Shown here: positions 1 through 64,000 of the stretch, piece by piece
How the letters are laid out: each line of letters starts with the position of its first letter
How positions within the stretch are numbered: position 1 is the first letter of the stretch
Source: Bacteroidota bacterium
GTDB lineage: Bacteria; Bacteroidota; Rhodothermia; Balneolales; HLUCCA01
Direction: 5' to 3'
NCBI GenBank assembly: GCA_020832235.1
Contig: JAFIEZ010000007.1
Coordinates: forward strand, 186,001-250,000
Length of the DNA: 64,000 bases
Program-made: the position numbers and the translations under genes
The notes under the pieces: model-generated
Databases searched by the model: none
What the model was told of the DNA's origin: nothing
What the model saw: the letters and a program-made list of their open reading frames with translations, nothing else

Positions 1-1
1 T

Positions 2-328
2 TCCGACGATGCGCGTTACATACGTAATTCGGCACGTGTTGCCAACCGTGATGAACTCAATGCTACTATACAACAGGTATTGCAAGAACTTTCGCATGAG
101 GAAGTTATTTCCCGACTTGAGCAGGGTTCCATCGCTTATGCCAGGCTGAATACGGTAGCTGATTTTGCGCGGCACCCTCAGTTGCGGATAAAACCGGTTG
201 ATTCGGAGGCGGGCCCAGTGCGTATCGTCGACCGTCCGGCAAAATTTGTAGGATATACAACATCCTTCGAGCGTATTCCGGATCTGGGCGAACATGAAGA
301 AGCATTGAAAAAGGAGTTCACCATATGA
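2..328 (+). CDS. CaiB/BaiF class III CoA-transferase, C-terminal end (5' end outside window)
   Basis: The frame is open from base 2, so this is the C-terminal ~108 residues of a longer protein that begins upstream of the window. The segment ARVANRDEL followed by a helical stretch, then ARLNTVADFARHPQL and the closing YTTSFERIPDLGEH, is the usual tail of formyl-CoA/succinyl-CoA class III CoA-transferases, which move CoA between carboxylic acids through aspartyl-CoA anhydrides. The catalytic Asp lies upstream and cannot be checked. The stop overlaps the next start (ATGA), so it is translationally coupled to the MaoC-like hydratase. This supports a role in activating an organic acid for the hydratase. 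The substrate is unknown. Confidence 0.8.
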   Translation, partial: SDDARYIRNSARVANRDELNATIQQVLQELSHEEVISRLEQGSIAYARLNTVADFARHPQLRIKPVDSEAGPVRIVDRPAKFVGYTTSFERIPDLGEHEEALKKEFTI

Positions 329-1302
329 ATAAACCGTTCAGCGAATGGATTGGTAAAACCCGGCAGTCGTACGATAGTATGGCCGCTGAGACCATGAAAC
401 GTTACGCTGCAACCATGGACCGCAATCCGGCCCTGGTAGTAGATGACGACCCGCTGTCGCCATGTGCTCATTGGTTCTATTTCACTCCGATGGAAGCTCT
501 TTCAGAGCTCGCTGAAGACGGACACCCGCATAAGGGAGACTTCCTGCCACCTATTGAGCTTCCACGAAGAATGTGGGCCGGAGGCAGGGTGAAAAACTTG
601 TCTGCATTACGTACGGGGCGCCCTGCCACCAAAACATCAACCATTACGCGCGTTGAGCAGAAAAACGGTCGAACCGGCTCGCTTTGTTTTGTAACTGTAG
701 TGCATCAGCTCGAGCAGGGTGGTGTACTTTGCGTAGAGGAAGAACAGGATATCGTTTATCGCGAAGCAGCGCCCAAAGGGGTGGCTCCCAAAAGAGGACA
801 AGCTATGCCGGGCCGTACCGACTGGACGGAAGTATGGAAGCCCGATGCGGTACAGCTGTTTCGATTTTCAGCCATCACGTTTAATGCGCACCGCATTCAT
901 TATGATGCCGATTACTGCCGCGATGTAGAGGGATATCCAGCTCCGGTAGTCCACGGACCGCTGTTACTGCACCGTATATTACAAGCATTCACATCCCGCC
1001 ATACTTCCCGTTGTGTCACCCATATCAGCTACCGGGCGATGGGACCGGTTTATCTCGGTGAGACGGTGAAGGTAGGCGGGATTGATGCTTCTGCCCAAAC
1101 CCAGCCTGAATCTCGCAACACAGCTTCCTCCGAAACAGCCGATGTGGCTGGAAAAAAGCTTCCTTCCGATACGCCCGGAGCAAGCGATGCATCCCCAAAA
1201 GGCGATTCAACCGTTCATAGCGGAGTAACAACCATGTTTATATTTGGCTCAGAAGGTAATATCGGCATGCAGGCCGAACTGAGCTGGGAGGAGTCTATTT
1301 AA
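325..1302 (+). CDS. MaoC-like / FAS1-type two-hot-dog enoyl-CoA hydratase (mesaconyl- or itaconyl-CoA hydratase-like)
   Basis: The 325-residue protein has an N-terminal MaoC-N/FAS1-like dehydratase half (about 1-150) and a C-terminal hot-dog half with the conserved stretch SAITFNAHRIHYD (about 182-194) followed by PAPVVHGPLLLHRIL. This arrangement is that of mesaconyl-C4-CoA hydratase and itaconyl-CoA hydratase, which add water to C5 enoyl-CoA dicarboxylates. An aaggag motif precedes the ATG by seven bases. It overlaps the CoA-transferase by four bases and the MmgE/PrpD gene by one. Odd feature: residues ~254-298 form a low-complexity Ser/Thr/Ala/Pro-rich stretch inside the last hot-dog strands, not expected in the family. 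The exact substrate is inference from family and neighbours. Confidence 0.75.
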   Translation: MNKPFSEWIGKTRQSYDSMAAETMKRYAATMDRNPALVVDDDPLSPCAHWFYFTPMEALSELAEDGHPHKGDFLPPIELPRRMWAGGRVKNLSALRTGRPATKTSTITRVEQKNGRTGSLCFVTVVHQLEQGGVLCVEEEQDIVYREAAPKGVAPKRGQAMPGRTDWTEVWKPDAVQLFRFSAITFNAHRIHYDADYCRDVEGYPAPVVHGPLLLHRILQAFTSRHTSRCVTHISYRAMGPVYLGETVKVGGIDASAQTQPESRNTASSETADVAGKKLPSDTPGASDASPKGDSTVHSGVTTMFIFGSEGNIGMQAELSWEESI

Positions 1303-2633
1303 TGAAAACAACCCTGTCACTAACCCGGCTGCTCAGTCGTGAGATGCGCGATCGTGTCATTCGTCGCAAAGATCTCGACGTTGCACTCTATTATACCCTG
1401 GATGTTCTGGGGTCGTATGTGGCCGGAGGTGTAACGGATCAAGGTCAGAAGCTGCGAGAGTATCACCGAATTAACACATTGAAAGGGGTAGAGGCCGAAG
1501 CATTCCTTGCAGCAGCCTTATGCCATATTACTGAAACCGACGACTTGCACAGAAGCTCGGTGACACACCCTGGCTGCGTGGTCATACCGGCCGCTCTTGA
1601 AATGGCCCGCCATCTGGATCTCACCGGAAAAATGGCTCTGGAAGCCGTCGTGGTGGGTTATGAAGTGATGATTCGCATTGGCGATGCTCTGGGCGACAAG
1701 CACTACACGATTTTTCATAATACGGCCACGGCCGGTGTTTTCGGTGCAGCAGCGGCGGCGGCTTATCTGCTAGAACTCAACGAAGACCAATGGGTCTGGG
1801 CACTTGGTAACGCCGGTACACAAGCGGCAGGGCTCTGGCAGTTTAACGTAGATGCAACGATGAGTAAGCATCTGCACGCGGGTCACGCAGCGCAAAGTGG
1901 CATACGAGCTGCTTTGCTGGCCATGCGCGGATTTACAGGTCCGGAACAGATACTGGAGGGCGAGAAAGGGTTTTTCAAAGCGATGTGTCCGGATGCCCGA
2001 CCACATGCGGTGACCCGCAAGCTCCGAAATTGGCGAATCGCAGAGACCTCCATAAAACCATATCCATCCTGTCGCCATACCCATCCGGCCATTGATGTGG
2101 CCCTCGATCTGCGTGAACAGCTCCGCCAAAAAGGCCATACCCACGAAGATATTCAACAAATTCGCATCCGAACGTACGCCACATCACAACGTTTTACCGA
2201 CAACCAAGAGCCTGAAACTACATTTGCAGCAAAATTTAGCATTCAATACTGCGTGACGACCAGCCTGATTAACGGGTTTCCGGTGCTGAGTGATTTTGAG
2301 GGTGAACGCTTGCATCAACTCAGAACAAACCCTCTGCTGAAATTAATGCAGGTTCAGGTAGATGAGGGGTTCTCGGAGCGATACCCTAAGGAGTGGGGTT
2401 CAGCCATTGAAATTACGTTGCTCAACGGGTACACTTTTAAGGCGGAAACCTTCGCGGCGAAAGGCGACCCGGAGAAACCCGTCACGCAGCCCGAACTCAG
2501 ATCAAAGATTCTGGGAGAATTTACATACGCGGGTTTATCGCAGAGGGAGGGTGAGGACCTCTACACAGAATTTGAGGGGTTATGTACCTCAGAAACCATC
2601 CCTCAGCTCGTGTGGAATAAAACGAAGTCATAA
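1302..2633 (+). CDS. MmgE/PrpD family protein
   Basis: A 443-residue protein of the MmgE/PrpD family, which contains 2-methylcitrate dehydratase, cis-aconitate decarboxylase (IRG1/CAD) and iminodisuccinate epimerase. Recognised by DVLGSYVAGG near the N-terminus, the HITETDDLHRSS..HPG active-site region (about 71-90), a helical Ala/Gly-rich core, and the SIKPYPSCRHTHPAIDVAL segment near 250-270. Length is typical. The start codon overlaps the upstream stop (TAATG), indicating tight coupling to the hydratase. No prpB or prpC lies beside it, so a classic methylcitrate operon is not supported. With a class III CoA-transferase and a C5-type hydratase upstream, a role in itaconate- or mesaconate-type metabolism is plausible but unproven. 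Confidence 0.85.
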   Translation: MKTTLSLTRLLSREMRDRVIRRKDLDVALYYTLDVLGSYVAGGVTDQGQKLREYHRINTLKGVEAEAFLAAALCHITETDDLHRSSVTHPGCVVIPAALEMARHLDLTGKMALEAVVVGYEVMIRIGDALGDKHYTIFHNTATAGVFGAAAAAAYLLELNEDQWVWALGNAGTQAAGLWQFNVDATMSKHLHAGHAAQSGIRAALLAMRGFTGPEQILEGEKGFFKAMCPDARPHAVTRKLRNWRIAETSIKPYPSCRHTHPAIDVALDLREQLRQKGHTHEDIQQIRIRTYATSQRFTDNQEPETTFAAKFSIQYCVTTSLINGFPVLSDFEGERLHQLRTNPLLKLMQVQVDEGFSERYPKEWGSAIEITLLNGYTFKAETFAAKGDPEKPVTQPELRSKILGEFTYAGLSQREGEDLYTEFEGLCTSETIPQLVWNKTKS

Positions 2634-2731
2634 GGAGGCAAGGGCGCAGTGGAGTTGATTCCCTTCATGCAGACCTAAAACCCTTAAGCCAACAAAACAG
2701 TTTAATCAGGAATAAAATCTAGGAGAATACA

Positions 2732-4159
2732 ATGAGTAAACCACAAAACTACATCAACGGAAAATGGGTAGACGGTTCGCTGGGAACCATGGATATGATA
2801 AACCCGTCGCATGATAGCGTTATGGGCAAGATCGCACGCAGCGACGCACGGGATGTGGATGCCGCCGTGGCCGCTGCCCGCGCTGCCTTTGAGGGTGAGT
2901 GGGGACAAACGCCAGCTGCCGAACGGGGTCGCCTCCTGCAAAAAGCCGCACAAAAACTTTATGAGCACGCCGAGGAACTGGCACAAATCGAGTCGGCCGA
3001 CGCCGGTAAACCACTCACCCAGGCCCGTGGTGACGCCCAGCAGATAGCCCGATATTTTGAATTTTACGCCGGTGCTGCCGATAAACTGCACGGGGAGACC
3101 ATCCCTTATCAAAATGGGTTTACCGTATACACCACCCGTGAACCCTACGGCGTTACGGGCCATATTATTCCCTGGAACTACCCCCTCCAAATGACAGGCA
3201 GAACCCTGGCCCCGGCCCTCGCTGCGGGCAACGCAACGGTTCTTAAGCCTGCTGAAGATGCCTGCCTGGCCATTGTACGCGTGTTTGAAATTCTGGATGA
3301 AGTCGGTTTTCCTGCCGGCGCCCTAAATCTGGTTACCGGTCGCGGAGACGAGGCCGGCGCTGCTTTATCTAAAAACAGCGATATTGATCACCTTGCTTTT
3401 ACGGGTTCGCCAGAAGTGGGAACCATCGTGATGGAGACTATGGCGAAAAATTTGCGTCCTGTTGTGCTTGAGCTTGGCGGTAAGTCGCCTCAGGTTGTGT
3501 TTGAAGACGCCGATGTTGAGGCCGCACTACCCGTAATTGTAAAGGCCATCATCCAGAATGCCGGACAAACCTGCTCAGCCGGGTCCAGATTGCTGGTGCA
3601 TGAGTCCTTGCATGATGAGGTGGTTGGCAAGCTCATCGATCGATTCAATGCCGTTAAGGTAGGTCCCGCCGAAACCGATCCCGATATTGGTCCTATCATC
3701 AGTAAAAAACAACTCGAACGGGTTACATCTCTGGTTGATCTGGCAGTGAAAAACGGAGCCAAAATACTGGCTCAGGCTGAAAAACCCGAAGGTAAGGGCT
3801 ATTTTTATCCTCCTACATTGCTTGGAGCGGTGAACAACAATCATGAAGTAGCGCAGAAGGAAGTATTCGGTCCGGTTCTGGTTGTTATTCCCTTCAAAGA
3901 TGAGGCCGAGGCCCTGCATCTTGCCAATAATGTGCCATATGGACTGGTAGCCGCAGTATGGACGCGCGATAATGGTCGTGCTCACCGCATGGTAAAAGGT
4001 ATTCGCGCCGGACAGGTTTTTGTGAATAGCTACGGCGCCGGCGGTGGCGTAGAACTGCCTTTCGGTGGGATGAAACAAAGCGGCTTTGGACGTGAAAAAG
4101 GTTTTGAGGCCTTGCACCATGTCACCACTACGAAAACAGTAGTAATTAACCACGGCTAG
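2732..4159 (+). CDS. NAD(P)-dependent aldehyde dehydrogenase
   Basis: A full-length (475 aa) soluble aldehyde dehydrogenase that oxidises an aldehyde to the acid. Visible hallmarks are the PWNYPL oxyanion motif with Asn149, FTGSPEVG in the Rossmann domain (about 223-230), LELGGKSP with general-base Glu247, and GQTCSAGSR with nucleophile Cys281. The C-terminal ELPFGGMKQSGFGRE segment is also intact. A clear ctaggaga ribosome site sits before the ATG. It begins 98 bases after the MmgE/PrpD gene and is followed nine bases later by an alcohol dehydrogenase, so the two probably oxidise an alcohol to an acid in sequence. Sequence is nearest to betaine-aldehyde/broad-range ALDHs by eye; I cannot name the substrate. 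Confidence 0.93.
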   Translation: MSKPQNYINGKWVDGSLGTMDMINPSHDSVMGKIARSDARDVDAAVAAARAAFEGEWGQTPAAERGRLLQKAAQKLYEHAEELAQIESADAGKPLTQARGDAQQIARYFEFYAGAADKLHGETIPYQNGFTVYTTREPYGVTGHIIPWNYPLQMTGRTLAPALAAGNATVLKPAEDACLAIVRVFEILDEVGFPAGALNLVTGRGDEAGAALSKNSDIDHLAFTGSPEVGTIVMETMAKNLRPVVLELGGKSPQVVFEDADVEAALPVIVKAIIQNAGQTCSAGSRLLVHESLHDEVVGKLIDRFNAVKVGPAETDPDIGPIISKKQLERVTSLVDLAVKNGAKILAQAEKPEGKGYFYPPTLLGAVNNNHEVAQKEVFGPVLVVIPFKDEAEALHLANNVPYGLVAAVWTRDNGRAHRMVKGIRAGQVFVNSYGAGGGVELPFGGMKQSGFGREKGFEALHHVTTTKTVVINHG

Positions 4160-4168
4160 GAGGAAGCT

Positions 4169-5227
4169 ATGAAAAGTTTGCAATTAACGGATTTTGGCAA
4201 ACCCTTGCAGTGGAATGAATACGAAACTCCGGAGCCTGTCGGTAAAGAGGTTCTTGTTAAGGTATCTGCCTGCGGTGTTTGTCATTCAGATCTGCATATC
4301 TGGGAGGGATACTATGAGCTTGGTGGCGAGGAACGCATCTACGTGAAGGAGCGGGGTGTGAACCTGCCTCTTACGATGGGACATGAGGTTGTGGGTGTAG
4401 TTGAAGCCGCTGGACCCGATGTAACGGGAGTGAAACCGGGTGACAAGCGTCTGGTATATCCCTGGGTTGGTTGTGGAACGTGCAAGTACTGCCGAAGTGA
4501 GCGTCCTCAGATGTGCTCGAAGCCCAGATCGCTGGGAGTTTACACGAATGGCGGATACAGCTCTCATGTGCTGGTGCCCGATGCGCAATACCTGGTGAAC
4601 ATCGACGGCCTTCGCGATGAACAAGCCTGTTCGTACGCCTGTGCCGGACTTACGGCATACAGCGCCCTGAAAAAAGCAATGCCGCTGGAGTCAGACGAAA
4701 CACTGGTGCTCGTTGGCGCCGGCGGGCTCGGCCTGATGGCGGTTCAGGTAGTACGCGAGCTCACCGACGCCCGGGTCATTATGATGGACATCGACGATGA
4801 GAAGCTCGAGACCGTTCGCTCTCTGACGCCGGGCGTGGAAACCTTGAACACCTCCCAAAAAGATGCCGTATCGACTATTATGGAGATGACCGCAAATGCC
4901 GGTGCGAATGCTGTGATTGATTTTGTGAATAACGAGCATACGGCCAAAGCCTCTTTCGGCATGTTAGCCAAGAATGGTCAGATGATTATGGTCGGTCTTT
5001 TCGGTGGGAAACTTACCTTTCCAACACCGGTGCCGGCACTGAAAAATCAGACCATCAGAGGATCCTACACCGGAAGTCTGGTAGAGCTGCGAGAACTGAT
5101 TGATATCATCAAAGAAAAAGACCTGCGTCCGGTACCGGTAAAGACTTATCCTATGGATGAGGCTGCCAGTTTACTGGATAGAGTGAAAGATGGCAAAATC
5201 ATTGGCAGGGCTGTCCTGACCCCATAA
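4169..5227 (+). CDS. Zinc-dependent alcohol dehydrogenase (MDR superfamily)
   Basis: A 352-residue medium-chain dehydrogenase. Catalytic zinc ligands are Cys38 in CGVCHSD and His72 in MGHEVVG, with a further Cys in the ACAGLTAY region. The structural zinc lobe is Cys102, Cys105, Cys108 and Cys116. The cofactor site reads VGAGGLGLMAVQ, and an acidic residue at the end of the next strand (MMDIDDEK) points to NAD rather than NADP. An aggagg site lies just before the start, and the gene follows the aldehyde dehydrogenase by nine bases, so they are one transcript. A ten-residue stretch after HIWEGYYELGG is longer than in yeast-type ADHs. Substrate unknown. Confidence 0.93.
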   Translation: MKSLQLTDFGKPLQWNEYETPEPVGKEVLVKVSACGVCHSDLHIWEGYYELGGEERIYVKERGVNLPLTMGHEVVGVVEAAGPDVTGVKPGDKRLVYPWVGCGTCKYCRSERPQMCSKPRSLGVYTNGGYSSHVLVPDAQYLVNIDGLRDEQACSYACAGLTAYSALKKAMPLESDETLVLVGAGGLGLMAVQVVRELTDARVIMMDIDDEKLETVRSLTPGVETLNTSQKDAVSTIMEMTANAGANAVIDFVNNEHTAKASFGMLAKNGQMIMVGLFGGKLTFPTPVPALKNQTIRGSYTGSLVELRELIDIIKEKDLRPVPVKTYPMDEAASLLDRVKDGKIIGRAVLTP

Positions 5228-5399
5228 ATGCTGCAAGTACCTGACGAGTTTTGTGCAACGTACATCATCCTGATTTTCTGCTAAAGAACATCATCGTATG
5301 TACTTGTCGAGAGTTTTTTTGTGGTTTCGCTCTTACACTGCTTTTTGATGACAATCATTCATCTGAACTTATTTAAATGCCGGATCATCCGGTTATACC
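5228..5399. other. Intergenic region between dehydrogenase block and ABC operon
   Basis: 172 bases without a gene. Inverted copies CAAGTAC (5234-5240) and GTACTTG (5300-5306) are followed by a T-run at 5314-5320, which could be a long-stem terminator for the dehydrogenases. A GCCGGAT/ATCCGG hairpin lies just before the ABC operon start. Both calls are weak. Confidence 0.3.
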
Positions 5400-6383
5400 A
5401 TGATTAACGTACAGTCACTTACCAAGAAAATCGACGGCAACACCATCGTCAGGGATATTTCCTTCGAAGTAAACCGCGGTGAAATCATGGGGTTTATTGG
5501 TCCGAACGGGGCCGGCAAAACCACCACACTGCGCATGCTTTCATGTGCCATGGCGCCTACATCGGGTACGGCAGAGCTGGCAGGCTTTGATCTGAGAACG
5601 CAAGACCATGAAATCCGTCGCATTTTGGGATATCAGCCGGAAACCCCACCTCTGTACCCGTACATGAACGTGCTGGATTACCTCAAGTTCATGGCCGACC
5701 TCCGCCAAATTCCGTCGGAAAGCAAAACCAAAGCCATCGATTCGGCCATCGATAAGTGTAAACTCGCGGAGATGACCGGCAGGGAAATCGGTAAACTCTC
5801 GAAAGGGTATCGCCAGCGGGTAGGACTCGCCCAGGCCATTCTTGCCTCCCCCAAAATACTACTGCTCGACGAGCCCACGGCTAGTTTAGATCCCGAGCAG
5901 ATTAACGAAACAAGGGGAATTATCCGTAACTGCGCCGAGGATGCAGCCGTTATTTTCAGCACCCACATTATGCAGGAGATTCAGCATTTGTGCGACCGTA
6001 TTGTGGTTATAAAGCAAGGACAGGTTCGATATAAAGAGCACATCCGGGTAACAAGAGCTACCGATAACACCCGCCGTCACCTGGTGATTCAGGTGCGCGG
6101 GAACACCGATATCAATGAATGCAAAATACAAGACATTCTGGCTGATTTTACCCAAAGTGAGCATGTTAACGTCGATGTTCGTGCCGGAAGTGGGTCTGCA
6201 CCCCATGCGAACCCGGGTGAGACCGATGTACACATACTGAAACTCTATGCAGCCATCCCCGACGACGACGCCATGCAGTTTCAGCTGTTGCAGTGTCTAA
6301 TCAACGACGGAATCCCTATTCTTACGGTAATGCCACGGGAGAGTGAACTCGAACAGACCATCCTCCATTACATGAAAAACTGA
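5400..6383 (+). CDS. ABC transporter ATP-binding protein (GldA-like)
   Basis: A 327-residue ABC ATPase that would power the ABC-2 permease encoded next. It has Walker A GPNGAGKTT (about 38-46), the signature LSKGYRQR, Walker B ILLLDEPTASLD and the H-loop STHIM. After the ~230-residue nucleotide-binding domain comes a ~95-residue C-terminal extension typical of GldA/NatA-type ATPases. It leads a four-gene operon with four- to nine-base gaps and one start-stop overlap. Operons of ATPase, permease, GldG-like and DUF4340-like proteins are common in many phyla. In flavobacteria the GldA/F/G version is needed for gliding, but nothing here shows gliding, so I leave the function open. Confidence 0.9.
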   Translation: MINVQSLTKKIDGNTIVRDISFEVNRGEIMGFIGPNGAGKTTTLRMLSCAMAPTSGTAELAGFDLRTQDHEIRRILGYQPETPPLYPYMNVLDYLKFMADLRQIPSESKTKAIDSAIDKCKLAEMTGREIGKLSKGYRQRVGLAQAILASPKILLLDEPTASLDPEQINETRGIIRNCAEDAAVIFSTHIMQEIQHLCDRIVVIKQGQVRYKEHIRVTRATDNTRRHLVIQVRGNTDINECKIQDILADFTQSEHVNVDVRAGSGSAPHANPGETDVHILKLYAAIPDDDAMQFQLLQCLINDGIPILTVMPRESELEQTILHYMKN

Positions 6384-6387
6384 GCTT

Positions 6388-7116
6388 ATGTCGACCTATA
6401 TTTCTATGATTCGCGTTATATGGAAGAAGGAGCTGCATAACTACTTCTGGAGCCCCATTGCATACATCATCCTGCCCATCTTTTTGCTGGTGAGCGGGTA
6501 TTTTTTCTCCTTCAGTCTCTTTTACCTGCAAGTGGCCACAATGACAAACGCTTTTCATAATATGGCCATTCTGTTGTTGCTCTTGGCCCCGGCCATTACG
6601 ATGCGCCTGATGGCGGAGGAGAATCAATCCGGGTCCATGGAATTGCTTTTTACCCTGCCGATTTCCTATGGTACCATCATTTTGGGCAAGTATCTGGCTG
6701 CCGTAACGGTGCTGATAATTGGACTATTGGGCTCGCTGGTCTTTTTGATCCCCCTTTTTGCCTATGGCGACCCAGATCCGGGACCCATTTTGGCCGGTTA
6801 TCTGGGAATCTTTCTTTTGGGTAGTGTTTACCTTTCGGTCGGAATTTTTGTTTCATCCCTGTCGAAAAATCAAATTGTGGCCGCCGTTGGGACCACCGGT
6901 ATTCTAATCATATTCTGGTTCGCATCCTACCTGGATAATTTCAATGTACTAGGGAATATCGGCATATCGTTCAGATACATATCGGTTTCATACCACCACG
7001 GGGAGTTTGTGCGAGGAATCGTACCCCTTGCTTCCGTTATTTATATGATCAGCCTGGCAGGACTTTTCTACGCGCTTAGCTGGTTCAGCCTGTACCGAAA
7101 ACGATATATAGTGTAG
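6388..7116 (+). CDS. ABC-2 type permease (GldF-like)
   Basis: A 242-residue inner-membrane protein with about six hydrophobic helices. It opens with the short amphipathic segment typical of ABC-2 permeases (RVIWKKELHNYFWSPIAY) and carries the conserved RLMAEENQSGSMELLFTLPIS loop after the second helix, a hallmark of the GldF/NosY group. It starts four bases after the ATPase stop and lies ten bases before the GldG-like gene. It should form the membrane channel of this transporter, probably as a homodimer because no second permease is present. The exported substrate cannot be read from the sequence. Confidence 0.9.
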   Translation: MSTYISMIRVIWKKELHNYFWSPIAYIILPIFLLVSGYFFSFSLFYLQVATMTNAFHNMAILLLLLAPAITMRLMAEENQSGSMELLFTLPISYGTIILGKYLAAVTVLIIGLLGSLVFLIPLFAYGDPDPGPILAGYLGIFLLGSVYLSVGIFVSSLSKNQIVAAVGTTGILIIFWFASYLDNFNVLGNIGISFRYISVSYHHGEFVRGIVPLASVIYMISLAGLFYALSWFSLYRKRYIV

Positions 7117-7125
7117 GTTCGTCTT

Positions 7126-8493
7126 ATGAAAAAACAACACATTTACCTTACTACTGCACTTGCTGTAGCCGTTGTGGTTCTGATCAATTTGATTGGATCG
7201 GCTTCCGGTGTGCGTATGGATACTACACGAGAAGGGCTCTATTCACTTACACAGATATCACGAGATATTCTGGAGCGACTTGAAGAGCCGGTGGAAATCA
7301 CCCATTTTTATATTGCAGCTGACCCCAGATTTCGTCCTACTTTGGAGCTTTTGCGTGAGTACGAGCGCAGATCCCCGCTTATTACTGCACGTGCCTATGA
7401 TATTAATACCCATCCTTCCGTGGCTCGCAGTATGGGCGTTACCTTTCAGGGTACAACCATTATTCGCATGGGCGATCGGGTGCAGGAGGTTTCCGGCGGC
7501 GATGAGGTGAGTGTTACCAACGGTATTTATCGCATGCTCAACACCCAGGGAAGAACCATTTACTTCACGGCCGGTCATGGTGAGTACGATCTCTTCAGCA
7601 TGGTTTCGGAAGATCACCTGGAGGGAGAAGGGGACGAAGACCGGCCCATCTTTTTGCACGAGTCACGCGGACTGGCCAAACTCCGTGAGCGATTGGAACT
7701 GATGGGACACACGGCGGAACAGATTTTTCCTCAAACCGGTCAGCCCGTACCCGCAGATGCCGACCTGGTTGTCATCGTATCTCCATCAGAAACCTTTCCT
7801 TCTGAATCACTGCAGGCTATTCGCGACTATCTCGATGATGGCGGTCGGTTGTTCGTGATGCTGGATGCTTTTCGGGATGGCGGCCTCGGCGAAATTCTTT
7901 CTGAGTTCGGTATTGTGCCTCAAAACGATCTGGTAGTAGATTTTGGCAATCACTTCTGGAACGACGCTACGGCACCAGCCACCGGTCGGTACACCCGTCA
8001 TGCTATTACCGAGCGCCTCCCGCTTACATTTTTCCCGGGCGTGCAATCGCTGCAAGTGGCTGAAAATCTCCCTGACCATATAAATGTTACAACCTTGTTC
8101 AGTTCTTCCTCACGAAGTATTTCTGTGTCGGATATGGAGCAGTTGAATCGGCTGCGAAACCTCGATTTACCGGTTCAATCGTACGACCTGATGATGATCA
8201 GCGAGGTCGGGCGGGGCGACGACCGTACAAAAATTGCCGTTATCGGCGACGGTGATGTCGCGGCAAACGAGTACTTGTCGATACTGGGGAACGAACGCCT
8301 CGTTGTAAACACAATAAACTGGCTGATGGGAGCCGATGAGCGCCTGGATTTACCCGCGGCTACGTATGAGCTACCTATGGTAAACTTGACGAACCGGCAG
8401 ATGCAATTTACGTTTATCATCAGCACGGTGATGATGCCGCTGCTTTTCATTCTGGCAGGTGTTGGTGTTTGGTGGGTGAGGAGGAAACAATGA
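7126..8493 (+). CDS. GldG-like ABC auxiliary protein
   Basis: A 455-residue membrane-anchored extracytoplasmic protein. An N-terminal helix (about 7-25) is followed by the DTTREGLYSLTQISRDILERL stretch typical of GldG and ABC-auxiliary proteins. The central part is an alpha/beta domain resembling a degenerate class I amidotransferase fold (YFTAGHGEYDLF, LVVIVSPSETFP, GGRLFVMLDAF). A C-terminal membrane helix (about 428-450) ends in basic residues. Proteins of this type sit beside ABC-2 permeases and are thought to be accessory subunits facing the periplasm. The final codon overlaps the next start, so the DUF4340-like partner is coupled. Confidence 0.88.
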   Translation: MKKQHIYLTTALAVAVVVLINLIGSASGVRMDTTREGLYSLTQISRDILERLEEPVEITHFYIAADPRFRPTLELLREYERRSPLITARAYDINTHPSVARSMGVTFQGTTIIRMGDRVQEVSGGDEVSVTNGIYRMLNTQGRTIYFTAGHGEYDLFSMVSEDHLEGEGDEDRPIFLHESRGLAKLRERLELMGHTAEQIFPQTGQPVPADADLVVIVSPSETFPSESLQAIRDYLDDGGRLFVMLDAFRDGGLGEILSEFGIVPQNDLVVDFGNHFWNDATAPATGRYTRHAITERLPLTFFPGVQSLQVAENLPDHINVTTLFSSSSRSISVSDMEQLNRLRNLDLPVQSYDLMMISEVGRGDDRTKIAVIGDGDVAANEYLSILGNERLVVNTINWLMGADERLDLPAATYELPMVNLTNRQMQFTFIISTVMMPLLFILAGVGVWWVRRKQ

Positions 8494-9092
8494 CATGGCC
8501 CTTGAGTACCCGGATGCTGGCCGGTACTGTTGGTGTACTGAGCGTAGTCTATGGAGCCCTGCTTCTTCACGGTGACCATGGGCACGGTGGCGGTCATGCG
8601 CATCACCACCATCATCATGATCATGAGCACATGGAGTACACAGCAGTGCTGGATGCACGACCGGAGCAGATTACGTTCATCGAGGCAGTGTATCCGGCCG
8701 GCAGATGGCTGCTGCGTCTGGAAGACAGTGTGTTAAATCTGTATGAAGGTGACGTCCGCTGCGACGGGAGCTTGCCCGATGAGACGCCGGTGCAGATTGC
8801 ATCGCGCCGTGAAGATCGATTGCAGGCCCAATGGCGCACGTTTTTTTCCAATATGACGCCTGATGCACACATTGAGCCCGAAGCAAAAGCAGAATCATAC
8901 GGACTCGACAACCCCGTGAGCTGTATGCGCATCGGTGTCATGCGTAATGACGGAGAAGAGGTTGTACGTATACAATTCGGTGACCTGACCGTACAGGGCA
9001 TGAATCAGTACATCGTTGTAAATACTACCGAAGACATCTTGCTTATTCCGCGGTACTTCTGGCAGCAAGTGCGCCTACAGATGAATTCTTAG
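8490..9092 (+). CDS. DUF4340-like protein with a histidine-rich segment, last gene of the ABC operon
   Basis: About 200 residues with one N-terminal helix (9-25) and a soluble part matching by position and pattern the DUF4340 proteins that follow GldG-like genes. I chose the ATG that overlaps the upstream stop because gaggag lies six bases before it; a TTG seven codons upstream is possible but less likely. Residues 27-47 hold twelve histidines among 21 residues, right after the membrane helix, so the segment should face the periplasm. Such clusters bind Zn, Ni, Co or Cu, which hints at metal sensing or handling, though this is inference. The stop overlaps that of the convergent MFS gene. Confidence 0.75.
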   Translation: MTWPLSTRMLAGTVGVLSVVYGALLLHGDHGHGGGHAHHHHHHDHEHMEYTAVLDARPEQITFIEAVYPAGRWLLRLEDSVLNLYEGDVRCDGSLPDETPVQIASRREDRLQAQWRTFFSNMTPDAHIEPEAKAESYGLDNPVSCMRIGVMRNDGEEVVRIQFGDLTVQGMNQYIVVNTTEDILLIPRYFWQQVRLQMNS

Positions 9093-10576
9093 TTAGTATC
9101 TCGGTCAACCGGTTCTTTCACCATCGACCAGGCCAACGCTGAAATCCCTACTGTTATCGCGCAAATCCACAGCGTAATACTTTTATCAGCAGCATTATTT
9201 ATAGCCTCGCCAACGCCCAAACTAGCTACCAGCTGTGGAAGTACCACACTCAGGTTAAACAGACCCATATACAAGCCCATCTTTGCTTTTGGAATCTTCT
9301 GTGACATAATGGCGAAGGGAAGTGAAATTGTAGCCGCCCATCCAACACCCACAACGGCCATCATGATGTATATCATCACAGCATTCACACCAAGGAAGAG
9401 CACACCAAGATAACCGAATGCCATCACGGCAATAGAGATCATGTGTGTTTTTACGCGACCAATTTTGGCGGCATACGGTTCCAATACGAAGGCTGGTAAC
9501 AGGGCACCAACCAGGTTCAAAAACAGAAAGCTGAGAGAAACGATTCTGCCTAACTGCAGGTCTGTAATTTCCGGAAAGCTGAAATCAACATAGGCATACA
9601 GATAGATAAACATGGTTTGCACGCCGATCCAGGTGAAGGAGTGTGCGGCCAATACCTTCTGAAAACCGATTAAACCTCCGACCTCACGTGAGTGTCCCTC
9701 TTCTTTGGTGAGCAATGCTTTGGTTATAAGCAGCAACGTTGCCACACCAAATACAATTTCCATGATGTAGTACGGTACTGCCGGAACACCCAGCCGTGTG
9801 GCTAAAGCATACACCGAATACCCCGCAAAACCCCAAAGCGGATAAATAATACGGATGATTTCTTCGGCCGAGCTCCCGTCTGATTTGTGATGCTCTTCAG
9901 CCGCCTGTTGTGCCGAGCCCCCGGCCGCAGAGGGTGTTAAATCCGCCGGATCTTCCTCAGCCAGAGTCCGTGGTTCCTTCACAAAGAAAGGGGGTATCAA
10001 TGAAAAGGCCAGTACCAGGAATACACCAAAATAAATTAACGCGAAATTGCCAAAAACAGCGCCAATAGCGTAAGCTAAAACACCAAATGAACCGGAAACA
10101 GTCTGCATCCAGGTATAGCCCTTGGTTCGAGGTCGCCCTTCAGGTGTTACATCGGCAATAATTGAGCGGGTAGGATTAAAACTCACATTTATTGCCAGGT
10201 CAAGCACCAGGGCAATGGTAATAGCTACCCCCAGAATACCATCAATACCCAACGCATCCGTAATGACACCTATATTTGGCAGCGCCAGCAGCATAAGCGC
10301 CGAAAGAACCCCTCCAATCAGAATGAAAGGTCTGCGCCTGCCATCCCAAAACCAAACTTTATCGCTGATGATCCCTACGATAACCTGACCCAGAATTCCA
10401 GCTATCGGTCCCGCCGCCCAAACGAGCCCTACATCTTTGATATCCAGCCCGTATTGCGTACTCAGAATCCAGCTAAGTGCCGAAATCTGTACGGAAAGAG
10501 CAAAACCCATAGCCGTTGCCGGCAAAGCGAGAATAGCGTAGAACTGGTTGGTTAATTTTCGTTGAATCTCTAGCAT
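9089..10576 (-). CDS. MFS transporter, SLC45/sugar-cation symporter-like
   Basis: A 495-residue twelve-helix major facilitator. The start (FYAILALPATAMGFALSVQISALSWIL) and the loop DKVWFWDGRRRPFILIGG are typical of the SLC45/GPH-like group of sucrose and maltose symporters found in Bacteroidota and Rhodothermota, where this transporter often sits by alpha-glucoside genes. A long hydrophilic loop between helices 6 and 7 (about 205-235) is Ala/Ser/Glu-rich. It is transcribed away from a second MFS gene across a 188-base region with a LacI-type palindrome, consistent with sugar-responsive control. No glycosidase lies nearby, so the sugar is only inferred. Confidence 0.85.
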   Translation of the reverse strand: MLEIQRKLTNQFYAILALPATAMGFALSVQISALSWILSTQYGLDIKDVGLVWAAGPIAGILGQVIVGIISDKVWFWDGRRRPFILIGGVLSALMLLALPNIGVITDALGIDGILGVAITIALVLDLAINVSFNPTRSIIADVTPEGRPRTKGYTWMQTVSGSFGVLAYAIGAVFGNFALIYFGVFLVLAFSLIPPFFVKEPRTLAEEDPADLTPSAAGGSAQQAAEEHHKSDGSSAEEIIRIIYPLWGFAGYSVYALATRLGVPAVPYYIMEIVFGVATLLLITKALLTKEEGHSREVGGLIGFQKVLAAHSFTWIGVQTMFIYLYAYVDFSFPEITDLQLGRIVSLSFLFLNLVGALLPAFVLEPYAAKIGRVKTHMISIAVMAFGYLGVLFLGVNAVMIYIMMAVVGVGWAATISLPFAIMSQKIPKAKMGLYMGLFNLSVVLPQLVASLGVGEAINNAADKSITLWICAITVGISALAWSMVKEPVDRDTN

Positions 10577-10658
10577 GATGTTGGTGCAATTATTCTTGTA
10601 TAAGTTGTCGCCTCAGCGATGATGCCTCACATACCGCAATGTGACCTAACGTAAAAAA

Positions 10659-10672
10659 TGTATGCGCTTACA
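10659..10672. promoter_or_regulatory. LacI-family-like operator palindrome
   Basis: TGTATGCGCTTACA is a near-perfect palindrome (one mismatched pair) with the TGTAwGCGCwTACA pattern resembling LacI/GalR-family operators. It lies in the divergent region between the two MFS genes, 83 bases from one start and 92 from the other, where a shared repressor could act. No LacI gene is present in the window. Confidence 0.4.
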
Positions 10673-10764
10673 TTGCATGTAGTTGCATAAATTGCGGGTT
10701 TTTCGTGACTATTCAAAGTTAAAATACCATTCGGTAATACATTCTGGATTTGTGCAGTTACTGA

Positions 10765-12132
10765 ATGATTACTAGGTTACAATCGTTTGTTTGCAAAACT
10801 CCTGAAATAAGACCATTAATACCATTGGAATCACAAAAAAAAGACACCGCAGACCGGCTCTACGATATTCTTACCGACGATGAACTTCGTTCCTGTGAAG
10901 CCATTCCCGAAGAGGCCTGCACGGAGGTGCCCCGCAATTTTACGCTGAATGTAGTCAACGGATCCAGTACAAAGCTTGCAGAAGAGATAATCAGCCCCGG
11001 CGTAACTCTTCCATGGATTCTCTCGGCAATAGGGGCTCCTGCATTCATGGCTGGTCTTCTCGTGCCTATCAAAAATGCGGGATCGCTCATGCCTCAGCTG
11101 CTGGTCTCTGGTAAGATCAGGGCATTTCCTATTCGCAAATACTTCTGGGGAGGAGCCGCCCTCGTACAGGCACTTTGTATGCTGCTGATGGGGGTTTCCG
11201 TGTTGCTTCTGCCCGGTGTCGCCGCTTCTTGGTCGTTAATAGGCCTGCTCTTGCTTTTCAGTGTGGCAAGCGGCGTGGCATCGGTAGCCTTTAAAGACGT
11301 AGTGGCCAAAACAATTCCGAAAGGCACCCGAGGACAAATGCTCGCCTCCCGCGCTTCTTTTGGTGGTGCGCTTTCGCTGGCTGCCGGACTAATACTATTC
11401 TTCTTTGTGGGTGAGGGTGCCGGCAGTGGAACCTATGCCATACTTTTTGGGGTAGCAGCCGCACTTTGGGCCGTTGCCGCCGTCTTGTTTTTTATGATTG
11501 AAGAAGAGCCGGGTGCCGTTGAGGGAGGCAGAAGCCCTGTCTCTGAATTTACCAAAGGACTTGAAATTCTTAAAGAAGATGCGAATTTCAGGATATTTGT
11601 GATTACCCGGGCACTGCTGATGGCAATTCCCCTGGCTACTCCCTTTTATGTGATTATCGGCAAAAACTCGGTGGATGACTCCCTGGCAGCGTTTGGATTG
11701 CTTATCATAACCAACGGGCTTGCGAATATTGTATCGAGTCCGTTCTGGGGACGTTATTCCGACCGTTCATCCAGAAAAATGATGATTGTTACGGCTGCAC
11801 TGGGAATCGGAACCGGACTATACGTACTTAGCTTCGGCTTGTTGCCCGACTCATGGCAGGTAATGTATGCTTTTGTACCGGTCTTCTTCCTCAACGGAAT
11901 GGCTCATGCCGGAGCCCGCCTTTCACGCAAGACCTATCTGGTAGACATGGCACCGGAAAAGGAGAGACCCCTTTATGTCTCACTATCCAACACGCTAATC
12001 GGTTTGTTCACGATTATCGCAGCAGGTATCGGGTTGATCGCTGAGATTTTTTCGATTGAAGCGCTTATCATATTTTTCCTCGCTATGATGGTGCTAAGTG
12101 CACTGTTGTCGTGGCGACTAAAGGAAGTGTAG
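10765..12132 (+). CDS. MFS transporter
   Basis: A 455-residue protein with about twelve hydrophobic helices and a hydrophilic N-terminal extension of ~75 residues that is longer than usual for the family. Recognisable MFS elements are the RKYFWGGAALVQAL start of a helix and the mid-protein SPFWGRYSDRSSRKMMI loop, the motif-A-like copy between helices 8 and 9. Function and substrate are unknown; MFS proteins of this type exist widely as uncharacterised exporters or sugar/drug carriers. Divergent from the SLC45-like gene and possibly co-regulated. The extension could mean the true start is internal, but I see no better-placed Met with a ribosome site. Confidence 0.8.
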   Translation: MITRLQSFVCKTPEIRPLIPLESQKKDTADRLYDILTDDELRSCEAIPEEACTEVPRNFTLNVVNGSSTKLAEEIISPGVTLPWILSAIGAPAFMAGLLVPIKNAGSLMPQLLVSGKIRAFPIRKYFWGGAALVQALCMLLMGVSVLLLPGVAASWSLIGLLLLFSVASGVASVAFKDVVAKTIPKGTRGQMLASRASFGGALSLAAGLILFFFVGEGAGSGTYAILFGVAAALWAVAAVLFFMIEEEPGAVEGGRSPVSEFTKGLEILKEDANFRIFVITRALLMAIPLATPFYVIIGKNSVDDSLAAFGLLIITNGLANIVSSPFWGRYSDRSSRKMMIVTAALGIGTGLYVLSFGLLPDSWQVMYAFVPVFFLNGMAHAGARLSRKTYLVDMAPEKERPLYVSLSNTLIGLFTIIAAGIGLIAEIFSIEALIIFFLAMMVLSALLSWRLKEV

Positions 12133-12227
12133 CAGGATGAATGATGAAACGACTTCGGTTGTTTATTAACGTATACAATCATATAAACATCAAGAAGCCA
12201 ATCATTCACCTAAATAGAAAACATACT

Positions 12228-12479
12228 ATGAATATTCCCTCCAATTGGAAACACGATAACAACATGCTGGTCAGAGAGTTTACACTAGGTAACTTTGTGG
12301 AAGTTGTTGCGTTCGTAAATAAAATTATGCCACTGGCTGAAGATGCCATGCACCACCCGGATATTGACATTTACGGGTACAAAAATATCCGTGTAAAGCT
12401 CACTACTCACGATGCCGGCGCTACGGTCACAGATAAAGATATAAAGCTGGCCGAAGCCATTAATGGCATAGCGGACTAA
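12228..12479 (+). CDS. 4a-hydroxytetrahydrobiopterin (pterin carbinolamine) dehydratase
   Basis: An 83-residue protein of the PCD/DCoH family, which dehydrates 4a-carbinolamine tetrahydropterin after aromatic amino acid hydroxylation. The hallmark EDAMHHPDIDIYGYKNIRVKLTTHD region holds the catalytic HHP (about 43-45) and the conserved downstream strand; the D-K-D-I-KLAEAIN C-terminal helix is also typical. I used the internal ATG because the sequence before it (starting 87 bases upstream) is basic, unconserved-looking and outside the family's usual ~85-110 residues. No aromatic hydroxylase is seen nearby; many bacteria carry an orphan copy with a possible role in molybdopterin or folate maintenance. 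Confidence 0.85.
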   Translation: MNIPSNWKHDNNMLVREFTLGNFVEVVAFVNKIMPLAEDAMHHPDIDIYGYKNIRVKLTTHDAGATVTDKDIKLAEAINGIAD

Positions 12480-12485
12480 CATCAT

Positions 12486-12545
12486 ACGCTACAGGGTTTT
12501 AGCTTGTCAGCTAAGACCCTAAGCGTATTCGGGGCTTATTTTTTT
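12486..12545. terminator. Hairpin and T-run between convergent genes
   Basis: A long imperfect stem pairs 12486-12503 with 12510-12526 (outer ACGCT/AGCGT arms and inner 11-base arms with one G-T pair, six-base loop). An eight-base T-run follows at 12538-12545 on the plus strand. This should end transcription of the carbinolamine dehydratase gene; the T-run overlaps the last codons of the convergent glycosylase gene. Confidence 0.6.
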
Positions 12546-13486
12546 GCCAATTTTCGTCGCTTTTCACTCAAAACCCAGTCGGCAAAAAGGTATTCCAGAG
12601 CAGCTGCTTCATACCCTTTCCAGGCAGCAATCATCTTTTGAAACGCCTTCTCACTCGTAGCGTTAGGGTTTCCGCCGTAATTACGGATAATCCAATAACG
12701 CAACCCTCGCTCCTCACCTTTTTCCAGGCGACTTGGAAAAAACGCATCAGGTCGGTTTCGATACAGCATCAGATCTTGTGCGGTGGTAGGACCAAACCCT
12801 CGAATTTTGGTGACGCGCTCATAAAATGCTTCCGGTGGTAAGACCTCCAGCTCATCCATATTCACATTACCCGACATAATTTCATGAGCGAGACCCACCA
12901 CATATTCACCCTTCCGCAATGACAGACCATATTTTTTCATAGATTCAGGGTCTGCACCTATGAGCTGAGCGGGCCTCGGCCAACTAGCTACCGGACCGCC
13001 TTGTCCATCCAGCCGCTGCCCATATCCCTCACGCACGCCATACACCATCTTTCGGGCCGTAGGTTTATGAGAAATCTGCGTTTGAATTACCCGGTTCATG
13101 GCATCCTCGAAGAAATTAGCCCGCGCCATACGCTTGAAACCGTGAAATTCTTGAAATTTCGGGGCCAAAACCGGATCATTCGCCGCCGCTTCATACAGCG
13201 GGTTCAGATCAATATCACATCCCAGAATACGACGGATAGCTGTCGTGGCGGCTTCCTGCTCTTCTCTACTGACGGGATCATGGGCCGAGATGGTAAACTC
13301 AGGGGTCTCCGGATCTCCGTTAAAACGTATGGTCATGAGCACATCTCGTTCGCCAACGGGTATAGGGCGCGTGAATCCCTGCTCAAAAATAAGCATCGGA
13401 TCGTGTTCATGATCGAAATATTGGTCGATATCCAGACACAGGAAAAAATCGTGAGGTGCGATGGATGGTATGGTCCAATGCTGCAT
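12536..13486 (-). CDS. AlkA-like HhH-GPD DNA glycosylase, apparently without the usual catalytic Asp
   Basis: A 316-residue protein with an N-terminal AlkA-like half and a C-terminal HhH-GPD half (about 125-270). The segment RANFFEDAMNRVIQTQISHKPTARKMV is the expected start of the HhH-GPD domain, and IRGFGPTTAQDLMLYR is the helix-hairpin-helix. These enzymes excise alkylated bases such as 3-methyladenine. In AlkA and EndoIII an Asp follows the hairpin at a fixed spacing; here the matching stretch reads PDAFFPSRLEK, which puts Ser/Arg at the catalytic place. The nearby Asp is five residues early. It may be an unusual glycosylase or a DNA-binding relic. It is convergent to the carbinolamine dehydratase gene. 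Confidence 0.75.
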   Translation of the reverse strand: MQHWTIPSIAPHDFFLCLDIDQYFDHEHDPMLIFEQGFTRPIPVGERDVLMTIRFNGDPETPEFTISAHDPVSREEQEAATTAIRRILGCDIDLNPLYEAAANDPVLAPKFQEFHGFKRMARANFFEDAMNRVIQTQISHKPTARKMVYGVREGYGQRLDGQGGPVASWPRPAQLIGADPESMKKYGLSLRKGEYVVGLAHEIMSGNVNMDELEVLPPEAFYERVTKIRGFGPTTAQDLMLYRNRPDAFFPSRLEKGEERGLRYWIIRNYGGNPNATSEKAFQKMIAAWKGYEAAALEYLFADWVLSEKRRKLAKK

Positions 13487-13705
13487 GTAGTGATATATTT
13501 TGATAAAAATTTGGGTCTTACGCTGCTGCTATGCATTACCTAATCGAAGGACTGTCCAAATACAGATACGTAGCAGGCCTGCACTAGGGTGCTATTTCTG
13601 TAAAACAAAGACTACAACTATCTGTTAAACGCACTCACAGCCACGCCATAATCGACATTCGTAACGCTATTGCAATAACTTGATCGCTCTACAACGACCT
13701 TAACC

Positions 13706-14071
13706 TTAATATACATTCAACAGTTTCATGGCCAGAAAGAAGTACACGGAAACAGCAACAGCCAGCCATGGACTGGGTTTGATGGGGATGTATTTCCATC
13801 GCGATAAGGTCGGGAGTACCACGAATAAGAGGAATACGGCCAGCATCAACATCCAGATACCAACCTGGCGAATCAAATAAAGCCGGATCCAATCGTACAC
13901 AACCCCCATCATATTGCCGAATGCCGACCAGCTTTGAAAAGCACGCCCTAGTCGGGACAAAAAGTCCACATCCCACAACAGCAGGTGCAGAAAGAGACCT
14001 ATCAGTATGACAATGGAGTATAAAATAGCTTGCTGACGCTTGAGCATATGAAATCGCTGAGTTTGAATCAT
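13706..14071 (-). CDS. Small membrane protein of unknown function
   Basis: A 121-residue protein with three clear hydrophobic helices (about 15-32, 68-86, 101-117) and basic loops, so likely an inner-membrane protein. I do not recognise a family. A second Met at residue 9, just before KRQQ, is an alternative start. It lies downstream of the DNA ligase on the same strand after a 48-base gap and could be the last gene of that transcript. Confidence 0.55.
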   Translation of the reverse strand: MIQTQRFHMLKRQQAILYSIVILIGLFLHLLLWDVDFLSRLGRAFQSWSAFGNMMGVVYDWIRLYLIRQVGIWMLMLAVFLLFVVLPTLSRWKYIPIKPSPWLAVAVSVYFFLAMKLLNVY

Positions 14072-14119
14072 CGGTGGACGGATGTCGAATTGAAGTGCGT
14101 GAATTTACGCAAATTTGAC

Positions 14120-15877
14120 TTACGGGATGCTAAATGCAGCCTGGGGTATGCGCTTTTTGTCAGCTTTTTCGTTGAAAAGGCGTTCTACCTCGGCGAGCGA
14201 GTCGGTTTCGCGCGGAGATTTATCCCATCGAATGGCTCTAAATCGTGGAAATCGCAGCGTGTAACCGGCTTTGGTGCGTTTATTGAGCTGAATTTCATCG
14301 AACTCGATTTCGACCACGATGTGAGGTTCGATGGAGAGGGTTGGGCCAAACCGCTCTCGGACTAGTGGCTTAATTGCTGCATTCAGTTTCTTGAGCTCAT
14401 CGTCGGTATATCCTCCGTAAGCCTTACCGATGGGAACAAAGTCTTGTTCATATCGCTCGTCGTCACTCACCCGAATGCCCAGGGTGAAATCTGAATAAGT
14501 CCCCCCACGCTTTCCGCTGCCGGCTGTGGCATAAAGAATCACAGTGTCCAGTGAGCCGCCGGGTTTCTTAACCTTTAACCACGATTTCTTTCGCTGGCCA
14601 AACTCATACGGACTATCTTTGTGTTTAAGGATGAGTCCTTCATTGCCGTGTGAAAGGGCTCGTTCAAACAGTCGATCGATGTCTTCCTGTGATTGTATGG
14701 TTTCCTGGTCCACCAATGGGATCTGATACTGAGTACACAATGCCTCAAGTATTTGTCGCCTCAGACCAAGGGGCATTTCGAACAATGTTCCGTCGCCATG
14801 AATACGGCCTGCGTTGTCTTCGGCTGATGCAACCTGAGGTTCTGCATAAACCACATCGAAAGCAACGAAAATAACGGGATGTTGCTTCAGCAGTTTTTGG
14901 GATGGTTTCTTAACCCCCATCCGTTTTTGTAACTGCTGAAAAGACTGAATCGTATTCTCCCTGAAAACACAAATTTCGCCGTCGAGTACCGTAGGAGGGA
15001 GGTTTTTACCGGTATAGATTTCAGTAATTTCCGGGAAGGAGGCGCTGATGTCGTTCAGGTCCCGCGAGAACAGCATCACGTTCTCGTGGCTCACATGAAG
15101 CTGACAACGCATTCCGTCGAACTTTTCCTCGGCGATGTAGGCTGAAATATCTTCTGTTGCGCGGGATTCGACCGGGGAGGCCAGCATAAATGCAATAGGC
15201 TGAAACAGGGTGAATCGTGCCTTTTCAAGGGTTCTGTTTCGGGCCATAACCGCCGTTTTCCCCAGGCTTCCGGTGATCATGTGGGTGTAGCGAATGGTTT
15301 CGGCATCGCAGTTAAACGCCTCCGCAATGGCATTCAGAATGCTGCGGGTTTCAAAGCCTATGCGAAGACTTCCTCCACCCAGTACACGCAGGAAATACTT
15401 GATTTCCATAGGGGACAGGTCGCGCCAAACCTCCATCAGAAAGGCCTCTTTATCCTCACGTTTTCGGAGTGCCGCCAGCGTTTCGAAACGTTGCTCTACA
15501 TCGTTAAGACTCAACCGAACATCCACCCTTCGTTTGGTTCGGGCCACGTCGAGATTCTCCATGAGCTTTTCGATGGTTTCGGAGGCGCTGCCGGTGGCGA
15601 TTCTACTGGGACGAAACACCAGCTCGTAGTCGATCTCCAGAAATGTTGCGGCGCAGACAGCGATAGTTCGGTGCCCTATTGCGGCGCGACGTCCGGAAGT
15701 TGTGCTGAAAGCGCCTTCTCCGAGGAAGCCCACGGCCCGGTCAAGGTCAGTATCCTCCGTCAGCGTTTGTAGGTATGCAGCGCACAGGCGAACTTTATCA
15801 GTGGTCCGTCGCGTTTCGGCCAACTCCTGGGCAACCCGTGCAAATTCGTAAAAGTGTGAGGATGTAGACATACACAA
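14120..15877 (-). CDS. ATP-dependent DNA ligase (ligase/exonuclease-associated type)
   Basis: A 585-residue bacterial ATP-dependent ligase that seals nicks via a lysyl-AMP intermediate. It has an N-terminal helical DNA-binding domain (about 1-225, with IKYFLRVLGGGSLRIG), then the adenylation domain with EEKFDGMR placing catalytic Lys252, LDGEICVF (motif III) near 298-304, GLILKHKDSPYEFG and the SWLKVKK motif V, and a C-terminal OB-fold. This layout matches the ligases that pair with a beta-lactamase-fold exonuclease in DNA damage response loci, and such an exonuclease lies 3.3 kb upstream on the same strand. A MacAB-like exporter lies between them. It would supplement NAD-dependent LigA. Confidence 0.9.
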   Translation of the reverse strand: MCMSTSSHFYEFARVAQELAETRRTTDKVRLCAAYLQTLTEDTDLDRAVGFLGEGAFSTTSGRRAAIGHRTIAVCAATFLEIDYELVFRPSRIATGSASETIEKLMENLDVARTKRRVDVRLSLNDVEQRFETLAALRKREDKEAFLMEVWRDLSPMEIKYFLRVLGGGSLRIGFETRSILNAIAEAFNCDAETIRYTHMITGSLGKTAVMARNRTLEKARFTLFQPIAFMLASPVESRATEDISAYIAEEKFDGMRCQLHVSHENVMLFSRDLNDISASFPEITEIYTGKNLPPTVLDGEICVFRENTIQSFQQLQKRMGVKKPSQKLLKQHPVIFVAFDVVYAEPQVASAEDNAGRIHGDGTLFEMPLGLRRQILEALCTQYQIPLVDQETIQSQEDIDRLFERALSHGNEGLILKHKDSPYEFGQRKKSWLKVKKPGGSLDTVILYATAGSGKRGGTYSDFTLGIRVSDDERYEQDFVPIGKAYGGYTDDELKKLNAAIKPLVRERFGPTLSIEPHIVVEIEFDEIQLNKRTKAGYTLRFPRFRAIRWDKSPRETDSLAEVERLFNEKADKKRIPQAAFSIP

Positions 15878-15964
15878 GTATAACCATCAGCAAGTGATAT
15901 TGCGTTTCGCATCAGGGTCTTTCCGTGAAGGGGGAAATACTCCCAAGGCTAAGACGGCACCTTA

Positions 15965-17182
15965 CTATTCCCTTCTGAGCGCTTCAATAGGATCCAGCCG
16001 CGCGGCTTTCCAGGCGGGATAAAACCCGAAGAATAGTCCTACCGCCGCCGATACACTCACGGCCGTAAACATGGCTTCGGTTGAGAACAGCGCCGGCCAG
16101 CCGGCATAGCTGGCAATGAGTTCCGTTGCAATGGCGCCAAGCGCGATGCCGCCAAGTCCGCCGAGCAGACAAAGAATCACCGATTCGATGAGAAACTGAA
16201 GCATTACGTCGCGCCCGCGGGCACCTACCGACAACCGCAGCCCTATTTCGCGGGTACGCTCTGTTACACTCACCAGCATGACATTCATAATTCCAATGCC
16301 GCCCACAAGCAGTGATACCCCCGCGATGGATGCCAGCAGAACGGTCATTACTCTGGATGTTTCCGTGGCTGCCTGAGCAACTTCTTCTTGCGTCTGCACG
16401 GTGAAATCATCTTCCTGGTACGGGGCAAGTCCATGCCTTTCGCGTAGCAGGTCGGTGATTTTAGCCTGGGCTATTTCCATACTTTGCTGATTGAAAACCT
16501 GCACATTAATGACCATGGCGTGTGAGCGACCCGATATCCGCTGAAACGCCGTGGTGTAGGGTACCAGTACGATGTCGTCTTGAACCGAGCCCATGAGCGA
16601 CATCCCTTTCGGTGCAAGCACACCAATTACAGTAAGAGGAAGCCCGCGTACGCGGATGGTTTCTCCAATAGGGTCGGCTCCCTCAAAGAGCTCATCCACA
16701 ATGGTCTGACCAACAACGGCAACCAGCGCTGCTCGCTCAACGTCTTCCTCGGTGTACATTTCGCCGCTTTCAATAGGCCATTGCCTGATTTGCAGATAAT
16801 CGGCCGACTGACCGTAAATGCGCGTGAACCAGTTACGGTTCCCATACACAAGTACGCGTTGAGATCGTACTTCCGGACTGGCCGCGATTACTTCCGGGAT
16901 TTCATCACGGATGGCGTGTGCGTCTTCAACGGTTAGGGTGTTGGCGCTGCCTCCTCCAATGCTGACCCCACCCAGTTGCCGGGCACCGGGGAAAACCAAT
17001 ACCACATTCTGACCAAGCCGGTTAACCTGTTCTTCAACCTCCGACTTGGCACCTTGTCCCAGCCCGACCATGGTAATCACCGCCGCCACACCAATGATGA
17101 TTCCTAAGGCCGTGAGCAATGTTCGCATGGTATTGCGGCGCAGTGCTTTAATTGCAGTTATCGGAACAGCAGATAGTTTCAT
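15965..17182 (-). CDS. MacB-like ABC transporter permease (FtsX fold)
   Basis: A 405-residue inner-membrane protein with one N-terminal helix (about 20-40), a large periplasmic MacB-PCD domain (about 45-275) and three C-terminal FtsX helices. Typical markers are RTLLTALGIIIGVAAVI at the start, GIMNVMLVSVTERTREIGLR before the second helix, and LDPIEALR at the end. It works as a mechanotransmission protein that drives a periplasmic adaptor and TolC-like channel. Its start overlaps the stop of the ATPase gene by four bases. Here permease and ATPase are separate polypeptides, unlike E. coli MacB. Substrate is unknown. Confidence 0.93.
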   Translation of the reverse strand: MKLSAVPITAIKALRRNTMRTLLTALGIIIGVAAVITMVGLGQGAKSEVEEQVNRLGQNVVLVFPGARQLGGVSIGGGSANTLTVEDAHAIRDEIPEVIAASPEVRSQRVLVYGNRNWFTRIYGQSADYLQIRQWPIESGEMYTEEDVERAALVAVVGQTIVDELFEGADPIGETIRVRGLPLTVIGVLAPKGMSLMGSVQDDIVLVPYTTAFQRISGRSHAMVINVQVFNQQSMEIAQAKITDLLRERHGLAPYQEDDFTVQTQEEVAQAATETSRVMTVLLASIAGVSLLVGGIGIMNVMLVSVTERTREIGLRLSVGARGRDVMLQFLIESVILCLLGGLGGIALGAIATELIASYAGWPALFSTEAMFTAVSVSAAVGLFFGFYPAWKAARLDPIEALRRE

Positions 17183-17925
17183 GATAAGCTCTCCGATTCG
17201 TCTTTCCAGGTTTGCAGTTCCGAGGCAGCAGAACGCTTCTGCACCTGCTTGTCGGTTTGTATAAGCCCATCGCGCAGGATGATGATACGATTGGCGAATT
17301 GGGCAATATCCGGCTCTTGCGTTACCATCAGTATAGATAATCCCTCATCATTGAGCCGTTGAAACAGCTCAATAATTTCAAGACTGGTACGGCTGTCAAG
17401 GTTCCCGGTTGGTTCGTCTGCGAGAAGTAGTTTCGGACTGGTAACCAGCGCCCGGGCAATGGCCACGCGTTGCTGCTGACCGCCCGATAGTTGAGAGGGG
17501 GTATGATCCATTCGGTCGGCCAGCCCTACAATTTCGAGAGCTTCTGCAGCTTTCTGGCGTATTTCTTTCCAGCTTAGCGGGTCGCGTTTGTAGAGCAACG
17601 GGAGTTCCATATTTTCGAGGGCAGAGGTGCGCGGCAGCAGGTGAAAGTTCTGAAATACGAATCCTATGGTTTCGTTACGAATCGCTGCCAATTCGTCACG
17701 TTTGAGTGCGGAGATGTCGGTCCCGTTTAGCAGATAGCGGCCTTCGGTTGGCTTGTCGAGACAGCCCAAAATGTTCATCAAAGTCGACTTCCCACTGCCA
17801 GATGAACCCATAATTGATACGAAGTTGCCTGCCTGTAATGTGAAATCGATGCCGCGCAGGGCATGAACCGCTACGCTGCCGGAGGTGTAGGTTCGGGTAA
17901 TATGCTGCAGGTCGATTACAGCCAT
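17179..17925 (-). CDS. MacB/LolD-like ABC transporter ATPase
   Basis: A ~248-residue nucleotide-binding subunit for the adjacent permease. Walker A is GSSGSGKST, the signature LSGGQQQR, Walker B LLLADEPTGNLD, followed by a switch with Gln in place of the usual His (VTQEPDIAQF instead of VTHD), which is unusual. I placed the start at MAVIDLQHI, one base after the adaptor stop, because the upstream in-frame stretch would overlap the adaptor and lies outside the family's usual N-terminus. A Gln at the H-loop would slow hydrolysis, so its activity is worth noting. Same operon as adaptor and permease. Confidence 0.92.
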   Translation of the reverse strand: MAVIDLQHITRTYTSGSVAVHALRGIDFTLQAGNFVSIMGSSGSGKSTLMNILGCLDKPTEGRYLLNGTDISALKRDELAAIRNETIGFVFQNFHLLPRTSALENMELPLLYKRDPLSWKEIRQKAAEALEIVGLADRMDHTPSQLSGGQQQRVAIARALVTSPKLLLADEPTGNLDSRTSLEIIELFQRLNDEGLSILMVTQEPDIAQFANRIIILRDGLIQTDKQVQKRSAASELQTWKDESESLS

Positions 17926-17926
17926 G

Positions 17927-19072
17927 TTAAAATGTTGCCCGGTTACCGCCGAAAAGTCCGCCTCCATTGCTTCCACTGCCCGATTGTGTGAGTGAGAGTC
18001 CTACGGCGAGGGTATCGCTGGCCGTAATACCGCTGATGATTTCAGTGTTGACTCCATCCGAGAGACCGGTGCGAACGGGCGTTGAAATCAGGCTATTCCC
18101 GCGTTTAACGTACACTCTTCCGTTGTATCCATCGGGTAAATCAGCGTCATCCGGACGAAGTCCGTCGGGTAAGCGTGCCCGCAGTGCGGTGTTTCGTACA
18201 CGAAGTACATCGACGACTTCAGCGGTCATACCGGGTTTGAGCAGCAGGTCGCTGTTATCAACAGCAATGATGGTCTCGTAGTGAACTACATTATCCATAA
18301 TCAGGGGATTATTTCGAACCTGAATCACCTCACCCTTGAATGTTCGGTTGCGATGAGCATCTACACGAAATCGTACAAGCTGACCGTCCTGAACTTCGCC
18401 AATATCGGCTTCCGAAACGTTGGCGTGAATGAACATCTGCCGGAGATCTGTAGCCAGATTGAACAGTTCCGGAGCACTCAGACTCGCCGCTACAGTCTGA
18501 CCTACATCCACATTCCGGGAGATTACAATGCCGTCGGTGGGCGCGATGATGGTGCAACGGTCGAGTTCCCGCTGAGCGCGTTCCAGTGCCTGTTTACGTA
18601 CTTCCAGCTGGGCTTCGGCCTGTAACAGCGTTGCCCGTGCCTGTTCTACTTCGCTGGGTGCAATAAATTGTCTTTCCCGTAGTTCAAATACCCGATTGTA
18701 CTGTACCTGAGCCAGTTCAAGTCCTGCTTCAGCCGACTGCAGCTCGGCACGTGCAGAACTTACCGCCGCTTCAAACGTGGAGGGATCGATCAGGGCCAGA
18801 ACTTGTCCGCGGCGCACCACGTCGTTAAAATCTACTCGTATCTCTTCGATAATTCCTGAAACCTGACTGCCCACAGTCACCATTTGAATAGGCTGAAGGC
18901 TGCCAAAAGCCACAATGCGTGATGATACGTCACCACGATCGGCAACTACCGTGTGCATGGGTGGCAATGCGCTGGCCGAAGTGCTCCTGGCATCCAGATA
19001 ATACCAGGCTCCGACGCCCATAGCCAGCAAAATGACAAGGTATATAATTGGTTTGGTAAGTTTTTTCATCAT
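17927..19072 (-). CDS. MacA/HlyD-type periplasmic adaptor protein
   Basis: A 381-residue membrane-fusion protein with an N-terminal anchor helix (about 7-26), a barrel-sandwich/lipoyl domain (VGSQVSGIIEEIRVDFNDVVRRGQVLALID), a long alpha-hairpin (about 100-170, Gln/Glu/Arg-rich) and a beta-barrel with the second lipoyl half (GIVISRNVDVGQTV). It links the MacB-like pump to an outer-membrane channel. It heads the three-gene exporter unit; a TolC-like gene is not in the window. The C-terminus ends in a Gly/Ser-rich stretch. Confidence 0.93.
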   Translation of the reverse strand: MMKKLTKPIIYLVILLAMGVGAWYYLDARSTSASALPPMHTVVADRGDVSSRIVAFGSLQPIQMVTVGSQVSGIIEEIRVDFNDVVRRGQVLALIDPSTFEAAVSSARAELQSAEAGLELAQVQYNRVFELRERQFIAPSEVEQARATLLQAEAQLEVRKQALERAQRELDRCTIIAPTDGIVISRNVDVGQTVAASLSAPELFNLATDLRQMFIHANVSEADIGEVQDGQLVRFRVDAHRNRTFKGEVIQVRNNPLIMDNVVHYETIIAVDNSDLLLKPGMTAEVVDVLRVRNTALRARLPDGLRPDDADLPDGYNGRVYVKRGNSLISTPVRTGLSDGVNTEIISGITASDTLAVGLSLTQSGSGSNGGGLFGGNRATF

Positions 19073-19142
19073 ATCAATCTACACACTTACAATGTTTAGA
19101 GTTGTAAAGGCATGTTTATTAAAATGATTTCGGGCACAGGTA

Positions 19143-20132
19143 TTATGCCTCGTCGTTTCCGGCTATATCCAGACTTTCTGCTATAAGTCCGGCCTGTTGC
19201 AAGTAATGAATGACTACATCGGCATTGGGTGTGTGTGTGATATATACTTTTTTTGGGTTTAGCTTTTTGCATAAATCAATCAGCTCAAAAAAGTCGATAT
19301 GGTCAGACAGGGGAATGAGTTTATCAACGATAATCTGCGACCGCCGCGACTCCAGCGATGCCCACCCACTGCAATAGGCAATACGTTTTTTGCGGATGGA
19401 GGTAACCATACTGGTATCTAGTGTGCTCAAAGGCGTAATGAGCGCGCCCTCAGCTACAGTCTTTCGATTATACCGGCTAAAATTACCCAAGTTCATCCCG
19501 TATCGCGTGTATATTTCACAAAGCGGGTAGCCTGCGCCGTGAATTTGAACCGGGATGCCGGTAGGTTCCAGCGCCATCATAACCTCCTGTGCCTTGCCCA
19601 GGTTGTAAGTCAAAAAGATGGGTACATCTCCGCTAGCTCTGGAATCTTCAGCAAACGTACGAATCATGTTAAAGAGCACATCGTGCGATTTCCATCGATA
19701 AACAGGCAACGAAAACGTAGCCTCAGTGATGAAATAGTCGACATCAGTCGGACAATCAAACCCTTCTGTGCACGGCGACGGTGGAGTGCGATAATCTCCA
19801 GTGTACAACACATTGCCTTCGGGAGTTTGTAAGTAGGTCATGGCAGAACCCAGGATGTGTCCGGCAGGATAAAATGTGACAGTAACTTTTTCGTTCAGAA
19901 CGACGGGTTCATGAAAGGGAAGCAGGGTTATCTTACCGCTGAATCCTCGTGCTTTCATAAGATCTGCGGTGGGCGGTGTGGCGAAAACCGGTATTCGCCG
20001 ATTTCTTGGAACATGATCGGCATGAGCATGCGAAATGAAGATGTGTGTGGCATCAGGCTGGTCGATGTCTAATCCAACATCGAAATCCGGCAGTAAAATG
20101 CCACCGTATCCGTGTTTTTGAATGCGTATCAT
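19143..20132 (-). CDS. Ligase-associated DNA exonuclease (metallo-beta-lactamase/beta-CASP fold)
   Basis: A 329-residue metallo-beta-lactamase-fold nuclease related to mRNA 3'-end processing factors. The zinc motif HAHADH lies at about 35-40, with AGHILGSAMTYL and YTGDYRTPPSP (Asp ligand) next and a C-terminal THTPNADVVIHYL supplying the last His. Short beta-CASP proteins of this kind are encoded with ATP-dependent ligases in bacterial DNA damage response loci, where they trim DNA ends. The ligase here is downstream on the same strand, behind the exporter genes. The helicase and PdeM-type phosphoesterase that often accompany them are not visible in the window. Confidence 0.85.
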   Translation of the reverse strand: MIRIQKHGYGGILLPDFDVGLDIDQPDATHIFISHAHADHVPRNRRIPVFATPPTADLMKARGFSGKITLLPFHEPVVLNEKVTVTFYPAGHILGSAMTYLQTPEGNVLYTGDYRTPPSPCTEGFDCPTDVDYFITEATFSLPVYRWKSHDVLFNMIRTFAEDSRASGDVPIFLTYNLGKAQEVMMALEPTGIPVQIHGAGYPLCEIYTRYGMNLGNFSRYNRKTVAEGALITPLSTLDTSMVTSIRKKRIAYCSGWASLESRRSQIIVDKLIPLSDHIDFFELIDLCKKLNPKKVYITHTPNADVVIHYLQQAGLIAESLDIAGNDEA

Positions 20133-20136
20133 GGTA

Positions 20137-20556
20137 CTAATTTGTTCCGGAAATTATCCGAAACCACAGTATCAAACTCACCATTCCGACTCCACTAAGC
20201 AGCCAGCCTGTTTTAACCATCATCCGCCGCAGGCTTTGCTCTTTTTGCTGAAGCGCACCGCGAACCGAGTCCCACATCAGTAACAGGCGACCCGCAGCGA
20301 AGATGAGCCCGAGCATAACAACTGAAAACAAAAGTTCCGACAGGGCAAGAGGGTAGATAGATAGCACTGCGGAGATAAAGGTGAACATCAAGGCGTATCG
20401 TAATATTTTCAAAAGAAGTCGTGGCGGGCTGGAAGATGCTGCCGATGTAATCAAATAAGCGGCAGGGATACCAGGCTGTCGAATAAATCCGGTACCGTAC
20501 CATATACAGAACACCATCAGAACGAAATAGTAAATTAGGAACCAACCGTACTGCAT
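20137..20556 (-). CDS. Membrane protein of unknown function
   Basis: A 139-residue protein with four hydrophobic segments (about 4-20, 45-65, 68-88, 112-132) and a basic cytoplasmic loop (QQKEQSLRRMMVK). I recognise no family. It is packed between tatD (two-base gap) and the exonuclease (four-base gap), so it belongs to the same transcript. Position alone does not show a DNA-repair role. Confidence 0.6.
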   Translation of the reverse strand: MQYGWFLIYYFVLMVFCIWYGTGFIRQPGIPAAYLITSAASSSPPRLLLKILRYALMFTFISAVLSIYPLALSELLFSVVMLGLIFAAGRLLLMWDSVRGALQQKEQSLRRMMVKTGWLLSGVGMVSLILWFRIISGTN

Positions 20557-20558
20557 AA

Positions 20559-21311
20559 TCAGATATTAAACAAGTTTCGTGCTGTTTCAGTAGTTATAGC
20601 ATCGATTTCTGCGAGCGATTTTTCATAGATGGCACTGAGCTTAATACCTACAAGCTGTGTGTATGCAGGCTCATTTCGTTTGCCTCTGTGGGGAGCAGGA
20701 GCCAGATAGGGTGCGTCGGTTTCCAGCACGAGACAGTCAAGAGGGAGGTCTGTGAGGGTTTTATCTACACCTCCGTTTTTAAAGGTCACCACGCCGCCGA
20801 TACCCAGATGAAATCCCAGATCTATAGCTGTTTTCCCTTCGTCCGAACTACCATTAAAGCAATGCCAAATTCCACGTAACCTTCCATCTTGCTCTTCCTC
20901 TAGTATGGCAAGCATATCGAAGGTGCTCTCGCGATTGTGTATTACCAGAGGTTTGTTGAGTTCGCGCGCCAAACGACAATGAAATCGAAATGAGTCTTTC
21001 TGCTCCGGAATGTAATCGGAACTCCAGTAGTAATCGAGCCCCGATTCACCGATTCCAACGACATCCGGCTCATGTGCCCACTTCCAGAGGGCTGTTTCCT
21101 CAATTGTACCCTTTACGTCGCAGGGATGGATGCCGGCCATGGGGTGAAATCGGATACGGTCATGATGCATTGCTGCCATAGCGGCTTTGGACGTCAGGTC
21201 GATTGATGGCATCACGATATCGGTGATTCCCGCTTCAAATGCGCGGTCTAAAACCTCGCTGAGGTCGTCTGTAAATTGTGGTACGTAAATGTGGCAATGC
21301 GTGTCGATCAT
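20559..21311 (-). CDS. tatD: TatD family metal-dependent DNase
   Basis: A 250-residue TIM-barrel hydrolase. Metal ligands visible are DTHCH (His5, His7), the Glu in GIGESGLDYYW, the His in PLVIHNRE, the His in GIWHCFNGS and the Asp in ETDAPYLAPAPHRGKRNEP. TatD enzymes act as 3'-5' exonucleases on single-stranded DNA and as D-aminoacyl-tRNA or general quality-control hydrolases in some lineages. Length and motifs are complete. It is the first gene of the minus-strand run that includes the ligase-associated exonuclease; a 271-base divergent region separates it from the large outer-membrane gene. Confidence 0.93.
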   Translation of the reverse strand: MIDTHCHIYVPQFTDDLSEVLDRAFEAGITDIVMPSIDLTSKAAMAAMHHDRIRFHPMAGIHPCDVKGTIEETALWKWAHEPDVVGIGESGLDYYWSSDYIPEQKDSFRFHCRLARELNKPLVIHNRESTFDMLAILEEEQDGRLRGIWHCFNGSSDEGKTAIDLGFHLGIGGVVTFKNGGVDKTLTDLPLDCLVLETDAPYLAPAPHRGKRNEPAYTQLVGIKLSAIYEKSLAEIDAITTETARNLFNI

Positions 21312-21582
21312 GTAAATATTTGGACTTCTGTTTCCACCCGGGGTTATGTTCTCCCGAATTCTAACAGGTTTTTTATAGCTTTTGCTACTATCAGGGCGAC
21401 AGATGGATTCGTTTTTTGAAATGACGCCCCTTTTTATGAAGGATGTCGGTATGTTTCCTGTAAAATATACGCATCCTTCGGCTCGGTATGAATGTGTACA
21501 AACTCCAAAAAAAACATGTAACTTTTCATAATGAAGTTCGTCAAGATGCCTTTAATTCATTCCTGAAATCAATCTTTTTCTA

Positions 21583-24537
21583 ATGCGCTATTTTTCTACG
21601 GTCATCCTTATCCTGTTATCAGCTCAACTCGGCATGGCGCAGTTCGCCCAGCCATTTGGTTTCAATCTCATGAATGAGCGGAATAAGCCGCATATTCAAT
21701 GGCTGTCCGCTGAAACGGAACATTTTATCATTACCTATCCGGCACATCTTGCCGGGATTGAAGCCGAAGCGGCAGCCATTTCAGAAGAAACCTATGCAGC
21801 GCTTTCAGCCGGTCTTAATGTAACTTTCGACTATAAAATAAGAGTCTACCTTTCCGATGAAGATGAAATCATAAATGGTTTTGCAGTACCGTTCTGGAAC
21901 GCGTATACCAACATCTGGGTAAATCTGAACGACGTGGCCGTGGCATGGGCGGGCCAAGAGAAATGGATGCGAACCGTACTTGCTCACGAACTTGCCCATA
22001 TTTTTCATTTTGAAGCCATCAAGTCGAACCTGCCTTTTCTTGGTATTTTGGGTACCGGACCTTCCCTCCCTGTACCCTGGACAGAGGGTATTGCCCAGTA
22101 CTTTACGGAACCCTGGCATGCGTTGCGTGGCGATATGCTGCTCAGACGAGCATTTTACGATGGCAGGCCTTCTCATCAGGACGGTTCATCGGTTTTAAAT
22201 GGACAACTTATGTATGCTGCCGGTAACGCACAGCTACGGTATTTTACCCAAATTCACGGCGACTCTACCGTTGCAGAAATTCTCGCCTATCGTGATTCTC
22301 TTTTATTTGGCCGTATTACAGTGCATAACTTCAACAAAGGATTTAAGGAAGTTACCGGTCAGTCTTTTGCTGACTTTGAAGATGAATGGCGGCGTCACAT
22401 GAATATTTACTATCACACACTGGCTTCACAGATGGAGCGCAGCGATTCCTTGCTGGTCAAACCTCTGAGTGTTAACGGGATGTTCGTTCGTTCATATCGT
22501 TTCAGTCCCGATACCACCCGCATAGCGGTTGTTTCCACGGAATCTAGTATTCGACCTGTTACTCGGCTGGCCATCGTAGACAACGATTCCACACAAAACC
22601 ATCGTGTCATTTTTGAGGGGAGTATAGGATCGGAGCTCAGCTGGAGCCCAGATGGTTCGCATATCGTATATGGGGCAACTGCACGTGGAGAACACGGCTC
22701 ACTTGTCAATGATCTGTACCGAATTAATGTAGAAAATGGCAAAAGAGAGCGGCTCACATTTTCGGCCCGTTCTACCCGACCTGCCTATATGCCCGATGGT
22801 GAGCACATTGTTTTTGTTCAAAATCAGATGGGAACCGGTAATTTGATGCGTATGAATCTGAGTTCCGGTGAGCAATTACCGCTTACCCAGTATACAAACG
22901 ACACCCAAATTGGTCATTTTGATATCCACCCAGAAGGCACGCACATAGCCTATGCAAAATTTGATGAACTTGGGCACCGCACCATTACATTGATACAAAT
23001 GGATAATGGCCATAAAACGGAGCTTACCAATCCAGCTATAGACGACCGTACGCCCATTTGGAATCCTGAGGGAACGTTGCTTGCTTACACCAGTCTTCGC
23101 GACTATGTTTCAAACGTTTTTGTAATCGATCCATTTGCTGAAAACCCTGTTGAAGAGCGTATTACCGGTCTTTTTGCAGGTGTCGCTGCCTGGCAGTGGC
23201 TCCCCGCTGACTCTCTGAACACGCAAGGCACACTCATTGTATCAGGATCCGATACGAAACGGGATTTTTCCGTATACCGTATTGATGCTTCTCGCAGAGT
23301 AGTTTTGGATGAACCCCGCGTCAACCCATCCTATACAGCCTGGTTAACCAAAAAACCGGATAATCCACTGCCTGTCCATATACCGCCCAATGACGCACTC
23401 ATAATCGATCGCTATACGTACAGCTCTTGGAGAAATATTTCTCATGTTTCCACCATACCGTTTCCCTATTTCAGCTCGGCTAATGATTACGGACTGGGAG
23501 CAATTACGGTATGGGGTGAGCCGTTGGGTAAGCACTTGTTCACTGCAGTCGGAGCCCTATCCTTCACAGAATTTGCAGATAATAGCCTGTTGTTCGCAAG
23601 CTATATAAACAACCAATTCCGTCCTGTATGGAGCTTAAACGCCTATCACAACAGCTTTACGGGCCGAATATACGAACGCGATTACCTGGTTACCACCAAT
23701 TCCGGTGGGTATATTCTGGGCTCGCTGCCGCGCGACTGGGTTGATTCACCCTTTGTTCGTACCGACTTATATAGCCGCTTCCGGGCTGAATACACCAACG
23801 CAACCCGCTTTTTTACCGTCCCCGACAATCCACAGCTTCCCCCTCCGGCTGATGGCTGGCAAACCGATATACGTATCGGACTACGCATGACAAAAGCCAA
23901 ACCACACGCATTTAACTTGATTCATCCGCTGGATGGTCGGGGAGTGGAGCTTCGTACTACGTTCGCATCTAAAGCAATGGGTGGGGAAACAGAGTATATA
24001 CGTCCGGATGTGATGGCATACACCATACTTCCAGGATTGGGTGACAGTAGATTCTACGTTTATGGCCGGGCATTGGCACAATGGGGAGACAGCTTTCCTC
24101 AAGATTATATAGGTTTTTCGCGCTTTGACGATATTCAGCTAGGAGGGTCACTTCCCGGATTAGATATTCTCTATGCCGATGCAGAGCGCGTACGAGGTTT
24201 CAGCGATTATGTTGTTGGGAATCGAATGCTTTTTGGCACAATTGAGTATCGGATGCCTTTCGCAGACAATCTGAACACCACTATTCTTGGCTTAGTTAGC
24301 TTTGGCAGAACTACCTTAGCCGCATTTGTTGACGGTGGTGTCGTATGGAACGATGGATTTACTCCTGATGCTGCCGCAGTTGCACGAGCCGGTGCAGGAG
24401 CGGAGTTAAAAAATGTCTTGAGTCTGGGCGCACTCTCAATTGTCCAGAGCCTGGGTTATGCCCAACCCGTTCCTGACCTTGCCACTTCTCGCAATCAGGA
24501 AGTCTATTACCGTATTCGTGCCGTAATCCCGTTCTGA
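21583..24537 (+). CDS. Outer-membrane protein: zinc-peptidase (MA-like) + TolB-type propeller + Omp85-like barrel
   Basis: A 984-residue exported protein with a signal peptide ending at MAQ (about 17-19). Residues ~40-290 form a gluzincin-like domain: HELAH at 135-139 and a candidate third zinc ligand Glu168 in PWTEGIAQYF. Residues ~290-600 carry TolB/PD40-type propeller repeats with Trp-Ser-Pro-Asp-Gly or equivalent turns (SWSPDG, IHPEGTHIAY, IWNPEGTLLAY). From about 620 onward the sequence is amphipathic beta, with VRGF at 870-873, GN and EYRMPF just after it, and a terminal Phe, as in Omp85/BamA barrels. No POTRA domain is evident. Role unknown; perhaps surface protein processing or envelope assembly. 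Monocistronic, convergent with the ABC gene. Confidence 0.8.
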   Translation: MRYFSTVILILLSAQLGMAQFAQPFGFNLMNERNKPHIQWLSAETEHFIITYPAHLAGIEAEAAAISEETYAALSAGLNVTFDYKIRVYLSDEDEIINGFAVPFWNAYTNIWVNLNDVAVAWAGQEKWMRTVLAHELAHIFHFEAIKSNLPFLGILGTGPSLPVPWTEGIAQYFTEPWHALRGDMLLRRAFYDGRPSHQDGSSVLNGQLMYAAGNAQLRYFTQIHGDSTVAEILAYRDSLLFGRITVHNFNKGFKEVTGQSFADFEDEWRRHMNIYYHTLASQMERSDSLLVKPLSVNGMFVRSYRFSPDTTRIAVVSTESSIRPVTRLAIVDNDSTQNHRVIFEGSIGSELSWSPDGSHIVYGATARGEHGSLVNDLYRINVENGKRERLTFSARSTRPAYMPDGEHIVFVQNQMGTGNLMRMNLSSGEQLPLTQYTNDTQIGHFDIHPEGTHIAYAKFDELGHRTITLIQMDNGHKTELTNPAIDDRTPIWNPEGTLLAYTSLRDYVSNVFVIDPFAENPVEERITGLFAGVAAWQWLPADSLNTQGTLIVSGSDTKRDFSVYRIDASRRVVLDEPRVNPSYTAWLTKKPDNPLPVHIPPNDALIIDRYTYSSWRNISHVSTIPFPYFSSANDYGLGAITVWGEPLGKHLFTAVGALSFTEFADNSLLFASYINNQFRPVWSLNAYHNSFTGRIYERDYLVTTNSGGYILGSLPRDWVDSPFVRTDLYSRFRAEYTNATRFFTVPDNPQLPPPADGWQTDIRIGLRMTKAKPHAFNLIHPLDGRGVELRTTFASKAMGGETEYIRPDVMAYTILPGLGDSRFYVYGRALAQWGDSFPQDYIGFSRFDDIQLGGSLPGLDILYADAERVRGFSDYVVGNRMLFGTIEYRMPFADNLNTTILGLVSFGRTTLAAFVDGGVVWNDGFTPDAAAVARAGAGAELKNVLSLGALSIVQSLGYAQPVPDLATSRNQEVYYRIRAVIPF

Positions 24538-24538
24538 T

Positions 24539-25189
24539 TTATCGTACGTATGGAAACTCGATGTACTCAGTACACAAGGCTTCCAGGTAGGATTTTTGAT
24601 GCGAAGAGACCAGCAGGATGTTGCCTTTGGAAACAAAGTCTTTGAGAATATTCATGACCGATTCAACGGCCGACTCATCCAGCGCACGGAATGGTTCATC
24701 CAGCAGCAAAATCGATGGGTTACCTGCCAGAGCGGCAGCAATCATCGTTTTCTGCATCATTCCGCTCGAATAGGTACCAATAAGGCCAGTTCGTCGTTCA
24801 TCCAGCTCAACCAGATCAAACAACGCAGCTTTTTGCTCGGGAGAGTTTTTTTCGTCCCAGACACCCCGGCTTCGCATAACAGCTTCTACGAGTTCGTCGG
24901 CAGTGAGAAACTGGGGCATGTCACTTGTATCACTTACAATCCCGACATGCTGCAGATAACGATGAACGTGCTGATGTATGTCAAATCCGTTGAAAGCGAC
25001 TTCACCCGATGTTGGAAATGCTGCCGCTGATATTAATCGCAGGAAGGTCGTTTTTCCGGCTCCGTTTGCCCCCACAAGCCCGGTAGCCGAACCGCCTTCA
25101 AAGCGATGGGAAAGCCCCGATATAATCAGCGAGTTCTCACCATATCGTTTTTGCAACTCAGTTATTTGAAGTAAGGGTGTAACAGCCAT
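24539..25189 (-). CDS. ABC transporter ATP-binding protein
   Basis: A 216-residue ATPase with Walker A GANGAGKTT, a signature-like YSSGMMQKTMIAAAL, Walker B SILLLDEPFRALD and H-loop SSHQKSYLEAL. The signature SSGMMQK is a variant of LSGGQ. It lies one base downstream of the membrane protein gene and should energise it. Similar two-gene ABC exporters are common and mostly uncharacterised. Convergent with the outer-membrane gene with one base between stops. Confidence 0.85.
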   Translation of the reverse strand: MAVTPLLQITELQKRYGENSLIISGLSHRFEGGSATGLVGANGAGKTTFLRLISAAAFPTSGEVAFNGFDIHQHVHRYLQHVGIVSDTSDMPQFLTADELVEAVMRSRGVWDEKNSPEQKAALFDLVELDERRTGLIGTYSSGMMQKTMIAAALAGNPSILLLDEPFRALDESAVESVMNILKDFVSKGNILLVSSHQKSYLEALCTEYIEFPYVR

Positions 25190-25190
25190 A

Positions 25191-26453
25191 TCAGTTAAAT
25201 TGGTATCGTAAACGATGGGTTAAAATCCGGTTCATGTATGCCGCTGTGCCAATGACCAGAATCAAGTCTGCAGAAATCCAGAAAAACAGCATATGGCTGT
25301 TTACAATGGGAGACAACCATGCGGCAAGTCCCAAACCGGCAGCCATAGGGAAAGACCATCGTAGTCCGGCAAAGAGGCGGGCAAGCAGCCATTGTGTGGT
25401 GGTGCCAAGCTGCTGTTGAAATCGTACCGGTGTAAACACAGCCTGACCCATACGGAGCATCAGTGCATTTTTTGCTGCAAGAATGAAAACTGGAGAAAGT
25501 ATGACAATCAGCGTATCCTGTACGCCACTGTACAGCAGCATCCAGTATACAACAACACCGGTAATAACCAATCTGCCAACTGGAACCTTACGGTCCATTT
25601 GGCGAAGCATGGTCCATACCAAGGTGCGAATATTGCGCGGAACCCAATACAGGGCGGCATATGGAAGTGGATCACGACCTCCGTCGGCGCTTCCTCCCGG
25701 GTTGCGAAATAATTCTTGATAAAATGCATGTGCATGAAAAAAGGTAACATCAGCCGTACGCGAGCTTTTCATCCATCCGAATAGTCCTGCAAATCCTAAC
25801 AACAACGCACCGGCCGCATTTAAAGGTATACCGCTGATGCCCTGCAGCCACGCTCCCAAAACAACAGCAAGCATGCCAAATGCCGCAACCACAACGGTTG
25901 TTGTAATCGTTGGTATAGATCCCGCAGGAACACCGGTACTTTTACCGGATTCTTCCAGAGACTTCAGCATGTTCTTACCCAGCTTCCCCTCTTGCCATAA
26001 TTGTGAAACCGGACCAACACGCAGATATCGGTAAGAGGCATACAGCGTAAGACCTATAACTCCGGTAAGATTTTCAACAGCGAGTATCAGTACAAATGCC
26101 GCCTGACCGTCAGACTGCATCGCACCCCACATTGGTATAGCAAGCATCATGGCAATGGCCGGTAGATAAACAACTCTTAGCCGCCTGAAAAGCAATCGTA
26201 CAAGGGTTGACGGCTGCGGATTCAAAGATTGATACAGGTAGACCGATACCTGTGGAAACATCGCCCATGGCGTAGCAAAAGCCAGCACACCAGCATACAC
26301 CATCATCATAAACCGTGATACAACCACCAGCTCGGCACCGGTGTATGTTCCGGCAATTCCAATGCCTGAGAGCAAGCCTGCAAAACTTACAGCCACCAGC
26401 TGTATTCGACCAACAAGCTCTTGCTGTTTATATGGTTTTAAAGACGATTTCAA
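25191..26453 (-). CDS. Polytopic membrane protein, probable ABC permease subunit
   Basis: A 420-residue protein with about ten hydrophobic helices and no large soluble domain. No clear permease motif is visible to me, but the ABC ATPase starts one base downstream, which supports its being the membrane partner. It starts four bases inside the end of pdxB (ATGA overlap), so both are co-transcribed. Function and substrate unknown. The tandem pattern of helices in two halves suggests an internal duplication, which I cannot prove by eye. Confidence 0.7.
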   Translation of the reverse strand: MKSSLKPYKQQELVGRIQLVAVSFAGLLSGIGIAGTYTGAELVVVSRFMMMVYAGVLAFATPWAMFPQVSVYLYQSLNPQPSTLVRLLFRRLRVVYLPAIAMMLAIPMWGAMQSDGQAAFVLILAVENLTGVIGLTLYASYRYLRVGPVSQLWQEGKLGKNMLKSLEESGKSTGVPAGSIPTITTTVVVAAFGMLAVVLGAWLQGISGIPLNAAGALLLGFAGLFGWMKSSRTADVTFFHAHAFYQELFRNPGGSADGGRDPLPYAALYWVPRNIRTLVWTMLRQMDRKVPVGRLVITGVVVYWMLLYSGVQDTLIVILSPVFILAAKNALMLRMGQAVFTPVRFQQQLGTTTQWLLARLFAGLRWSFPMAAGLGLAAWLSPIVNSHMLFFWISADLILVIGTAAYMNRILTHRLRYQFN

Positions 26454-27628
26454 TTGGAAAGCAAGATATTAAGTTCCGGGAACTTACGCATCAGTTTCTC
26501 CGGCGCCCGGTAATTGTGATATTCTTTTCGCAGCGGTTCTGAAGTGCGTAGTGAAACGAAGAGTGCTTCTAATTCTTCAGAATCTAAACGAACCCCTTGT
26601 TTCAACTGAGTACTCAGTTGAAACATCGGATGAATCTGTTCCAGTATAGCCGGTAAAGAATCCGGCAAGCGTTTTATTAAGGAATGTTCGTATCCATCCA
26701 GATAACGTTGTACTTTTCCTTCGGAATCCGTTAATGCCGGGGTTTCCGAAGAATCGAGATAGTCATGCTCCAGACCGAAATGAGCGTACAGCTGCTTTAC
26801 AATCATGGCCGTTGCCTGTACCTTGGCCTCAACCGAATAGCCGGCAATATGTGGTGTAGCAAGCCATGCATCCTGTAATACTGCGGCAACTGGCACAGGC
26901 TCCCCTTCCCATACGTCTAGTATGTAATCTTGCAGATCACCCGATACATAGGCCAGCTTGAGTGCGGTTTCATCAACAACTCCTCCACGCGAAGCGTTAA
27001 GAATAAGACGAATGGAGCTGTTTGTTATGTGATCAAGTTTCAACCAGTGATGGGTTGCATCCCGCTCTTCTGGTAATTCGGCGGCGTAGGTTAACGGGAC
27101 ATGAAATGTAATGACATCGCACTTGAGTATGTCTTCTTTTGCAGCACTTATAAAATCAGCTTCTTTGCGGGCTTTTGGGGGATCGTGAACAACGGTGACA
27201 AATCCTAGGGATTGCAGTAAACGGATAGTGGCCTGCCCGGTATGTCCTGCGCCTACCACGCCCACACGGAGCCGTTGGGGGGGTATCTGGTGCGCATAGC
27301 ACCAATGAAGCAGTCCCGTAGCGACATATTCAGCTACGGCGCGGGCGTTGCATCCGCCTGCCGAGGCGAAATGAATGCCTAGGTCTGTTAAAAATGCCCG
27401 GTCGATATGGTCGGTACCCGCCGAAGCCGTGCCCGCAAAGGTTAGCTTTTTGAGTAGATTCTCCGACATTGTGCCGGAGTTCAGAGCTGTAACCGTGCGC
27501 ACAAGGAGCGCATCCGCAGCAATATTGTCAGGTATACCATCGCGCGGATCAAATGTCAGCAACCTGGCATCGTCACGAAGAAAACGGGTCAGAAAGGGGA
27601 TGTTCTTGTCGGCAAGTACGGTAATCAC
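26450..27628 (-). CDS. pdxB: Erythronate-4-phosphate dehydrogenase
   Basis: A 392-residue D-2-hydroxyacid dehydrogenase that converts 4-phosphoerythronate to 2-oxo-3-hydroxy-4-phosphobutanoate in DXP-independent-start pyridoxal phosphate synthesis. Visible features are the N-terminal ITVLADKNIPFL, the TASAGTDHID stretch, Rossmann motif VGVVGAGHTGQATIRLL (about 121-138), NASRGGVVDE with the catalytic-region Arg/Gly turn, and the TPHIAGYSVEAK motif with the acid-base His. The C-terminal PdxB dimerisation region (about 300-392) sets it apart from other family members. Head of a short operon with the ABC pair; no other pdx gene nearby. Confidence 0.9.
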   Translation of the reverse strand: MITVLADKNIPFLTRFLRDDARLLTFDPRDGIPDNIAADALLVRTVTALNSGTMSENLLKKLTFAGTASAGTDHIDRAFLTDLGIHFASAGGCNARAVAEYVATGLLHWCYAHQIPPQRLRVGVVGAGHTGQATIRLLQSLGFVTVVHDPPKARKEADFISAAKEDILKCDVITFHVPLTYAAELPEERDATHHWLKLDHITNSSIRLILNASRGGVVDETALKLAYVSGDLQDYILDVWEGEPVPVAAVLQDAWLATPHIAGYSVEAKVQATAMIVKQLYAHFGLEHDYLDSSETPALTDSEGKVQRYLDGYEHSLIKRLPDSLPAILEQIHPMFQLSTQLKQGVRLDSEELEALFVSLRTSEPLRKEYHNYRAPEKLMRKFPELNILLSN

Positions 27629-27637
27629 AATAAACTT

Positions 27638-28357
27638 CTAGACAAAGTTCTGTACTCTGCGCTTCGATACCGGCTTGTCGAGAATTTCTTTCATCACATA
27701 AAATTCACGTAAACGCTGTGGGTTTCGAATATCGCTGTATACCGTAAAGTTTTTATCTGAACTTTCGTCTTGTATTTCAGGGGCAACGGAAAGACTGGTA
27801 TAAATCGGGTTTTCCGATTCCATGAGTTGCTCCACCATTTCCTCAGCGGAGGCAAGCTCTTCCGGACGAATCGTTCGGGTTTGCTTCAATGATCGTGTAG
27901 TCATTCCCTCAAGCTGCGTTCTGCGCGTATTGGCCGTCTCAGGATTCAGGCGCCCACCCGAGTGCTCACGCGACTCGTTATTTCGCAGCATAGCTTCTCT
28001 TCTGCTGGATCCGATTTCAGCCTGACGGCGCAATGCAGCGCCTCTTGAGCTCCCATCTTCCTTCGATCGCTCAAGATTGGCCATTCTTTCGGTACCTTGC
28101 TCAATTTCCTTTTGCGTGGGCTGCGATGGACGCTCCCCCGTGAAAATCATTTCCAGCTCTCGCATTGCCTGGTCCCAATCCGGTTGGTCAGCTTTATTCC
28201 GGCGCGGCGACTCTGAGAATGGGTCATCAGCTGTATCATATGGGAAGTCTGCTTCAGAATCGGGATTCTGATTGGGTTTGTTTTTTTCAAGGAAACGCTG
28301 AATTAACGGCCAAAGGACGAACAGCAGAATCAGGATTTCAAAAAGAGGGATATTCAT
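27638..28357 (-). CDS. Membrane-anchored coiled-coil protein of unknown function
   Basis: About 239 residues. I used the Met in MNIPLFEIL because the upstream stretch begins in the divergent promoter region and lacks a plausible lead. An N-terminal helix (residues ~5-20) anchors it; the rest is highly charged, Arg/Glu/Ser-rich and probably disordered to coiled-coil, ending in a compact VMKEILDKPVSKRR motif that resembles conserved C-termini in Bacteroidota-type proteins. The end is ten bases upstream of pdxB. I do not recognise a function. A single-helix anchor with a basic tail suggests a cytosolic membrane scaffold. Confidence 0.6.
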   Translation of the reverse strand: MNIPLFEILILLFVLWPLIQRFLEKNKPNQNPDSEADFPYDTADDPFSESPRRNKADQPDWDQAMRELEMIFTGERPSQPTQKEIEQGTERMANLERSKEDGSSRGAALRRQAEIGSSRREAMLRNNESREHSGGRLNPETANTRRTQLEGMTTRSLKQTRTIRPEELASAEEMVEQLMESENPIYTSLSVAPEIQDESSDKNFTVYSDIRNPQRLREFYVMKEILDKPVSKRRVQNFV

Positions 28358-28508
28358 ATCAATTCTATTTACACTATCTTCAGATGGTAAGATATTGAAA
28401 GGAAGCGTGCTTTGCACCAACCTGTTTACTTTATGTTAAGCAGTTTTTCCTGCATAATTTTTTGTTTCAATCAATACTACAACATTATTTATACGCAGAT
28501 ACGTTCTC

Positions 28509-29849
28509 ATGGGTTCAACAAGCTTTAATATGGTTACGCTTATCCGAAAGAAACGAGATAAGCAGGAATTAAGTACAGACGAAATTAAATATATCATCAG
28601 CGCATATACCCGCGATGAAATTCCCGATTATCAGGTCAGTTCCTTGCTGATGGCCATCTTTCTGAACGGTCTGAGCGACCGTGAATCGGCCGATTTAACC
28701 TATGCTATGCTGCATTCTGGCATAGTCGTTGATCTTTCGGATGTACCGGGAGTTAAGGTAGACAAACACTCAACCGGAGGGGTAGGAGATAAGCTGTCTC
28801 TTATTCTGGCACCTATCGTAGCCGCCTGTGGAGTTCCGGTACCTATGATCTCTGGCAGAGGACTAGGACATAGTGGTGGTACGCTAGACAAACTAGAATC
28901 CATCACCGGGTTTAATGTGAATCTCAATCTCACCCAGTACGCAGAAGTTTTGAAAAAACACAACCTCGTATTAATCGGTCAGACTGAAGATATAGCGCCA
29001 GCCGACAAGCGAATGTATGCTCTCAGAGACGTTACGGCTACCGTTGAGTGCATTCCGCTTATTGCGGGCAGTATTATGAGCAAGAAGCTGGCCGAAGGTA
29101 TAGATGCTCTTGTTCTGGATGTGAAATGTGGTTCAGGTGCGTTCATGAAAACCCCTGAAAATGCCCTGAAATTGGCTGAAAAACTCGTTTCAATTGGGGA
29201 AAGTTTCGGTAAAAGAACCATAGGCTATGTTACCAACATGGATCAACCACTCGGTACCACTGTCGGAAACTGGCTGGAAGTGCGCGAAAGTGCGGAAGCT
29301 CTGCAGGGACACGGAGAGGCCGATATGATGGAGGTAACGCTCATGCTATCGGGTACAATGATTTATCTGGGCGGAAAAGCAACGAGCGTTGAAGAGGGTA
29401 TTGCCATGAGCAAGGCATCGATTAAAGATGGGTCGGCATTTCAGAAGCTTATTGATATTGTAGATGAGCAGGGGGGAAACAGCGATTACCTGCGAAATCC
29501 GGCTACTTATCCACAATCTGGACATATTTATGACGTTCAATCTCTGTCTGATGGATACATTACTTCGATGGACTCCTATGAAATCGGCATGACAGCCGTT
29601 GAACTGGGCGCAGGTCGTATTCGTAAAGAAGATACTATTGACCCAACAGCTGGAATTGAGTTTCTGCGCAAAGTTGGCGATTCTGTAGAAAAAGGTGAAA
29701 CAATTGCACGCATTCACACGAACAATAAGAATATCATATCGGCATCGGTGGAAAGACTTTTGGCAGCTATAACGATTCAAGCTGATAAACCACGACCTTT
29801 GGCCATGATTACACATCGTGTAGATGCCGACGGAGTACATGAACTTTAG
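28509..29849 (+). CDS. pdp: Pyrimidine-nucleoside (thymidine) phosphorylase
   Basis: A 446-residue phosphorylase that splits thymidine or uridine to base and (deoxy)ribose-1-phosphate. Motifs are VDKHSTGGVGDK (phosphate and nucleoside binding), MISGRGLGHSGGTLDKLESI, the R-x-x-TATVECIPLI region, and the C-terminal domain GMTAVELGAGR. Length matches the family. The starting residues MGSTSFN are followed by MVTLIRKKRD, and the second Met at residue 8 is an alternative start. First gene in the long plus-strand run; the phage-shock-like cluster follows 38 bases later. Confidence 0.92.
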   Translation: MGSTSFNMVTLIRKKRDKQELSTDEIKYIISAYTRDEIPDYQVSSLLMAIFLNGLSDRESADLTYAMLHSGIVVDLSDVPGVKVDKHSTGGVGDKLSLILAPIVAACGVPVPMISGRGLGHSGGTLDKLESITGFNVNLNLTQYAEVLKKHNLVLIGQTEDIAPADKRMYALRDVTATVECIPLIAGSIMSKKLAEGIDALVLDVKCGSGAFMKTPENALKLAEKLVSIGESFGKRTIGYVTNMDQPLGTTVGNWLEVRESAEALQGHGEADMMEVTLMLSGTMIYLGGKATSVEEGIAMSKASIKDGSAFQKLIDIVDEQGGNSDYLRNPATYPQSGHIYDVQSLSDGYITSMDSYEIGMTAVELGAGRIRKEDTIDPTAGIEFLRKVGDSVEKGETIARIHTNNKNIISASVERLLAAITIQADKPRPLAMITHRVDADGVHEL

Positions 29850-29887
29850 ATTTTCGGAACCAACAGTAAAACCAAACACATAAAACC

Positions 29888-30643
29888 ATGTGGAAACGAT
29901 TTGTACGCGCAATTAAGTCACTCTTTGGCGGGGTGGTAACCTCTTTGGAAGACCCCAAACTGATTTTGGAGCAGAACATACGCGAGCTCAACGATCAGGT
30001 GCCTAAAATGAACGAGAATATTGCCACGGTGAAGGCCAACGTAATGTTGCTCAGAAAGGAGGTCGCTCGCTACGAGAAGAACCTAGATGAAATTACATCT
30101 AAAATTAAAGCAGCCATCAACGCCCAACGCGACGATATTGCCGAAAATTATGCCCTTCAGCTTCAGAAAGCCCAGGAAAACCTGGAATCGAGCAAGGCAC
30201 AGTTAACGTACGCCGAACAGGCCTACGAAAAAGCCTTGCAGGTGAAAAAAGCATTTTTACGTGAGAAAGACCGTAAAATTCAGGAAGCTCGTGAAGCTTT
30301 AAGGGCCAGTGAACGGGCAGATTGGCAGGCTCGTGTAGCCGATACCCTCGAGCAGTTCGAGGTAGGAGGAGTAGATGCAACCCACACAGAGATGATAAAT
30401 CGCATCAACGAACGCACAGCTCTTAATGAAGCCCGAATGGAAATTGCTCTGGACAGCGTTGATACCAAAACCATGGAAATTGAAATCGACGCAGAAAAAA
30501 TGCGCGCATCAGAGCTGGTAAAGCAGTTCAAACTGCAAATGCAACAAGATGATACCGCTACGCCGGCATCCCCGGAAAACGTGAATGAATCCGACGAAGT
30601 TGCTTCCGGAAAAACACTCGGCAGGAATAAAACGAAATCTTAA
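29888..30643 (+). CDS. pspA: PspA/IM30 family membrane-stress protein
   Basis: A 251-residue, nearly all-helical protein starting WKRFVRAIKSLFGGVVTSLEDPKLILEQNIREL, the N-terminal amphipathic helix and first coil of PspA/Vipp1. These ESCRT-III-like proteins coat damaged inner membranes. Helices run from residues ~20 to 215; the tail is Ser/Thr/Glu-rich and disordered, somewhat longer than in E. coli PspA (222 aa). No PspF or PspBC gene is near; the partners here are two helical proteins directly downstream (6-base gap, then an overlap), so regulation differs from the enterobacterial model. Confidence 0.9.
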   Translation: MWKRFVRAIKSLFGGVVTSLEDPKLILEQNIRELNDQVPKMNENIATVKANVMLLRKEVARYEKNLDEITSKIKAAINAQRDDIAENYALQLQKAQENLESSKAQLTYAEQAYEKALQVKKAFLREKDRKIQEAREALRASERADWQARVADTLEQFEVGGVDATHTEMINRINERTALNEARMEIALDSVDTKTMEIEIDAEKMRASELVKQFKLQMQQDDTATPASPENVNESDEVASGKTLGRNKTKS

Positions 30644-30649
30644 AATCCA

Positions 30650-31147
30650 ATGGGCAGCATTGAAGACAGGGAAAAGCTCAAGGAGGAGTACAAGGCTCAT
30701 TATCGTGCCTTGAAAGACCTGCGCCAGAAAGCTGCAAACGTCCGCAGAACCGCATCGGTCAATAAAGCACTTGAAGCCATGCAAAGTGGCCAACTGCTTC
30801 AACGGTTTGATGCGGCCATGAATGCAGTAAATGAGCAAATCGCCCGCGCAGAAGCCCGATTGGAAGTGTTTTTGGATGCCGCCGCCGAGAAAGAACCAAT
30901 TGATGAGGCTGTTATTGAAAAAGAGTTGGCCCGGCAGACCGTCCAGAAAATGCGCTCTGAAATAGGACTCATTCACGATGAACTCGATGAGCAATTAGCC
31001 GCGCTGCCCGATGTAAAAAAATCAGTTGGAGTTGATTCTACCGCTGATAAAAAGAAAAAACAACCAGCTAACACCAACGTAAACAAAACACTGGGACCCA
31101 GATCTAAAACCCCATGTCCAGCCCTCAACAACAAGCAGAACCGGTAA
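30650..31147 (+). CDS. Helical protein of unknown function, PspA neighbour
   Basis: A 165-residue charged, alpha-helical protein with a coiled-coil (about 5-125) and a Lys/Asn-rich tail. I recognise no family. It starts six bases after pspA and its last 34 bases overlap the next gene in another frame, so the three were probably fixed as a unit. It may bind PspA through its coiled-coils; this is inference from order only. Confidence 0.6.
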   Translation: MGSIEDREKLKEEYKAHYRALKDLRQKAANVRRTASVNKALEAMQSGQLLQRFDAAMNAVNEQIARAEARLEVFLDAAAEKEPIDEAVIEKELARQTVQKMRSEIGLIHDELDEQLAALPDVKKSVGVDSTADKKKKQPANTNVNKTLGPRSKTPCPALNNKQNR

Positions 31148-31995
31148 TAAATTACACCAGAGAAGCCTTCATACATCCTATGAACCTGGGTTTTCTGTTT
31201 GTGTCGGCACTGACGGCTTTCTTTGTGAACGATTTCGGCAACATGGCCAATATCGTATTTACGATGGCAATCGGAGCAGAGCTGGTATATCTGGGGGTAG
31301 TGCCCAGAACAGACGCATTTCGTAAGCGCATCATGGAAAGAGCGATGAAAGAGCGCCCGCGCGATCTCGAAGAAAAAGAATTGTTTTATAATCTAAATGC
31401 TCCTGCTCAGAAACGCTTTCTTACGTTAAAACACGTAGCAGATAAAATAGAGACGAACTTTAGGAAGTTTCCAGACACTTCTAAAGGACTTACCGCACAG
31501 ATAAAAGCTAAAATCGACGGGCTTCTTAGCAATTATATTTACATGCTCGACTCTCGCGACCGATACGATATGTACATAAGTTCGACCAGGGGAGATGAAC
31601 TGGAAAAAGAAATTGAACTGGTTACAAAAGAGCTCGGAACGCTAGAAAGCGAGAAAATACGCGATATTAAAAAAAGACGACTGCTTATCCTCAAAAAACG
31701 AACGCATAAACTGGTTACGGCACGTGAGCGGCTGGAGATATGTATATCTCAATTGGAGACCATCGAGGATGCTATGCGGTATATTTATGAGCAATCAATA
31801 ACGATGACCAATCCTGAACAAATTGGCTTCCAGCTCGACAACCTGCTGACCGATGTTGAAGAGACGGTCTCCATTGTAGAAGACCTTGACGATAATACAT
31901 TGCCGGGCTTTAATATCATTGAGAATATGGATAATTTTGACGATGATATATTATCACAACCGAAGCAATCAAGGCAAACACAAGAGCGTAGTTAA
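31114..31995 (+). CDS. Two-helix membrane protein with long coiled-coil, PspA neighbour
   Basis: A 293-residue protein with two hydrophobic helices near the N-terminus (about 24-36 and 44-62), then a cytosolic, highly charged helical region to ~250 and an acidic Asp-rich end. It could act as the membrane anchor of the PspA cluster. Its start lies 34 bases inside the upstream gene. I find no named family in the sequence. The layout PspA, soluble coiled-coil, membrane coiled-coil is what one might expect of a membrane-stress sensor or scaffold. Confidence 0.65.
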   Translation: MSSPQQQAEPVINYTREAFIHPMNLGFLFVSALTAFFVNDFGNMANIVFTMAIGAELVYLGVVPRTDAFRKRIMERAMKERPRDLEEKELFYNLNAPAQKRFLTLKHVADKIETNFRKFPDTSKGLTAQIKAKIDGLLSNYIYMLDSRDRYDMYISSTRGDELEKEIELVTKELGTLESEKIRDIKKRRLLILKKRTHKLVTARERLEICISQLETIEDAMRYIYEQSITMTNPEQIGFQLDNLLTDVEETVSIVEDLDDNTLPGFNIIENMDNFDDDILSQPKQSRQTQERS

Positions 31996-32001
31996 ACCAC
32001 C

Positions 32002-32790
32002 ATGACGCAACCTTACCAGACGATAACCATCGAAACAGATAAGAAGGGTATCGCTGTACTCACAATTAATCGTCCCGATAAGCTAAATACCCTCAATAAT
32101 GATGTCATGAACGACCTTGAGGGTGCCCTGATGAAATTACGCCATGACGACGACGTGAAAGGAATAGTTGTTACCGGGTCAGGTGATAAAGCCTTTGTTG
32201 CGGGTGCCGATATTAAAGAACTCGCCGGATTGAACAACTTTACCGGAACAGTTCTCTCTGAACGCGGCCAACAGATTTTTGCACGCATCGAGCAGTTGAC
32301 AAAACCGGTTGTCGCTTACGTAAATGGGTTTGCTCTTGGGGGAGGATGTGAACTGGCTATGGCCTGTCACTTACGTGTTGCCAGTGAAAATGCCCGTTTT
32401 GGTCTTCCAGAGGTAACACTGGGGCTTATACCGGGTTATGGGGGCACACAGCGGTTGACACAGCTGGTAGGCAAAGGAAGGGCAATGGAACTGATCTTAA
32501 CAGGTTTACCCGTTAAGGCCGACCGTGCATTATCCATTGGCCTGGTGAATATGGTCGTCAGTCAGGAAGAAGGCCTGACAAAAACAAAAGAGCTTCTGGA
32601 AACCATCATGCAACGGGGACCAGTTGCAGTTGCAAAGGCAATTGAAGCTGTAAATGCCGTCTTCGATAAGCCGGGCAAAGGATATCTCGCAGAAGCAGAA
32701 GCATTTGGTGCACTATGTGGTACCAAAGACTTCAAGGAAGGAACCCATGCTTTTCTTGAAAAGCGTAGTCCTTCATTCAATGGTAACTAA
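32002..32790 (+). CDS. Enoyl-CoA hydratase/isomerase (crotonase family)
   Basis: A 262-residue crotonase that hydrates trans-2-enoyl-CoA. The oxyanion hole is AGADIKEL and GFALGGGCELAMACH, with the catalytic Glu of GGGCEL and the second Glu in FGLPEVTLGLIPGYGGTQRL; these are the intact pair of hydratases. The C-terminal trimerisation helix and FGALCGTKDFKEGTHAFLEKR are complete. Six bases separate it from the PspA-cluster protein, so it is likely cotranscribed, which is unexpected for a fatty-acid enzyme. It may serve beta-oxidation or polyhydroxybutyrate/amino acid breakdown. Confidence 0.93.
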   Translation: MTQPYQTITIETDKKGIAVLTINRPDKLNTLNNDVMNDLEGALMKLRHDDDVKGIVVTGSGDKAFVAGADIKELAGLNNFTGTVLSERGQQIFARIEQLTKPVVAYVNGFALGGGCELAMACHLRVASENARFGLPEVTLGLIPGYGGTQRLTQLVGKGRAMELILTGLPVKADRALSIGLVNMVVSQEEGLTKTKELLETIMQRGPVAVAKAIEAVNAVFDKPGKGYLAEAEAFGALCGTKDFKEGTHAFLEKRSPSFNGN

Positions 32791-32833
32791 TCTGAATATT
32801 TTTGGAACCTCCGTCTAGTCCGGGAGCCACACC

Positions 32834-34120
32834 ATGACAGAGTGGCTCCTTATTGCCGTCGTAGTTCTCCTGAGCGGATTCTTCTCAGGTTCGGAAATTG
32901 CGTTTGTGAGTGCCAACCGTCTCAAACTGGAACTTCGTGCGCGTAAAAACACGATGAGCGCCCGTTTTTTGTCGTTCTTTGTGCGCAATCCAGACTCATT
33001 CATGTCAACTACGCTCATTGGTAACAATATCGTGAATGTAGCCTATGCTACGCTCATGACACTCTTTTTAACCGATAATCTGGTAAGTACATACGAATCA
33101 CTTTTTGGTGTTCCCCCAACCGAAGCCATGGTTTTGATTATGCAAACAACCATCGCTTCTCTTATAATCATGGTCTTTGGAGAGGTACTTCCTAAAGCCA
33201 TGTTCAGGACCTATCCGGATGTCTTTATAGCATTTTTGAGCGGTCCGCTACGTGTGCTGAGTTGGCTTTTTTATCCCTTTGTCTTATTTACAAACAGTAT
33301 CGCTCGCTTTCTTATCAATCTCATTCAGAAAGAACCAGCTCAGGTTGAAGAGTTTTTCCGCCGGTCTGATATTGAACTACTCTTCCGAGAAATCGGCACA
33401 GAATCTAACGGAAGCAGTGACTTTGATGCAGACGACTCTGAAATACTTACGAACGTCCTGGAATTGCAGAATATTCGTGTGAAAGAATCGATGGTACCCC
33501 GAACCGAAATTGTAGCACTTGAGAAAACAGCTACCATACGCCAGGCAACCGATACCTTTATTTCATCAGGATTCTCAAAACTACCGGTATACGAAGAAAG
33601 TATTGATAACATAATCGGTGTCGTATTCGCTTACGACTTATTCCGTCAGCCTGAAAACCTGTCTGATATCATACGACCCGTTAAACATGTTCCGGGTTCT
33701 CAACGGGCTAAAGCTCTTCTGGCTGAGTTTCGTCAACAAAATATATCACTATCCATTGTTATTGATGAGTACGGAGGTACGGCTGGACTGGTAACCATTG
33801 AGGATTTGCTCGAAGAAGTTGTAGGCGACATTCAGGATGAGTATGACGAAGATGATGAATTCATCAAAAAACTCGCTGATAATACCTGGCTCATCAGTGG
33901 TAATGTTGAAATTGACAACCTAAACGACTCACATCCTGAAATTGCAATTGATGAAACCGACGATTACGAGACGGTCGCCGGATATATCATTCACATGGAA
34001 GGGCGTATCCCAAAGCTAAATGAAGAAATTATTATTGGGAAACACCGATTTATCATCACAAAAGCTACGCAAACTCGTATAGAAGTTGTGAAAATGCAGT
34101 TTGTAGAGAATCCAGACTAA
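32834..34120 (+). CDS. CNNM/CorC-HlyC family membrane protein (DUF21, CBS pair)
   Basis: A 428-residue inner-membrane protein. An N-terminal DUF21/CNNM domain (about 1-190) has four hydrophobic helices and the GFFSGSEIAFVSANR start. Two CBS domains follow (about 210-330; ESMVPRTEI and GIVTIEDLLEEVVGDI-like elements), then a CorC-HlyC domain (about 345-425). Members are linked to Mg2+ efflux or haemolysin-like effects; the exact role is unclear. No paired second copy (gldE-type) is adjacent. It lies 43 bases after the enoyl-CoA hydratase gene and before the AAA ATPase. Confidence 0.92.
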   Translation: MTEWLLIAVVVLLSGFFSGSEIAFVSANRLKLELRARKNTMSARFLSFFVRNPDSFMSTTLIGNNIVNVAYATLMTLFLTDNLVSTYESLFGVPPTEAMVLIMQTTIASLIIMVFGEVLPKAMFRTYPDVFIAFLSGPLRVLSWLFYPFVLFTNSIARFLINLIQKEPAQVEEFFRRSDIELLFREIGTESNGSSDFDADDSEILTNVLELQNIRVKESMVPRTEIVALEKTATIRQATDTFISSGFSKLPVYEESIDNIIGVVFAYDLFRQPENLSDIIRPVKHVPGSQRAKALLAEFRQQNISLSIVIDEYGGTAGLVTIEDLLEEVVGDIQDEYDEDDEFIKKLADNTWLISGNVEIDNLNDSHPEIAIDETDDYETVAGYIIHMEGRIPKLNEEIIIGKHRFIITKATQTRIEVVKMQFVENPD

Positions 34121-34194
34121 AAACAATCTGTTGTACAGCCAACCCGACTGATCCTCAAAATCATCAGGTTCCATCCTATAATAATTGTATCTGT

Positions 34195-35904
34195 ATGTAT
34201 CAGCACTATCCATCCTGGGCACATGAGTTCGCCGAAAAGTACTTTAGTAAAACACTAAATCAGTTTATTCTGCATGGCAATATTCGTGATGTAGTACCCG
34301 TAAAGCGTGATGAGACGTATGAGTTTATGCGCTTTGAAAACTTCTTGTCTGAAGAGCTTTTCGGTGCTCGTGATATTGTGCTGTATTACGACCGTTCTTC
34401 GGGAATTCGGTTTCGTGACGGTAAAAGTATGCAAGACTTCCAGCGTGCGGTTGCCGGTTACGACGCCTTTGGCGGAACAAATTTTGCAGGCAAACTGCCA
34501 AAAGACCCTGTGCGGGTATTGTCTCTTCTCGAAAACTTCTTCAGACTTCGGTTGGGCGACGGTAAGAGTATAGCCTGTATTATCGACTACAGTGAAACGA
34601 TTGTACCCATGAACGATGGGGGTGCAGCGGGTTCCGAAGACAGAAACGTGTTGGTTGCTCTCCAAAAATGGGCGCATGATCCGCTTTTCCTCGCGGCTGA
34701 TTTTACAGTGGTCTTGCTGGCCGAAAATGTAACCGACCTCAATAGAAATCTCATCCAAAGTCCCTTCGTCTCTTCCATAAAAGTGCAGCTGCCCGGTGAG
34801 ACTGAACGCACGGCGTATATCAACACCCTCACAGAGTCCTTTGATGATGTTTCTCAAGTACCGCTGCCTGTTCTCGCACAACAAACGGCAGGCCTCTCGT
34901 GTATCAATCTGAAAAGTATTGTTTCGGGCGCTGTTGAAAATCAGTCCAAAATCACGTTCGCATCCCTAACCGCAAATAAAAAAGAGCTCATAGAAGCCGA
35001 AGCTTACGGATTGCTTGAATTTGTTGATACTCGTTTCACACTCGACGATGTGGCAGGGCATGCACGCGTGAAAGAACACCTGCGCGATGCAGCCCGAAAT
35101 CTGAAGGCTGGTAGGAGGGATGTGATGCCTATGGGTTACTTGGTTGCCGGACCTGTCGGCACGGGCAAAACCTGGATGGTTACTTGTTTTGCCGGAGAAG
35201 TTGGCATCCCGATGGTCAAATTAAAGAACTTCCGCTCTCAATGGCAGGGCGTTACCGAAGGCAATCTGGAAAAAATTCTGACCCTGCTAGACGCCATGGC
35301 GCCCGTTGCCGTAATGATTGATGAAGCTGATGCATATCTGGGCGACCGGAGTTCTGGCGGCGACAGTGGTGTTTCAAGCAGAGTATTTGCCCAAATTGCC
35401 CAGTTTATGAGCAATACCATCAACAGAGGCCGTATTGTCTGGTTTCTGATGACGGCGCGTCCCGATCTCATGCCAATCGATTTGAAACGTCAAGGTCGTG
35501 CTGAAGAGCATTTGGCATTATTTCATCCATCCAGTGAAGAGGAACGATTGGAGTTATACCATGCCATGATACGTAAAACGGGCTTACAGCTGAGTGAAGA
35601 CTATGTTCCCCAAGAACTGTTAAACGGTGATATTACACTTTCTGGTGCCGATATGGAGGCTGCTCTGACCAGAGCAAAATTTCGGGCAGCATCCCAAAGC
35701 ATGACGGTCGTCACACCGGAAATACTGGATGCTACCTTTCAAGATTTTATTCCGCCATCGTATCCCGAAGAGGTTGAGCTGCAGACACTGATTGCTGTAA
35801 TGGAGTGCACATCGCGGGCGTTGCTGCCCGAACCATACAACAAAATGTCTCGCGAAGAGCTTACATTTCGATGTGAAGAGCTGCGCTTGTCTTTAGGACA
35901 ATAA
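34195..35904 (+). CDS. Ycf46-like AAA ATPase with degenerate N-terminal AAA-like domain
   Basis: A 569-residue protein in two halves. Residues ~25-260 resemble a degenerate AAA domain with no Walker A, but with a Walker-B-like strand (ACIIDYSETI) and an AENV sensor-like segment. Residues ~280-460 form an active AAA module: AGPVGTGKTW (Lys325), MIDEADAYLG (Asp376, Glu377), a polar sensor strand before MTARPD, and KRQGRAEEH where an Arg finger would be. This two-half layout fits Ycf46-like ATPases. It ends the plus-strand run with PspA, and its last 44 bases overlap the convergent methyltransferase. The client is unknown; a role in membrane upkeep is inference. Confidence 0.8.
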   Translation: MYQHYPSWAHEFAEKYFSKTLNQFILHGNIRDVVPVKRDETYEFMRFENFLSEELFGARDIVLYYDRSSGIRFRDGKSMQDFQRAVAGYDAFGGTNFAGKLPKDPVRVLSLLENFFRLRLGDGKSIACIIDYSETIVPMNDGGAAGSEDRNVLVALQKWAHDPLFLAADFTVVLLAENVTDLNRNLIQSPFVSSIKVQLPGETERTAYINTLTESFDDVSQVPLPVLAQQTAGLSCINLKSIVSGAVENQSKITFASLTANKKELIEAEAYGLLEFVDTRFTLDDVAGHARVKEHLRDAARNLKAGRRDVMPMGYLVAGPVGTGKTWMVTCFAGEVGIPMVKLKNFRSQWQGVTEGNLEKILTLLDAMAPVAVMIDEADAYLGDRSSGGDSGVSSRVFAQIAQFMSNTINRGRIVWFLMTARPDLMPIDLKRQGRAEEHLALFHPSSEEERLELYHAMIRKTGLQLSEDYVPQELLNGDITLSGADMEAALTRAKFRAASQSMTVVTPEILDATFQDFIPPSYPEEVELQTLIAVMECTSRALLPEPYNKMSREELTFRCEELRLSLGQ

Positions 35905-37087
35905 GTGACGGCTTGCCCTGCTCCACTATGCTGGTGAAAAAAAGGTGTGCATCTTCACCCATCTTCAATCCCAGCCTTTTGTACAGCTCATCGGTAGATA
36001 GAGGAAAGCCGCGCTGATGGATGTGAACCTTCGTTCCTTTGAGTGCCCGACGCAATTCTTTCGGCTTATACAAGTACATATCTGAAACAGGATAGCACTT
36101 TGCTGCCGGGTTTGCCACCGGTCGCCCGACGAGGTAGTCGGTAGCCAGATTCAACCGCATCAGTCCAAGTTGGTAGCCCAGTGCATCGGTAGCACGGGCT
36201 TTTATTATCGCAGGATCGGGCACAAAAAGCGCCATATCTTGAAAAAAAGTATCCCCTGATGTTAAGTTCTCGGTTGAAATTGTAGGTAGCCTTGCTGCTT
36301 CCTGTTTGATGCTGAACCCACCCGGCAGGCAGACGGCTATAACCTCCGCCTCACTATGAATGTCAGAATTGCAACCTGCTTCGCTGGACTCCATCGGCGA
36401 AACAATTGCCAGGACTTCCTTTACTTCTCCGTCAACGGATACAACATGTATATTGGTAACTCCCGGCAAATCACGTTCCACGGCATGAATATCGAACATA
36501 GGCGATAGTTTTACCATAACACCGGTCGATTTTTGCCGAATTTTATTCCAAAGATTCACTATGTCAGGCTCGCAATCTTTGAGCAGAAACACCCGTTGAG
36601 ATGGATTTCTGCGGGAGGGATCTATATATATCCAATCCACCTCCGGCATGGTCGTAAGGGCCTCCTCCGCGCTCATCAGATGATGTTGAATGTTCTGTGC
36701 TCCACCAATTCGATGATTATGGCAGGCCAACAGGTACGGTTGTCGAGCGTTCTCTACATAATGAACGGTATCAAAAGCAGAGCTGAACGCCATAGAATCC
36801 ATGCCAAGACCGCCCGTGAGATCAAGCAGTACCCTTCCTTCAATTAAACTTGCTTTATATTGCGCGGCTATTTCCCCGCTGCTTTGCTCCAGCGCCAGCC
36901 TGGTGTATGCCATACCAGATACATGCATGGATGGAAACTTCTTTACAGCTTTTGGGTAGCAATTCAGTTGTTCGGCTACAATAACGTCGCCGGGATTGGA
37001 TAGCAAATACTTGCCTGAATCTGTATTTTCGGCTTTTTGTAATCGCTCCAGCCATTCAGTTGCATCATCTGCAGGGTTAAACACCAT
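35861..37087 (-). CDS. Class I SAM-dependent methyltransferase with THUMP-like domain
   Basis: A 408-residue protein with a Rossmann methyltransferase core (VLLDLTGGLGMDSMAF motif I at about 88-103) and DWIYIDPSRR as the catalytic-loop Asp-Pro motif. The C-terminal ~110 residues match the THUMP-like domain found in bacterial proteins of this type, thought to modify RNA. It starts two bases after the secreted amidotransferase-like gene and its 3' end runs 44 bases into the AAA gene. The substrate is not known. Confidence 0.8.
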   Translation of the reverse strand: MVFNPADDATEWLERLQKAENTDSGKYLLSNPGDVIVAEQLNCYPKAVKKFPSMHVSGMAYTRLALEQSSGEIAAQYKASLIEGRVLLDLTGGLGMDSMAFSSAFDTVHYVENARQPYLLACHNHRIGGAQNIQHHLMSAEEALTTMPEVDWIYIDPSRRNPSQRVFLLKDCEPDIVNLWNKIRQKSTGVMVKLSPMFDIHAVERDLPGVTNIHVVSVDGEVKEVLAIVSPMESSEAGCNSDIHSEAEVIAVCLPGGFSIKQEAARLPTISTENLTSGDTFFQDMALFVPDPAIIKARATDALGYQLGLMRLNLATDYLVGRPVANPAAKCYPVSDMYLYKPKELRRALKGTKVHIHQRGFPLSTDELYKRLGLKMGEDAHLFFTSIVEQGKPSLIVLKTSAALHIEM

Positions 37088-37088
37088 C

Positions 37089-38372
37089 TCAGGTACGTTG
37101 TTTCTTCTTTTGTGCGGCAGGGAAGAGCACGTTATTGAGAATAAGGCGATATCCAGGGGAGTTTGGATGCAGACTTAAATCGGTTGGCGGATCACCCACA
37201 CGATGGGTATAGTCTTCTGGGTCATGACCGCCATAAAAGGTAAAAAACCCTTCTCCAAAATTGCCGTGTATGTACTTGGCCTCATTTCTACCCGGAATTT
37301 CAGCAAGAATGACTACAGAGCTTTTGATGGTTTCTTTGCGAAATGCAGTGGTTTGACCGTAGAACCCTTTTACACTGCTTACATGATTTTGAGTAAGCAT
37401 AGTAGGAACAGGATCCCATTTTGCAGAAAATTCAAACAAGGTGAAAAAATCCATGCTTTCATCAACCTCATTGAGCCTGACGGGAACATCTATATTTGCG
37501 TGGCGATACTCTGCAGGGTCTCGCTCAAGCTCGAAGTCACGGAAAGCAAGCGTGCGACTGAAATCAAGCTTTTCCTGCGCATTGGGGTCCATAGGATCTC
37601 CGTCAAAAGGTGTAGGTACGATATCAACACCATCGGCAGCCAAAGCGATGTCGAACGTATCGGTTCCCGAACACATCGCAAAAAGGAACCCACCGGCACC
37701 GATGAAATCACGGATGGTATTAACTACTTCTTTTTTCATCTCCGAAACTTTGGTAAAACCATTTCGGGCAGCCATTTCCTCAAGGTCACGTACTTGTCGC
37801 TGATACCAGGGAGTATGACGAAAAGCAGCCCAGAATTTGCCGTACTGCCCAGTGAAATCTTCGTGATGGAGGTGAAGCCAGTCGAAATTGTTTAAGTCAC
37901 CGGCCAGTACCTCTTCGTTGTAAATCGTTGTGTATGGTATTTCTGCATACTCTAGTGCCAGTGTCACGGCATCGTCCCAGGGAAGGGCATGTGGAGGTGT
38001 GTACACCGCGATGCTCGGCGCTTTTTCCAACGGGACTGCCGCCATATTTACGTCATTTCGCTCAATTTGGGCTATAATTCGTTGAGCTTCTGACGTGCTG
38101 AGGACCTCTGCATAAACACCCCGAACTCTGGCTCTGCGCAGCAAATGATCACTGTAAGGAGCCATGAAGCTGCCTCCTCTGTAGTTCAGCAGCCATTGAG
38201 CCTCACTACCTTCAGCGATATGGTTATAAATAATGCCATAGACCTTGAGGTGATTTGTTTGTGAGGCATCCATGGGAATTAGAATCTGACGAGCATCAGC
38301 GGTGGTGCCAAGACCGGTACCCAATACCAGTAAACTTGTTAAAAATGAAAGAAGAAATGTTTTTGAAATCAT
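37089..38372 (-). CDS. Secreted class I glutamine-amidotransferase-like protein
   Basis: A 427-residue protein with a signal peptide (hydrophobic ~5-22, ending TADA) and an amidotransferase-type fold. The stretch GGFLFAMCSGTDTFDIALAADGVDIV puts a Cys in a nucleophile-elbow-like turn, and WLHLHHEDFTG and the PYTTIY segment belong to the same fold. Similar proteins in related genomes are often labelled asparagine synthetase B, but it has no synthetase domain, so that name misleads. Its gene is four bases downstream of a 672-residue TPR gene. I infer a periplasmic or surface protein of unknown function. Confidence 0.7.
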   Translation of the reverse strand: MISKTFLLSFLTSLLVLGTGLGTTADARQILIPMDASQTNHLKVYGIIYNHIAEGSEAQWLLNYRGGSFMAPYSDHLLRRARVRGVYAEVLSTSEAQRIIAQIERNDVNMAAVPLEKAPSIAVYTPPHALPWDDAVTLALEYAEIPYTTIYNEEVLAGDLNNFDWLHLHHEDFTGQYGKFWAAFRHTPWYQRQVRDLEEMAARNGFTKVSEMKKEVVNTIRDFIGAGGFLFAMCSGTDTFDIALAADGVDIVPTPFDGDPMDPNAQEKLDFSRTLAFRDFELERDPAEYRHANIDVPVRLNEVDESMDFFTLFEFSAKWDPVPTMLTQNHVSSVKGFYGQTTAFRKETIKSSVVILAEIPGRNEAKYIHGNFGEGFFTFYGGHDPEDYTHRVGDPPTDLSLHPNSPGYRLILNNVLFPAAQKKKQRT

Positions 38373-38375
38373 GAG

Positions 38376-40394
38376 TTAACTCGGTCTGTTTTGTTGGAGT
38401 TGAATAAGTCGGGCACGTATTGCGTCGGCGTAAAACCCCTGAGAAAATTCGAATAAAATGTCTTCATAGAGCTGCATGATATGCTGCTGTCGCGAAGCAG
38501 TACTCATGCCAACCAATGTCTGTTCTGATGCACATCCCGAAAAGAATAGTTCATGAGCCGTACAGCCGGTTCTGTCTACAGACCATTCTACAAGAGGCAT
38601 AATGTAAGAGGGTACAGACTCGCCCAGGGGCTCATTTCGTATTTGTTGTTGCAGATACATCCCATCTGCAATGCGGGCTCGCTCCCACATGAGCCGCTCA
38701 CGCTGGGCTCCGCGAAATCCGTCTTGAATGACTTTATCAAGCAGGGCAAACGTTGCTTCCGGACTCAAAGTCCGCAGGTAGTCGGCGGCCATGAGAATAG
38801 ATTCACCCTGAAGAGGTACGGGTTGCGAAGCTGTTATCAGAGGAATAACCTCGGTAACAGCTTCCTCCACAAATCCGGCAGCAAACAGATAGCGGGCGTT
38901 GGAAAATGTTTTCAGCTCAGGTAAAGGGTCGCCCTCGTGACGACCTTCCTGAATCCATAACCGTAATCGGAGCGCATCATTGGCATAGTTACTGGTACTT
39001 TGTCGCTCAAGCGGACGCATCTGCAATGCTGCAAATTCGAAATCACCCGCGTAAAAGTCGTTCAAGGCAAGAAAATACCTCGTTTTTTCGGCCAGCTCTC
39101 CGGATCGTGCATTTCTATTGGCACGGGTAAGGTGGACTCGTGCCATACTGTGTCTTCCTGAACCCATGTAGATTCTCCCCTGTAGATAGTCAATGAGTAT
39201 TTCATGCTGAGGGTTCTGTGAAATAGTTCTGAGCTGTGTAAGTTGTTGTTCTGCACGAGAAAGGTCTTTGAGGTGATCTAAAGCAATTTCGCCTTTCAAT
39301 ACCAGAACCTCTGCTCTGCGGTTGTAATTTGGATGCGAAACGAGTATCTGCTGAAGCAGCTCTTCAGCACCTATGTATAGATCTCTGGCTTTTCCGTCGT
39401 AGTCGAGATTTCGCTCCGTAAGCGACCTGCTCCACAACATCATCATATGGGCACGGTCTTCTTTACTCCGTGCCTGCAGTGGGTGGTTCGCCTTTTCGTG
39501 ATAGAATTGAAATGCATCATCGGCCAGTTCAAATTGGTTCTGGGCCCTCAGGCGGTTGGCAATATTGTAGACCGGCCACGATCCATCCGGGGTAACAGCC
39601 TCCAACGAACGGGCAGCAGCTAATGCGCGGCGAAACAACTGTCTTTCCATGAGCAGAGCGATAGATACCTCCCGGAAGGCTATAAACTCTGGTGAGCCGC
39701 TTCGTAATTGCCGGCTACGCTCATCCAGCTCTAAAATCGCCAGCTCCGTTAATGCACTGTCATCAAATCCGATTATCTGACGCTGTATAAAAGTGGCGTT
39801 ATTGGGAGCGAACTCAAGAACATCAGCCAATGTTTCTACCGCTTTGTCGCGTTGATTTAACGACATATAACCAGATGTTATCTCTGAGAAAAACAGCGTC
39901 TTATTTCCGAAGCGTTCACGAGCCGATTCGTATAATTCAAGGGCAAGTGCTATTTCCCTTCGGTTTCGCATGAAATCACCAATGTATCGGTAAGCTTGCA
40001 GGGATGATTCGTTTGCAGCAATGGCATTCGACCATATTTCAATGGCTCTGTCGCGATTGTTATTCAGGTGGTAGATTTCTCCTAGCCTGGCCGCAAGCAC
40101 AATGTCTCCGTAATTGCCACGAAGTCTGCCCTCGGCCAGCTCAATGGCCTCATCGTAGCGTTTCAGCTCAACCAAAGCAGTGAGCGATTGGTCCAGAATC
40201 ATGTAATTATTCGGGTCGCGCTGAAGTAATTCATGTAAAATTTCATAGGCCTTTTCAAACTCATTCTGACGCATAAGCTGCGTGGCTGTGGCATATTCAG
40301 CACTTCTTTGAGCATGCAGGTGAATGGGAACCAGCCATATAAAACCCAGAAGCAGCGCTGCTGAAATCATTTTAGATACAAACGGCATTATCAT
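38376..40394 (-). CDS. Exported TPR repeat protein
   Basis: A 672-residue protein with a signal peptide (hydrophobic ~10-24, ending LHAQ) and TPR-type helical repeats through the mature region, clearest near 30-210 (for example AYEILHELLQRDPNN, ELAEGRLRGNYGDIVLAARLGEIY). Later parts have less regular helical pairs, and two cysteines sit near the C-terminus. Its start overlaps the end of maf by four bases; the secreted amidotransferase-like gene follows it four bases downstream. TPR proteins scaffold protein contacts in the periplasm; the partner may be its neighbour. Confidence 0.8.
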   Translation of the reverse strand: MIMPFVSKMISAALLLGFIWLVPIHLHAQRSAEYATATQLMRQNEFEKAYEILHELLQRDPNNYMILDQSLTALVELKRYDEAIELAEGRLRGNYGDIVLAARLGEIYHLNNNRDRAIEIWSNAIAANESSLQAYRYIGDFMRNRREIALALELYESARERFGNKTLFFSEITSGYMSLNQRDKAVETLADVLEFAPNNATFIQRQIIGFDDSALTELAILELDERSRQLRSGSPEFIAFREVSIALLMERQLFRRALAAARSLEAVTPDGSWPVYNIANRLRAQNQFELADDAFQFYHEKANHPLQARSKEDRAHMMMLWSRSLTERNLDYDGKARDLYIGAEELLQQILVSHPNYNRRAEVLVLKGEIALDHLKDLSRAEQQLTQLRTISQNPQHEILIDYLQGRIYMGSGRHSMARVHLTRANRNARSGELAEKTRYFLALNDFYAGDFEFAALQMRPLERQSTSNYANDALRLRLWIQEGRHEGDPLPELKTFSNARYLFAAGFVEEAVTEVIPLITASQPVPLQGESILMAADYLRTLSPEATFALLDKVIQDGFRGAQRERLMWERARIADGMYLQQQIRNEPLGESVPSYIMPLVEWSVDRTGCTAHELFFSGCASEQTLVGMSTASRQQHIMQLYEDILFEFSQGFYADAIRARLIQLQQNRPS

Positions 40395-40999
40395 GAATCG
40401 GAATTGGTAAACAAATGTTGTGTTAATTGCGGGTTCATCTTTCGAAGCTGCCTGTAAAGGTGCTGCAATGGTAATCCTACTACATTGTAATAGTCGCCTT
40501 CAATATGTTTAACGAACAAACAGCCTAAATCGTCTTGAATCCCGTAAGATCCTGCCTTATCCATAGGAGAACCACCGGCAACATAGGCGCTTATTTCATC
40601 GGGGGTGAGTTCGGAAAAGGTCACTTTTGTAGCCTCATGAAAAGCTACAGGCTCACTCCCGCTTCCGGCAGGCGGTACCAGTACAACACCTGTTATAACG
40701 GTGTGGGTTTCGGCACTGAGCATACGCAGCATTTCTTCCGCATGAGCAACCGATTCAGGTTTGCCCAGAATCTGACCATGTAACACTACAATGGTATCTG
40801 CTCCAATGACCAGCGCATCGCTGTGTTGCGCGGCTACATCGTTGGCTTTTTGGATAGCCAGACTTTGTGCTACTTGCTCCGGAATCTCATTCTCCGGTAT
40901 AGTCTCTATAACAGAAGAGGGTATAACTTCATGCGCAAGGTTTATCATTTTTAACAAAAAATGGCGTCTTGGACTGCCTGAGGCCAATATGATTCTCAT
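40391..40999 (-). CDS. maf: Maf family nucleoside-triphosphate pyrophosphatase
   Basis: About 202 residues, hydrolysing non-canonical or dTTP/UTP nucleotides to monophosphates. I used the Met in MRIILASGSPRRHFLL because this is the conserved Maf N-terminus with the SGSPRR motif; earlier in-frame codons are outside the family. VIGADTIVVLHGQILGKP contains the catalytic Asp and the T-V-V motif, and GSYGIQDDLGCLFVKHIEGDYYNVVGLPL is the expected C-terminal pattern. Maf affects septum formation in B. subtilis. It heads an operon with the TPR, amidotransferase-like and methyltransferase genes. Confidence 0.93.
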   Translation of the reverse strand: MRIILASGSPRRHFLLKMINLAHEVIPSSVIETIPENEIPEQVAQSLAIQKANDVAAQHSDALVIGADTIVVLHGQILGKPESVAHAEEMLRMLSAETHTVITGVVLVPPAGSGSEPVAFHEATKVTFSELTPDEISAYVAGGSPMDKAGSYGIQDDLGCLFVKHIEGDYYNVVGLPLQHLYRQLRKMNPQLTQHLFTNSDS

Positions 41000-41010
41000 A
41001 GACTTATTGT

Positions 41011-41092
41011 ATACTTCGATTAAGGAAGAAAAGTAAGGCTTTTTGCTGTCAACCTCATTTATTTGAAAAAAACGAAGTATTTTTACCTTACT
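41011..41092. promoter_or_regulatory. Interleaved inverted repeats in divergent maf/DUF3098 promoter region
   Basis: Two inverted-repeat pairs lie between divergent genes: ATACTTCG (41011-41018) with CGAAGTAT (41073-41080), and AGTAAGG (41032-41038) with CCTTACT (41086-41092). They interleave rather than nest. They may be matching control boxes on the two strands. Evidence is positional only. Confidence 0.35.
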
Positions 41093-41118
41093 AATCATGA
41101 ACACTAAAGTCCTCAACT

Positions 41119-41385
41119 ATGCCTAAAGGAACGTCGCGCAGGGCAAGAGCGCAAAAGAAAATAGTTAAAGAACCCATGCTTTTCGATCGTATGAACTACA
41201 CATACCTGCTTGCCGCATTGGTTCTCATATTGGGCGGATTTTTGGGGATGTATATAGAAAATGAGTTTCTCGGATGGTTCTCTCTGTATATCGCTCCAAT
41301 AATGATTATTGGCGGTTACATTGTAGTTGCTATCGCTATCTTGCGTAAGTCCGATAAAAACGTGCAGTCTGGTGAATTAAGTTAA
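41119..41385 (+). CDS. DUF3098 family small membrane protein
   Basis: An 88-residue protein with a basic N-terminus (SRRARAQKK) and two hydrophobic helices (about 27-45 and 53-73). The LFDRMNYTYLLAALVLILGGFLGM stretch resembles DUF3098, a small family found in Bacteroidota and relatives. The function is unknown. It is followed after 12 bases by the DUF92 gene in the same direction. Confidence 0.75.
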   Translation: MPKGTSRRARAQKKIVKEPMLFDRMNYTYLLAALVLILGGFLGMYIENEFLGWFSLYIAPIMIIGGYIVVAIAILRKSDKNVQSGELS

Positions 41386-41397
41386 TTAAAAGACCAG

Positions 41398-42228
41398 GTG
41401 TCAGACCGCAAAATTAACTATATCATCATATTTGCAATCATCGCACTTTTTGTGCTTGAAGCAAACGCATCAGAACGAATCGGTTTGCTGCTTGCGGTCA
41501 TTGTAAGCATCATCGCAGCATATACGGCATTTCTTTTCAATACCCTTACCATTGATGGCAGCAGGGCTGCTGTGGTAATTGGAATTATTACTTTAGGCTT
41601 CGGCGGACTGGAACCAACGGTAGTGGTGGCCGCTTTCTTTCTGAGCAGTAATATTGTGGGGCCTATTTTTGGCAAACCTATTGGTTCTAATCGAATAATG
41701 GCTGAACGAAGAACCGGGGCGCAGGTATGGGCAAACTCTTTTTGGTTTGTTATCAGCATAATGCTTTACTTTGTAACCAAAGCCGATATGTTTCTGGTCT
41801 CTGCTTACGCAGCAATAGCCGCTGCCAATTCAGATACCTGGGCAACGGAGGTCGGTACCCGTATCAAACGGGGTAGTACACGATTGATTCTCGGGTTTCA
41901 AAAAGTAAACCGGGGTACGGATGGTGGGGTTAGTGTTGCCGGAACTTTAGCAGCATTTTTCGGAGCTGTTTTTATTGCCGTTATATCGTTGTACTTTCCA
42001 AAGAATTTCATGCTCATAGCGGCCGTATCCGTTGTTAGCGCAGGCCTCCTCGGAAGCCTGACCGATTCATTGCTGGGTGCCTGGTTTCAGGCGGGAGGTC
42101 GCCGTCTGCCGCCTTTACTTGGAACTGAAGGAAATCACGAAAACAATACCGTAAACTTTATAGCTACCGGATTCGGCATGCTATACGGATTAACCATTTA
42201 CAACATCTTAGTCTATGTCCTGGTATAG
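41398..42228 (+). CDS. DUF92 family integral membrane protein
   Basis: A 276-residue protein with about seven helices. The conserved AANSDTWATEVGTR motif and the GTDGGVSVAGTLAAF loop identify DUF92, the TMEM19-like family related to phytol/prenyl kinases. Some members phosphorylate isoprenoid alcohols; activity here is not proven. GTG is the start codon I used; the next in-frame ATG is far inside the protein. Its last 14 bases overlap the symporter gene. Cotranscribed with DUF3098 and the symporter. Confidence 0.85.
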   Translation: MSDRKINYIIIFAIIALFVLEANASERIGLLLAVIVSIIAAYTAFLFNTLTIDGSRAAVVIGIITLGFGGLEPTVVVAAFFLSSNIVGPIFGKPIGSNRIMAERRTGAQVWANSFWFVISIMLYFVTKADMFLVSAYAAIAAANSDTWATEVGTRIKRGSTRLILGFQKVNRGTDGGVSVAGTLAAFFGAVFIAVISLYFPKNFMLIAAVSVVSAGLLGSLTDSLLGAWFQAGGRRLPPLLGTEGNHENNTVNFIATGFGMLYGLTIYNILVYVLV

Positions 42229-43516
42229 AAAACTTCACTGGCAAATAATTTTAGGTCTCATTCTAGGACTTCTGTGGGGGCTGTTCAGTACACAGTTTGG
42301 GTTAAATGCATTTACAAATGATTTTATCCGACCTTTTGGTACCATTTTTGTAAATCTGCTCAAATTAATCGCGGTACCACTGGTGCTTGCGTCTCTGATC
42401 GTGGGAGTCGCTAATCTCAACGACATTACAAAGTTATCTCGAATGGGCGGACGTACAATCGGGATTTATCTCGTAACTACGGTTTTCGCCATCACCATCG
42501 GCTTGTTGTCTGTAAATCTCGTACGCCCCTGGACGGCACTACCTGAAGAGACGAAGCAATCTCTAATGCTCAGCTATGAGGATAACCTGGAAGGTCGTAC
42601 ACAGTCTGCCGATGCCGTTGCCGACCGAAGTCCGCTTCAACCGCTCGTTGATATCGTACCAGAGAATCTGTTTGAGGCCGCATCCAATAATGGTGCCATG
42701 CTGCAGGTTGTTTTTGTAGCCATCATTTTTGGCATAGGTATCATCCAGATAAAGAATGAAAAAAGCGCTGTTCTGGTCAATTTCTTTGACGCTATGAACG
42801 ATGTGATTATCAGAATAGTAGATGTAATTATGCTTATGGCCCCGTATGGGGTATTCGCATTGCTGGCTTCGGTTATCGTAGATCTGGCAGGAGATGATCT
42901 GTCGCAAGCACTAAATTTGCTTATGGCTTTGGGTTGGTATATGCTTGCGGTCATTCTGGGACTTCTGCTGCATGTAATATTGGTGTACTCTACCTTGTTT
43001 AAAGTTTTCAGCAGTATGCCGCTGAAAGACTTCCTGCGTGGAATTCGACCTGCCTTGTTACTTGGTTTTTCTACAAGCTCCAGTGCTGCAACACTTCCGG
43101 TAACCATGGAGCGGGTTCAAAAAAATCTGGGTGTAGAAGAGGAAGTCGCAAGTTTTGTGCTACCTGTTGGTGCAACCATCAATATGGATGGTACCAGTCT
43201 TTATCAGGCCGTGGCGGCCGTATTCATTGCTGGTGCAGTCGGAATAGAGTTAACCATTTTTCAGCAAATCACCATCGTTCTCACAGCCTTACTGGCCTCC
43301 ATAGGTGCAGCCGGCGTCCCAGGCGCCGGAATTATCATGCTGGTTATTGTTTTGAAGTCTATTGACGTTCCCGTTGAGGGTATCGCACTTATCTTGGGTG
43401 TAGACCGAATTTTAGATATGTGCCGAACGGCAGTGAATATTACCGGTGATGCCGCTGTATCGGTAGCAGTTGCTCATATGGAAGGAAAGCTGGGCGAAGC
43501 ACACTACGACGACTAA
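42215..43516 (+). CDS. Glutamate/aspartate:cation symporter (GltP/DAACS family)
   Basis: A 433-residue transporter with the eight-helix plus two-hairpin pattern of GltPh. It carries the Ser-rich HP1 motif (STSSSAATLPVTMER), the NMDGTSLYQA motif, the HP2 stretch GAAGVPGAGIIM, and the DRILDMCRTAVNITGDAA substrate region whose Arg in DMCRT recognises acidic side chains. It should therefore import glutamate or aspartate with sodium or protons. Overlaps the DUF92 gene, suggesting one operon. Confidence 0.92.
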   Translation: MSWYRKLHWQIILGLILGLLWGLFSTQFGLNAFTNDFIRPFGTIFVNLLKLIAVPLVLASLIVGVANLNDITKLSRMGGRTIGIYLVTTVFAITIGLLSVNLVRPWTALPEETKQSLMLSYEDNLEGRTQSADAVADRSPLQPLVDIVPENLFEAASNNGAMLQVVFVAIIFGIGIIQIKNEKSAVLVNFFDAMNDVIIRIVDVIMLMAPYGVFALLASVIVDLAGDDLSQALNLLMALGWYMLAVILGLLLHVILVYSTLFKVFSSMPLKDFLRGIRPALLLGFSTSSSAATLPVTMERVQKNLGVEEEVASFVLPVGATINMDGTSLYQAVAAVFIAGAVGIELTIFQQITIVLTALLASIGAAGVPGAGIIMLVIVLKSIDVPVEGIALILGVDRILDMCRTAVNITGDAAVSVAVAHMEGKLGEAHYDD

Positions 43517-43534
43517 TCGTACGTTATTGGCTTC

Positions 43535-44476
43535 ATGACCCACAAAATGATTTCTTTATCGGGAATGGCAGCTGTAATCATGATCATTACAGCTGTCCTG
43601 CCACAGATGCTCATCGCTCAGGTAGTAGTTCCTGCCTCTGCAACCTCTATAACCATAGAAGACGACGCTTCATTTGAACATTATCTCGAAGCTGCCATTG
43701 AATCGTTCTATCAATCTCACTGGGAAGAAACCCGCTTACTGTTGGGACAACTCAGACACTATGACAGTGACGATCTCCGGTTATATTTCTTTGAATCAAT
43801 GATTCCATTCTGGGCGTACTTTTTTGGTGGTAGTCGATCAGAAGATGCCAATTTATTTTTCGATTACAGCGCCAGAGCTATTGAGAAGGGAGATAGAATT
43901 CTTGCCAGCACTCCCCAGGATACATCAACTATTCTGCTTTTAGGCGGACTTCACGGGTATCGTGGCCTAGTTGCCGCTAGCGAACGCCGATTTCGAACAG
44001 CCATATCCAGCGGCATAACCGGCCACTCTTTCACAAGAGTACTCATGTCAATGGATAATGATGATCCGAATACCTTGATGGGGCAGGGTGTTTTTGAGTA
44101 TATGATTGGGTCAATACCACGCGAGGGTAGGTGGATTGCGCGCCTGGCCGGTTTGTCTGGTGACGTAGAACGTGGATTCCAGATACTCGAGGAAGCCGCT
44201 CGTAGTAACAGCTATGTCCGCAATGATGCCGCCATGTTTCTCGCCTATTTTTACGAACAGGAAGGTCGGCTCAACGACGCCCTCAGGCATTTACGCATTT
44301 TATCGGAGCGGTATCCTGATAATATTATTTTTGGCTATAACAAAGCCAGGTTGTATGAGCTCCTGGATGAACCGCAAAGAGCAATGACTATTTATAGTGA
44401 CATAGCCGCCAGATCAACAGCCTCTGTACCCTTGCTGGTTACACGTTCAAGAGAACGCATACAGGCTTTGCAGTAA
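43535..44476 (+). CDS. Exported TPR-type protein of unknown function
   Basis: A 313-residue protein with an N-terminal hydrophobic segment ending in LIAQ, and a mature part of helical TPR-like repeats (HWEETRLLLGQLRHYDSDD; later AFQILEEAARSN- and AMTIYSDIAARS-like units). No named domain. It starts 18 bases after the symporter stop and precedes the glycosyl hydrolase by 84 bases. Probably periplasmic. Confidence 0.7.
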   Translation: MTHKMISLSGMAAVIMIITAVLPQMLIAQVVVPASATSITIEDDASFEHYLEAAIESFYQSHWEETRLLLGQLRHYDSDDLRLYFFESMIPFWAYFFGGSRSEDANLFFDYSARAIEKGDRILASTPQDTSTILLLGGLHGYRGLVAASERRFRTAISSGITGHSFTRVLMSMDNDDPNTLMGQGVFEYMIGSIPREGRWIARLAGLSGDVERGFQILEEAARSNSYVRNDAAMFLAYFYEQEGRLNDALRHLRILSERYPDNIIFGYNKARLYELLDEPQRAMTIYSDIAARSTASVPLLVTRSRERIQALQ

Positions 44477-44560
44477 AGTTGGTAAATCCGTAATGTTCAC
44501 AGATGCCGTGTACAGTTTGTACGCAGCCTGTCTATTCTGTTTATCATTAAGTTTATCATC

Positions 44561-46048
44561 ATGCGGTTTTTATTATTTCTACTTACAATCGGCTTGCTCA
44601 GCTCATCGGCAAATGCACAGATTTATCCCGACTATGAAATGAGGGGGGCATGGCTAACTACAGTAGTCAACCTCGACTGGCCATCATCACGGAACCTGAG
44701 TGTTGACGAGCAGAAACGTGAACTCATCCAAATTTTGGACGGATTGCAAGACTCTGGGAAGAACGCTGTTTTTTTCCAGGTGAGAAGCGAAGCCGATGCG
44801 ATGTTTCCCTCACCATATGAGCCATGGTCATACTGGCTTAGCGGCGAACAAGGCAGAGCGCCAGAACCGTTTTACGATCCACTGCGTTTTGCAATTACAC
44901 AGGCGCATCTGCGCGGGATGGAACTACATGTCTGGTTAAATCCATACCGGGCTCATCGGAATCTGGACTTGTATCCCCATCATGAAACACATATAGCGCA
45001 GACTCGGCCCGAGTGGATTCTTTCCTTTCCATCCGACAACGGTACTTATGTAATGCTGAATCCTGGTCTTCAGGAAGTTAAAGATTTCATTGAGGATATT
45101 GTCACCGATCTTGTACGGCGCTACGATCTTGATGGTATTCATTTCGACGACTATTTCTACCCCTATGCTCCGGCTATCACTACAGAAGATGCCGCATCTT
45201 TTGAGGCCGATTCACGGGGCATTGAAGACGTGAATGACTGGCGAAGGGACAATGTTAACAGGATGGTAAGACAGATAAATGACGCCATTAAGGCCATCGA
45301 TCCACAGGTGAAGTTTGGAATAAGTCCATTCGGAATCAGGAAAAATACAGACGCCGGAACAACGGGTGGGGAAGGCTATCACCTTATTTTTGCCGATCCG
45401 CTTCAGTGGCTCAAAGACGGCACTATAGATTACATCGCTCCTCAGCTGTATTGGAATCGTGATCACGAGGCAGCGCCATATGAGCCCTTACTTAACTGGT
45501 GGGCAGCAGTTTCTAATGAACACAACCGGCATGTATATATCGGACTCGCTCCGTATCGTTTAGGTGAACCATTTAACTGGAGTGTTAGCGAAATAGGTGC
45601 CCAAAAGGTGATAAACAGGGCTTCAGAAAACCCGGTTCATGGCAGCATTTACTTTCGATCAGAGCATGTACTGAATAACCCTCAGGGTCTTAAAGATTCA
45701 TTGACCACCCGATGGAATGCCAGACCGGTTCTTATCCCTCCGATGGAATGGCTTCCTTCTTACGAGCTGGATGCAGTTGATGAATTTTGCTTCTCAAAAA
45801 CAGATGGTATTGTACATCTGAGCTGGTCTGCCCACGAAAAGGCTACACGTTTTGCCATATTCAGATATCCTGAATTCACACATCTGGATGATATTCAGTT
45901 CGATTCAGATATGGCGTACATGGTTGGGCTTACCGGAGGTACCTCCTGGGTTGACCCCAAAATTGTTCAGGGTTCTTGGTACTACGCAATCCGCCCGGTA
46001 GGCAGAAACAGCGAGCTGGGTTCACCCAGAATAATACTAGCGCGTTAA
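44561..46048 (+). CDS. GHL10 family glycoside hydrolase (DigH/YddW-like)
   Basis: A 495-residue exported TIM-barrel hydrolase. A signal peptide ending SANA is followed by EMRGAWLTTVVNLDWPS, the hallmark start of GHL10/DUF187 proteins. The DLDGIHFDDYFYPY region holds the conserved Asp residues, and KFGISPFGIRKN and IAPQLYWNRDHE complete the barrel. The C-terminal ~90 residues form a beta-sandwich-like domain. The E. coli member DigH cleaves denuded peptidoglycan strands at the divisome, so a cell-wall role is likely. Confidence 0.9.
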   Translation: MRFLLFLLTIGLLSSSANAQIYPDYEMRGAWLTTVVNLDWPSSRNLSVDEQKRELIQILDGLQDSGKNAVFFQVRSEADAMFPSPYEPWSYWLSGEQGRAPEPFYDPLRFAITQAHLRGMELHVWLNPYRAHRNLDLYPHHETHIAQTRPEWILSFPSDNGTYVMLNPGLQEVKDFIEDIVTDLVRRYDLDGIHFDDYFYPYAPAITTEDAASFEADSRGIEDVNDWRRDNVNRMVRQINDAIKAIDPQVKFGISPFGIRKNTDAGTTGGEGYHLIFADPLQWLKDGTIDYIAPQLYWNRDHEAAPYEPLLNWWAAVSNEHNRHVYIGLAPYRLGEPFNWSVSEIGAQKVINRASENPVHGSIYFRSEHVLNNPQGLKDSLTTRWNARPVLIPPMEWLPSYELDAVDEFCFSKTDGIVHLSWSAHEKATRFAIFRYPEFTHLDDIQFDSDMAYMVGLTGGTSWVDPKIVQGSWYYAIRPVGRNSELGSPRIILAR

Positions 46049-46119
46049 GCCCCAGCAATACCTCCTGGTTTTTTCACAGGCGTCAGGAAGTAGCATAAAC
46101 GTATGGGATGGTACATGCA

Positions 46120-46165
46120 ACATGGCAACAGATTCATTTCCCGGTTCAGCAATCTGTTGCCGTGT
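46120..46165. terminator. Long hairpin between convergent hydrolase and lycopene cyclase genes
   Basis: A 15-base stem with one G-T pair (46120-46134 with 46151-46165) encloses a 16-base loop in the convergent gap. No long T-run follows, so it may be a bidirectional pause/terminator or an mRNA end stabiliser. Confidence 0.4.
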
Positions 46166-46173
46166 TACCTGCT

Positions 46174-47349
46174 CTATTTTGCATTCAGAATTGCACCTAA
46201 TCGCTTCCTCGTTTGTGCAATGGATTTAAAAAAAGCGGTGTAACTGGGTACAGAAGCCATTATCCTGACTTCTTCGGCGAGGTTCGTTTTCTCGTCGAGG
46301 AAATCAAACATGGTCTTGAAACCGTTTTTTTTGAACAGGTCCACGAAGATAGTTACAGCATGCTCCGGACGTTGTCGTATAATATTCAACATCAGCAAAT
46401 CGTAAAACCTGAATCTTGCCGCTGAAAGGGGGGCACGGTCGGGTCTTTCTCCTTTTGAAATAGCGCTGGCGATGCGGGCGGAATCACGATGTATTCGGGC
46501 GAATGCATAACCTGTTGAAGCTTTTGCATGTCCACCCGCGAGCCCTATGCTATATAATGGGTGCTTATTTGTAGCCGAAACAAATCCATCAGCCATTGGA
46601 ATTACACCAAACTCTTGTCTTTCAACTGTATACGATGCATCCTTTAGCCCCCAGTTTTTTTCAAGATACTCCTGAATTTGAAGCTCATATAACGCTCTGG
46701 TTTCTAGCAATGATTCCGTGAAATAGGTCACTTCTACCAGCGCTTCTGTTTCGGAAAATGGTAGCACGTATACAAATGCGAAGCCAAAGTCCTGATTCGT
46801 CCGGAAATCCATCAAAATAGCTTCATCTTTATTGAACACCATCTCTTTACAGCGTATGTCCCAGCCCAGAAAGTGCTGCTTGAGCGAAACGCGTTCATCA
46901 GCGTAGGTAATACGATCATCGGGTTGACTGTGACTTTGAAACAAAAGTCCAGTTCGAAAAAGCCCTTTGTCTGTTTCAATTTCAACGCCGTCTGTACCTG
47001 CAGAAAAAGAGGTTATTTTAGCCTCCAAAAGAGATACCGATGAGGAGTTTCTGAGCTTCTCGAGCATGTATTGCTGATAAATGTCACTACGAATACAATA
47101 GTAGCTACTCTCACCAGGTTTGCTCAATATATTTTCCCCATTTTTACTAATAATCCGTAGCTGATTCCACTGGTGATGAATTAAATCGGCAGTGGGAGCA
47201 ACGTGTAAATCCCAAAAACACCATGTTTTGTCGTCATTCGGTTGCAGATTATCAGCAATCAGAGAAACTTCCGAATGTTCACTTAGAAGAGCGGCCAATG
47301 ATAGTCCGGCCGGACCTGCGCCAGTGACTGTAACAGGCGAGGTACTCAT
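46174..47349 (-). CDS. crtY: Lycopene beta-cyclase, CrtY type
   Basis: A 391-residue flavoprotein-like enzyme that closes both ends of lycopene to beta-ionone rings. The N-terminal VTGAGPAGLSLAALL dinucleotide site is near 7-21; CFWD, then WDIRC and the MDFR..FGFAFVYVLPFSETEALVEVTYF block are family hallmarks, and GGHAKASTGYAFARIHRDS closes the FAD region. Other carotenoid genes (crtB, crtI, crtE) are not in the window, so this copy is stand-alone. The start is one base downstream of the anti-sigma-like gene stop, so they share a transcript. Confidence 0.9.
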   Translation of the reverse strand: MSTSPVTVTGAGPAGLSLAALLSEHSEVSLIADNLQPNDDKTWCFWDLHVAPTADLIHHQWNQLRIISKNGENILSKPGESSYYCIRSDIYQQYMLEKLRNSSSVSLLEAKITSFSAGTDGVEIETDKGLFRTGLLFQSHSQPDDRITYADERVSLKQHFLGWDIRCKEMVFNKDEAILMDFRTNQDFGFAFVYVLPFSETEALVEVTYFTESLLETRALYELQIQEYLEKNWGLKDASYTVERQEFGVIPMADGFVSATNKHPLYSIGLAGGHAKASTGYAFARIHRDSARIASAISKGERPDRAPLSAARFRFYDLLMLNIIRQRPEHAVTIFVDLFKKNGFKTMFDFLDEKTNLAEEVRIMASVPSYTAFFKSIAQTRKRLGAILNAK

Positions 47350-47350
47350 G

Positions 47351-48181
47351 CTATCTGTTTATAGGAAGCCGTGATGCAAAGACTTCCCCATGATGATCGG
47401 ATGCTCCGGCATACCAGGTACCGTCCCACATCCAGGAAACGATATGTTTGCCATCTATATCTTTAATATGGACGGAATCGGGATGCACGCAGGTTTCAAC
47501 AGCTTCCTGATTTCGGATTAGTGAAATATCACCGTGCATAGCTGCTACATCAAAAGCAAATATAACAATAGGTTCGAGTGTATCATCGGTATGATAGACC
47601 AGGACAGGGGTATGATAGTCTGGCACGAATTCAGCGTAAGAAAAACCGGTGAAAGAAGCTCCTGATAACTCTGGCACCGTCATGTCAATATCCCAGGCTT
47701 CTAAAATATAACCCTCTGCCTCTGTTGTTGAATAGGATGTCAGTAATTCAGGGGTTCCGGAATTAAAATGCCGGTAAACATATTCTTCTACCTCATAGCT
47801 GCTCAACTCAAAGCGTCCATCGTTCGGTATCGTTTCCTGACGCAATATGCCAATCAATGATACCACAAGAATTGCTGCCGCAGCTATCCACCAGATAGTT
47901 GAATAACGGTCCTTTCGTTGAGGCTTATCTTTTGAAACGGGCATAGCGTCACCGTTTATCGCAACGAGACAGCGCTCTCGCAGTCCTGATGGTGCTTTCA
48001 CTCTGCCACAAGCTTCTTTAAGCTTGTTTTTTTGCAAAGCCATGCTTTTTACATAGTACCTGCACTCAGGTTGTGAAGAAATCAGGTTTTCCGCGATTGC
48101 TTTTTCGTCATCGTCTAGCTCCCCGTCGATAAATGCGGAGAGTATTTCGAACTTATTATGTGTTAGATGATCTGATGACAT
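47351..48181 (-). CDS. Anti-sigma-factor-like membrane protein
   Basis: A 276-residue protein with a cytosolic N-terminus like zinc anti-sigma domains (ILSAFIDGELDDDEKAIAENLI), one helix at ~93-110 and a periplasmic C-terminal ~165 residues. The typical His-x3-Cys-x2-Cys is not intact: only one Cys (in PECRYYV) is in place, so zinc binding is doubtful. No sigma factor gene is beside it, so its partner must lie elsewhere. Its gene precedes crtY, hinting at light or oxidative-stress control of pigment, which is inference. Confidence 0.65.
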   Translation of the reverse strand: MSSDHLTHNKFEILSAFIDGELDDDEKAIAENLISSQPECRYYVKSMALQKNKLKEACGRVKAPSGLRERCLVAINGDAMPVSKDKPQRKDRYSTIWWIAAAAILVVSLIGILRQETIPNDGRFELSSYEVEEYVYRHFNSGTPELLTSYSTTEAEGYILEAWDIDMTVPELSGASFTGFSYAEFVPDYHTPVLVYHTDDTLEPIVIFAFDVAAMHGDISLIRNQEAVETCVHPDSVHIKDIDGKHIVSWMWDGTWYAGASDHHGEVFASRLPINR

Positions 48182-48288
48182 CTTGAAATGTATGTAACTG
48201 TTTGCGTATCACAATACGCATCGGGTTTGTACTGCCGGATGAGATTGACAACGAATGTTTAGATAAAGTCAGCAGAAGGGAGTGTAAT

Positions 48289-49206
48289 CTAACTACGTCC
48301 TCGTGCTTCTGTGAGCTTCCTTTCCAGCAATAAGATGAGCTGTTGACGATAAAATTGACTACCGTTTTTCTCTTCTTCTGCTTTCTGTGAAGTTATTATG
48401 CCATCTAAACGACCATCCAGCCGTTGGCGTTCCAATTTGCCACTTTGTTCGTAAAAGTGATTAAGCATATCCGGAGCTTTCTTAAATGCCTTCTCAAATG
48501 AACGATACGCATCTTTCACTTTATCGGGGTGCTCACTCAAAACGAGCGCCATGTTGAATTGAGTTATATGGTTGGTTCCGGTAATTTTTTGAGCAGCAAG
48601 CAAGTCCTTTTCGGCCAGTTCGTAGTTGCCGGCAAAGTAGTGGGCAAGGCCACGCTGGGTGAGGTAATGCCCGTTGTCGGGATCGAGTTCAAGTGCGCTG
48701 GCAAATGCCTTGATTGCCCCATCATAGTCTCCCGTCTTTTCAGATGTAGACCCCAATAGAGCATAGGCATCGGCAAATTCATTGTCGAGCTCGATTAGCT
48801 CTTTAAGCTCGGCCATAGCTTTTTTGTCCTCATCCATTTCATGATACATGCGAGCACGTTCAAATCGTGCGTCCGTGTAGCTGGGGTCTAGTTCCAACGC
48901 TTTATTCAGATCATATTCGGCATCTTCAAACTGCTGGGTGTCAATACATACCATAGCGCGAAACTTGTAAGCAGCCTCAAACTCAGGATTCTTTAAAACA
49001 GCCTGTGTAAAATGTGCCAGAGCATCATCGTTTTGCTGAACCTGCTGTGCGTAATATCCAAGTACAAACCACTCTTCAGGAGTTCGGTCTGCATCAGACT
49101 TGCGGAGTATCTGTTTATGGGCTTTTTGCAGCAGGTCAACCCCTTTTTTACTCAGTTCAGCATTTTCAAGAAGGAGGGGTAGTAGTCGGTCAACTATTTC
49201 GGTCAT
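48289..49206 (-). CDS. TPR repeat protein
   Basis: A 305-residue soluble protein with about six TPR units (for example WFVLGYYAQQVQQNDDALAHFTQAVLKNPEF, AEYDLNKALELDPSYTDARFERARMYHE, AIKAFASALELDPDNGHYLTQRGLAHY). No signal peptide, so cytoplasmic. It is 107 bases upstream of the anti-sigma-like gene in the same direction. Function unknown; it may scaffold a complex. Confidence 0.85.
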   Translation of the reverse strand: MTEIVDRLLPLLLENAELSKKGVDLLQKAHKQILRKSDADRTPEEWFVLGYYAQQVQQNDDALAHFTQAVLKNPEFEAAYKFRAMVCIDTQQFEDAEYDLNKALELDPSYTDARFERARMYHEMDEDKKAMAELKELIELDNEFADAYALLGSTSEKTGDYDGAIKAFASALELDPDNGHYLTQRGLAHYFAGNYELAEKDLLAAQKITGTNHITQFNMALVLSEHPDKVKDAYRSFEKAFKKAPDMLNHFYEQSGKLERQRLDGRLDGIITSQKAEEEKNGSQFYRQQLILLLERKLTEARGRS

Positions 49207-49474
49207 AATCGAATGAGAATTACAATAATTAGGTACAATAGTGTTTCAAAAATAACCTTTAACGGGTTTTTGATTAATTTCGAAATATACGCTGTTTTTA
49301 TGGCAACTGCCATGTAGTTGCATACTTGGAGAATATTTGTAAAGTCAAAATAGGAAGCGCTTTTACATGATTCATATCATTTTATCTGACGACGTAGTTC
49401 CTTATGTTGTTACAAGCCGTAAAAAGCATAAATGAAGTATTTGATAACTTCCTACAGACAAACTAATTACCGAT
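49207..49474. promoter_or_regulatory. Divergent intergenic region with hairpin and AAGCGCTT palindrome
   Basis: 268 bases without a gene. GCAACT/AGTTGC arms form a small hairpin around 49302-49321, the 14-mer CATGTAGTTGCATA (49311-49324) also occurs upstream of the MFS genes, and AAGCGCTT (49355-49362) is a perfect palindrome. These may be control sites for the transporter gene. Confidence 0.35.
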
Positions 49475-51073
49475 ATGAATACTACCAAAACGGCAGGTCT
49501 TTTGTTAGGTCTTGCCGGATTCATGCTGCCTCTTCTTATCACATTACCGGGACTTTCTTTTGCAGGCCATATAGCACTTGGAATCTTCCTGATGGCTGCT
49601 TTTTTCTGGATGCTGGAGCCGATACCAATTCATGGAACCTCATTGCTGGTCATCTTTCTCGGGGTTTTGCTGCTCAGTGGCCAGGGGCCGCTTTACAAAG
49701 ACGCTTCTGCACCACTTATTAATCCTGTATCTGCCGAACAAGGTTACACCATTCCTGCAACCGCATTGTCTGCATCGGGGACAGTCTGGGTGAAGGACTC
49801 GAATCAATGGTCAGAAATTCAGGTAACCCTAGTTGAAGACCAGAGCGGAATATTGACCGTTGAGGGTGATATATCGCCTTCGGCACAAATTGCAGTTGAT
49901 GTTTCGCACCGAAGTGTGAATTTCGTGCCACGCCGATTTAACGACTATATCGGAACACTGGCTAACCCTATTATTATCCTGTTCCTTGGGGGATTTATGC
50001 TCGCTCAGGGGGCTGTTAAATACAACTTCGATAAAAACCTGACTCGCTACCTGCTTAAACCCTTCGGTACCCGTCCTGGTGCAATCCTGGTTGGATTGAT
50101 GATGGTAACGGCAGTGCTTTCAGCCTTTATGAGTAATACGGCAACGACAGCAATGATGATGACAGTAATACTCCCATTAATTGCCCAAATGGGCGCTGCC
50201 GATCGATTTAAAACAGCCCTGGCGCTCAGTATCCCTATAGCAGCTAATATTGGGGGTATTGCAACTCCTATTGGTACACCGCCCAATGCTATCGTAATTG
50301 CTGCATTGCAAAAACAGGATATTGCGATATCGTTTACCGAATGGATGGCACTAACATTACCTCTGGTAATACTCGTACTGGCAGTAGCCTGGTTTCTGCT
50401 TATGAAATTGTTCCCGCCACAAATCACAGAGATTAAGTCTGGCGCCGATGTTTCATTCAATAAATCGGGCAAAGCCCTCACCTTTTACGGTATATTTCTG
50501 CTTACTGTGCTGCTATGGATTACAGAAAGTGTTCATGGTATCAGTTCAAGTATCGTAGCATTGCTCCCCATAGCCGGACTCGCCCTAACCGAAGCGCTCG
50601 AAGTGAAAGATATTCGCCAACTCCCATGGGAAGTTTTATGGCTGGTAGCCGGCGGTCTTGCCCTTGGGTTATACATGGACCATACCGGACTGGCCACCTA
50701 TCTCGTGAGTTCAATTAGTTGGGCTTCCTTCGGAGGATTCGCTGTTATTGCAATGTTTGCCGTAGTAGCCGTTGTGATGTCAAATTTCTTGTCGAACACC
50801 GTTACCGCAACTTTATTGATGCCTCTTGCTGTAAGTATTGGTATACTACAGAACAGCGGTTCTTTAGATATTATAGAGCTTGCCTTAGTGATTGGTGTGG
50901 GAACAAGTATGGCCATGGTGTTGCCTATATCAACACCACCCAATGCTATTGCAGTATCCACGGGTCTGGTAAAAACACCAGATATGGCCAAAATTGGTGT
51001 AGTTATCGGCTTTGCCGGAATTATGCTGATGCTGGCTTACGCTCTTGTTTATTGGCCCTTGTTATTAAACTAA
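49475..51073 (+). CDS. DASS (SLC13) family sodium/dicarboxylate-type symporter with inserted segment
   Basis: A 532-residue transporter with about eleven helices. Family marks are ANPIIILFLGGFMLA (about 163-177), GIATPIGTPPNAIVIAA and LPISTPPNAIAVSTG, the paired SNT-like substrate loops. An unusual ~85-residue soluble beta-rich segment (about 74-158) sits between the early helices and the ANPI helix, predicted extracytoplasmic. Most family members have a short loop there. It likely carries C4-dicarboxylate, citrate or sulfate with sodium. It heads a unit with a receiver and a histidine kinase, 14 bases before the receiver. Confidence 0.88.
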   Translation: MNTTKTAGLLLGLAGFMLPLLITLPGLSFAGHIALGIFLMAAFFWMLEPIPIHGTSLLVIFLGVLLLSGQGPLYKDASAPLINPVSAEQGYTIPATALSASGTVWVKDSNQWSEIQVTLVEDQSGILTVEGDISPSAQIAVDVSHRSVNFVPRRFNDYIGTLANPIIILFLGGFMLAQGAVKYNFDKNLTRYLLKPFGTRPGAILVGLMMVTAVLSAFMSNTATTAMMMTVILPLIAQMGAADRFKTALALSIPIAANIGGIATPIGTPPNAIVIAALQKQDIAISFTEWMALTLPLVILVLAVAWFLLMKLFPPQITEIKSGADVSFNKSGKALTFYGIFLLTVLLWITESVHGISSSIVALLPIAGLALTEALEVKDIRQLPWEVLWLVAGGLALGLYMDHTGLATYLVSSISWASFGGFAVIAMFAVVAVVMSNFLSNTVTATLLMPLAVSIGILQNSGSLDIIELALVIGVGTSMAMVLPISTPPNAIAVSTGLVKTPDMAKIGVVIGFAGIMLMLAYALVYWPLLLN

Positions 51074-51087
51074 CTACGAGGTAATGT

Positions 51088-51588
51088 ATGAATACCAACC
51101 TTTTTATCATGTGTATTGAGGACGAAAGTGAAGTGCTGGAAGCCATCCTTCGTGACCTTGAAATGTTTGAGGATTATTTCCGCATTGAGGCAGCCCAAAG
51201 TGTTGATGAAGCTAAAGAAGTGTTAAAGGTGCTCATTAACGACGGACTTAAACCGGCATTGTTTATATGCGATCATAAAATGCCTGGAACAACAGGTGTT
51301 GACTATCTGGTAGAGTTGAGCCGTGAAGAGGCAACTTCCAAGGCTGCTCGCATGCTGCTTACCGGTCAGGCAGGTCAGCAAGACACAATTAAAGCAGTGA
51401 ATCAGGCTGGTTTACACTATTATTTACCCAAGCCCTGGAAGCCTGCTGAGCTTCAGCGTATCGTAACAGAACTGCTAACAGACTTTGTTAGCAAAAACGA
51501 AGATAATTTAATGGCATACATGGCCGTTCTAGACGCTGAAAAGCTTAGTGAAGCTATGCGCAACCGTAATACATATACCGATATGTAA
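51088..51588 (+). CDS. Single-domain response regulator
   Basis: A 166-residue protein: a receiver domain (about 1-130) with acidic pocket Glu11/Asp12, phosphoacceptor Asp62 in ICDHKMPG, Thr92 in LLTGQ and Lys115 in LPKPW. The last ~35 residues are a helical tail with no DNA-binding or enzymatic output. It should act by protein contact, like CheY, or pass phosphate on. The kinase gene starts three bases later, so they form a pair. The start has an ~gaggt site before the ATG. Confidence 0.9.
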   Translation: MNTNLFIMCIEDESEVLEAILRDLEMFEDYFRIEAAQSVDEAKEVLKVLINDGLKPALFICDHKMPGTTGVDYLVELSREEATSKAARMLLTGQAGQQDTIKAVNQAGLHYYLPKPWKPAELQRIVTELLTDFVSKNEDNLMAYMAVLDAEKLSEAMRNRNTYTDM

Positions 51589-51590
51589 GC

Positions 51591-53099
51591 ATGCAGAATC
51601 CCCTATTCAGACAGGCTCGTTTTTTCCTGCTCTGGCAAACAGATCCGGCCGGAGCTTTACATGAATTTATCTACGAAATTCGAAAAAAGGGCCTGTTTGA
51701 ACCCGATATTGTTGAATACAATCAAGGGGATATCGTTTTAAAAGAGGGAGAAAAAACGAAGTTTCTGTTCATCCTAATGGATGGCTGTGTAAGACTGTAT
51801 AAACAAGAGGAGGGGGCATCTATACCCGTTACCGATATTGAGCCTGGCGGGTTATTCGGGGTGATGTCGTTTTTTTCAAATAAGCATGCGCTCACCACAG
51901 CGGTTGTTGATAAGGAAGCAAAAATATTCAGACTCAACAAACAACAGGTTGAGCATATCCTCACCGGAGACATGACCCTTTCCACCATGGGTCGTCAGAT
52001 GCTTACAGCTAACTTGATGGACCGATATGCACATGTGATTCAGCTCAATGTTCAGCTTAAAAAAATGAACCATGAGATTGATCTTGAACATAGTAAACTA
52101 CAGGAGGCGATGAGGGAGCTCAAAAGTGCCCATAATCGCCTTGTACATCAGGAGAAGATGGCAACGTTGGGTCAACTCGTGGCAGGCGTTGCTCACGAAA
52201 TTAACAATCCCGCCGCAGCATTAGAGAACGCAGTAAGCTACCTGGCAGACTTACTGCCCGAACTCTTCAAAAATGATACGAGTAAAACCCACCAGACAAG
52301 ACAGCGATTTTTTATTAGAGGGGTAGATTCGAGAAAAATCCAGACCTCTTCGAGTCGTGACAGTGAGCGGTTACTGCGATCTGTGTATCCATCCCTTAAA
52401 TCTTCGGAAATTCGAAAACTGGTTTTACTTGATGATGACGGCTTAGATGAAATATCGAAGCTCTACAAAGCGAAGAAACTGGATGAGCTGAGAATTTGTC
52501 TCGATTACATGGAAGCGGGAATGCATCTTCGACTGATTCGTATCACAACAGAACGGATCGGAGGCCTTGTGAAAAGCCTGAAACGCTATAGCCGACAAGG
52601 AAGCAGTGAGGTGCTCGCTATCAATTTACGTGAGGGTATTATGGATACACTGCATGTATTGGGTAATCGACTTAAAGATATAAAAGTCCATCTGGATGTT
52701 GACGAAACACTGCCGGATGTAAAGGCAGATCCAGCTGAAATGAATCAGGTATGGACCAATATTGTGGTGAACGCATGTGACATCCTAAATGATAAAGGCC
52801 ATATTGACATCATTTCGGAGGTTACCTCAAAGGCTGTCATCATCAGAATAGGCGACGACGGACCAGGTGTACCGGAAGAGCTCAGGGAGACGATATTCAA
52901 ACCTAGTTTCACGACCCGCAACAGCAGTGGTAACTACGGACTTGGTCTTGGTTTATCCATCTCCAGGGAATTGATTATGAAACACGGCGGCACCATTGAG
53001 GTTATCAGCAGCCGCTACGGTGGAGCAGAGTTCGTTATTACCATGCCACGGTATGAACTTACGCCAAACCGGATTATGTCTGAAATCAGCGTCTATTAA
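51591..53099 (+). CDS. Histidine kinase with cyclic-nucleotide-binding domain and inserted DHp domain
   Basis: A 502-residue soluble kinase. Residues ~35-135 form a cNMP-binding (CAP/CRP-like) beta-roll (EKTKFLFILMDGCVRLY, GGLFGVMSFF). A helical linker leads to the H-box EKMATLGQLVAGVAHEINNP with His202. The catalytic ATPase domain has N-box Asn394, GDDGPGVPEE and GLGLGLSIS. The second DHp helix (ERIGGLVKSLKRYSR) starts ~120 residues after His202, so ~70-80 residues are inserted in the DHp domain. No membrane helix. It should sense a cytosolic nucleotide or similar ligand and signal to the neighbouring receiver. Confidence 0.9.
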   Translation: MQNPLFRQARFFLLWQTDPAGALHEFIYEIRKKGLFEPDIVEYNQGDIVLKEGEKTKFLFILMDGCVRLYKQEEGASIPVTDIEPGGLFGVMSFFSNKHALTTAVVDKEAKIFRLNKQQVEHILTGDMTLSTMGRQMLTANLMDRYAHVIQLNVQLKKMNHEIDLEHSKLQEAMRELKSAHNRLVHQEKMATLGQLVAGVAHEINNPAAALENAVSYLADLLPELFKNDTSKTHQTRQRFFIRGVDSRKIQTSSSRDSERLLRSVYPSLKSSEIRKLVLLDDDGLDEISKLYKAKKLDELRICLDYMEAGMHLRLIRITTERIGGLVKSLKRYSRQGSSEVLAINLREGIMDTLHVLGNRLKDIKVHLDVDETLPDVKADPAEMNQVWTNIVVNACDILNDKGHIDIISEVTSKAVIIRIGDDGPGVPEELRETIFKPSFTTRNSSGNYGLGLGLSISRELIMKHGGTIEVISSRYGGAEFVITMPRYELTPNRIMSEISVY

Positions 53100-53212
53100 C
53101 AGCTTTTTCTGTATTCTTTAAATAAGAAATGCCAGCCATCCTTTCAGACAGCTGGCATCCCACAACACGACACAAGATCTAATTTCTCTAAACGGCTTTT
53201 TGGGTTAAAATA

Positions 53213-53242
53213 GGGAGGACTCAATAAAAATTGATTCCTCCC
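53213..53242 (-). terminator. Hairpin downstream of tonB
   Basis: GGGAGGA (53213-53219) pairs with TCCTCCC (53236-53242), and the stem extends inward by CTCAA/TTGAT with one mismatch around a six-base loop. On the minus strand a tattttaac stretch follows, so it can end tonB transcription. A weaker ATGCCAGC/GCTGGCAT hairpin (53129-53158) lies nearer the kinase gene. Confidence 0.5.
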
Positions 53243-53300
53243 GTTAAATACTCTCCAGTGAATAGCTATGCCGTTTATCCAGGAACACGAAGTATCAAAT

Positions 53301-53990
53301 TTATCGGCTGTTCGAACGATCTGCCTGTGACAGTCGGAAGGTAATGGGCAGAGTGTAGCGAACCTTAACAGGTTGCCCTCGCTGCATACCGGGTGTGAAA
53401 CGAGCCTGACGTACTGCTTCAATAGCAGCTTCATCAGCACCGCCACCAATTCCGCGTACTACTACGGGGTTGTGTACACGGCCTTCTTCATCAATGATGA
53501 ACTGAACCATTACACGCCCCTCAATACCGGCCAATCGAGCGATTTCAGGGTAAACGATTTTGCTCTGGAGCTGGGCCAATCCACCGATGAGTTCGGGCAT
53601 TCTTTCTACCACTACGAAGATTTCAGGCTCCTCCTCTTCATCACTCGCCATAGGTGCGGGGGGCGGTGGTAATTCCAGCGGACCGTCCAGATCCAGCTCA
53701 AAACCAAGGTCTAATATGTCGTCATCAACGATTGCATCGTTGGGTACTTCTATAGGAACAGGGGGTCGGGGTGGTGGTGGCGGAGTTTCAATCTGCTCCG
53801 TCTGAATTATTTCCTCTATTTCCACTACATCTTGCTCTGCGGCTGTAAAGGCAACTTCCCGGTCAATATCAAAATTGATGCGGAACATTGCTATAAAGAT
53901 CAATAATGTGGTTATTGTTCCAAATTTCATGTACAATTGATGGTGCCTGTGTATATCGGCATGCGGCTTTTTAAAACGAATGAGGTTCAT
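53301..53990 (-). CDS. tonB: TonB energy transducer protein
   Basis: A 229-residue TonB-like protein. An N-terminal helix (about 23-37) is preceded by a basic segment, a Pro-rich spacer (ETPPPPPRPPVPIEVP) spans the periplasm, and the C-terminal domain (about 135-220) has YPEIARLAGIEGRVMVQFIIDEEG, VVRGIG and ARFTPGMQRGQPVKVRYTLPITF, the TonB-C fold. It passes proton-motive energy to TonB-dependent outer-membrane receptors. No exbB/exbD genes are adjacent. Transcribed away from dnaE across a 312-base region. Confidence 0.92.
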   Translation of the reverse strand: MNLIRFKKPHADIHRHHQLYMKFGTITTLLIFIAMFRINFDIDREVAFTAAEQDVVEIEEIIQTEQIETPPPPPRPPVPIEVPNDAIVDDDILDLGFELDLDGPLELPPPPAPMASDEEEEPEIFVVVERMPELIGGLAQLQSKIVYPEIARLAGIEGRVMVQFIIDEEGRVHNPVVVRGIGGGADEAAIEAVRQARFTPGMQRGQPVKVRYTLPITFRLSQADRSNSR

Positions 53991-54302
53991 TTTTCCTCCT
54001 GGATTTTTATCGGTTCCACCTTTATTAGGTTGCTATAAAGATGCGGTCATTCTGACCATTTTGCCTTACACGTATTGCCCGTCATTTAACATATTTTGCT
54101 AAGATCGCATTTTACCGTATAAAAGCGCTTTATTATACTATATAATACGATTTTAGTTGCGCAAAAATTGTTCTAAAAAGGGCTTCCCAAATAATCAATA
54201 GAGACCTTAAGGCAATTTTTGGTTATGTTTGATATATGTGCGAACAAAATCGCTCATTAGAAGAAAAACCACACGTAAATAATCATCACCAAACAGATAC
54301 CT
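53991..54302. promoter_or_regulatory. Divergent tonB/dnaE region with two adjoining palindromes
   Basis: 312 bases with no gene. AAAGCGCTTT (54122-54131) is a perfect palindrome and abuts TATTATA-CTA-TATAATA (54131-54147), a perfect 7-base inverted repeat. TATAAT occurs at 54141-54146. These look like promoter or operator elements; I see nothing else. Confidence 0.4.
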
Positions 54303-57300
54303 GTGCCTACGTTTTCTCATCTCCATTGCCATACACAATACAGCATGCTCGATGGTGCTGCTGTTATCGACAAATTGATTGATAAAGCCTGCTCCTGTGG
54401 TATGCCCGCTATCTCCATTACCGATCATGGCAATATGTTCGGTGTACCATCATTTGTTAATGAAGCGCGCAAGAAGGGAGTAAAACCTATTATTGGATGC
54501 GAGTTTTATGTAACACCAACCCGCATGGAAGACCGCGATAACAAAGAGCGATACCATCAGGTTCTTCTGGCTAAAAACACTACCGGGTACAAAAACCTCA
54601 TCAAACTCACCTCCATGGGTTTCGTCAAGGGGCTCTACTACAAGCCGAGAATTGATAAACAGGTACTAAGGGAACATGCTGAGGGAATCATTGCCACTAC
54701 CTGTTGCCTGGCCAGTGAGGTGAATCAAACCATACTTCGCTTTGGAGAGGCGGAGGGCAAAAAAGTATTTGAATGGTATTTGGATGTTTTTGGTGATGAC
54801 TATTACATCGAATTACAACGGCACGGACTGCGCGATCAGGAAATTTGCAACGAAGTGCTTATCCGTTGGGCAAAAGAGTATAACGTGAAGATGATTGCCA
54901 CCAACGATTCACATTATGTTGACCGGCAAGATTCCGAAGCCCACGACATACTGCTTGCCTTGCAGACCAACGCCGATATAAATGATCCGAAGCGGTTCAG
55001 GTTTACCGACGACAATAACCAGCTCAACAGCGAGTTCTACCTGAAGTCGCCGGATGAAATGGCGCAGCTTTTCAGGGATGTACCCGAAGCCATCGATAAT
55101 ACCAACGAAATTGTTGATAAGGTTGACGACATTAAACTCTCATCGGAGCTCTTGCTTCCGCACTATCAAGTTCCCGATGGATATGCCTCAATGGACGATT
55201 ATCTGCGCTATCTTACGTACGAGGGTGCCCGAAAGAAATACAAAGAGCTTACCGCTGAGGTGACCGAACGTATTGAAATGGAGCTCAATATTATCAAAAA
55301 TATGGGCTTTGCCGGATACTTCCTTATTGTTCAGGGCTTCACTACAGAGGCCAGAAACAGGGGGGTGTATGTGGGTCCCGGTCGAGGTTCTGCCGCTGGT
55401 AGCGTGGTGGCCTACTGCATCGGAATTATCAATATTGATCCCATCCGTTATGGGCTGCTCTTCGAGCGATTTCTCAACCCGGAAAGGGTTTCACCTCCCG
55501 ATATAGATATTGATTTCGATGATGCCGGCCGACAGGCTGTGATTGATTATGTCGTTGACATGTATGGCCGCGATAACGTAGCTCAGATTGTAACGTACGG
55601 TACGATGAAGGCCAAAACGGCTATTCGGGATGTTGGCAGGGTTCTGGGAGTTCCCCTGATGGAGGTAAACCGTATCGCTAAATTATTTCCGGAAAAACCA
55701 GGCGTTGATACGTTTAAATCGGTACTGAATCCCGAGAAAAATCCTGATACCTACGATGAGATAGCCAAGCTATTTGATTCCGAAGATCCAGGCGTGCGGA
55801 AAATGATGCAGTTTGCCAAAACACTGGAAGGTTGTGCACGTCAAACCGGAATACATGCAGCAGGGGTAATTATTGCTCCGGGAAATGTATATGAATACGT
55901 CCCTGTTGCCCTTTCGAAAGAGAAGGATGTCATTACACAGTATGATGGTCCCAATGCTGAGGACTGTGGTCTGCTTAAGATGGACTTCCTCGGCCTCAAA
56001 ACGCTCTCCATCCTGAAAACGGCTATTCAATATGTGAAGGAGAATCATGCCATTGAGTACAACCTGGATGACGTTCCTTTGGATGATCTGAAAACCTATG
56101 AGTTATATCAGCGTGGAGACACGGTAGGCACCTTTCAGTTTGAGTCGGACGGTATGCGCAAATACCTCAAAGAACTCAAACCAACGGTAATGGATGACCT
56201 CATCGCCATGAATGCCCTGTACCGGCCTGGTCCGATGCAGTTTATCCCTCAGTATATCGAATGTAAACATGGTAAGCGTGAGGTGGAATACCCTCACGAA
56301 GACCTTATCCCGATACTGGAACCAACCTACGGTATCATGGTGTATCAGGAGCAGATCATGCAGGTAGCCCGCGAAATGGGAGGATACTCGTTGGGAGAAG
56401 CCGACATTTTGCGACGGGCCATGGGTAAGAAAAAGCCGGAGGAAATGGCCAAACAAAAGGCCATTTTTATGGATCGGGCTGTGAATGAGAAAAAATACGA
56501 CAAAAAGGTAGCTGAAGACGTATTCGATAAAATGGCTTTCTTTGCCGGGTATGGATTTAATAAATCGCACTCAGCAGCCTATTCGGTTGTAGCCTATCAT
56601 ACCGCTTATTTCAAGGCCAATTATCCGGCAGAGTACATGGCGGCTGTGCTGACGCACAATATGGGCGACATTAAAAAGATTTCCTCTTTTATTGAGGAGT
56701 GTCAGCATATTGGCATTCCAGTAGATGCGCCTAATATCAATACCGGTAAAGGTCAGTTTGTGGCGGTTGATGGGCGTATCCAGTACGGCATGGAGGCCAT
56801 CAAAGGCGCTGGTGCCAATGCCATTGCCGCAATTGTAGAGGAACGTACGGCCAATGGCGAATTTGCGTCAATTATGGACATGGTTTCGCGGGTGGATCTT
56901 AAAAATTGCAATAAGAAGACCATCGAAAGTTTAATTCAAGCCGGAGCTTTTGACAGTCTGCATCCCAATAGAAATCAGCTCATGTTATCGTTAGATGATA
57001 TTGTAATGTATGGTCAGCGTAAGCAGCAGGAGGACGCCCAAAGTCAGATAAGCCTGTTTGCCGATGCCAGCGGTGGCTCGGATCTGGTAGAGCCCCGGCT
57101 TCGTGATGCACCCATGTGGACGAGTATGGAGCGACTGAAATTGGAACGAGAGTTCATTGGCTTCTATCTGAGCGGACATCCGCTGGATCGTTTTAAAGAT
57201 GATACCCGATTGTTTTGTTCCCATCAATTGGGGGAAAGCCTGGCTTCGGCTCCTGAACGTGCCAATGTTACGGTGGCTGGTATTATCACTGTGGCAAGGC

Positions 57301-57779
57301 ATACGCGCGATAAAAAAGGCCGTCCCATAGCGTTTGTAACCATTGAAGATGAGCAGGGAAGTGCTGAATTGCTCATCTTCTCTGAGGCGTACGACAAGTT
57401 CATGAACCTTATCATGGTAGATAACCTGGTTGTAGTGGATGGATCAGCCGACAATGCCAGCGGTCAGCCAAAGGTTATTGTACGGAATATGGACAGGCTG
57501 GAAAATCTTCGTGAAAAAAACCAGGGACGTATTCGGCTTCGATTGAGGCTTTTTACAGACACACTGGAAACGGACGATCTCAAAGAGCTGAGTACATTGT
57601 TTAGCCAACACAAAGGACAAACACCCATAGCGATAGAGGTGTATTCAAAAGCTTCTAGACCCTTACGCATGAATATTCGCAAATTTGTGGTTGACCCGTC
57701 TGATCTACTTATGCGTGAAGTAAGGCATATACTGGGCTCCGAGAACGTGAGCTTCGAAAAGATGGATATAAACAGGTAG
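54303..57779 (+). CDS. dnaE: DNA polymerase III alpha subunit
   Basis: A 1158-residue replicative polymerase. The N-terminal PHP domain starts HLHCHTQYSMLDG and includes AISITDHGNMFG. The palm has GPGRGSAAGSVVAYCIGI (about 358-375) and PDIDIDFDD (399-407), with catalytic Asp402 and Asp404. The fingers/tHP region, helix-hairpin-helix (CNKKTIESLIQAGAFDSL) and OB domain (VTVAGIITVARHTRDKKGRPIAFVTIEDE) are complete. A GTG start is the best fit to the family's N-terminus; no ATG lies suitably near. No split or intein is evident. Monocistronic or with trxA 88 bases downstream. Confidence 0.96.
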   Translation: MPTFSHLHCHTQYSMLDGAAVIDKLIDKACSCGMPAISITDHGNMFGVPSFVNEARKKGVKPIIGCEFYVTPTRMEDRDNKERYHQVLLAKNTTGYKNLIKLTSMGFVKGLYYKPRIDKQVLREHAEGIIATTCCLASEVNQTILRFGEAEGKKVFEWYLDVFGDDYYIELQRHGLRDQEICNEVLIRWAKEYNVKMIATNDSHYVDRQDSEAHDILLALQTNADINDPKRFRFTDDNNQLNSEFYLKSPDEMAQLFRDVPEAIDNTNEIVDKVDDIKLSSELLLPHYQVPDGYASMDDYLRYLTYEGARKKYKELTAEVTERIEMELNIIKNMGFAGYFLIVQGFTTEARNRGVYVGPGRGSAAGSVVAYCIGIINIDPIRYGLLFERFLNPERVSPPDIDIDFDDAGRQAVIDYVVDMYGRDNVAQIVTYGTMKAKTAIRDVGRVLGVPLMEVNRIAKLFPEKPGVDTFKSVLNPEKNPDTYDEIAKLFDSEDPGVRKMMQFAKTLEGCARQTGIHAAGVIIAPGNVYEYVPVALSKEKDVITQYDGPNAEDCGLLKMDFLGLKTLSILKTAIQYVKENHAIEYNLDDVPLDDLKTYELYQRGDTVGTFQFESDGMRKYLKELKPTVMDDLIAMNALYRPGPMQFIPQYIECKHGKREVEYPHEDLIPILEPTYGIMVYQEQIMQVAREMGGYSLGEADILRRAMGKKKPEEMAKQKAIFMDRAVNEKKYDKKVAEDVFDKMAFFAGYGFNKSHSAAYSVVAYHTAYFKANYPAEYMAAVLTHNMGDIKKISSFIEECQHIGIPVDAPNINTGKGQFVAVDGRIQYGMEAIKGAGANAIAAIVEERTANGEFASIMDMVSRVDLKNCNKKTIESLIQAGAFDSLHPNRNQLMLSLDDIVMYGQRKQQEDAQSQISLFADASGGSDLVEPRLRDAPMWTSMERLKLEREFIGFYLSGHPLDRFKDDTRLFCSHQLGESLASAPERANVTVAGIITVARHTRDKKGRPIAFVTIEDEQGSAELLIFSEAYDKFMNLIMVDNLVVVDGSADNASGQPKVIVRNMDRLENLREKNQGRIRLRLRLFTDTLETDDLKELSTLFSQHKGQTPIAIEVYSKASRPLRMNIRKFVVDPSDLLMREVRHILGSENVSFEKMDINR

Positions 57780-57873
57780 CCTTTTGCAACCTTTTGAAGT
57801 ATTTTCAAATCATAAATCGTATATTGTTGTCGAAACATGTAAATACAACTAAATCTAATATAGGAAAATGATT

Positions 57874-58197
57874 ATGGGAAAAGCATTAGCAGTAACAGAT
57901 GCTACATTTGAAGATGAAGTAATGAAGTCAGACGTACCAGTTTTGGTAGACTTTTGGGCAGAATGGTGCGGTCCATGCCGTATGATTGGCCCCATCGTGG
58001 AAGAGCTGGCCGGTGAGTACGAAGGCAAAGCGAAAATTACCAAGGTAGATGTGGATTCAAATCCAGACATTTCCATGAAATTCGGAATTCGCAGCATTCC
58101 CACATTGCTGATTTTCAAAAATGGCGAAGTGGTGGATCAGGTTATTGGCGCAGTTCCAAAAACACATTTGAAAAAACAGCTCGACGCACAGCTGTAA
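57874..58197 (+). CDS. trxA: Thioredoxin
   Basis: A ~107-residue thioredoxin with WAEWCGPCR active site, FWAEW before it and the cis-Pro stretch [15 protein letters not shown]. It reduces disulfides in the cytosol using thioredoxin reductase. I chose the second ATG, six bases downstream of the first, because the agga site gives an eight-base spacer there and the resulting N-terminus MGKALAVTD is typical. An intrinsic terminator follows the gene. Confidence 0.95.
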
Positions 58198-58215
58198 GAA
58201 AGTAGAAGTTCTTTC

Positions 58216-58249
58216 AAAAGCCCGTGAACAACGTTTACGGGCTTTTTTT
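58216..58249 (+). terminator. Intrinsic terminator after trxA
   Basis: AAAAGCCCGT (58216-58225) pairs with ACGGGCTTTT (58237-58246) around an 11-base loop, ending in a run of T. A strong Rho-independent terminator. Confidence 0.9.
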
Positions 58250-58354
58250 ATGTCAATACCTCAATAACTGTGCCAAATGTTTCAAGAGATGAGCATAAAT
58301 GAACGTAATTTGTGCGAAAAATTGTTATCATGCATCAATTGAACAAAATCAGCT

Positions 58355-58936
58355 ATGTTTCAGGTACAGCAAACGTTAATTTCAGACGACATCGCACATG
58401 CGAAATTTGCATGCCAGCTAACGGCATGTAAGGGAGCTTGCTGTGTAGTTGGAGAGGCCGGCGCTCCCGTAGAACAACGTGAGTTGTCTATTTTGAACAA
58501 AGCCTGGAATTTGCTTAAAAACGAAGTTCGGGAAGAGGCTCGCGTCGTGGTTGAAACCAAAGGGCTCATTGCTTCCAGAAATGGTGGATATGAGCTGGCC
58601 TGTGTAGATGACAAAGAATGTGTTTTTGTGCAATATGACGCACTCGGAGTTGCCAAATGCTCCATCCAAAAAGCTTTTTATGAAGGGCGGATTGATTGGG
58701 AGAAGCCGCTCAGTTGTCATCTTTTTCCCATTCGTATCACCAGCATAGGTGAGTACGACTATCTGAATTTCGAATTTGTACCTGAAATCTGTTCGCCTGC
58801 CGTAACCCATGGGCAAGAACAGAATGTTTACCTCGCTGAGTTTTTAGACGGTCCGCTTATTCGTAAGTATGGTAAGGATTGGTATGATGAATTCCTCGCT
58901 GCGTGTCGGTACGTCCGTAATTTACAGGAGGCCTAA
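58355..58936 (+). CDS. DUF3109 family cysteine-rich protein
   Basis: A 193-residue protein with the Cys cluster CQLTACKGACCVVGEAGAP (about 20-38), further cysteines at C72 and C85-like positions and a late HLFPIRI and EICSPA pattern. DUF3109 is a conserved family of Bacteroidota and relatives with likely zinc or iron-sulfur binding; its role is unknown. It ends two bases before rpoN, so it is probably cotranscribed with it. Weak ribosome site. Confidence 0.88.
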   Translation: MFQVQQTLISDDIAHAKFACQLTACKGACCVVGEAGAPVEQRELSILNKAWNLLKNEVREEARVVVETKGLIASRNGGYELACVDDKECVFVQYDALGVAKCSIQKAFYEGRIDWEKPLSCHLFPIRITSIGEYDYLNFEFVPEICSPAVTHGQEQNVYLAEFLDGPLIRKYGKDWYDEFLAACRYVRNLQEA

Positions 58937-58938
58937 GG

Positions 58939-60417
58939 ATGATGCACTCCGGTCAATTTCTCGGGCAGCGACAAACCATGCAGCAGCGGCTTTCGCCCCA
59001 ACAGATACAGTATATCAAACTGCTTCAGCTTCCAACCGTATCCATTGAAATGCGCATCAAGGAAGAGTTAGAACAGAATCCACTGCTGGAAGAGTATGGC
59101 GAGGATCATCCAGAGCGAAATGACGAACGTTCAACCGAGGAAGACCAGCAAGATACAACCGAGTCGACCGACGAACTCTCCGAAATAGATTGGGACAGTA
59201 TACTCGCCAATAACGATTATGAAGGCAAAAGCTACTCAGGAGCGAATGGCGAAGATTGGGTTGAAATACCGAAACCCTATTACGAAAACCTCCTCGAAGA
59301 TATGGAACGCCAGGTAAGTCTGTTAAATCTGAACGAAAAAGAACAGCTTATTGCAGAACAAATAATTGGTTCAATCGATGAGGATGGCTATCTCAGGCGA
59401 GACCTTAATGCCATTGTAGATAGTATAATATTCAACTCAGGAGCGTATATACAGCTCTTCGAGGCAGAGGATGTTCTAAAAAGGGTACAAAGATTAGACC
59501 CACCCGGTATTGCAGCCCGTGACCTCAGAGAATGCCTTTTGCTCCAACTCGAACAGCTTCCGCACAATGATCCAGGGAGAACTAACGCGCTAAAAATTTT
59601 GCGTGACGAATGGGAAGCCTTCGAAAAGAAACACTTCGATAAAGTACAGAAAAAACTGAATCTTACAGATGAGCAGCTACGAGAAGCCTACGAGTGTATT
59701 CAAAGTTTAGACCCCAAGCCAGGAGGGAATACCAGCGGCGATGAAGTACTCAGCTATATTGTTCCCGACTTTACCGTGTATTATCAACCTTCAGAAGAAG
59801 AGAAGGAGCGAGGCGATTTTATCATCGAATTACACAGGAAAAACATGCCTGCTTTGCGTATTTCACGTGCGTACAAAACCATGTGGGATGAACTGCAACG
59901 AAAAGCCTCCAGAAACGATGCAGACAACGAAACAAAGAGTTTTATCAAAACGAAAATGGATGCAGCCCGATCTTTTATGGAGGCCATACAGCAGCGATCC
60001 AACACACTGATGAATGTGATGCGTACCATCGTCTCGCTTCAGGAGACCTTTTTTCGATTTGGAACAACACTCAGACCCATGATACTCAAAGATATCGCAG
60101 ATCGAATTGGGATGGACATATCTACAATATCCAGAGTTGTGAACGGCAAGTATGTTCAGACCGAGTTTGGCGTTTATGAGCTGAAGTACTTTTTTAATGA
60201 AGGGATTGAAACAGAAGACGGTGAATCAGCATCGAACAGGGATGTTAAAAATCATATTGTAGAGCTGATCAGCAATGAAAATAAAAGTAAACCGCTTAGT
60301 GACGATGCGATTGCAGATAGCTTGAAAAGCATGGGTTTTATTGTAGCAAGAAGAACCGTTTCAAAATACAGAGAGCAACTGGGCTTGCCTGTGGCCAGAC
60401 TTAGAAAAACCCTCTGA
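58939..60417 (+). CDS. rpoN: RNA polymerase sigma-54 factor
   Basis: A 492-residue sigma-54. Region I is RQTMQQRLSPQQIQYIKLLQLP with the Gln/Leu-rich start and IKEELEQNPLLEE, followed by an acidic linker (about 55-90). The core-binding domain (about 110-300), the HTH (LKDIADRIGMDISTISRVVNGKYVQTEFGVYELKYFF) and the C-terminal RpoN box ARRTVSKYRE (470-479) are complete. It recognises -24/-12 promoters and needs an enhancer-binding AAA protein; none is in the window. An aggag site precedes the start. Confidence 0.96.
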   Translation: MMHSGQFLGQRQTMQQRLSPQQIQYIKLLQLPTVSIEMRIKEELEQNPLLEEYGEDHPERNDERSTEEDQQDTTESTDELSEIDWDSILANNDYEGKSYSGANGEDWVEIPKPYYENLLEDMERQVSLLNLNEKEQLIAEQIIGSIDEDGYLRRDLNAIVDSIIFNSGAYIQLFEAEDVLKRVQRLDPPGIAARDLRECLLLQLEQLPHNDPGRTNALKILRDEWEAFEKKHFDKVQKKLNLTDEQLREAYECIQSLDPKPGGNTSGDEVLSYIVPDFTVYYQPSEEEKERGDFIIELHRKNMPALRISRAYKTMWDELQRKASRNDADNETKSFIKTKMDAARSFMEAIQQRSNTLMNVMRTIVSLQETFFRFGTTLRPMILKDIADRIGMDISTISRVVNGKYVQTEFGVYELKYFFNEGIETEDGESASNRDVKNHIVELISNENKSKPLSDDAIADSLKSMGFIVARRTVSKYREQLGLPVARLRKTL

Positions 60418-60430
60418 GTCAAAGTAATAA

Positions 60431-61888
60431 CTAATCCAGAAGCTGAACCAGCAACATCAAGTTGTCTGTTAGAGGCGTTTGTACAATCAGATAGGTCAGT
60501 ATTGCTATTATGGTAAGTGAGTACATTACAGGACCTACAATGTTGAATTTTTTTCTGATTTGTTGTTGATAGGGTGCAATGTCAGCAGCAGCAATGATCA
60601 CAGAAGCTCCCAGAATTATTAGGGTAAAGCCGCTGATAAGAAGATGTATAGAACCGTGTACCTGATTGAGTTGTAAAACTGCCATCAGTGTTGCTGCAAG
60701 TACAACAATATGAAGCGGATATACGTACAGTTGCAGAATTTGTCCCGGCGATACCCTGCCACCAGCCGCAACAAACAGCCAAATTGTACCTAATAATATC
60801 AGGCTGATTGAAATTGCAAATCCAATACCGAAAACAATAAACTCATTGAACATTACTGCATACAAATTGGGTGCATGCATGTACAAGCTGCTGAAGATAA
60901 GATGAGTATCCAGAGCCTGAGTAAGTGCCATCAGAAACAACCCGAAAAAAAGACTGATCACAAAAATGGAAATAGGGACATCGTTTTCTGTTTTTAGCCT
61001 TCTGTTCATCACGTCATTAACGTAGAAATTGTGCGTAAATACGTATCTGCTCAAAGCCCTGTGATAATGACCGTTTCCAAAGAAAAACATCCCAAATACT
61101 AACCAGCAAATCAGCAGGGCCATTATCGTAATACTTACATAAGGTCTGGTCTCTTCTACATCCGATAGTGCAAAAATCGGGTTGTCCTGGGTTGTAAATT
61201 CAGCAATTAGAGGAAATATTCGTTGGTCCTTACGTTGCAGGTGCTGTACATAACTAAATGGAATAATAATTTCGTGACGTTGCTCTATTGCCTGCTGCAA
61301 AACAGATCTGAGTTGCAAGGCCGGACTCTGGTCGAGCATTCCAGGGATGATGTACACCGTAGAAGCGAAAGGTAACGACTCCATATCACGGAGTTCATCG
61401 ATGGCTAAAATGTGATGAAAAGTAGAGGGAGAGAGCCTTTCACTGGCTTTTGGGGTCGTGACTATTGCTCCCCTTGAACTCTCGGCCAGTGGGGATTCAT
61501 CATGTTTTGTGTTTAAAAAGTCCAGTGTCTTTTCGGATGCCAGTGGGTGATATGCAAGGATATACGTGTGGATACTCAATCCCGCTCTACGATAAAAAAC
61601 TACCGGATCAGTTATCGCAGTGGATAGAGAATCGGTATGATGTTTTAAGTCGAATCCGCGGATGAACTGCAACCCTGAGCTGAGCCATAGTGGTTTACCC
61701 GTCTCTTTTACTGTATTTATATCTGATGCTGGTAAGATGCCATCAATCAAAAAAAAGTGAAACGGAAGATCCACGGCTTCCGCTATACCTGATCTGGCAT
61801 CAATATGGGTGCCTACTTTAGCAGGTTGTGCCAGCAGTAAGGATGGGAACAGAAAGAAACCAAAAATGATAACCCTGACAAAGGACAT
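60431..61888 (-). CDS. Membrane protein of unknown function with N-terminal secreted domain
   Basis: A 485-residue protein. A signal peptide (about 5-20, ending LLAQ) precedes a ~230-residue extracytoplasmic region and then six or seven hydrophobic helices (about 250-480). No family is recognised by me. It lies 14 bases downstream of the Lrp-like gene on the same strand, so it is likely cotranscribed with a regulator of amino acid response. The soluble part has no evident catalytic motif. Convergent with rpoN. Confidence 0.65.
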   Translation of the reverse strand: MSFVRVIIFGFFLFPSLLLAQPAKVGTHIDARSGIAEAVDLPFHFFLIDGILPASDINTVKETGKPLWLSSGLQFIRGFDLKHHTDSLSTAITDPVVFYRRAGLSIHTYILAYHPLASEKTLDFLNTKHDESPLAESSRGAIVTTPKASERLSPSTFHHILAIDELRDMESLPFASTVYIIPGMLDQSPALQLRSVLQQAIEQRHEIIIPFSYVQHLQRKDQRIFPLIAEFTTQDNPIFALSDVEETRPYVSITIMALLICWLVFGMFFFGNGHYHRALSRYVFTHNFYVNDVMNRRLKTENDVPISIFVISLFFGLFLMALTQALDTHLIFSSLYMHAPNLYAVMFNEFIVFGIGFAISISLILLGTIWLFVAAGGRVSPGQILQLYVYPLHIVVLAATLMAVLQLNQVHGSIHLLISGFTLIILGASVIIAAADIAPYQQQIRKKFNIVGPVMYSLTIIAILTYLIVQTPLTDNLMLLVQLLD

Positions 61889-61902
61889 ACGTTTAGAAGT
61901 TA

Positions 61903-62379
61903 TTATCGGGTACCGGGTGTCGTTTTAACTTCTATCTGTCTTGTTTCTTTGTAACTGGTTAGAACAAGGTTCGAACGGGTTTTTTTAACACCATCCCAAG
62001 ACTGCAATCTTGATAGCAATCGCTCTAGTGATACGGTGTTTTGTGTTCGAATTTTAAGAATATGTGATCCGTCACCAGTAATAGAATGGCACTCCAACAC
62101 TTCGGGTTCAAGTACAACCCGCTCTACAAAAGCAGGGTAATTGTTAGATCCATCAACTTCAACAAAGATAAAACCTGTAATATCAAGGTCGAATTGCTTG
62201 GCATTTAAGATGGCATGATATCCCTCAATAAGATTTCTCTCCTCAAGTTTGCGCATACGTTCTGATACAGATGGAACGGACAATCCAACAATTTCAGCAA
62301 GTTTATTGCGCTGTGCGCGTCCGTTTTCTTGTAAATGATTTAATATGAGAACATCTGTTTCGTCTAGGTGATGTTGCAT
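61903..62379 (-). CDS. Lrp/AsnC family transcriptional regulator
   Basis: A 158-residue regulator with an N-terminal winged helix-turn-helix (LDETDVLILNHLQENGRAQRNKLAEIVGLSVPSVSERMRKLEERNLIEGYHA) and a C-terminal RAM ligand domain (GFIFVEVDG and ECHSITGDGSHILKIRT). These proteins bind amino acids and act as local or global regulators. It is adjacent to, but separated by a terminator from, citrate synthase. The downstream membrane protein could be a target or partner. Confidence 0.93.
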   Translation of the reverse strand: MQHHLDETDVLILNHLQENGRAQRNKLAEIVGLSVPSVSERMRKLEERNLIEGYHAILNAKQFDLDITGFIFVEVDGSNNYPAFVERVVLEPEVLECHSITGDGSHILKIRTQNTVSLERLLSRLQSWDGVKKTRSNLVLTSYKETRQIEVKTTPGTR

Positions 62380-62483
62380 AGGTCTAACAATTTAAAAGCT
62401 TAAGTTGATGCAGTAAAATCCTTAATAATTTAGGTGGATTTTGGTTCATTTAAAATACTTCTTTCGAAAAAGGATGTAATAAA

Positions 62484-62520
62484 CAAAAAAAGCCCGAATG
62501 CGGTTGCAAACGGGCTTTTT
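62484..62520 (-). terminator. Intrinsic terminator after citrate synthase
   Basis: The stem AAAAAGCCCG/CGGGCTTTTT (62487-62496 with 62511-62520) with a short loop and a T-run on the minus strand lies just beyond the citrate synthase stop. A clear Rho-independent terminator. Confidence 0.9.
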
Positions 62521-62541
62521 GCTAGTAAACTTTCGGAGAAG

Positions 62542-63699
62542 TTATCTGTCTTCGACTTTTACCCAAGGCAGGTTTTTCTCACCCAAATATAGTTGACGTG
62601 GACGAACAAGTCGGTTATTTTCCATTTGCTCTATGTAGTGAGCCGTCCATCCCGATATCCTGGCCATTGCAAAGATACACGTATACATATCAGGCATAAT
62701 ACCCATTGAGTAATATACTGTTGCTGAGAAAAAGTCAACATTCGGGTCAATGTTCTTTTCTTCTTTCATTACAGTAAGTATCGTTTCAGACCACTCGTAC
62801 AAGTATTCCATTTCAACTTCTTTAGCGAGGTCTTTGGCCATAACACGAATGAGTTTGGCGCGTGGGTCAAATGTTTTGTAAACACGATGTCCAAAACCCA
62901 TAACCTTTTCTTTACGCTCAAGTTTACCCTTAATAAATGCACGAATGTCAGTGTCTTTATCCAGACCTTTAAGCATATTCATTACCGCAGTATTGGCTCC
63001 GCCATGTAGGGGGCCTTTAAGCGAACCGATTGCTCCTGTTATGGAGGAGTGCATATCGGAAAGTGTTGAACCAATTGCTCTGGCAGAGAAGGTGGATGCA
63101 TTCATTCCGTGCTCTGCATGTGTAACAAGAAGCAGGTCCATTACACGCTCTGCTTTTGGACCCGGTTCCTCGTTGTTGATCATATACAGGAAGTTGAACG
63201 CTGTACTTCCCTTAGAAGCTGGTTTAACAATTTCGAGTCCCTTACGTGAGCGATCGTAGGCAGCTATGATCGTAGGCATCTTTGCGGTTAGTCGAATTGC
63301 TTTGCGCAGGTTCGCTTCCGGGGTATTGACTTCAGCGTCGGGGTCTGAATCAGCTAGCATAGATGTAGCTGTTCGCAAAACTGCCATCGGCTCCGATTTT
63401 TTATCAGTTGAGCTGATATAATTATAGACCGTCTCAGGTAGGTCGCGCTCGGCAACAAGCTTTTCGTGGAGTTCTGTAAGTTCATCTTTGTTTGGTAAGC
63501 GCTCGTTCCACAGCAGGAAACAAACTTCTTCGAAAGTTGCCTTCTCGGCAAGCAGCTCAATGTTATACCCGGCGTAAATGAGCTCTCCTTTTGCTCCGTC
63601 AATAAAACTTTTCTTAGAAGAAAAGGCGACGATGCCCTCTAATCCTTTATCCAGATATGGATATTCATTGACATCCTGGCCTGTTGTTTGGTTATTCAT
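62542..63699 (-). CDS. gltA: Citrate synthase
   Basis: A 385-residue citrate synthase that condenses acetyl-CoA and oxaloacetate in the TCA cycle. Catalytic residues are in AEHGMNAST (first His), GFGHRVYK (second His) and DFFSATVYY (Asp); GPLHGGANTAV and GIMPDMYT are also conserved. I used the Met in MNNQTTGQ because the upstream ~53 residues are unlike the family and lie in a promoter-like region. The short type resembles Gram-positive/archaeal CS, so a methylcitrate activity cannot be excluded. A TAACTTTG -7-type element lies ~105 bases upstream. Confidence 0.94.
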   Translation of the reverse strand: MNNQTTGQDVNEYPYLDKGLEGIVAFSSKKSFIDGAKGELIYAGYNIELLAEKATFEEVCFLLWNERLPNKDELTELHEKLVAERDLPETVYNYISSTDKKSEPMAVLRTATSMLADSDPDAEVNTPEANLRKAIRLTAKMPTIIAAYDRSRKGLEIVKPASKGSTAFNFLYMINNEEPGPKAERVMDLLLVTHAEHGMNASTFSARAIGSTLSDMHSSITGAIGSLKGPLHGGANTAVMNMLKGLDKDTDIRAFIKGKLERKEKVMGFGHRVYKTFDPRAKLIRVMAKDLAKEVEMEYLYEWSETILTVMKEEKNIDPNVDFFSATVYYSMGIMPDMYTCIFAMARISGWTAHYIEQMENNRLVRPRQLYLGEKNLPWVKVEDR

Positions 63700-64000
63700 C
63701 TTTCGTTCTATAGGTTGTAATGATTTCTGTTCTAAATAATATTGTGTGGAGCTGCAATCACATAGGTAACTCCATAAAAATTGTACTCTAAAAGAGAGAG
63801 TTGCAAAGTTAGTGATTTTGCATGTGTATACCGAATCGGTAGGTGCGAAGTTACACAAGATTACGATTTAACGTTGTAACTAACACTTCGTTCCGCGCCA
63901 AAAAAGCGATTCCCGCAAGTCATCGCTCCCGTTAGACGTAGGATGAAGCGTTAATTCGTTACCGTTTTTCTTTTTCTATATGTTTGGCCTCATTCCAAAG
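63700..64000 (-). promoter_or_regulatory. Upstream region of gltA with -7 element and TGCAAA inverted repeat
   Basis: No gene is visible in the last 301 bases. TAACTTTG on the minus strand (63804-63811) matches the Bacteroidota-type TAnnTTTG. It lies within a TGCAAA-N9-TTTGCA perfect inverted repeat (63802-63807 with 63817-63822), a possible operator. I see nothing in the remainder. Confidence 0.4.

Follow-up and report, generated by a model that had tools for sequence, protein, structure and literature searches.

The catalytic aspartate downstream of the hairpin is treated as a hallmark of the HhH-GPD superfamily of DNA glycosylases. AlkA carries this residue (Asp238) together with Trp218 and Tyr222 in its base pocket, and the bifunctional lyases OGG and Nth feature a lysine in the hairpin. 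The hOGG1 variants D268E and D268Q are described as active and D268N as inactive, in a review that favours stabilisation of charge as the mechanism rather than acid-base catalysis (PMC4207560). The crenarchaeal Sis-HhH-GPD of Saccharolobus, with serine at the aspartate position, is reported to rely on a hairpin glutamate (PMC11754123). In AGOG a longer linker is described ahead of the catalytic helix (PMC3397491).

A four-gene operon coding for Lhr, a phosphoesterase, an exonuclease and a ligase was also described; its function and the lesions it acts on are said not to be currently known, and the four genes described there do not include a glycosylase (PMC10140301). A different ligase, LigC, is reported to act alongside glycosylases during base excision repair in mycobacteria (PMC5663958). 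Literature searches returned no work on glycosylases in Balneolales and none on a helix-hairpin-helix DNA glycosylase with a catalytic glutamate, which does not prove their absence in print.

The window analysed here is a stretch of 64,000 nucleotides from a Bacteroidota genome (contig JAFIEZ010000007.1). On balance, one of its genes appears to code for an order-specific AlkA-like, probably monofunctional glycosylase in which an invariant glutamate, Glu259, replaces the catalytic aspartate behind an insertion of 5-6 residues (Table 1).

Table 1. Position of the glycosylase gene, of its relevant residues and of linked genes in the window.
Feature	Position	Strand	Basis
AlkA-like DNA glycosylase homologue, 316 aa	12536..13486	-	ORF list, profile/PDB searches, predicted model
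Glu259, proposed catalytic carboxylate	12710..12712	-	alignments, family count
Residues 254-259, order-specific extra loop (strands 254-255 and 258-259 in the model)	12710..12727	-	
Ser252-Arg253, residues singled out in the initial annotation	12728..12733	-	family count
Asp247 (PDAFF), not catalytic by its variation	12746..12748	-	family count
Hairpin; Thr234 occupies the column of the OGG/Nth Lys and of AlkA Trp218	12764..12799	-	model, alignments, family count
Small ORF flanked by the ligase and glycosylase genes	13706..14071	-	no NCBIfam match
ATP-dependent DNA ligase, TIGR04120-like, under cut-off	14120..15877	-	profile match
MBL-fold exonuclease, TIGR04122-like, under cut-off	19143..20132	-	profile match

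An AlkA-fold family of the Balneolales

The best PDB matches of the protein found by phmmer are 2h56 (6e-10) and Archaeoglobus AlkA (8.7e-10), and the family profile matches the latter at 9.5e-16. Its AF2 model, built from 36 sequences, has a mean pLDDT of 94.5 and a pTM of 0.91. The closest structure is AlkA 3ogd_A (Z 25.9, rmsd 2.8, 275 residues). AlkA structures from E. coli and Archaeoglobus (1mpg, 3ogd, 2jhj) share the fold over most of their length (Z 23.8-25.9) at about 20% sequence identity, while OGG1 and bacterial OGG share the overall fold and rank below AlkA (Z about 22). The 3ogd_A match and the hairpin GxGPTTAQ identify the HhH-GPD superfamily fold, and the hairpin and an N-terminal PPxD segment are common to AlkA and the family. 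Scores stay under the cut-offs of PF00730 (14.4 bits, curated value 26.2) and of the AlkA equivalog NF007641 (33.8 bits, cut-off 229).

The family is conserved across one bacterial order. Among 40 near genomes, a set made up of the window's genome and those closest to it, 39 have matches at E <= 0.001, two of them C-terminal fragments only. In a sample of the phylum, 109 of 394 genomes match at E <= 1e-6: those of the same order (50 of 52) all score at least 508 bits and those outside it (59 of 342) at most 97 bits. Genome searches covered the window's own phylum, complemented by a short-pattern scan of contigs that yielded 11 named loci from Balneolaceae, Rhodothermaceae-labelled and Fodinibius/Aliifodinibius records. 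No relative was detected in viral contigs with alignment A1 or E. coli AlkA as query, and 14 plasmid records match at 20.8-29.1% identity. Scanning of 154 loci gave 87 family ORFs, which reduce to 72 distinct sequences. L010 ends before the segment after the hairpin, and the counts given below therefore refer to 71 sequences.

Several family members of the near genomes are split by an insertion. In L109-L114 (genomes G008, G014, G017, G020, G023 and G029) residue 209 is followed by some tens of additional residues of low complexity. Genome G036 has two matches of equal score and identity (C6:18513-19451 and C13:152644-153582), either a duplication or an assembly artefact.

Decay into a pseudogene is ruled out by the open, intact frame and by preservation of the segment in 71 distinct relatives. 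Between the window gene and a copy from the same genus (L013) dN is 0.107 and dS is saturated. The window's genome, 96.81% complete, codes for two other HhH-GPD proteins over the cut-off, one of which, with the segment VDTHVRR, is presumably Nth-like. It also has one AlkD-type protein, whereas PF02245 and PF03352 gave no match. An Asp-type AlkA is additionally present in three genomes of the order (G249, G296 and G308).

The segment between the hairpin and the following helix

The initial annotation of the hairpin IRGFGPTTAQDLMLYR as intact, followed by NRPDAFFPSRLEKGEERGLRYW with the stretch FFPSRLEK and no Asp at the ungapped position, is an accurate reading of the ORF. Its further claim that Ser/Arg occupy the place homologous to the catalytic Asp was not confirmed: the ungapped reading lands in a lineage-specific insertion because the linker of the family is longer than the canonical one, and the invariant Glu259 sits six residues after Arg253. 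The spacing from Pro251 to Glu259 is seven residues in 70 of the 71 sequences and eight in the other, compared to mostly 1-2 residues in the same linker of canonical relatives. The hallmark aspartate is absent from the family segment before the following helix.

Glutamate is found at position 259 in 71/71 distinct sequences, and also in L115, a 72-residue fragment beyond this set. Both glutamate codons are in use (GAA 56, GAG 15), so this invariance goes beyond chance or decay. From the hairpin up to the following helix, Glu259 is the sole family-invariant acid, and the x-G-hydrophobic-R that follows it, whose arginine at 263 is found in all 71 sequences, matches the canonical D-x-G-hydrophobic. 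Position 252 is serine in 67 of 71 sequences and position 253 is N in 50, H in 10, R in three, E and K in two each, and V, T, Q and S in one each. The Pro251 column has alanine in seven.

Alignment with AlkA, proposed initially as a check, placed Glu259 on the catalytic Asp in some comparisons and nearby residues there in others. In a MAFFT set of ten family members, 11 other proteins and the E. coli AlkA sequence, Glu259 falls on Asp238 in four alignment modes. The second Asp of FPADDLGV from Archaeoglobus AlkA also falls on Glu259 in phmmer, and Glu259 is on the catalytic column when the family is aligned by hhalign, globally and locally, with the four proteins of family f20, its best-scoring outgroup. 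The Asp of 2h56, the best phmmer match, falls instead on Glu255, as does Asp238 of a mixed AlkA set (hhalign, global and local), while E. coli AlkA alone puts Asp238 on Leu254 (hhalign). Alignments shown for the family profile against PDB extend no further than position 252 or 253. Since the family tolerates free variation at 254 and 255, the catalytic acid, if it lies within the segment, should be Glu259. Structure prediction, the second check, yielded the AlkA fold with high confidence but has the next helix beginning at 262 and not directly after residue 259. Judged from these comparisons, Glu259 is likely the catalytic carboxylate.

The catalytic column of 61 other AlkA-like proteins (60 of 64 lower-scoring places in the phylum sample, together with L096) has Asp in 59 and Glu in two. 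Both Glu cases, L072 and L096, belong to f20, whose members L071, L072, L073 and L096 read D, E, D and E. L072 and L096 carry their glutamate without the insertion. Proteins of f20 are the best-scoring ones outside the order (97, 96 and 90 bits). A sister relation of f20 to the Glu259 family is not supported by the tree, which has a central split of 89/77, long-branch warnings and an EcAlkA branch of 3.31; descent of the glutamate from a common ancestor is not claimed.

Two suggestions of the initial annotation, that the enzyme uses another residue or that it binds DNA without base excision, can be weighed against these data. The first is favoured by Glu259 being the only invariant acid in the stretch, and the family is probably not one devoid of any catalytic acid. 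The second would have the protein flip or recognise damaged bases and mark them for the repair enzymes linked to it (ligase, nuclease and helicase), with Glu259 playing a structural role. It accords with the lack of an Asp and of the aromatic base-stacking residues of AlkA, and with conservation persisting around the hairpin as in a DNA binder. It is nevertheless unlikely, since 71/71 sequences retain a suitably charged residue exactly before the catalytic helix, which a protein without catalytic activity would have no need to do.

An acid located elsewhere, as in Sis-HhH-GPD, would be an equally unlikely solution. The Saccharolobus protein gives a precedent (PMC11754123) and likewise lacks Asp at the usual position; it features an Fe-S cluster loop. 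The family has other invariant acids, for example Asp13, Asp25, Glu27, Asp48, Glu293 and Glu298, but all are outside the hairpin-to-helix stretch, and the column of the hairpin Glu, that of Thr234, is T in 70/71 and S in 1/71. Asp247 of PDAFF, whose catalytic role would have overturned the initial annotation, is close in sequence and is Asp in 65/71 relatives, but it is ruled out by its variation (Glu in 5/71, Gln in 1/71), and canonical proteins fill the same column (often with D or N) besides having their own catalytic Asp, leaving this residue with a negligible chance of being the catalytic one.

Genes linked to the glycosylase

On the same strand, the glycosylase gene is preceded by the small ORF, the ligase, an ABC-transporter-like block (assigned by inspection only) and the exonuclease. 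L001 and L010 also have the small ORF upstream of their glycosylase gene. The ligase reaches 345.8 against NF006701 and 330.8 against TIGR04120 (cut-off 400), under the cut-off in both cases, and the exonuclease scores 208.5 with TIGR04122 (cut-off 325). A helicase (1068.4, cut-off 850) and a phosphoesterase (194.7, cut-off 150) exceed theirs. All four components of the TIGR04120-04123 set are thus in the genome, not all four models being over their cut-offs.

The described set forms one operon (PMC10140301), while the genome of the window has it in two places. Helicase and phosphoesterase are adjacent at G000 C13:37585-40639, on the contig of the window but away from the glycosylase gene, and exonuclease and ligase lie at 14120-20132 of the window. 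A small hydrophobic ORF is found directly upstream of the exonuclease both in the window (20137-20556, no NCBIfam match) and in L009 (2672-3100).

The ligase gene adjoins that of the glycosylase in seven of the 11 named loci (L004, L006-L011); it was not found beside it in L002, L003 and L005, and the sequence of L001 ends early. Exonuclease and glycosylase both have matches in 33 genomes, on one contig in 18 and on different contigs in 15. In all 18 one-contig cases the exonuclease gene lies upstream of the glycosylase gene and shares its strand; the distance is at most 3.1 kb in 11, at most 25 kb in 17 and 1.5 Mb in the remaining one. This gene order suggests that the glycosylase cooperates with the exonuclease and the ligase.

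Proposed activity and significance

The best reading of the family is a Glu-type AlkA-like glycosylase linked to the ligase-associated repair set. AlkA has its Asp where the family has Glu behind a longer linker, and the carboxylate of Glu259 would be placed where Asp238 lies in AlkA. It could stabilise the positive charge of the sugar while the damaged base departs. An abasic site would be left, Thr234 standing in for the lysine of the lyases, and the linked exonuclease and ligase may help to finish the repair. By alignment, Trp218 and Tyr222 of AlkA correspond to Thr234 and to residue 238 (Asp 59, Gln 12), so the substrate is not predictable. It is conceivable, if rather doubtful, that this Glu-type HhH-GPD branch, fixed across the order, is the lesion-finder of the Lhr/phosphoesterase/exonuclease/ligase set, with a target base that is not one of the usual alkyl-purines.

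If true, a Glu version that spans the order and has its loop rebuilt would be nature's equivalent of the engineered hOGG1 D268E, and would indicate the extent to which the carboxylate can be shifted. Linkage of the genes also offers a way to approach the ligase-associated repair set, which would gain a testable lesion if the glycosylase is indeed its lesion-finder.

Follow-up and report, generated by a model that had tools for sequence, protein, structure and literature searches.

A predicted zinc metallopeptidase joined to a TolB-type propeller and an Omp85-type barrel in one exported chain of a Balneolales bacterium

Omp85-type barrels normally insert or export proteins, and the present locus raises the question of what a zinc peptidase and a propeller do in front of such a barrel within a single polypeptide. 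In the window, the whole stretch of 64,000 nucleotides of DNA that was analysed, one gene encodes an exported chain of three domains, a gluzincin peptidase, a TolB-type propeller and an Omp85 barrel, in which no POTRA domain was detected. This architecture, which the original prediction had read from the sequence, finds support in profile matches, in structure models and in approximately 90 relatives, and the domain limits proposed there (residues 40–290 for the peptidase and 600–984 for the barrel) were right to about 10 residues. The chain is probably (rough probability 0.6) an outer-membrane-anchored, periplasm-facing zinc metallopeptidase that resembles BepA and is fused to its barrel platform.

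The gene, the features of which are collected in Table 1, lies on contig C13 of a host genome of 3.38 Mb in 20 contigs; the named organisms related to it are of the Balneolales/Rhodothermales type. Because the TatD-type nuclease gene upstream is divergent and the ABC ATPase gene downstream, which ends 1 bp from the peptidase-barrel gene, is convergent, the peptidase-barrel gene apparently forms its own transcription unit; a scan for promoter and terminator consensus sequences did no better than shuffles. No lipobox Cys was found at the N-terminus of the 984-aa sequence. When the neighbourhoods of relatives were compared, neither a conserved partner gene nor a neighbouring gene that names a substrate was found. 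The neighbours are kept within the genus only, L046 being syntenic and all other relatives not, and therefore provide no operon evidence.

Table 1. Features of the peptidase-barrel gene (positions in the window) and of its two paralogues (positions in their own loci).
Feature	Residues	Coordinates	Strand	Basis or remark
Whole gene	984 aa	21583..24537	+	ORF limits exact; ATG start
Signal peptide-like N-terminus, MRYFSTVILILLSAQLGMAQ	1–19	21583..21639	+	sequence; cleavage site judged by eye
Gluzincin (clan MA) zinc-peptidase domain	~36–290	21688..22452	+	AF2 model, PDB fold matches, profiles, Pfam
NGxA, nearly invariant	98–101	21874..21885	+	N98, G99 90/93; A101 89/93
HELAH, predicted two zinc ligands and general base	135–139	21985..21999	+	helix 97–114 (domain numbering); 92/93 sequences
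E168 in WxEGxAQY (here WTEGIAQY), predicted third zinc ligand	168	22084..22086	+	domain-model helix 133–144; 92/93 sequences
Candidate transition-state tyrosine, YxxG	211	22213..22215	+	aligns with M1 YxKG; 92/93 sequences
TolB-type (PD40) beta-propeller	~288/300–574	22480..23304	+	Pfam, NCBIfam, profile, fold searches
Linker without POTRA	575–608	23305..23406	+	Pfam, full-chain model
Omp85-type 16-stranded barrel, terminal Phe 984	~609–984	23407..24534	+	PF01103, model
VRGF, loop-6 motif between strands 11 and 12	870–873	24190..24201	+	model; V870, R871, G872 73/73
E888 of EYR (888–890), candidate barrel-wall partner of R871	888	24244..24246	+	71/73 core relatives
D917 of FxDxG, candidate barrel-wall partner of R871	917	24331..24333	+	Asp 71/73, Glu 2/73
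Paralogue L038	1072 aa	1504-4722		HELIH; Peptidase_MA_2 above cut-off
Paralogue L039	1194 aa	1268-4852		HEFVH

The AF2 model of the peptidase domain, which was built from an alignment of 84 homologous domains, has a pLDDT of 86.8 and a pTM of 0.85. In this model the helix carrying HELAH adjoins the helix carrying E168 (domain position 137), which is the gluzincin arrangement, so that HELAH and the downstream Glu singled out by the original prediction come together on helices and the motif is not placed on an exposed loop. Judged from sequence and model together, H135, H139 and E168 as zinc ligands, E136 as base and Y211 would make up a complete gluzincin active site. The NGxA motif is probably the edge-strand motif that precedes HExxH. 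Foldseek matches of the domain at E ≤ 1e-3 were M1, M9 and M61 peptidases, and VIA structural re-alignment placed M30 lugdulysin at the top (Z 15.8, rmsd 6.2 over 230), followed by an M1 peptidase (Z 14.0) and M9 collagenase (Z 13.8, rmsd 3.8 over 212), with the M30, M1 and M9 alignments spanning 210–235 residues. The domain profile matches the M1 tricorn factor F3 (E 1.9e-4), the YxxG of the former falling on the YxKG of the latter. The GxMEN exopeptidase motif, which precedes HExxH in M1 enzymes, is absent from the protein (P0001) and from 92 of the 93 sequences, the string occurring in the remaining one, and the domain therefore cannot simply be called an M1 aminopeptidase. Membership of family M48 was suggested by Pfam, where Peptidase_M48 scores slightly below the cut-off on the whole chain and 22.4 against a cut-off of 20.3 on the isolated domain, covering only profile positions 16–84 of 186; the fold matches (M30/M1/M9) were given preference over it.

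The middle of the chain is matched by Pfam PD40 (3.6e-9) and aligns with E. coli TolB with a Z of 25.6 and an rmsd of 2.6 over 244 (VIA-align). The best NCBIfam match is also TolB, at a sub-threshold 84 bits where the cut-off is 343, and it was reasonable to remark, as had been done, that annotation pipelines usually label such proteins only by the propeller. Fold searches with the whole chain list propellers only and are uninformative on the absence of barrels or peptidases. The domain N-terminal to the propeller is the peptidase and not TolB_N, and a search of the genome (G000) for TolB_N (PF04052), with positive controls, gave no match, although several TolB-like propeller proteins are encoded in G000; the propeller therefore does not duplicate that of a resident TolB. 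In the full-chain model the last propeller strand (562–568) and the barrel region, which starts from 609/620, are separated by a gap of approximately 35–40 residues. Pfam found no POTRA domain in the chain, whereas the classical definition of Omp85 asks for at least one.

The C-terminal part is matched by the Omp85 profile PF01103 at 25.8 bits against the Pfam cut-off of 24, and 45 of 66 relatives match the same profile at E ≤ 0.01. Sixteen long strands lie between residues 620 and 980 of the full model, so that the structure lacking a barrel, which had been named as a refuting outcome, did not occur; the alignment behind the model has 16 rows and confidence in the barrel is moderate, with 10-residue means mostly of 60–88 that fall to 34–48 in loop 6. 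The pattern first noticed in the sequence was confirmed, with GN at 879–880 following VRGF, then EYR, and Phe at the very end. A salt bridge of loop 6 is a hallmark of the Omp85 superfamily (PMC9355242), and the conserved R871, E888 and D917 are consistent with such a bridge. When the barrel profile was compared with PDB sequences, BamA was the sole family listed, at an E of approximately 0.5 that is too weak to count alone.

Among 134 well-assembled genomes from the class, profile searches at a strict threshold detected the chain in 62, generally in single copy, and strong matches to the full family outside the class but within the same phylum are rare (G198, G240). More diverged chains that combine HExxH and PD40 with a barrel-like end are present in records of Gemmatimonadota, Latescibacterota, Acidobacteriota and Chitinivibrionales. 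A protein-only scan of the genome contigs gave no match, whereas an alignment-based scan did find relatives; the latter used HEL[AG]H and WxEGxAQY patterns and so favours sequences with an intact site, and the conservation claim does not depend on its rows alone. In the core family of 73 relatives, H135, E136, H139 and E168 are each present in 73/73, and this invariance, together with that of VRG (73/73), indicates that the motif set is not due to chance. Of 93 aligned sequences, which come from several phyla, 92 have all five residues (H, E, H, E and Y), and in the set of 40 rows gathered without use of the motif the catalytic residues are intact in 39.

The peptidase is the best-conserved domain of the chain, with a median identity of 0.55 (propeller, 0.37; barrel, 0.41) and near-invariant sites amounting to 18% (propeller, 5%; barrel, 9%), which argues that catalysis, and not membrane anchoring alone, would be under selection. 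The exception, a relative in genome G034 (L026:1501-4437, minus strand), has kept the full chain, yet its HExxH is changed to YEVAI, its third ligand to N, and its catalytic Tyr is lost. By its residues L026 reads as a natural pseudo-peptidase, and the site would therefore not be needed in every lineage. Its branch is very long, at 2.56 changes per site, in a tree made by a fast method, in which long branches were flagged (L026, L122, L165/166) and which was read no further than for broad clustering by class. The gene is absent from near-complete genomes of the same order (for example, G025, in one contig) and is therefore dispensable in the lineage. Copies broken by a frame break or an in-frame TGA are present at G026:C105:15067-17873 and G288:C3:291671-294595, and could reflect sequencing error or decay.

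The host genome carries two divergent paralogues with the same order of peptidase, PD40 propeller and barrel, L038 and L039 (contigs C13 and C15). An alignment of the L038-family barrel with the barrel of the 984-aa family has a probability of 96.8% and includes the loop-6 and wall motifs, and relatives of L039 were matched widely across the phylum. POTRA-bearing Omp85 proteins are also encoded in the genome, and the 984-aa chain is therefore an extra. In addition, a patatin-Omp85 (PlpD-like) protein is encoded on contig C10 (L138:1258-3537, minus strand), so that two kinds of enzyme-Omp85 fusion coexist in the genome.

Maturation of the protein would start with Sec export, followed by BAM-dependent insertion of the C-terminal barrel, while the peptidase and the propeller would remain folded in the periplasm, directly beneath the barrel. 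We infer this location from the signal peptide, from the position of both domains N-terminal to an even-stranded barrel and from the precedent of PlpD, and a signal peptide and a TolB-like propeller also fit the periplasm. The propeller may replace POTRA domains as the docking module, and the peptidase may cut protein segments that reach the inner face of the outer membrane; its substrates would most likely be outer-membrane or exported proteins that are unfolded, have stalled or await maturation. Such action on proteins at the inner face is suggested by analogy with BepA on the BAM complex, with the difference that the platform would belong to the same chain, and the barrel might still insert or move proteins or might serve as an anchor only. 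The arrangement suggests a protease built permanently onto the protein-handling surface of the outer membrane.

Other readings of the same chain have to be weighed against this one. It is very unlikely that the peptidase domain binds without cutting and that the chain serves as a tether or receptor in the envelope: L026 is indeed a natural relative devoid of the catalytic residues, but this loss is exceptional and lies on a very long branch, and the five residues are retained in all but one of the aligned sequences, over several phyla. An autotransporter-like (type Vd) protein, the barrel of which exports its own peptidase and propeller to form a surface protease for external proteins, is also quite unlikely. 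In favour of such a protein, the peptidases of the nearest folds, M9, M30 and M1, include secreted enzymes. PlpD, moreover, was first described as type Vd, and a single exported chain that holds both barrel and enzyme suits a surface enzyme (PMC4104836); however, later work has placed the enzyme domain of PlpD in the periplasm (PMC11116518), the propeller of 275 residues would also need passage through the barrel, and the full-chain model contains no long cleavable linker.

The original prediction had suggested a translocase or insertase that processes its cargo, the barrel inserting or exporting clients that are docked by the propeller and trimmed in transit by the peptidase. The joint retention of the three modules across the class and beyond agrees with this idea, as does the conservation of the loop-6 VRG and its partner residues, whereas no conserved client gene lies nearby, POTRA domains, the usual client-binding part, are absent, and conservation is lower in the barrel than in the peptidase. 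The trimming of cargo in the course of export is unsupported, and we regard it as unlikely; the roles assigned to the peptidase and to the propeller as processor and dock of cargo both lack a conserved partner gene, and the enzyme of PlpD stays in the periplasm and is not exported (PMC11116518). Doubtful, too, is the broader proposal of an Omp85 machine coupled to a protease, in which one chain would both insert or translocate its clients and cut them as they fold into or cross the outer membrane; such machines would be widespread in Rhodothermota/Balneolota, with divergent versions in several other phyla and up to three per cell. The periplasm-facing, membrane-anchored peptidase is the reading that we retain.

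The combination of a propeller and an Omp85 barrel was described in 2014 as the WD40-Omp85 subfamily (Heinz and Lithgow, PMC4104836), and its members were called reminiscent of a BamA-BamB fusion (PMC4104836). As in the present protein, a TolB-like propeller is located directly N-terminal to the barrel without POTRA domains; TolB was named as the structure nearest to that propeller, and non-POTRA subfamilies were accepted as members of the Omp85 superfamily (PMC4104836). By contrast, no peptidase belongs to the 2014 description, in the text of which the word "peptidase" has 0 occurrences (PMC4104836), although its members likely overlap with the peptidase-bearing family. The protein is thus of the WD40-Omp85 type with a conserved peptidase; no report of a peptidase-propeller-Omp85 chain was found in the open literature. 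PF00149 is presumably the calcineurin-like metallophosphatase (metallophosphoesterase) family. On that assumption, the "Metallo" subfamily of 2014, whose PF00149 domain was termed a metalloprotease (PMC4104836), offers no peptidase precedent, and this label may be wrong. POTRA-less Omp85 barrels have been listed for a decade with their function unassigned, and a complete, strictly conserved peptidase active site on one of these classes makes it possible to test the WD40-Omp85 proteins as enzymes.

With other gluzincins (Peptidase_MA_2; M1, M9, M30 and M61) the peptidase domain shares the fold, HExxH with E on the next helix, and the tyrosine of YxxG, but it differs in being fused to a propeller and a barrel and in lacking the GxMEN of M1. 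The propeller has the fold of TolB of the Tol-Pal system, but here it is internal, between the peptidase and the barrel. The patatin-Omp85 proteins PlpD and FplA likewise carry an enzyme ahead of an Omp85 barrel, on the periplasmic side (PMC11116518), although theirs is a lipase with POTRA and the present one a peptidase with a propeller; in PlpD, the best-studied enzyme-Omp85 fusion, passage of a folded domain through the barrel has been argued to be unlikely (PMC11116518). BepA (YfgC) of E. coli is, as proposed for the present domain, a periplasmic HExxH metallopeptidase acting at an Omp85 (BamA) platform (PMC8423444, PMC7950410), and this zinc peptidase promotes the assembly of LptD or degrades LptD, probably on BAM (PMC8423444). 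BepA is, however, a separate soluble M48 protein, whereas the domain described here folds like M30/M1/M9, and the present protein would be a one-chain counterpart of the BepA-BAM partnership that allows joint study of the protease, the docking module and the barrel.
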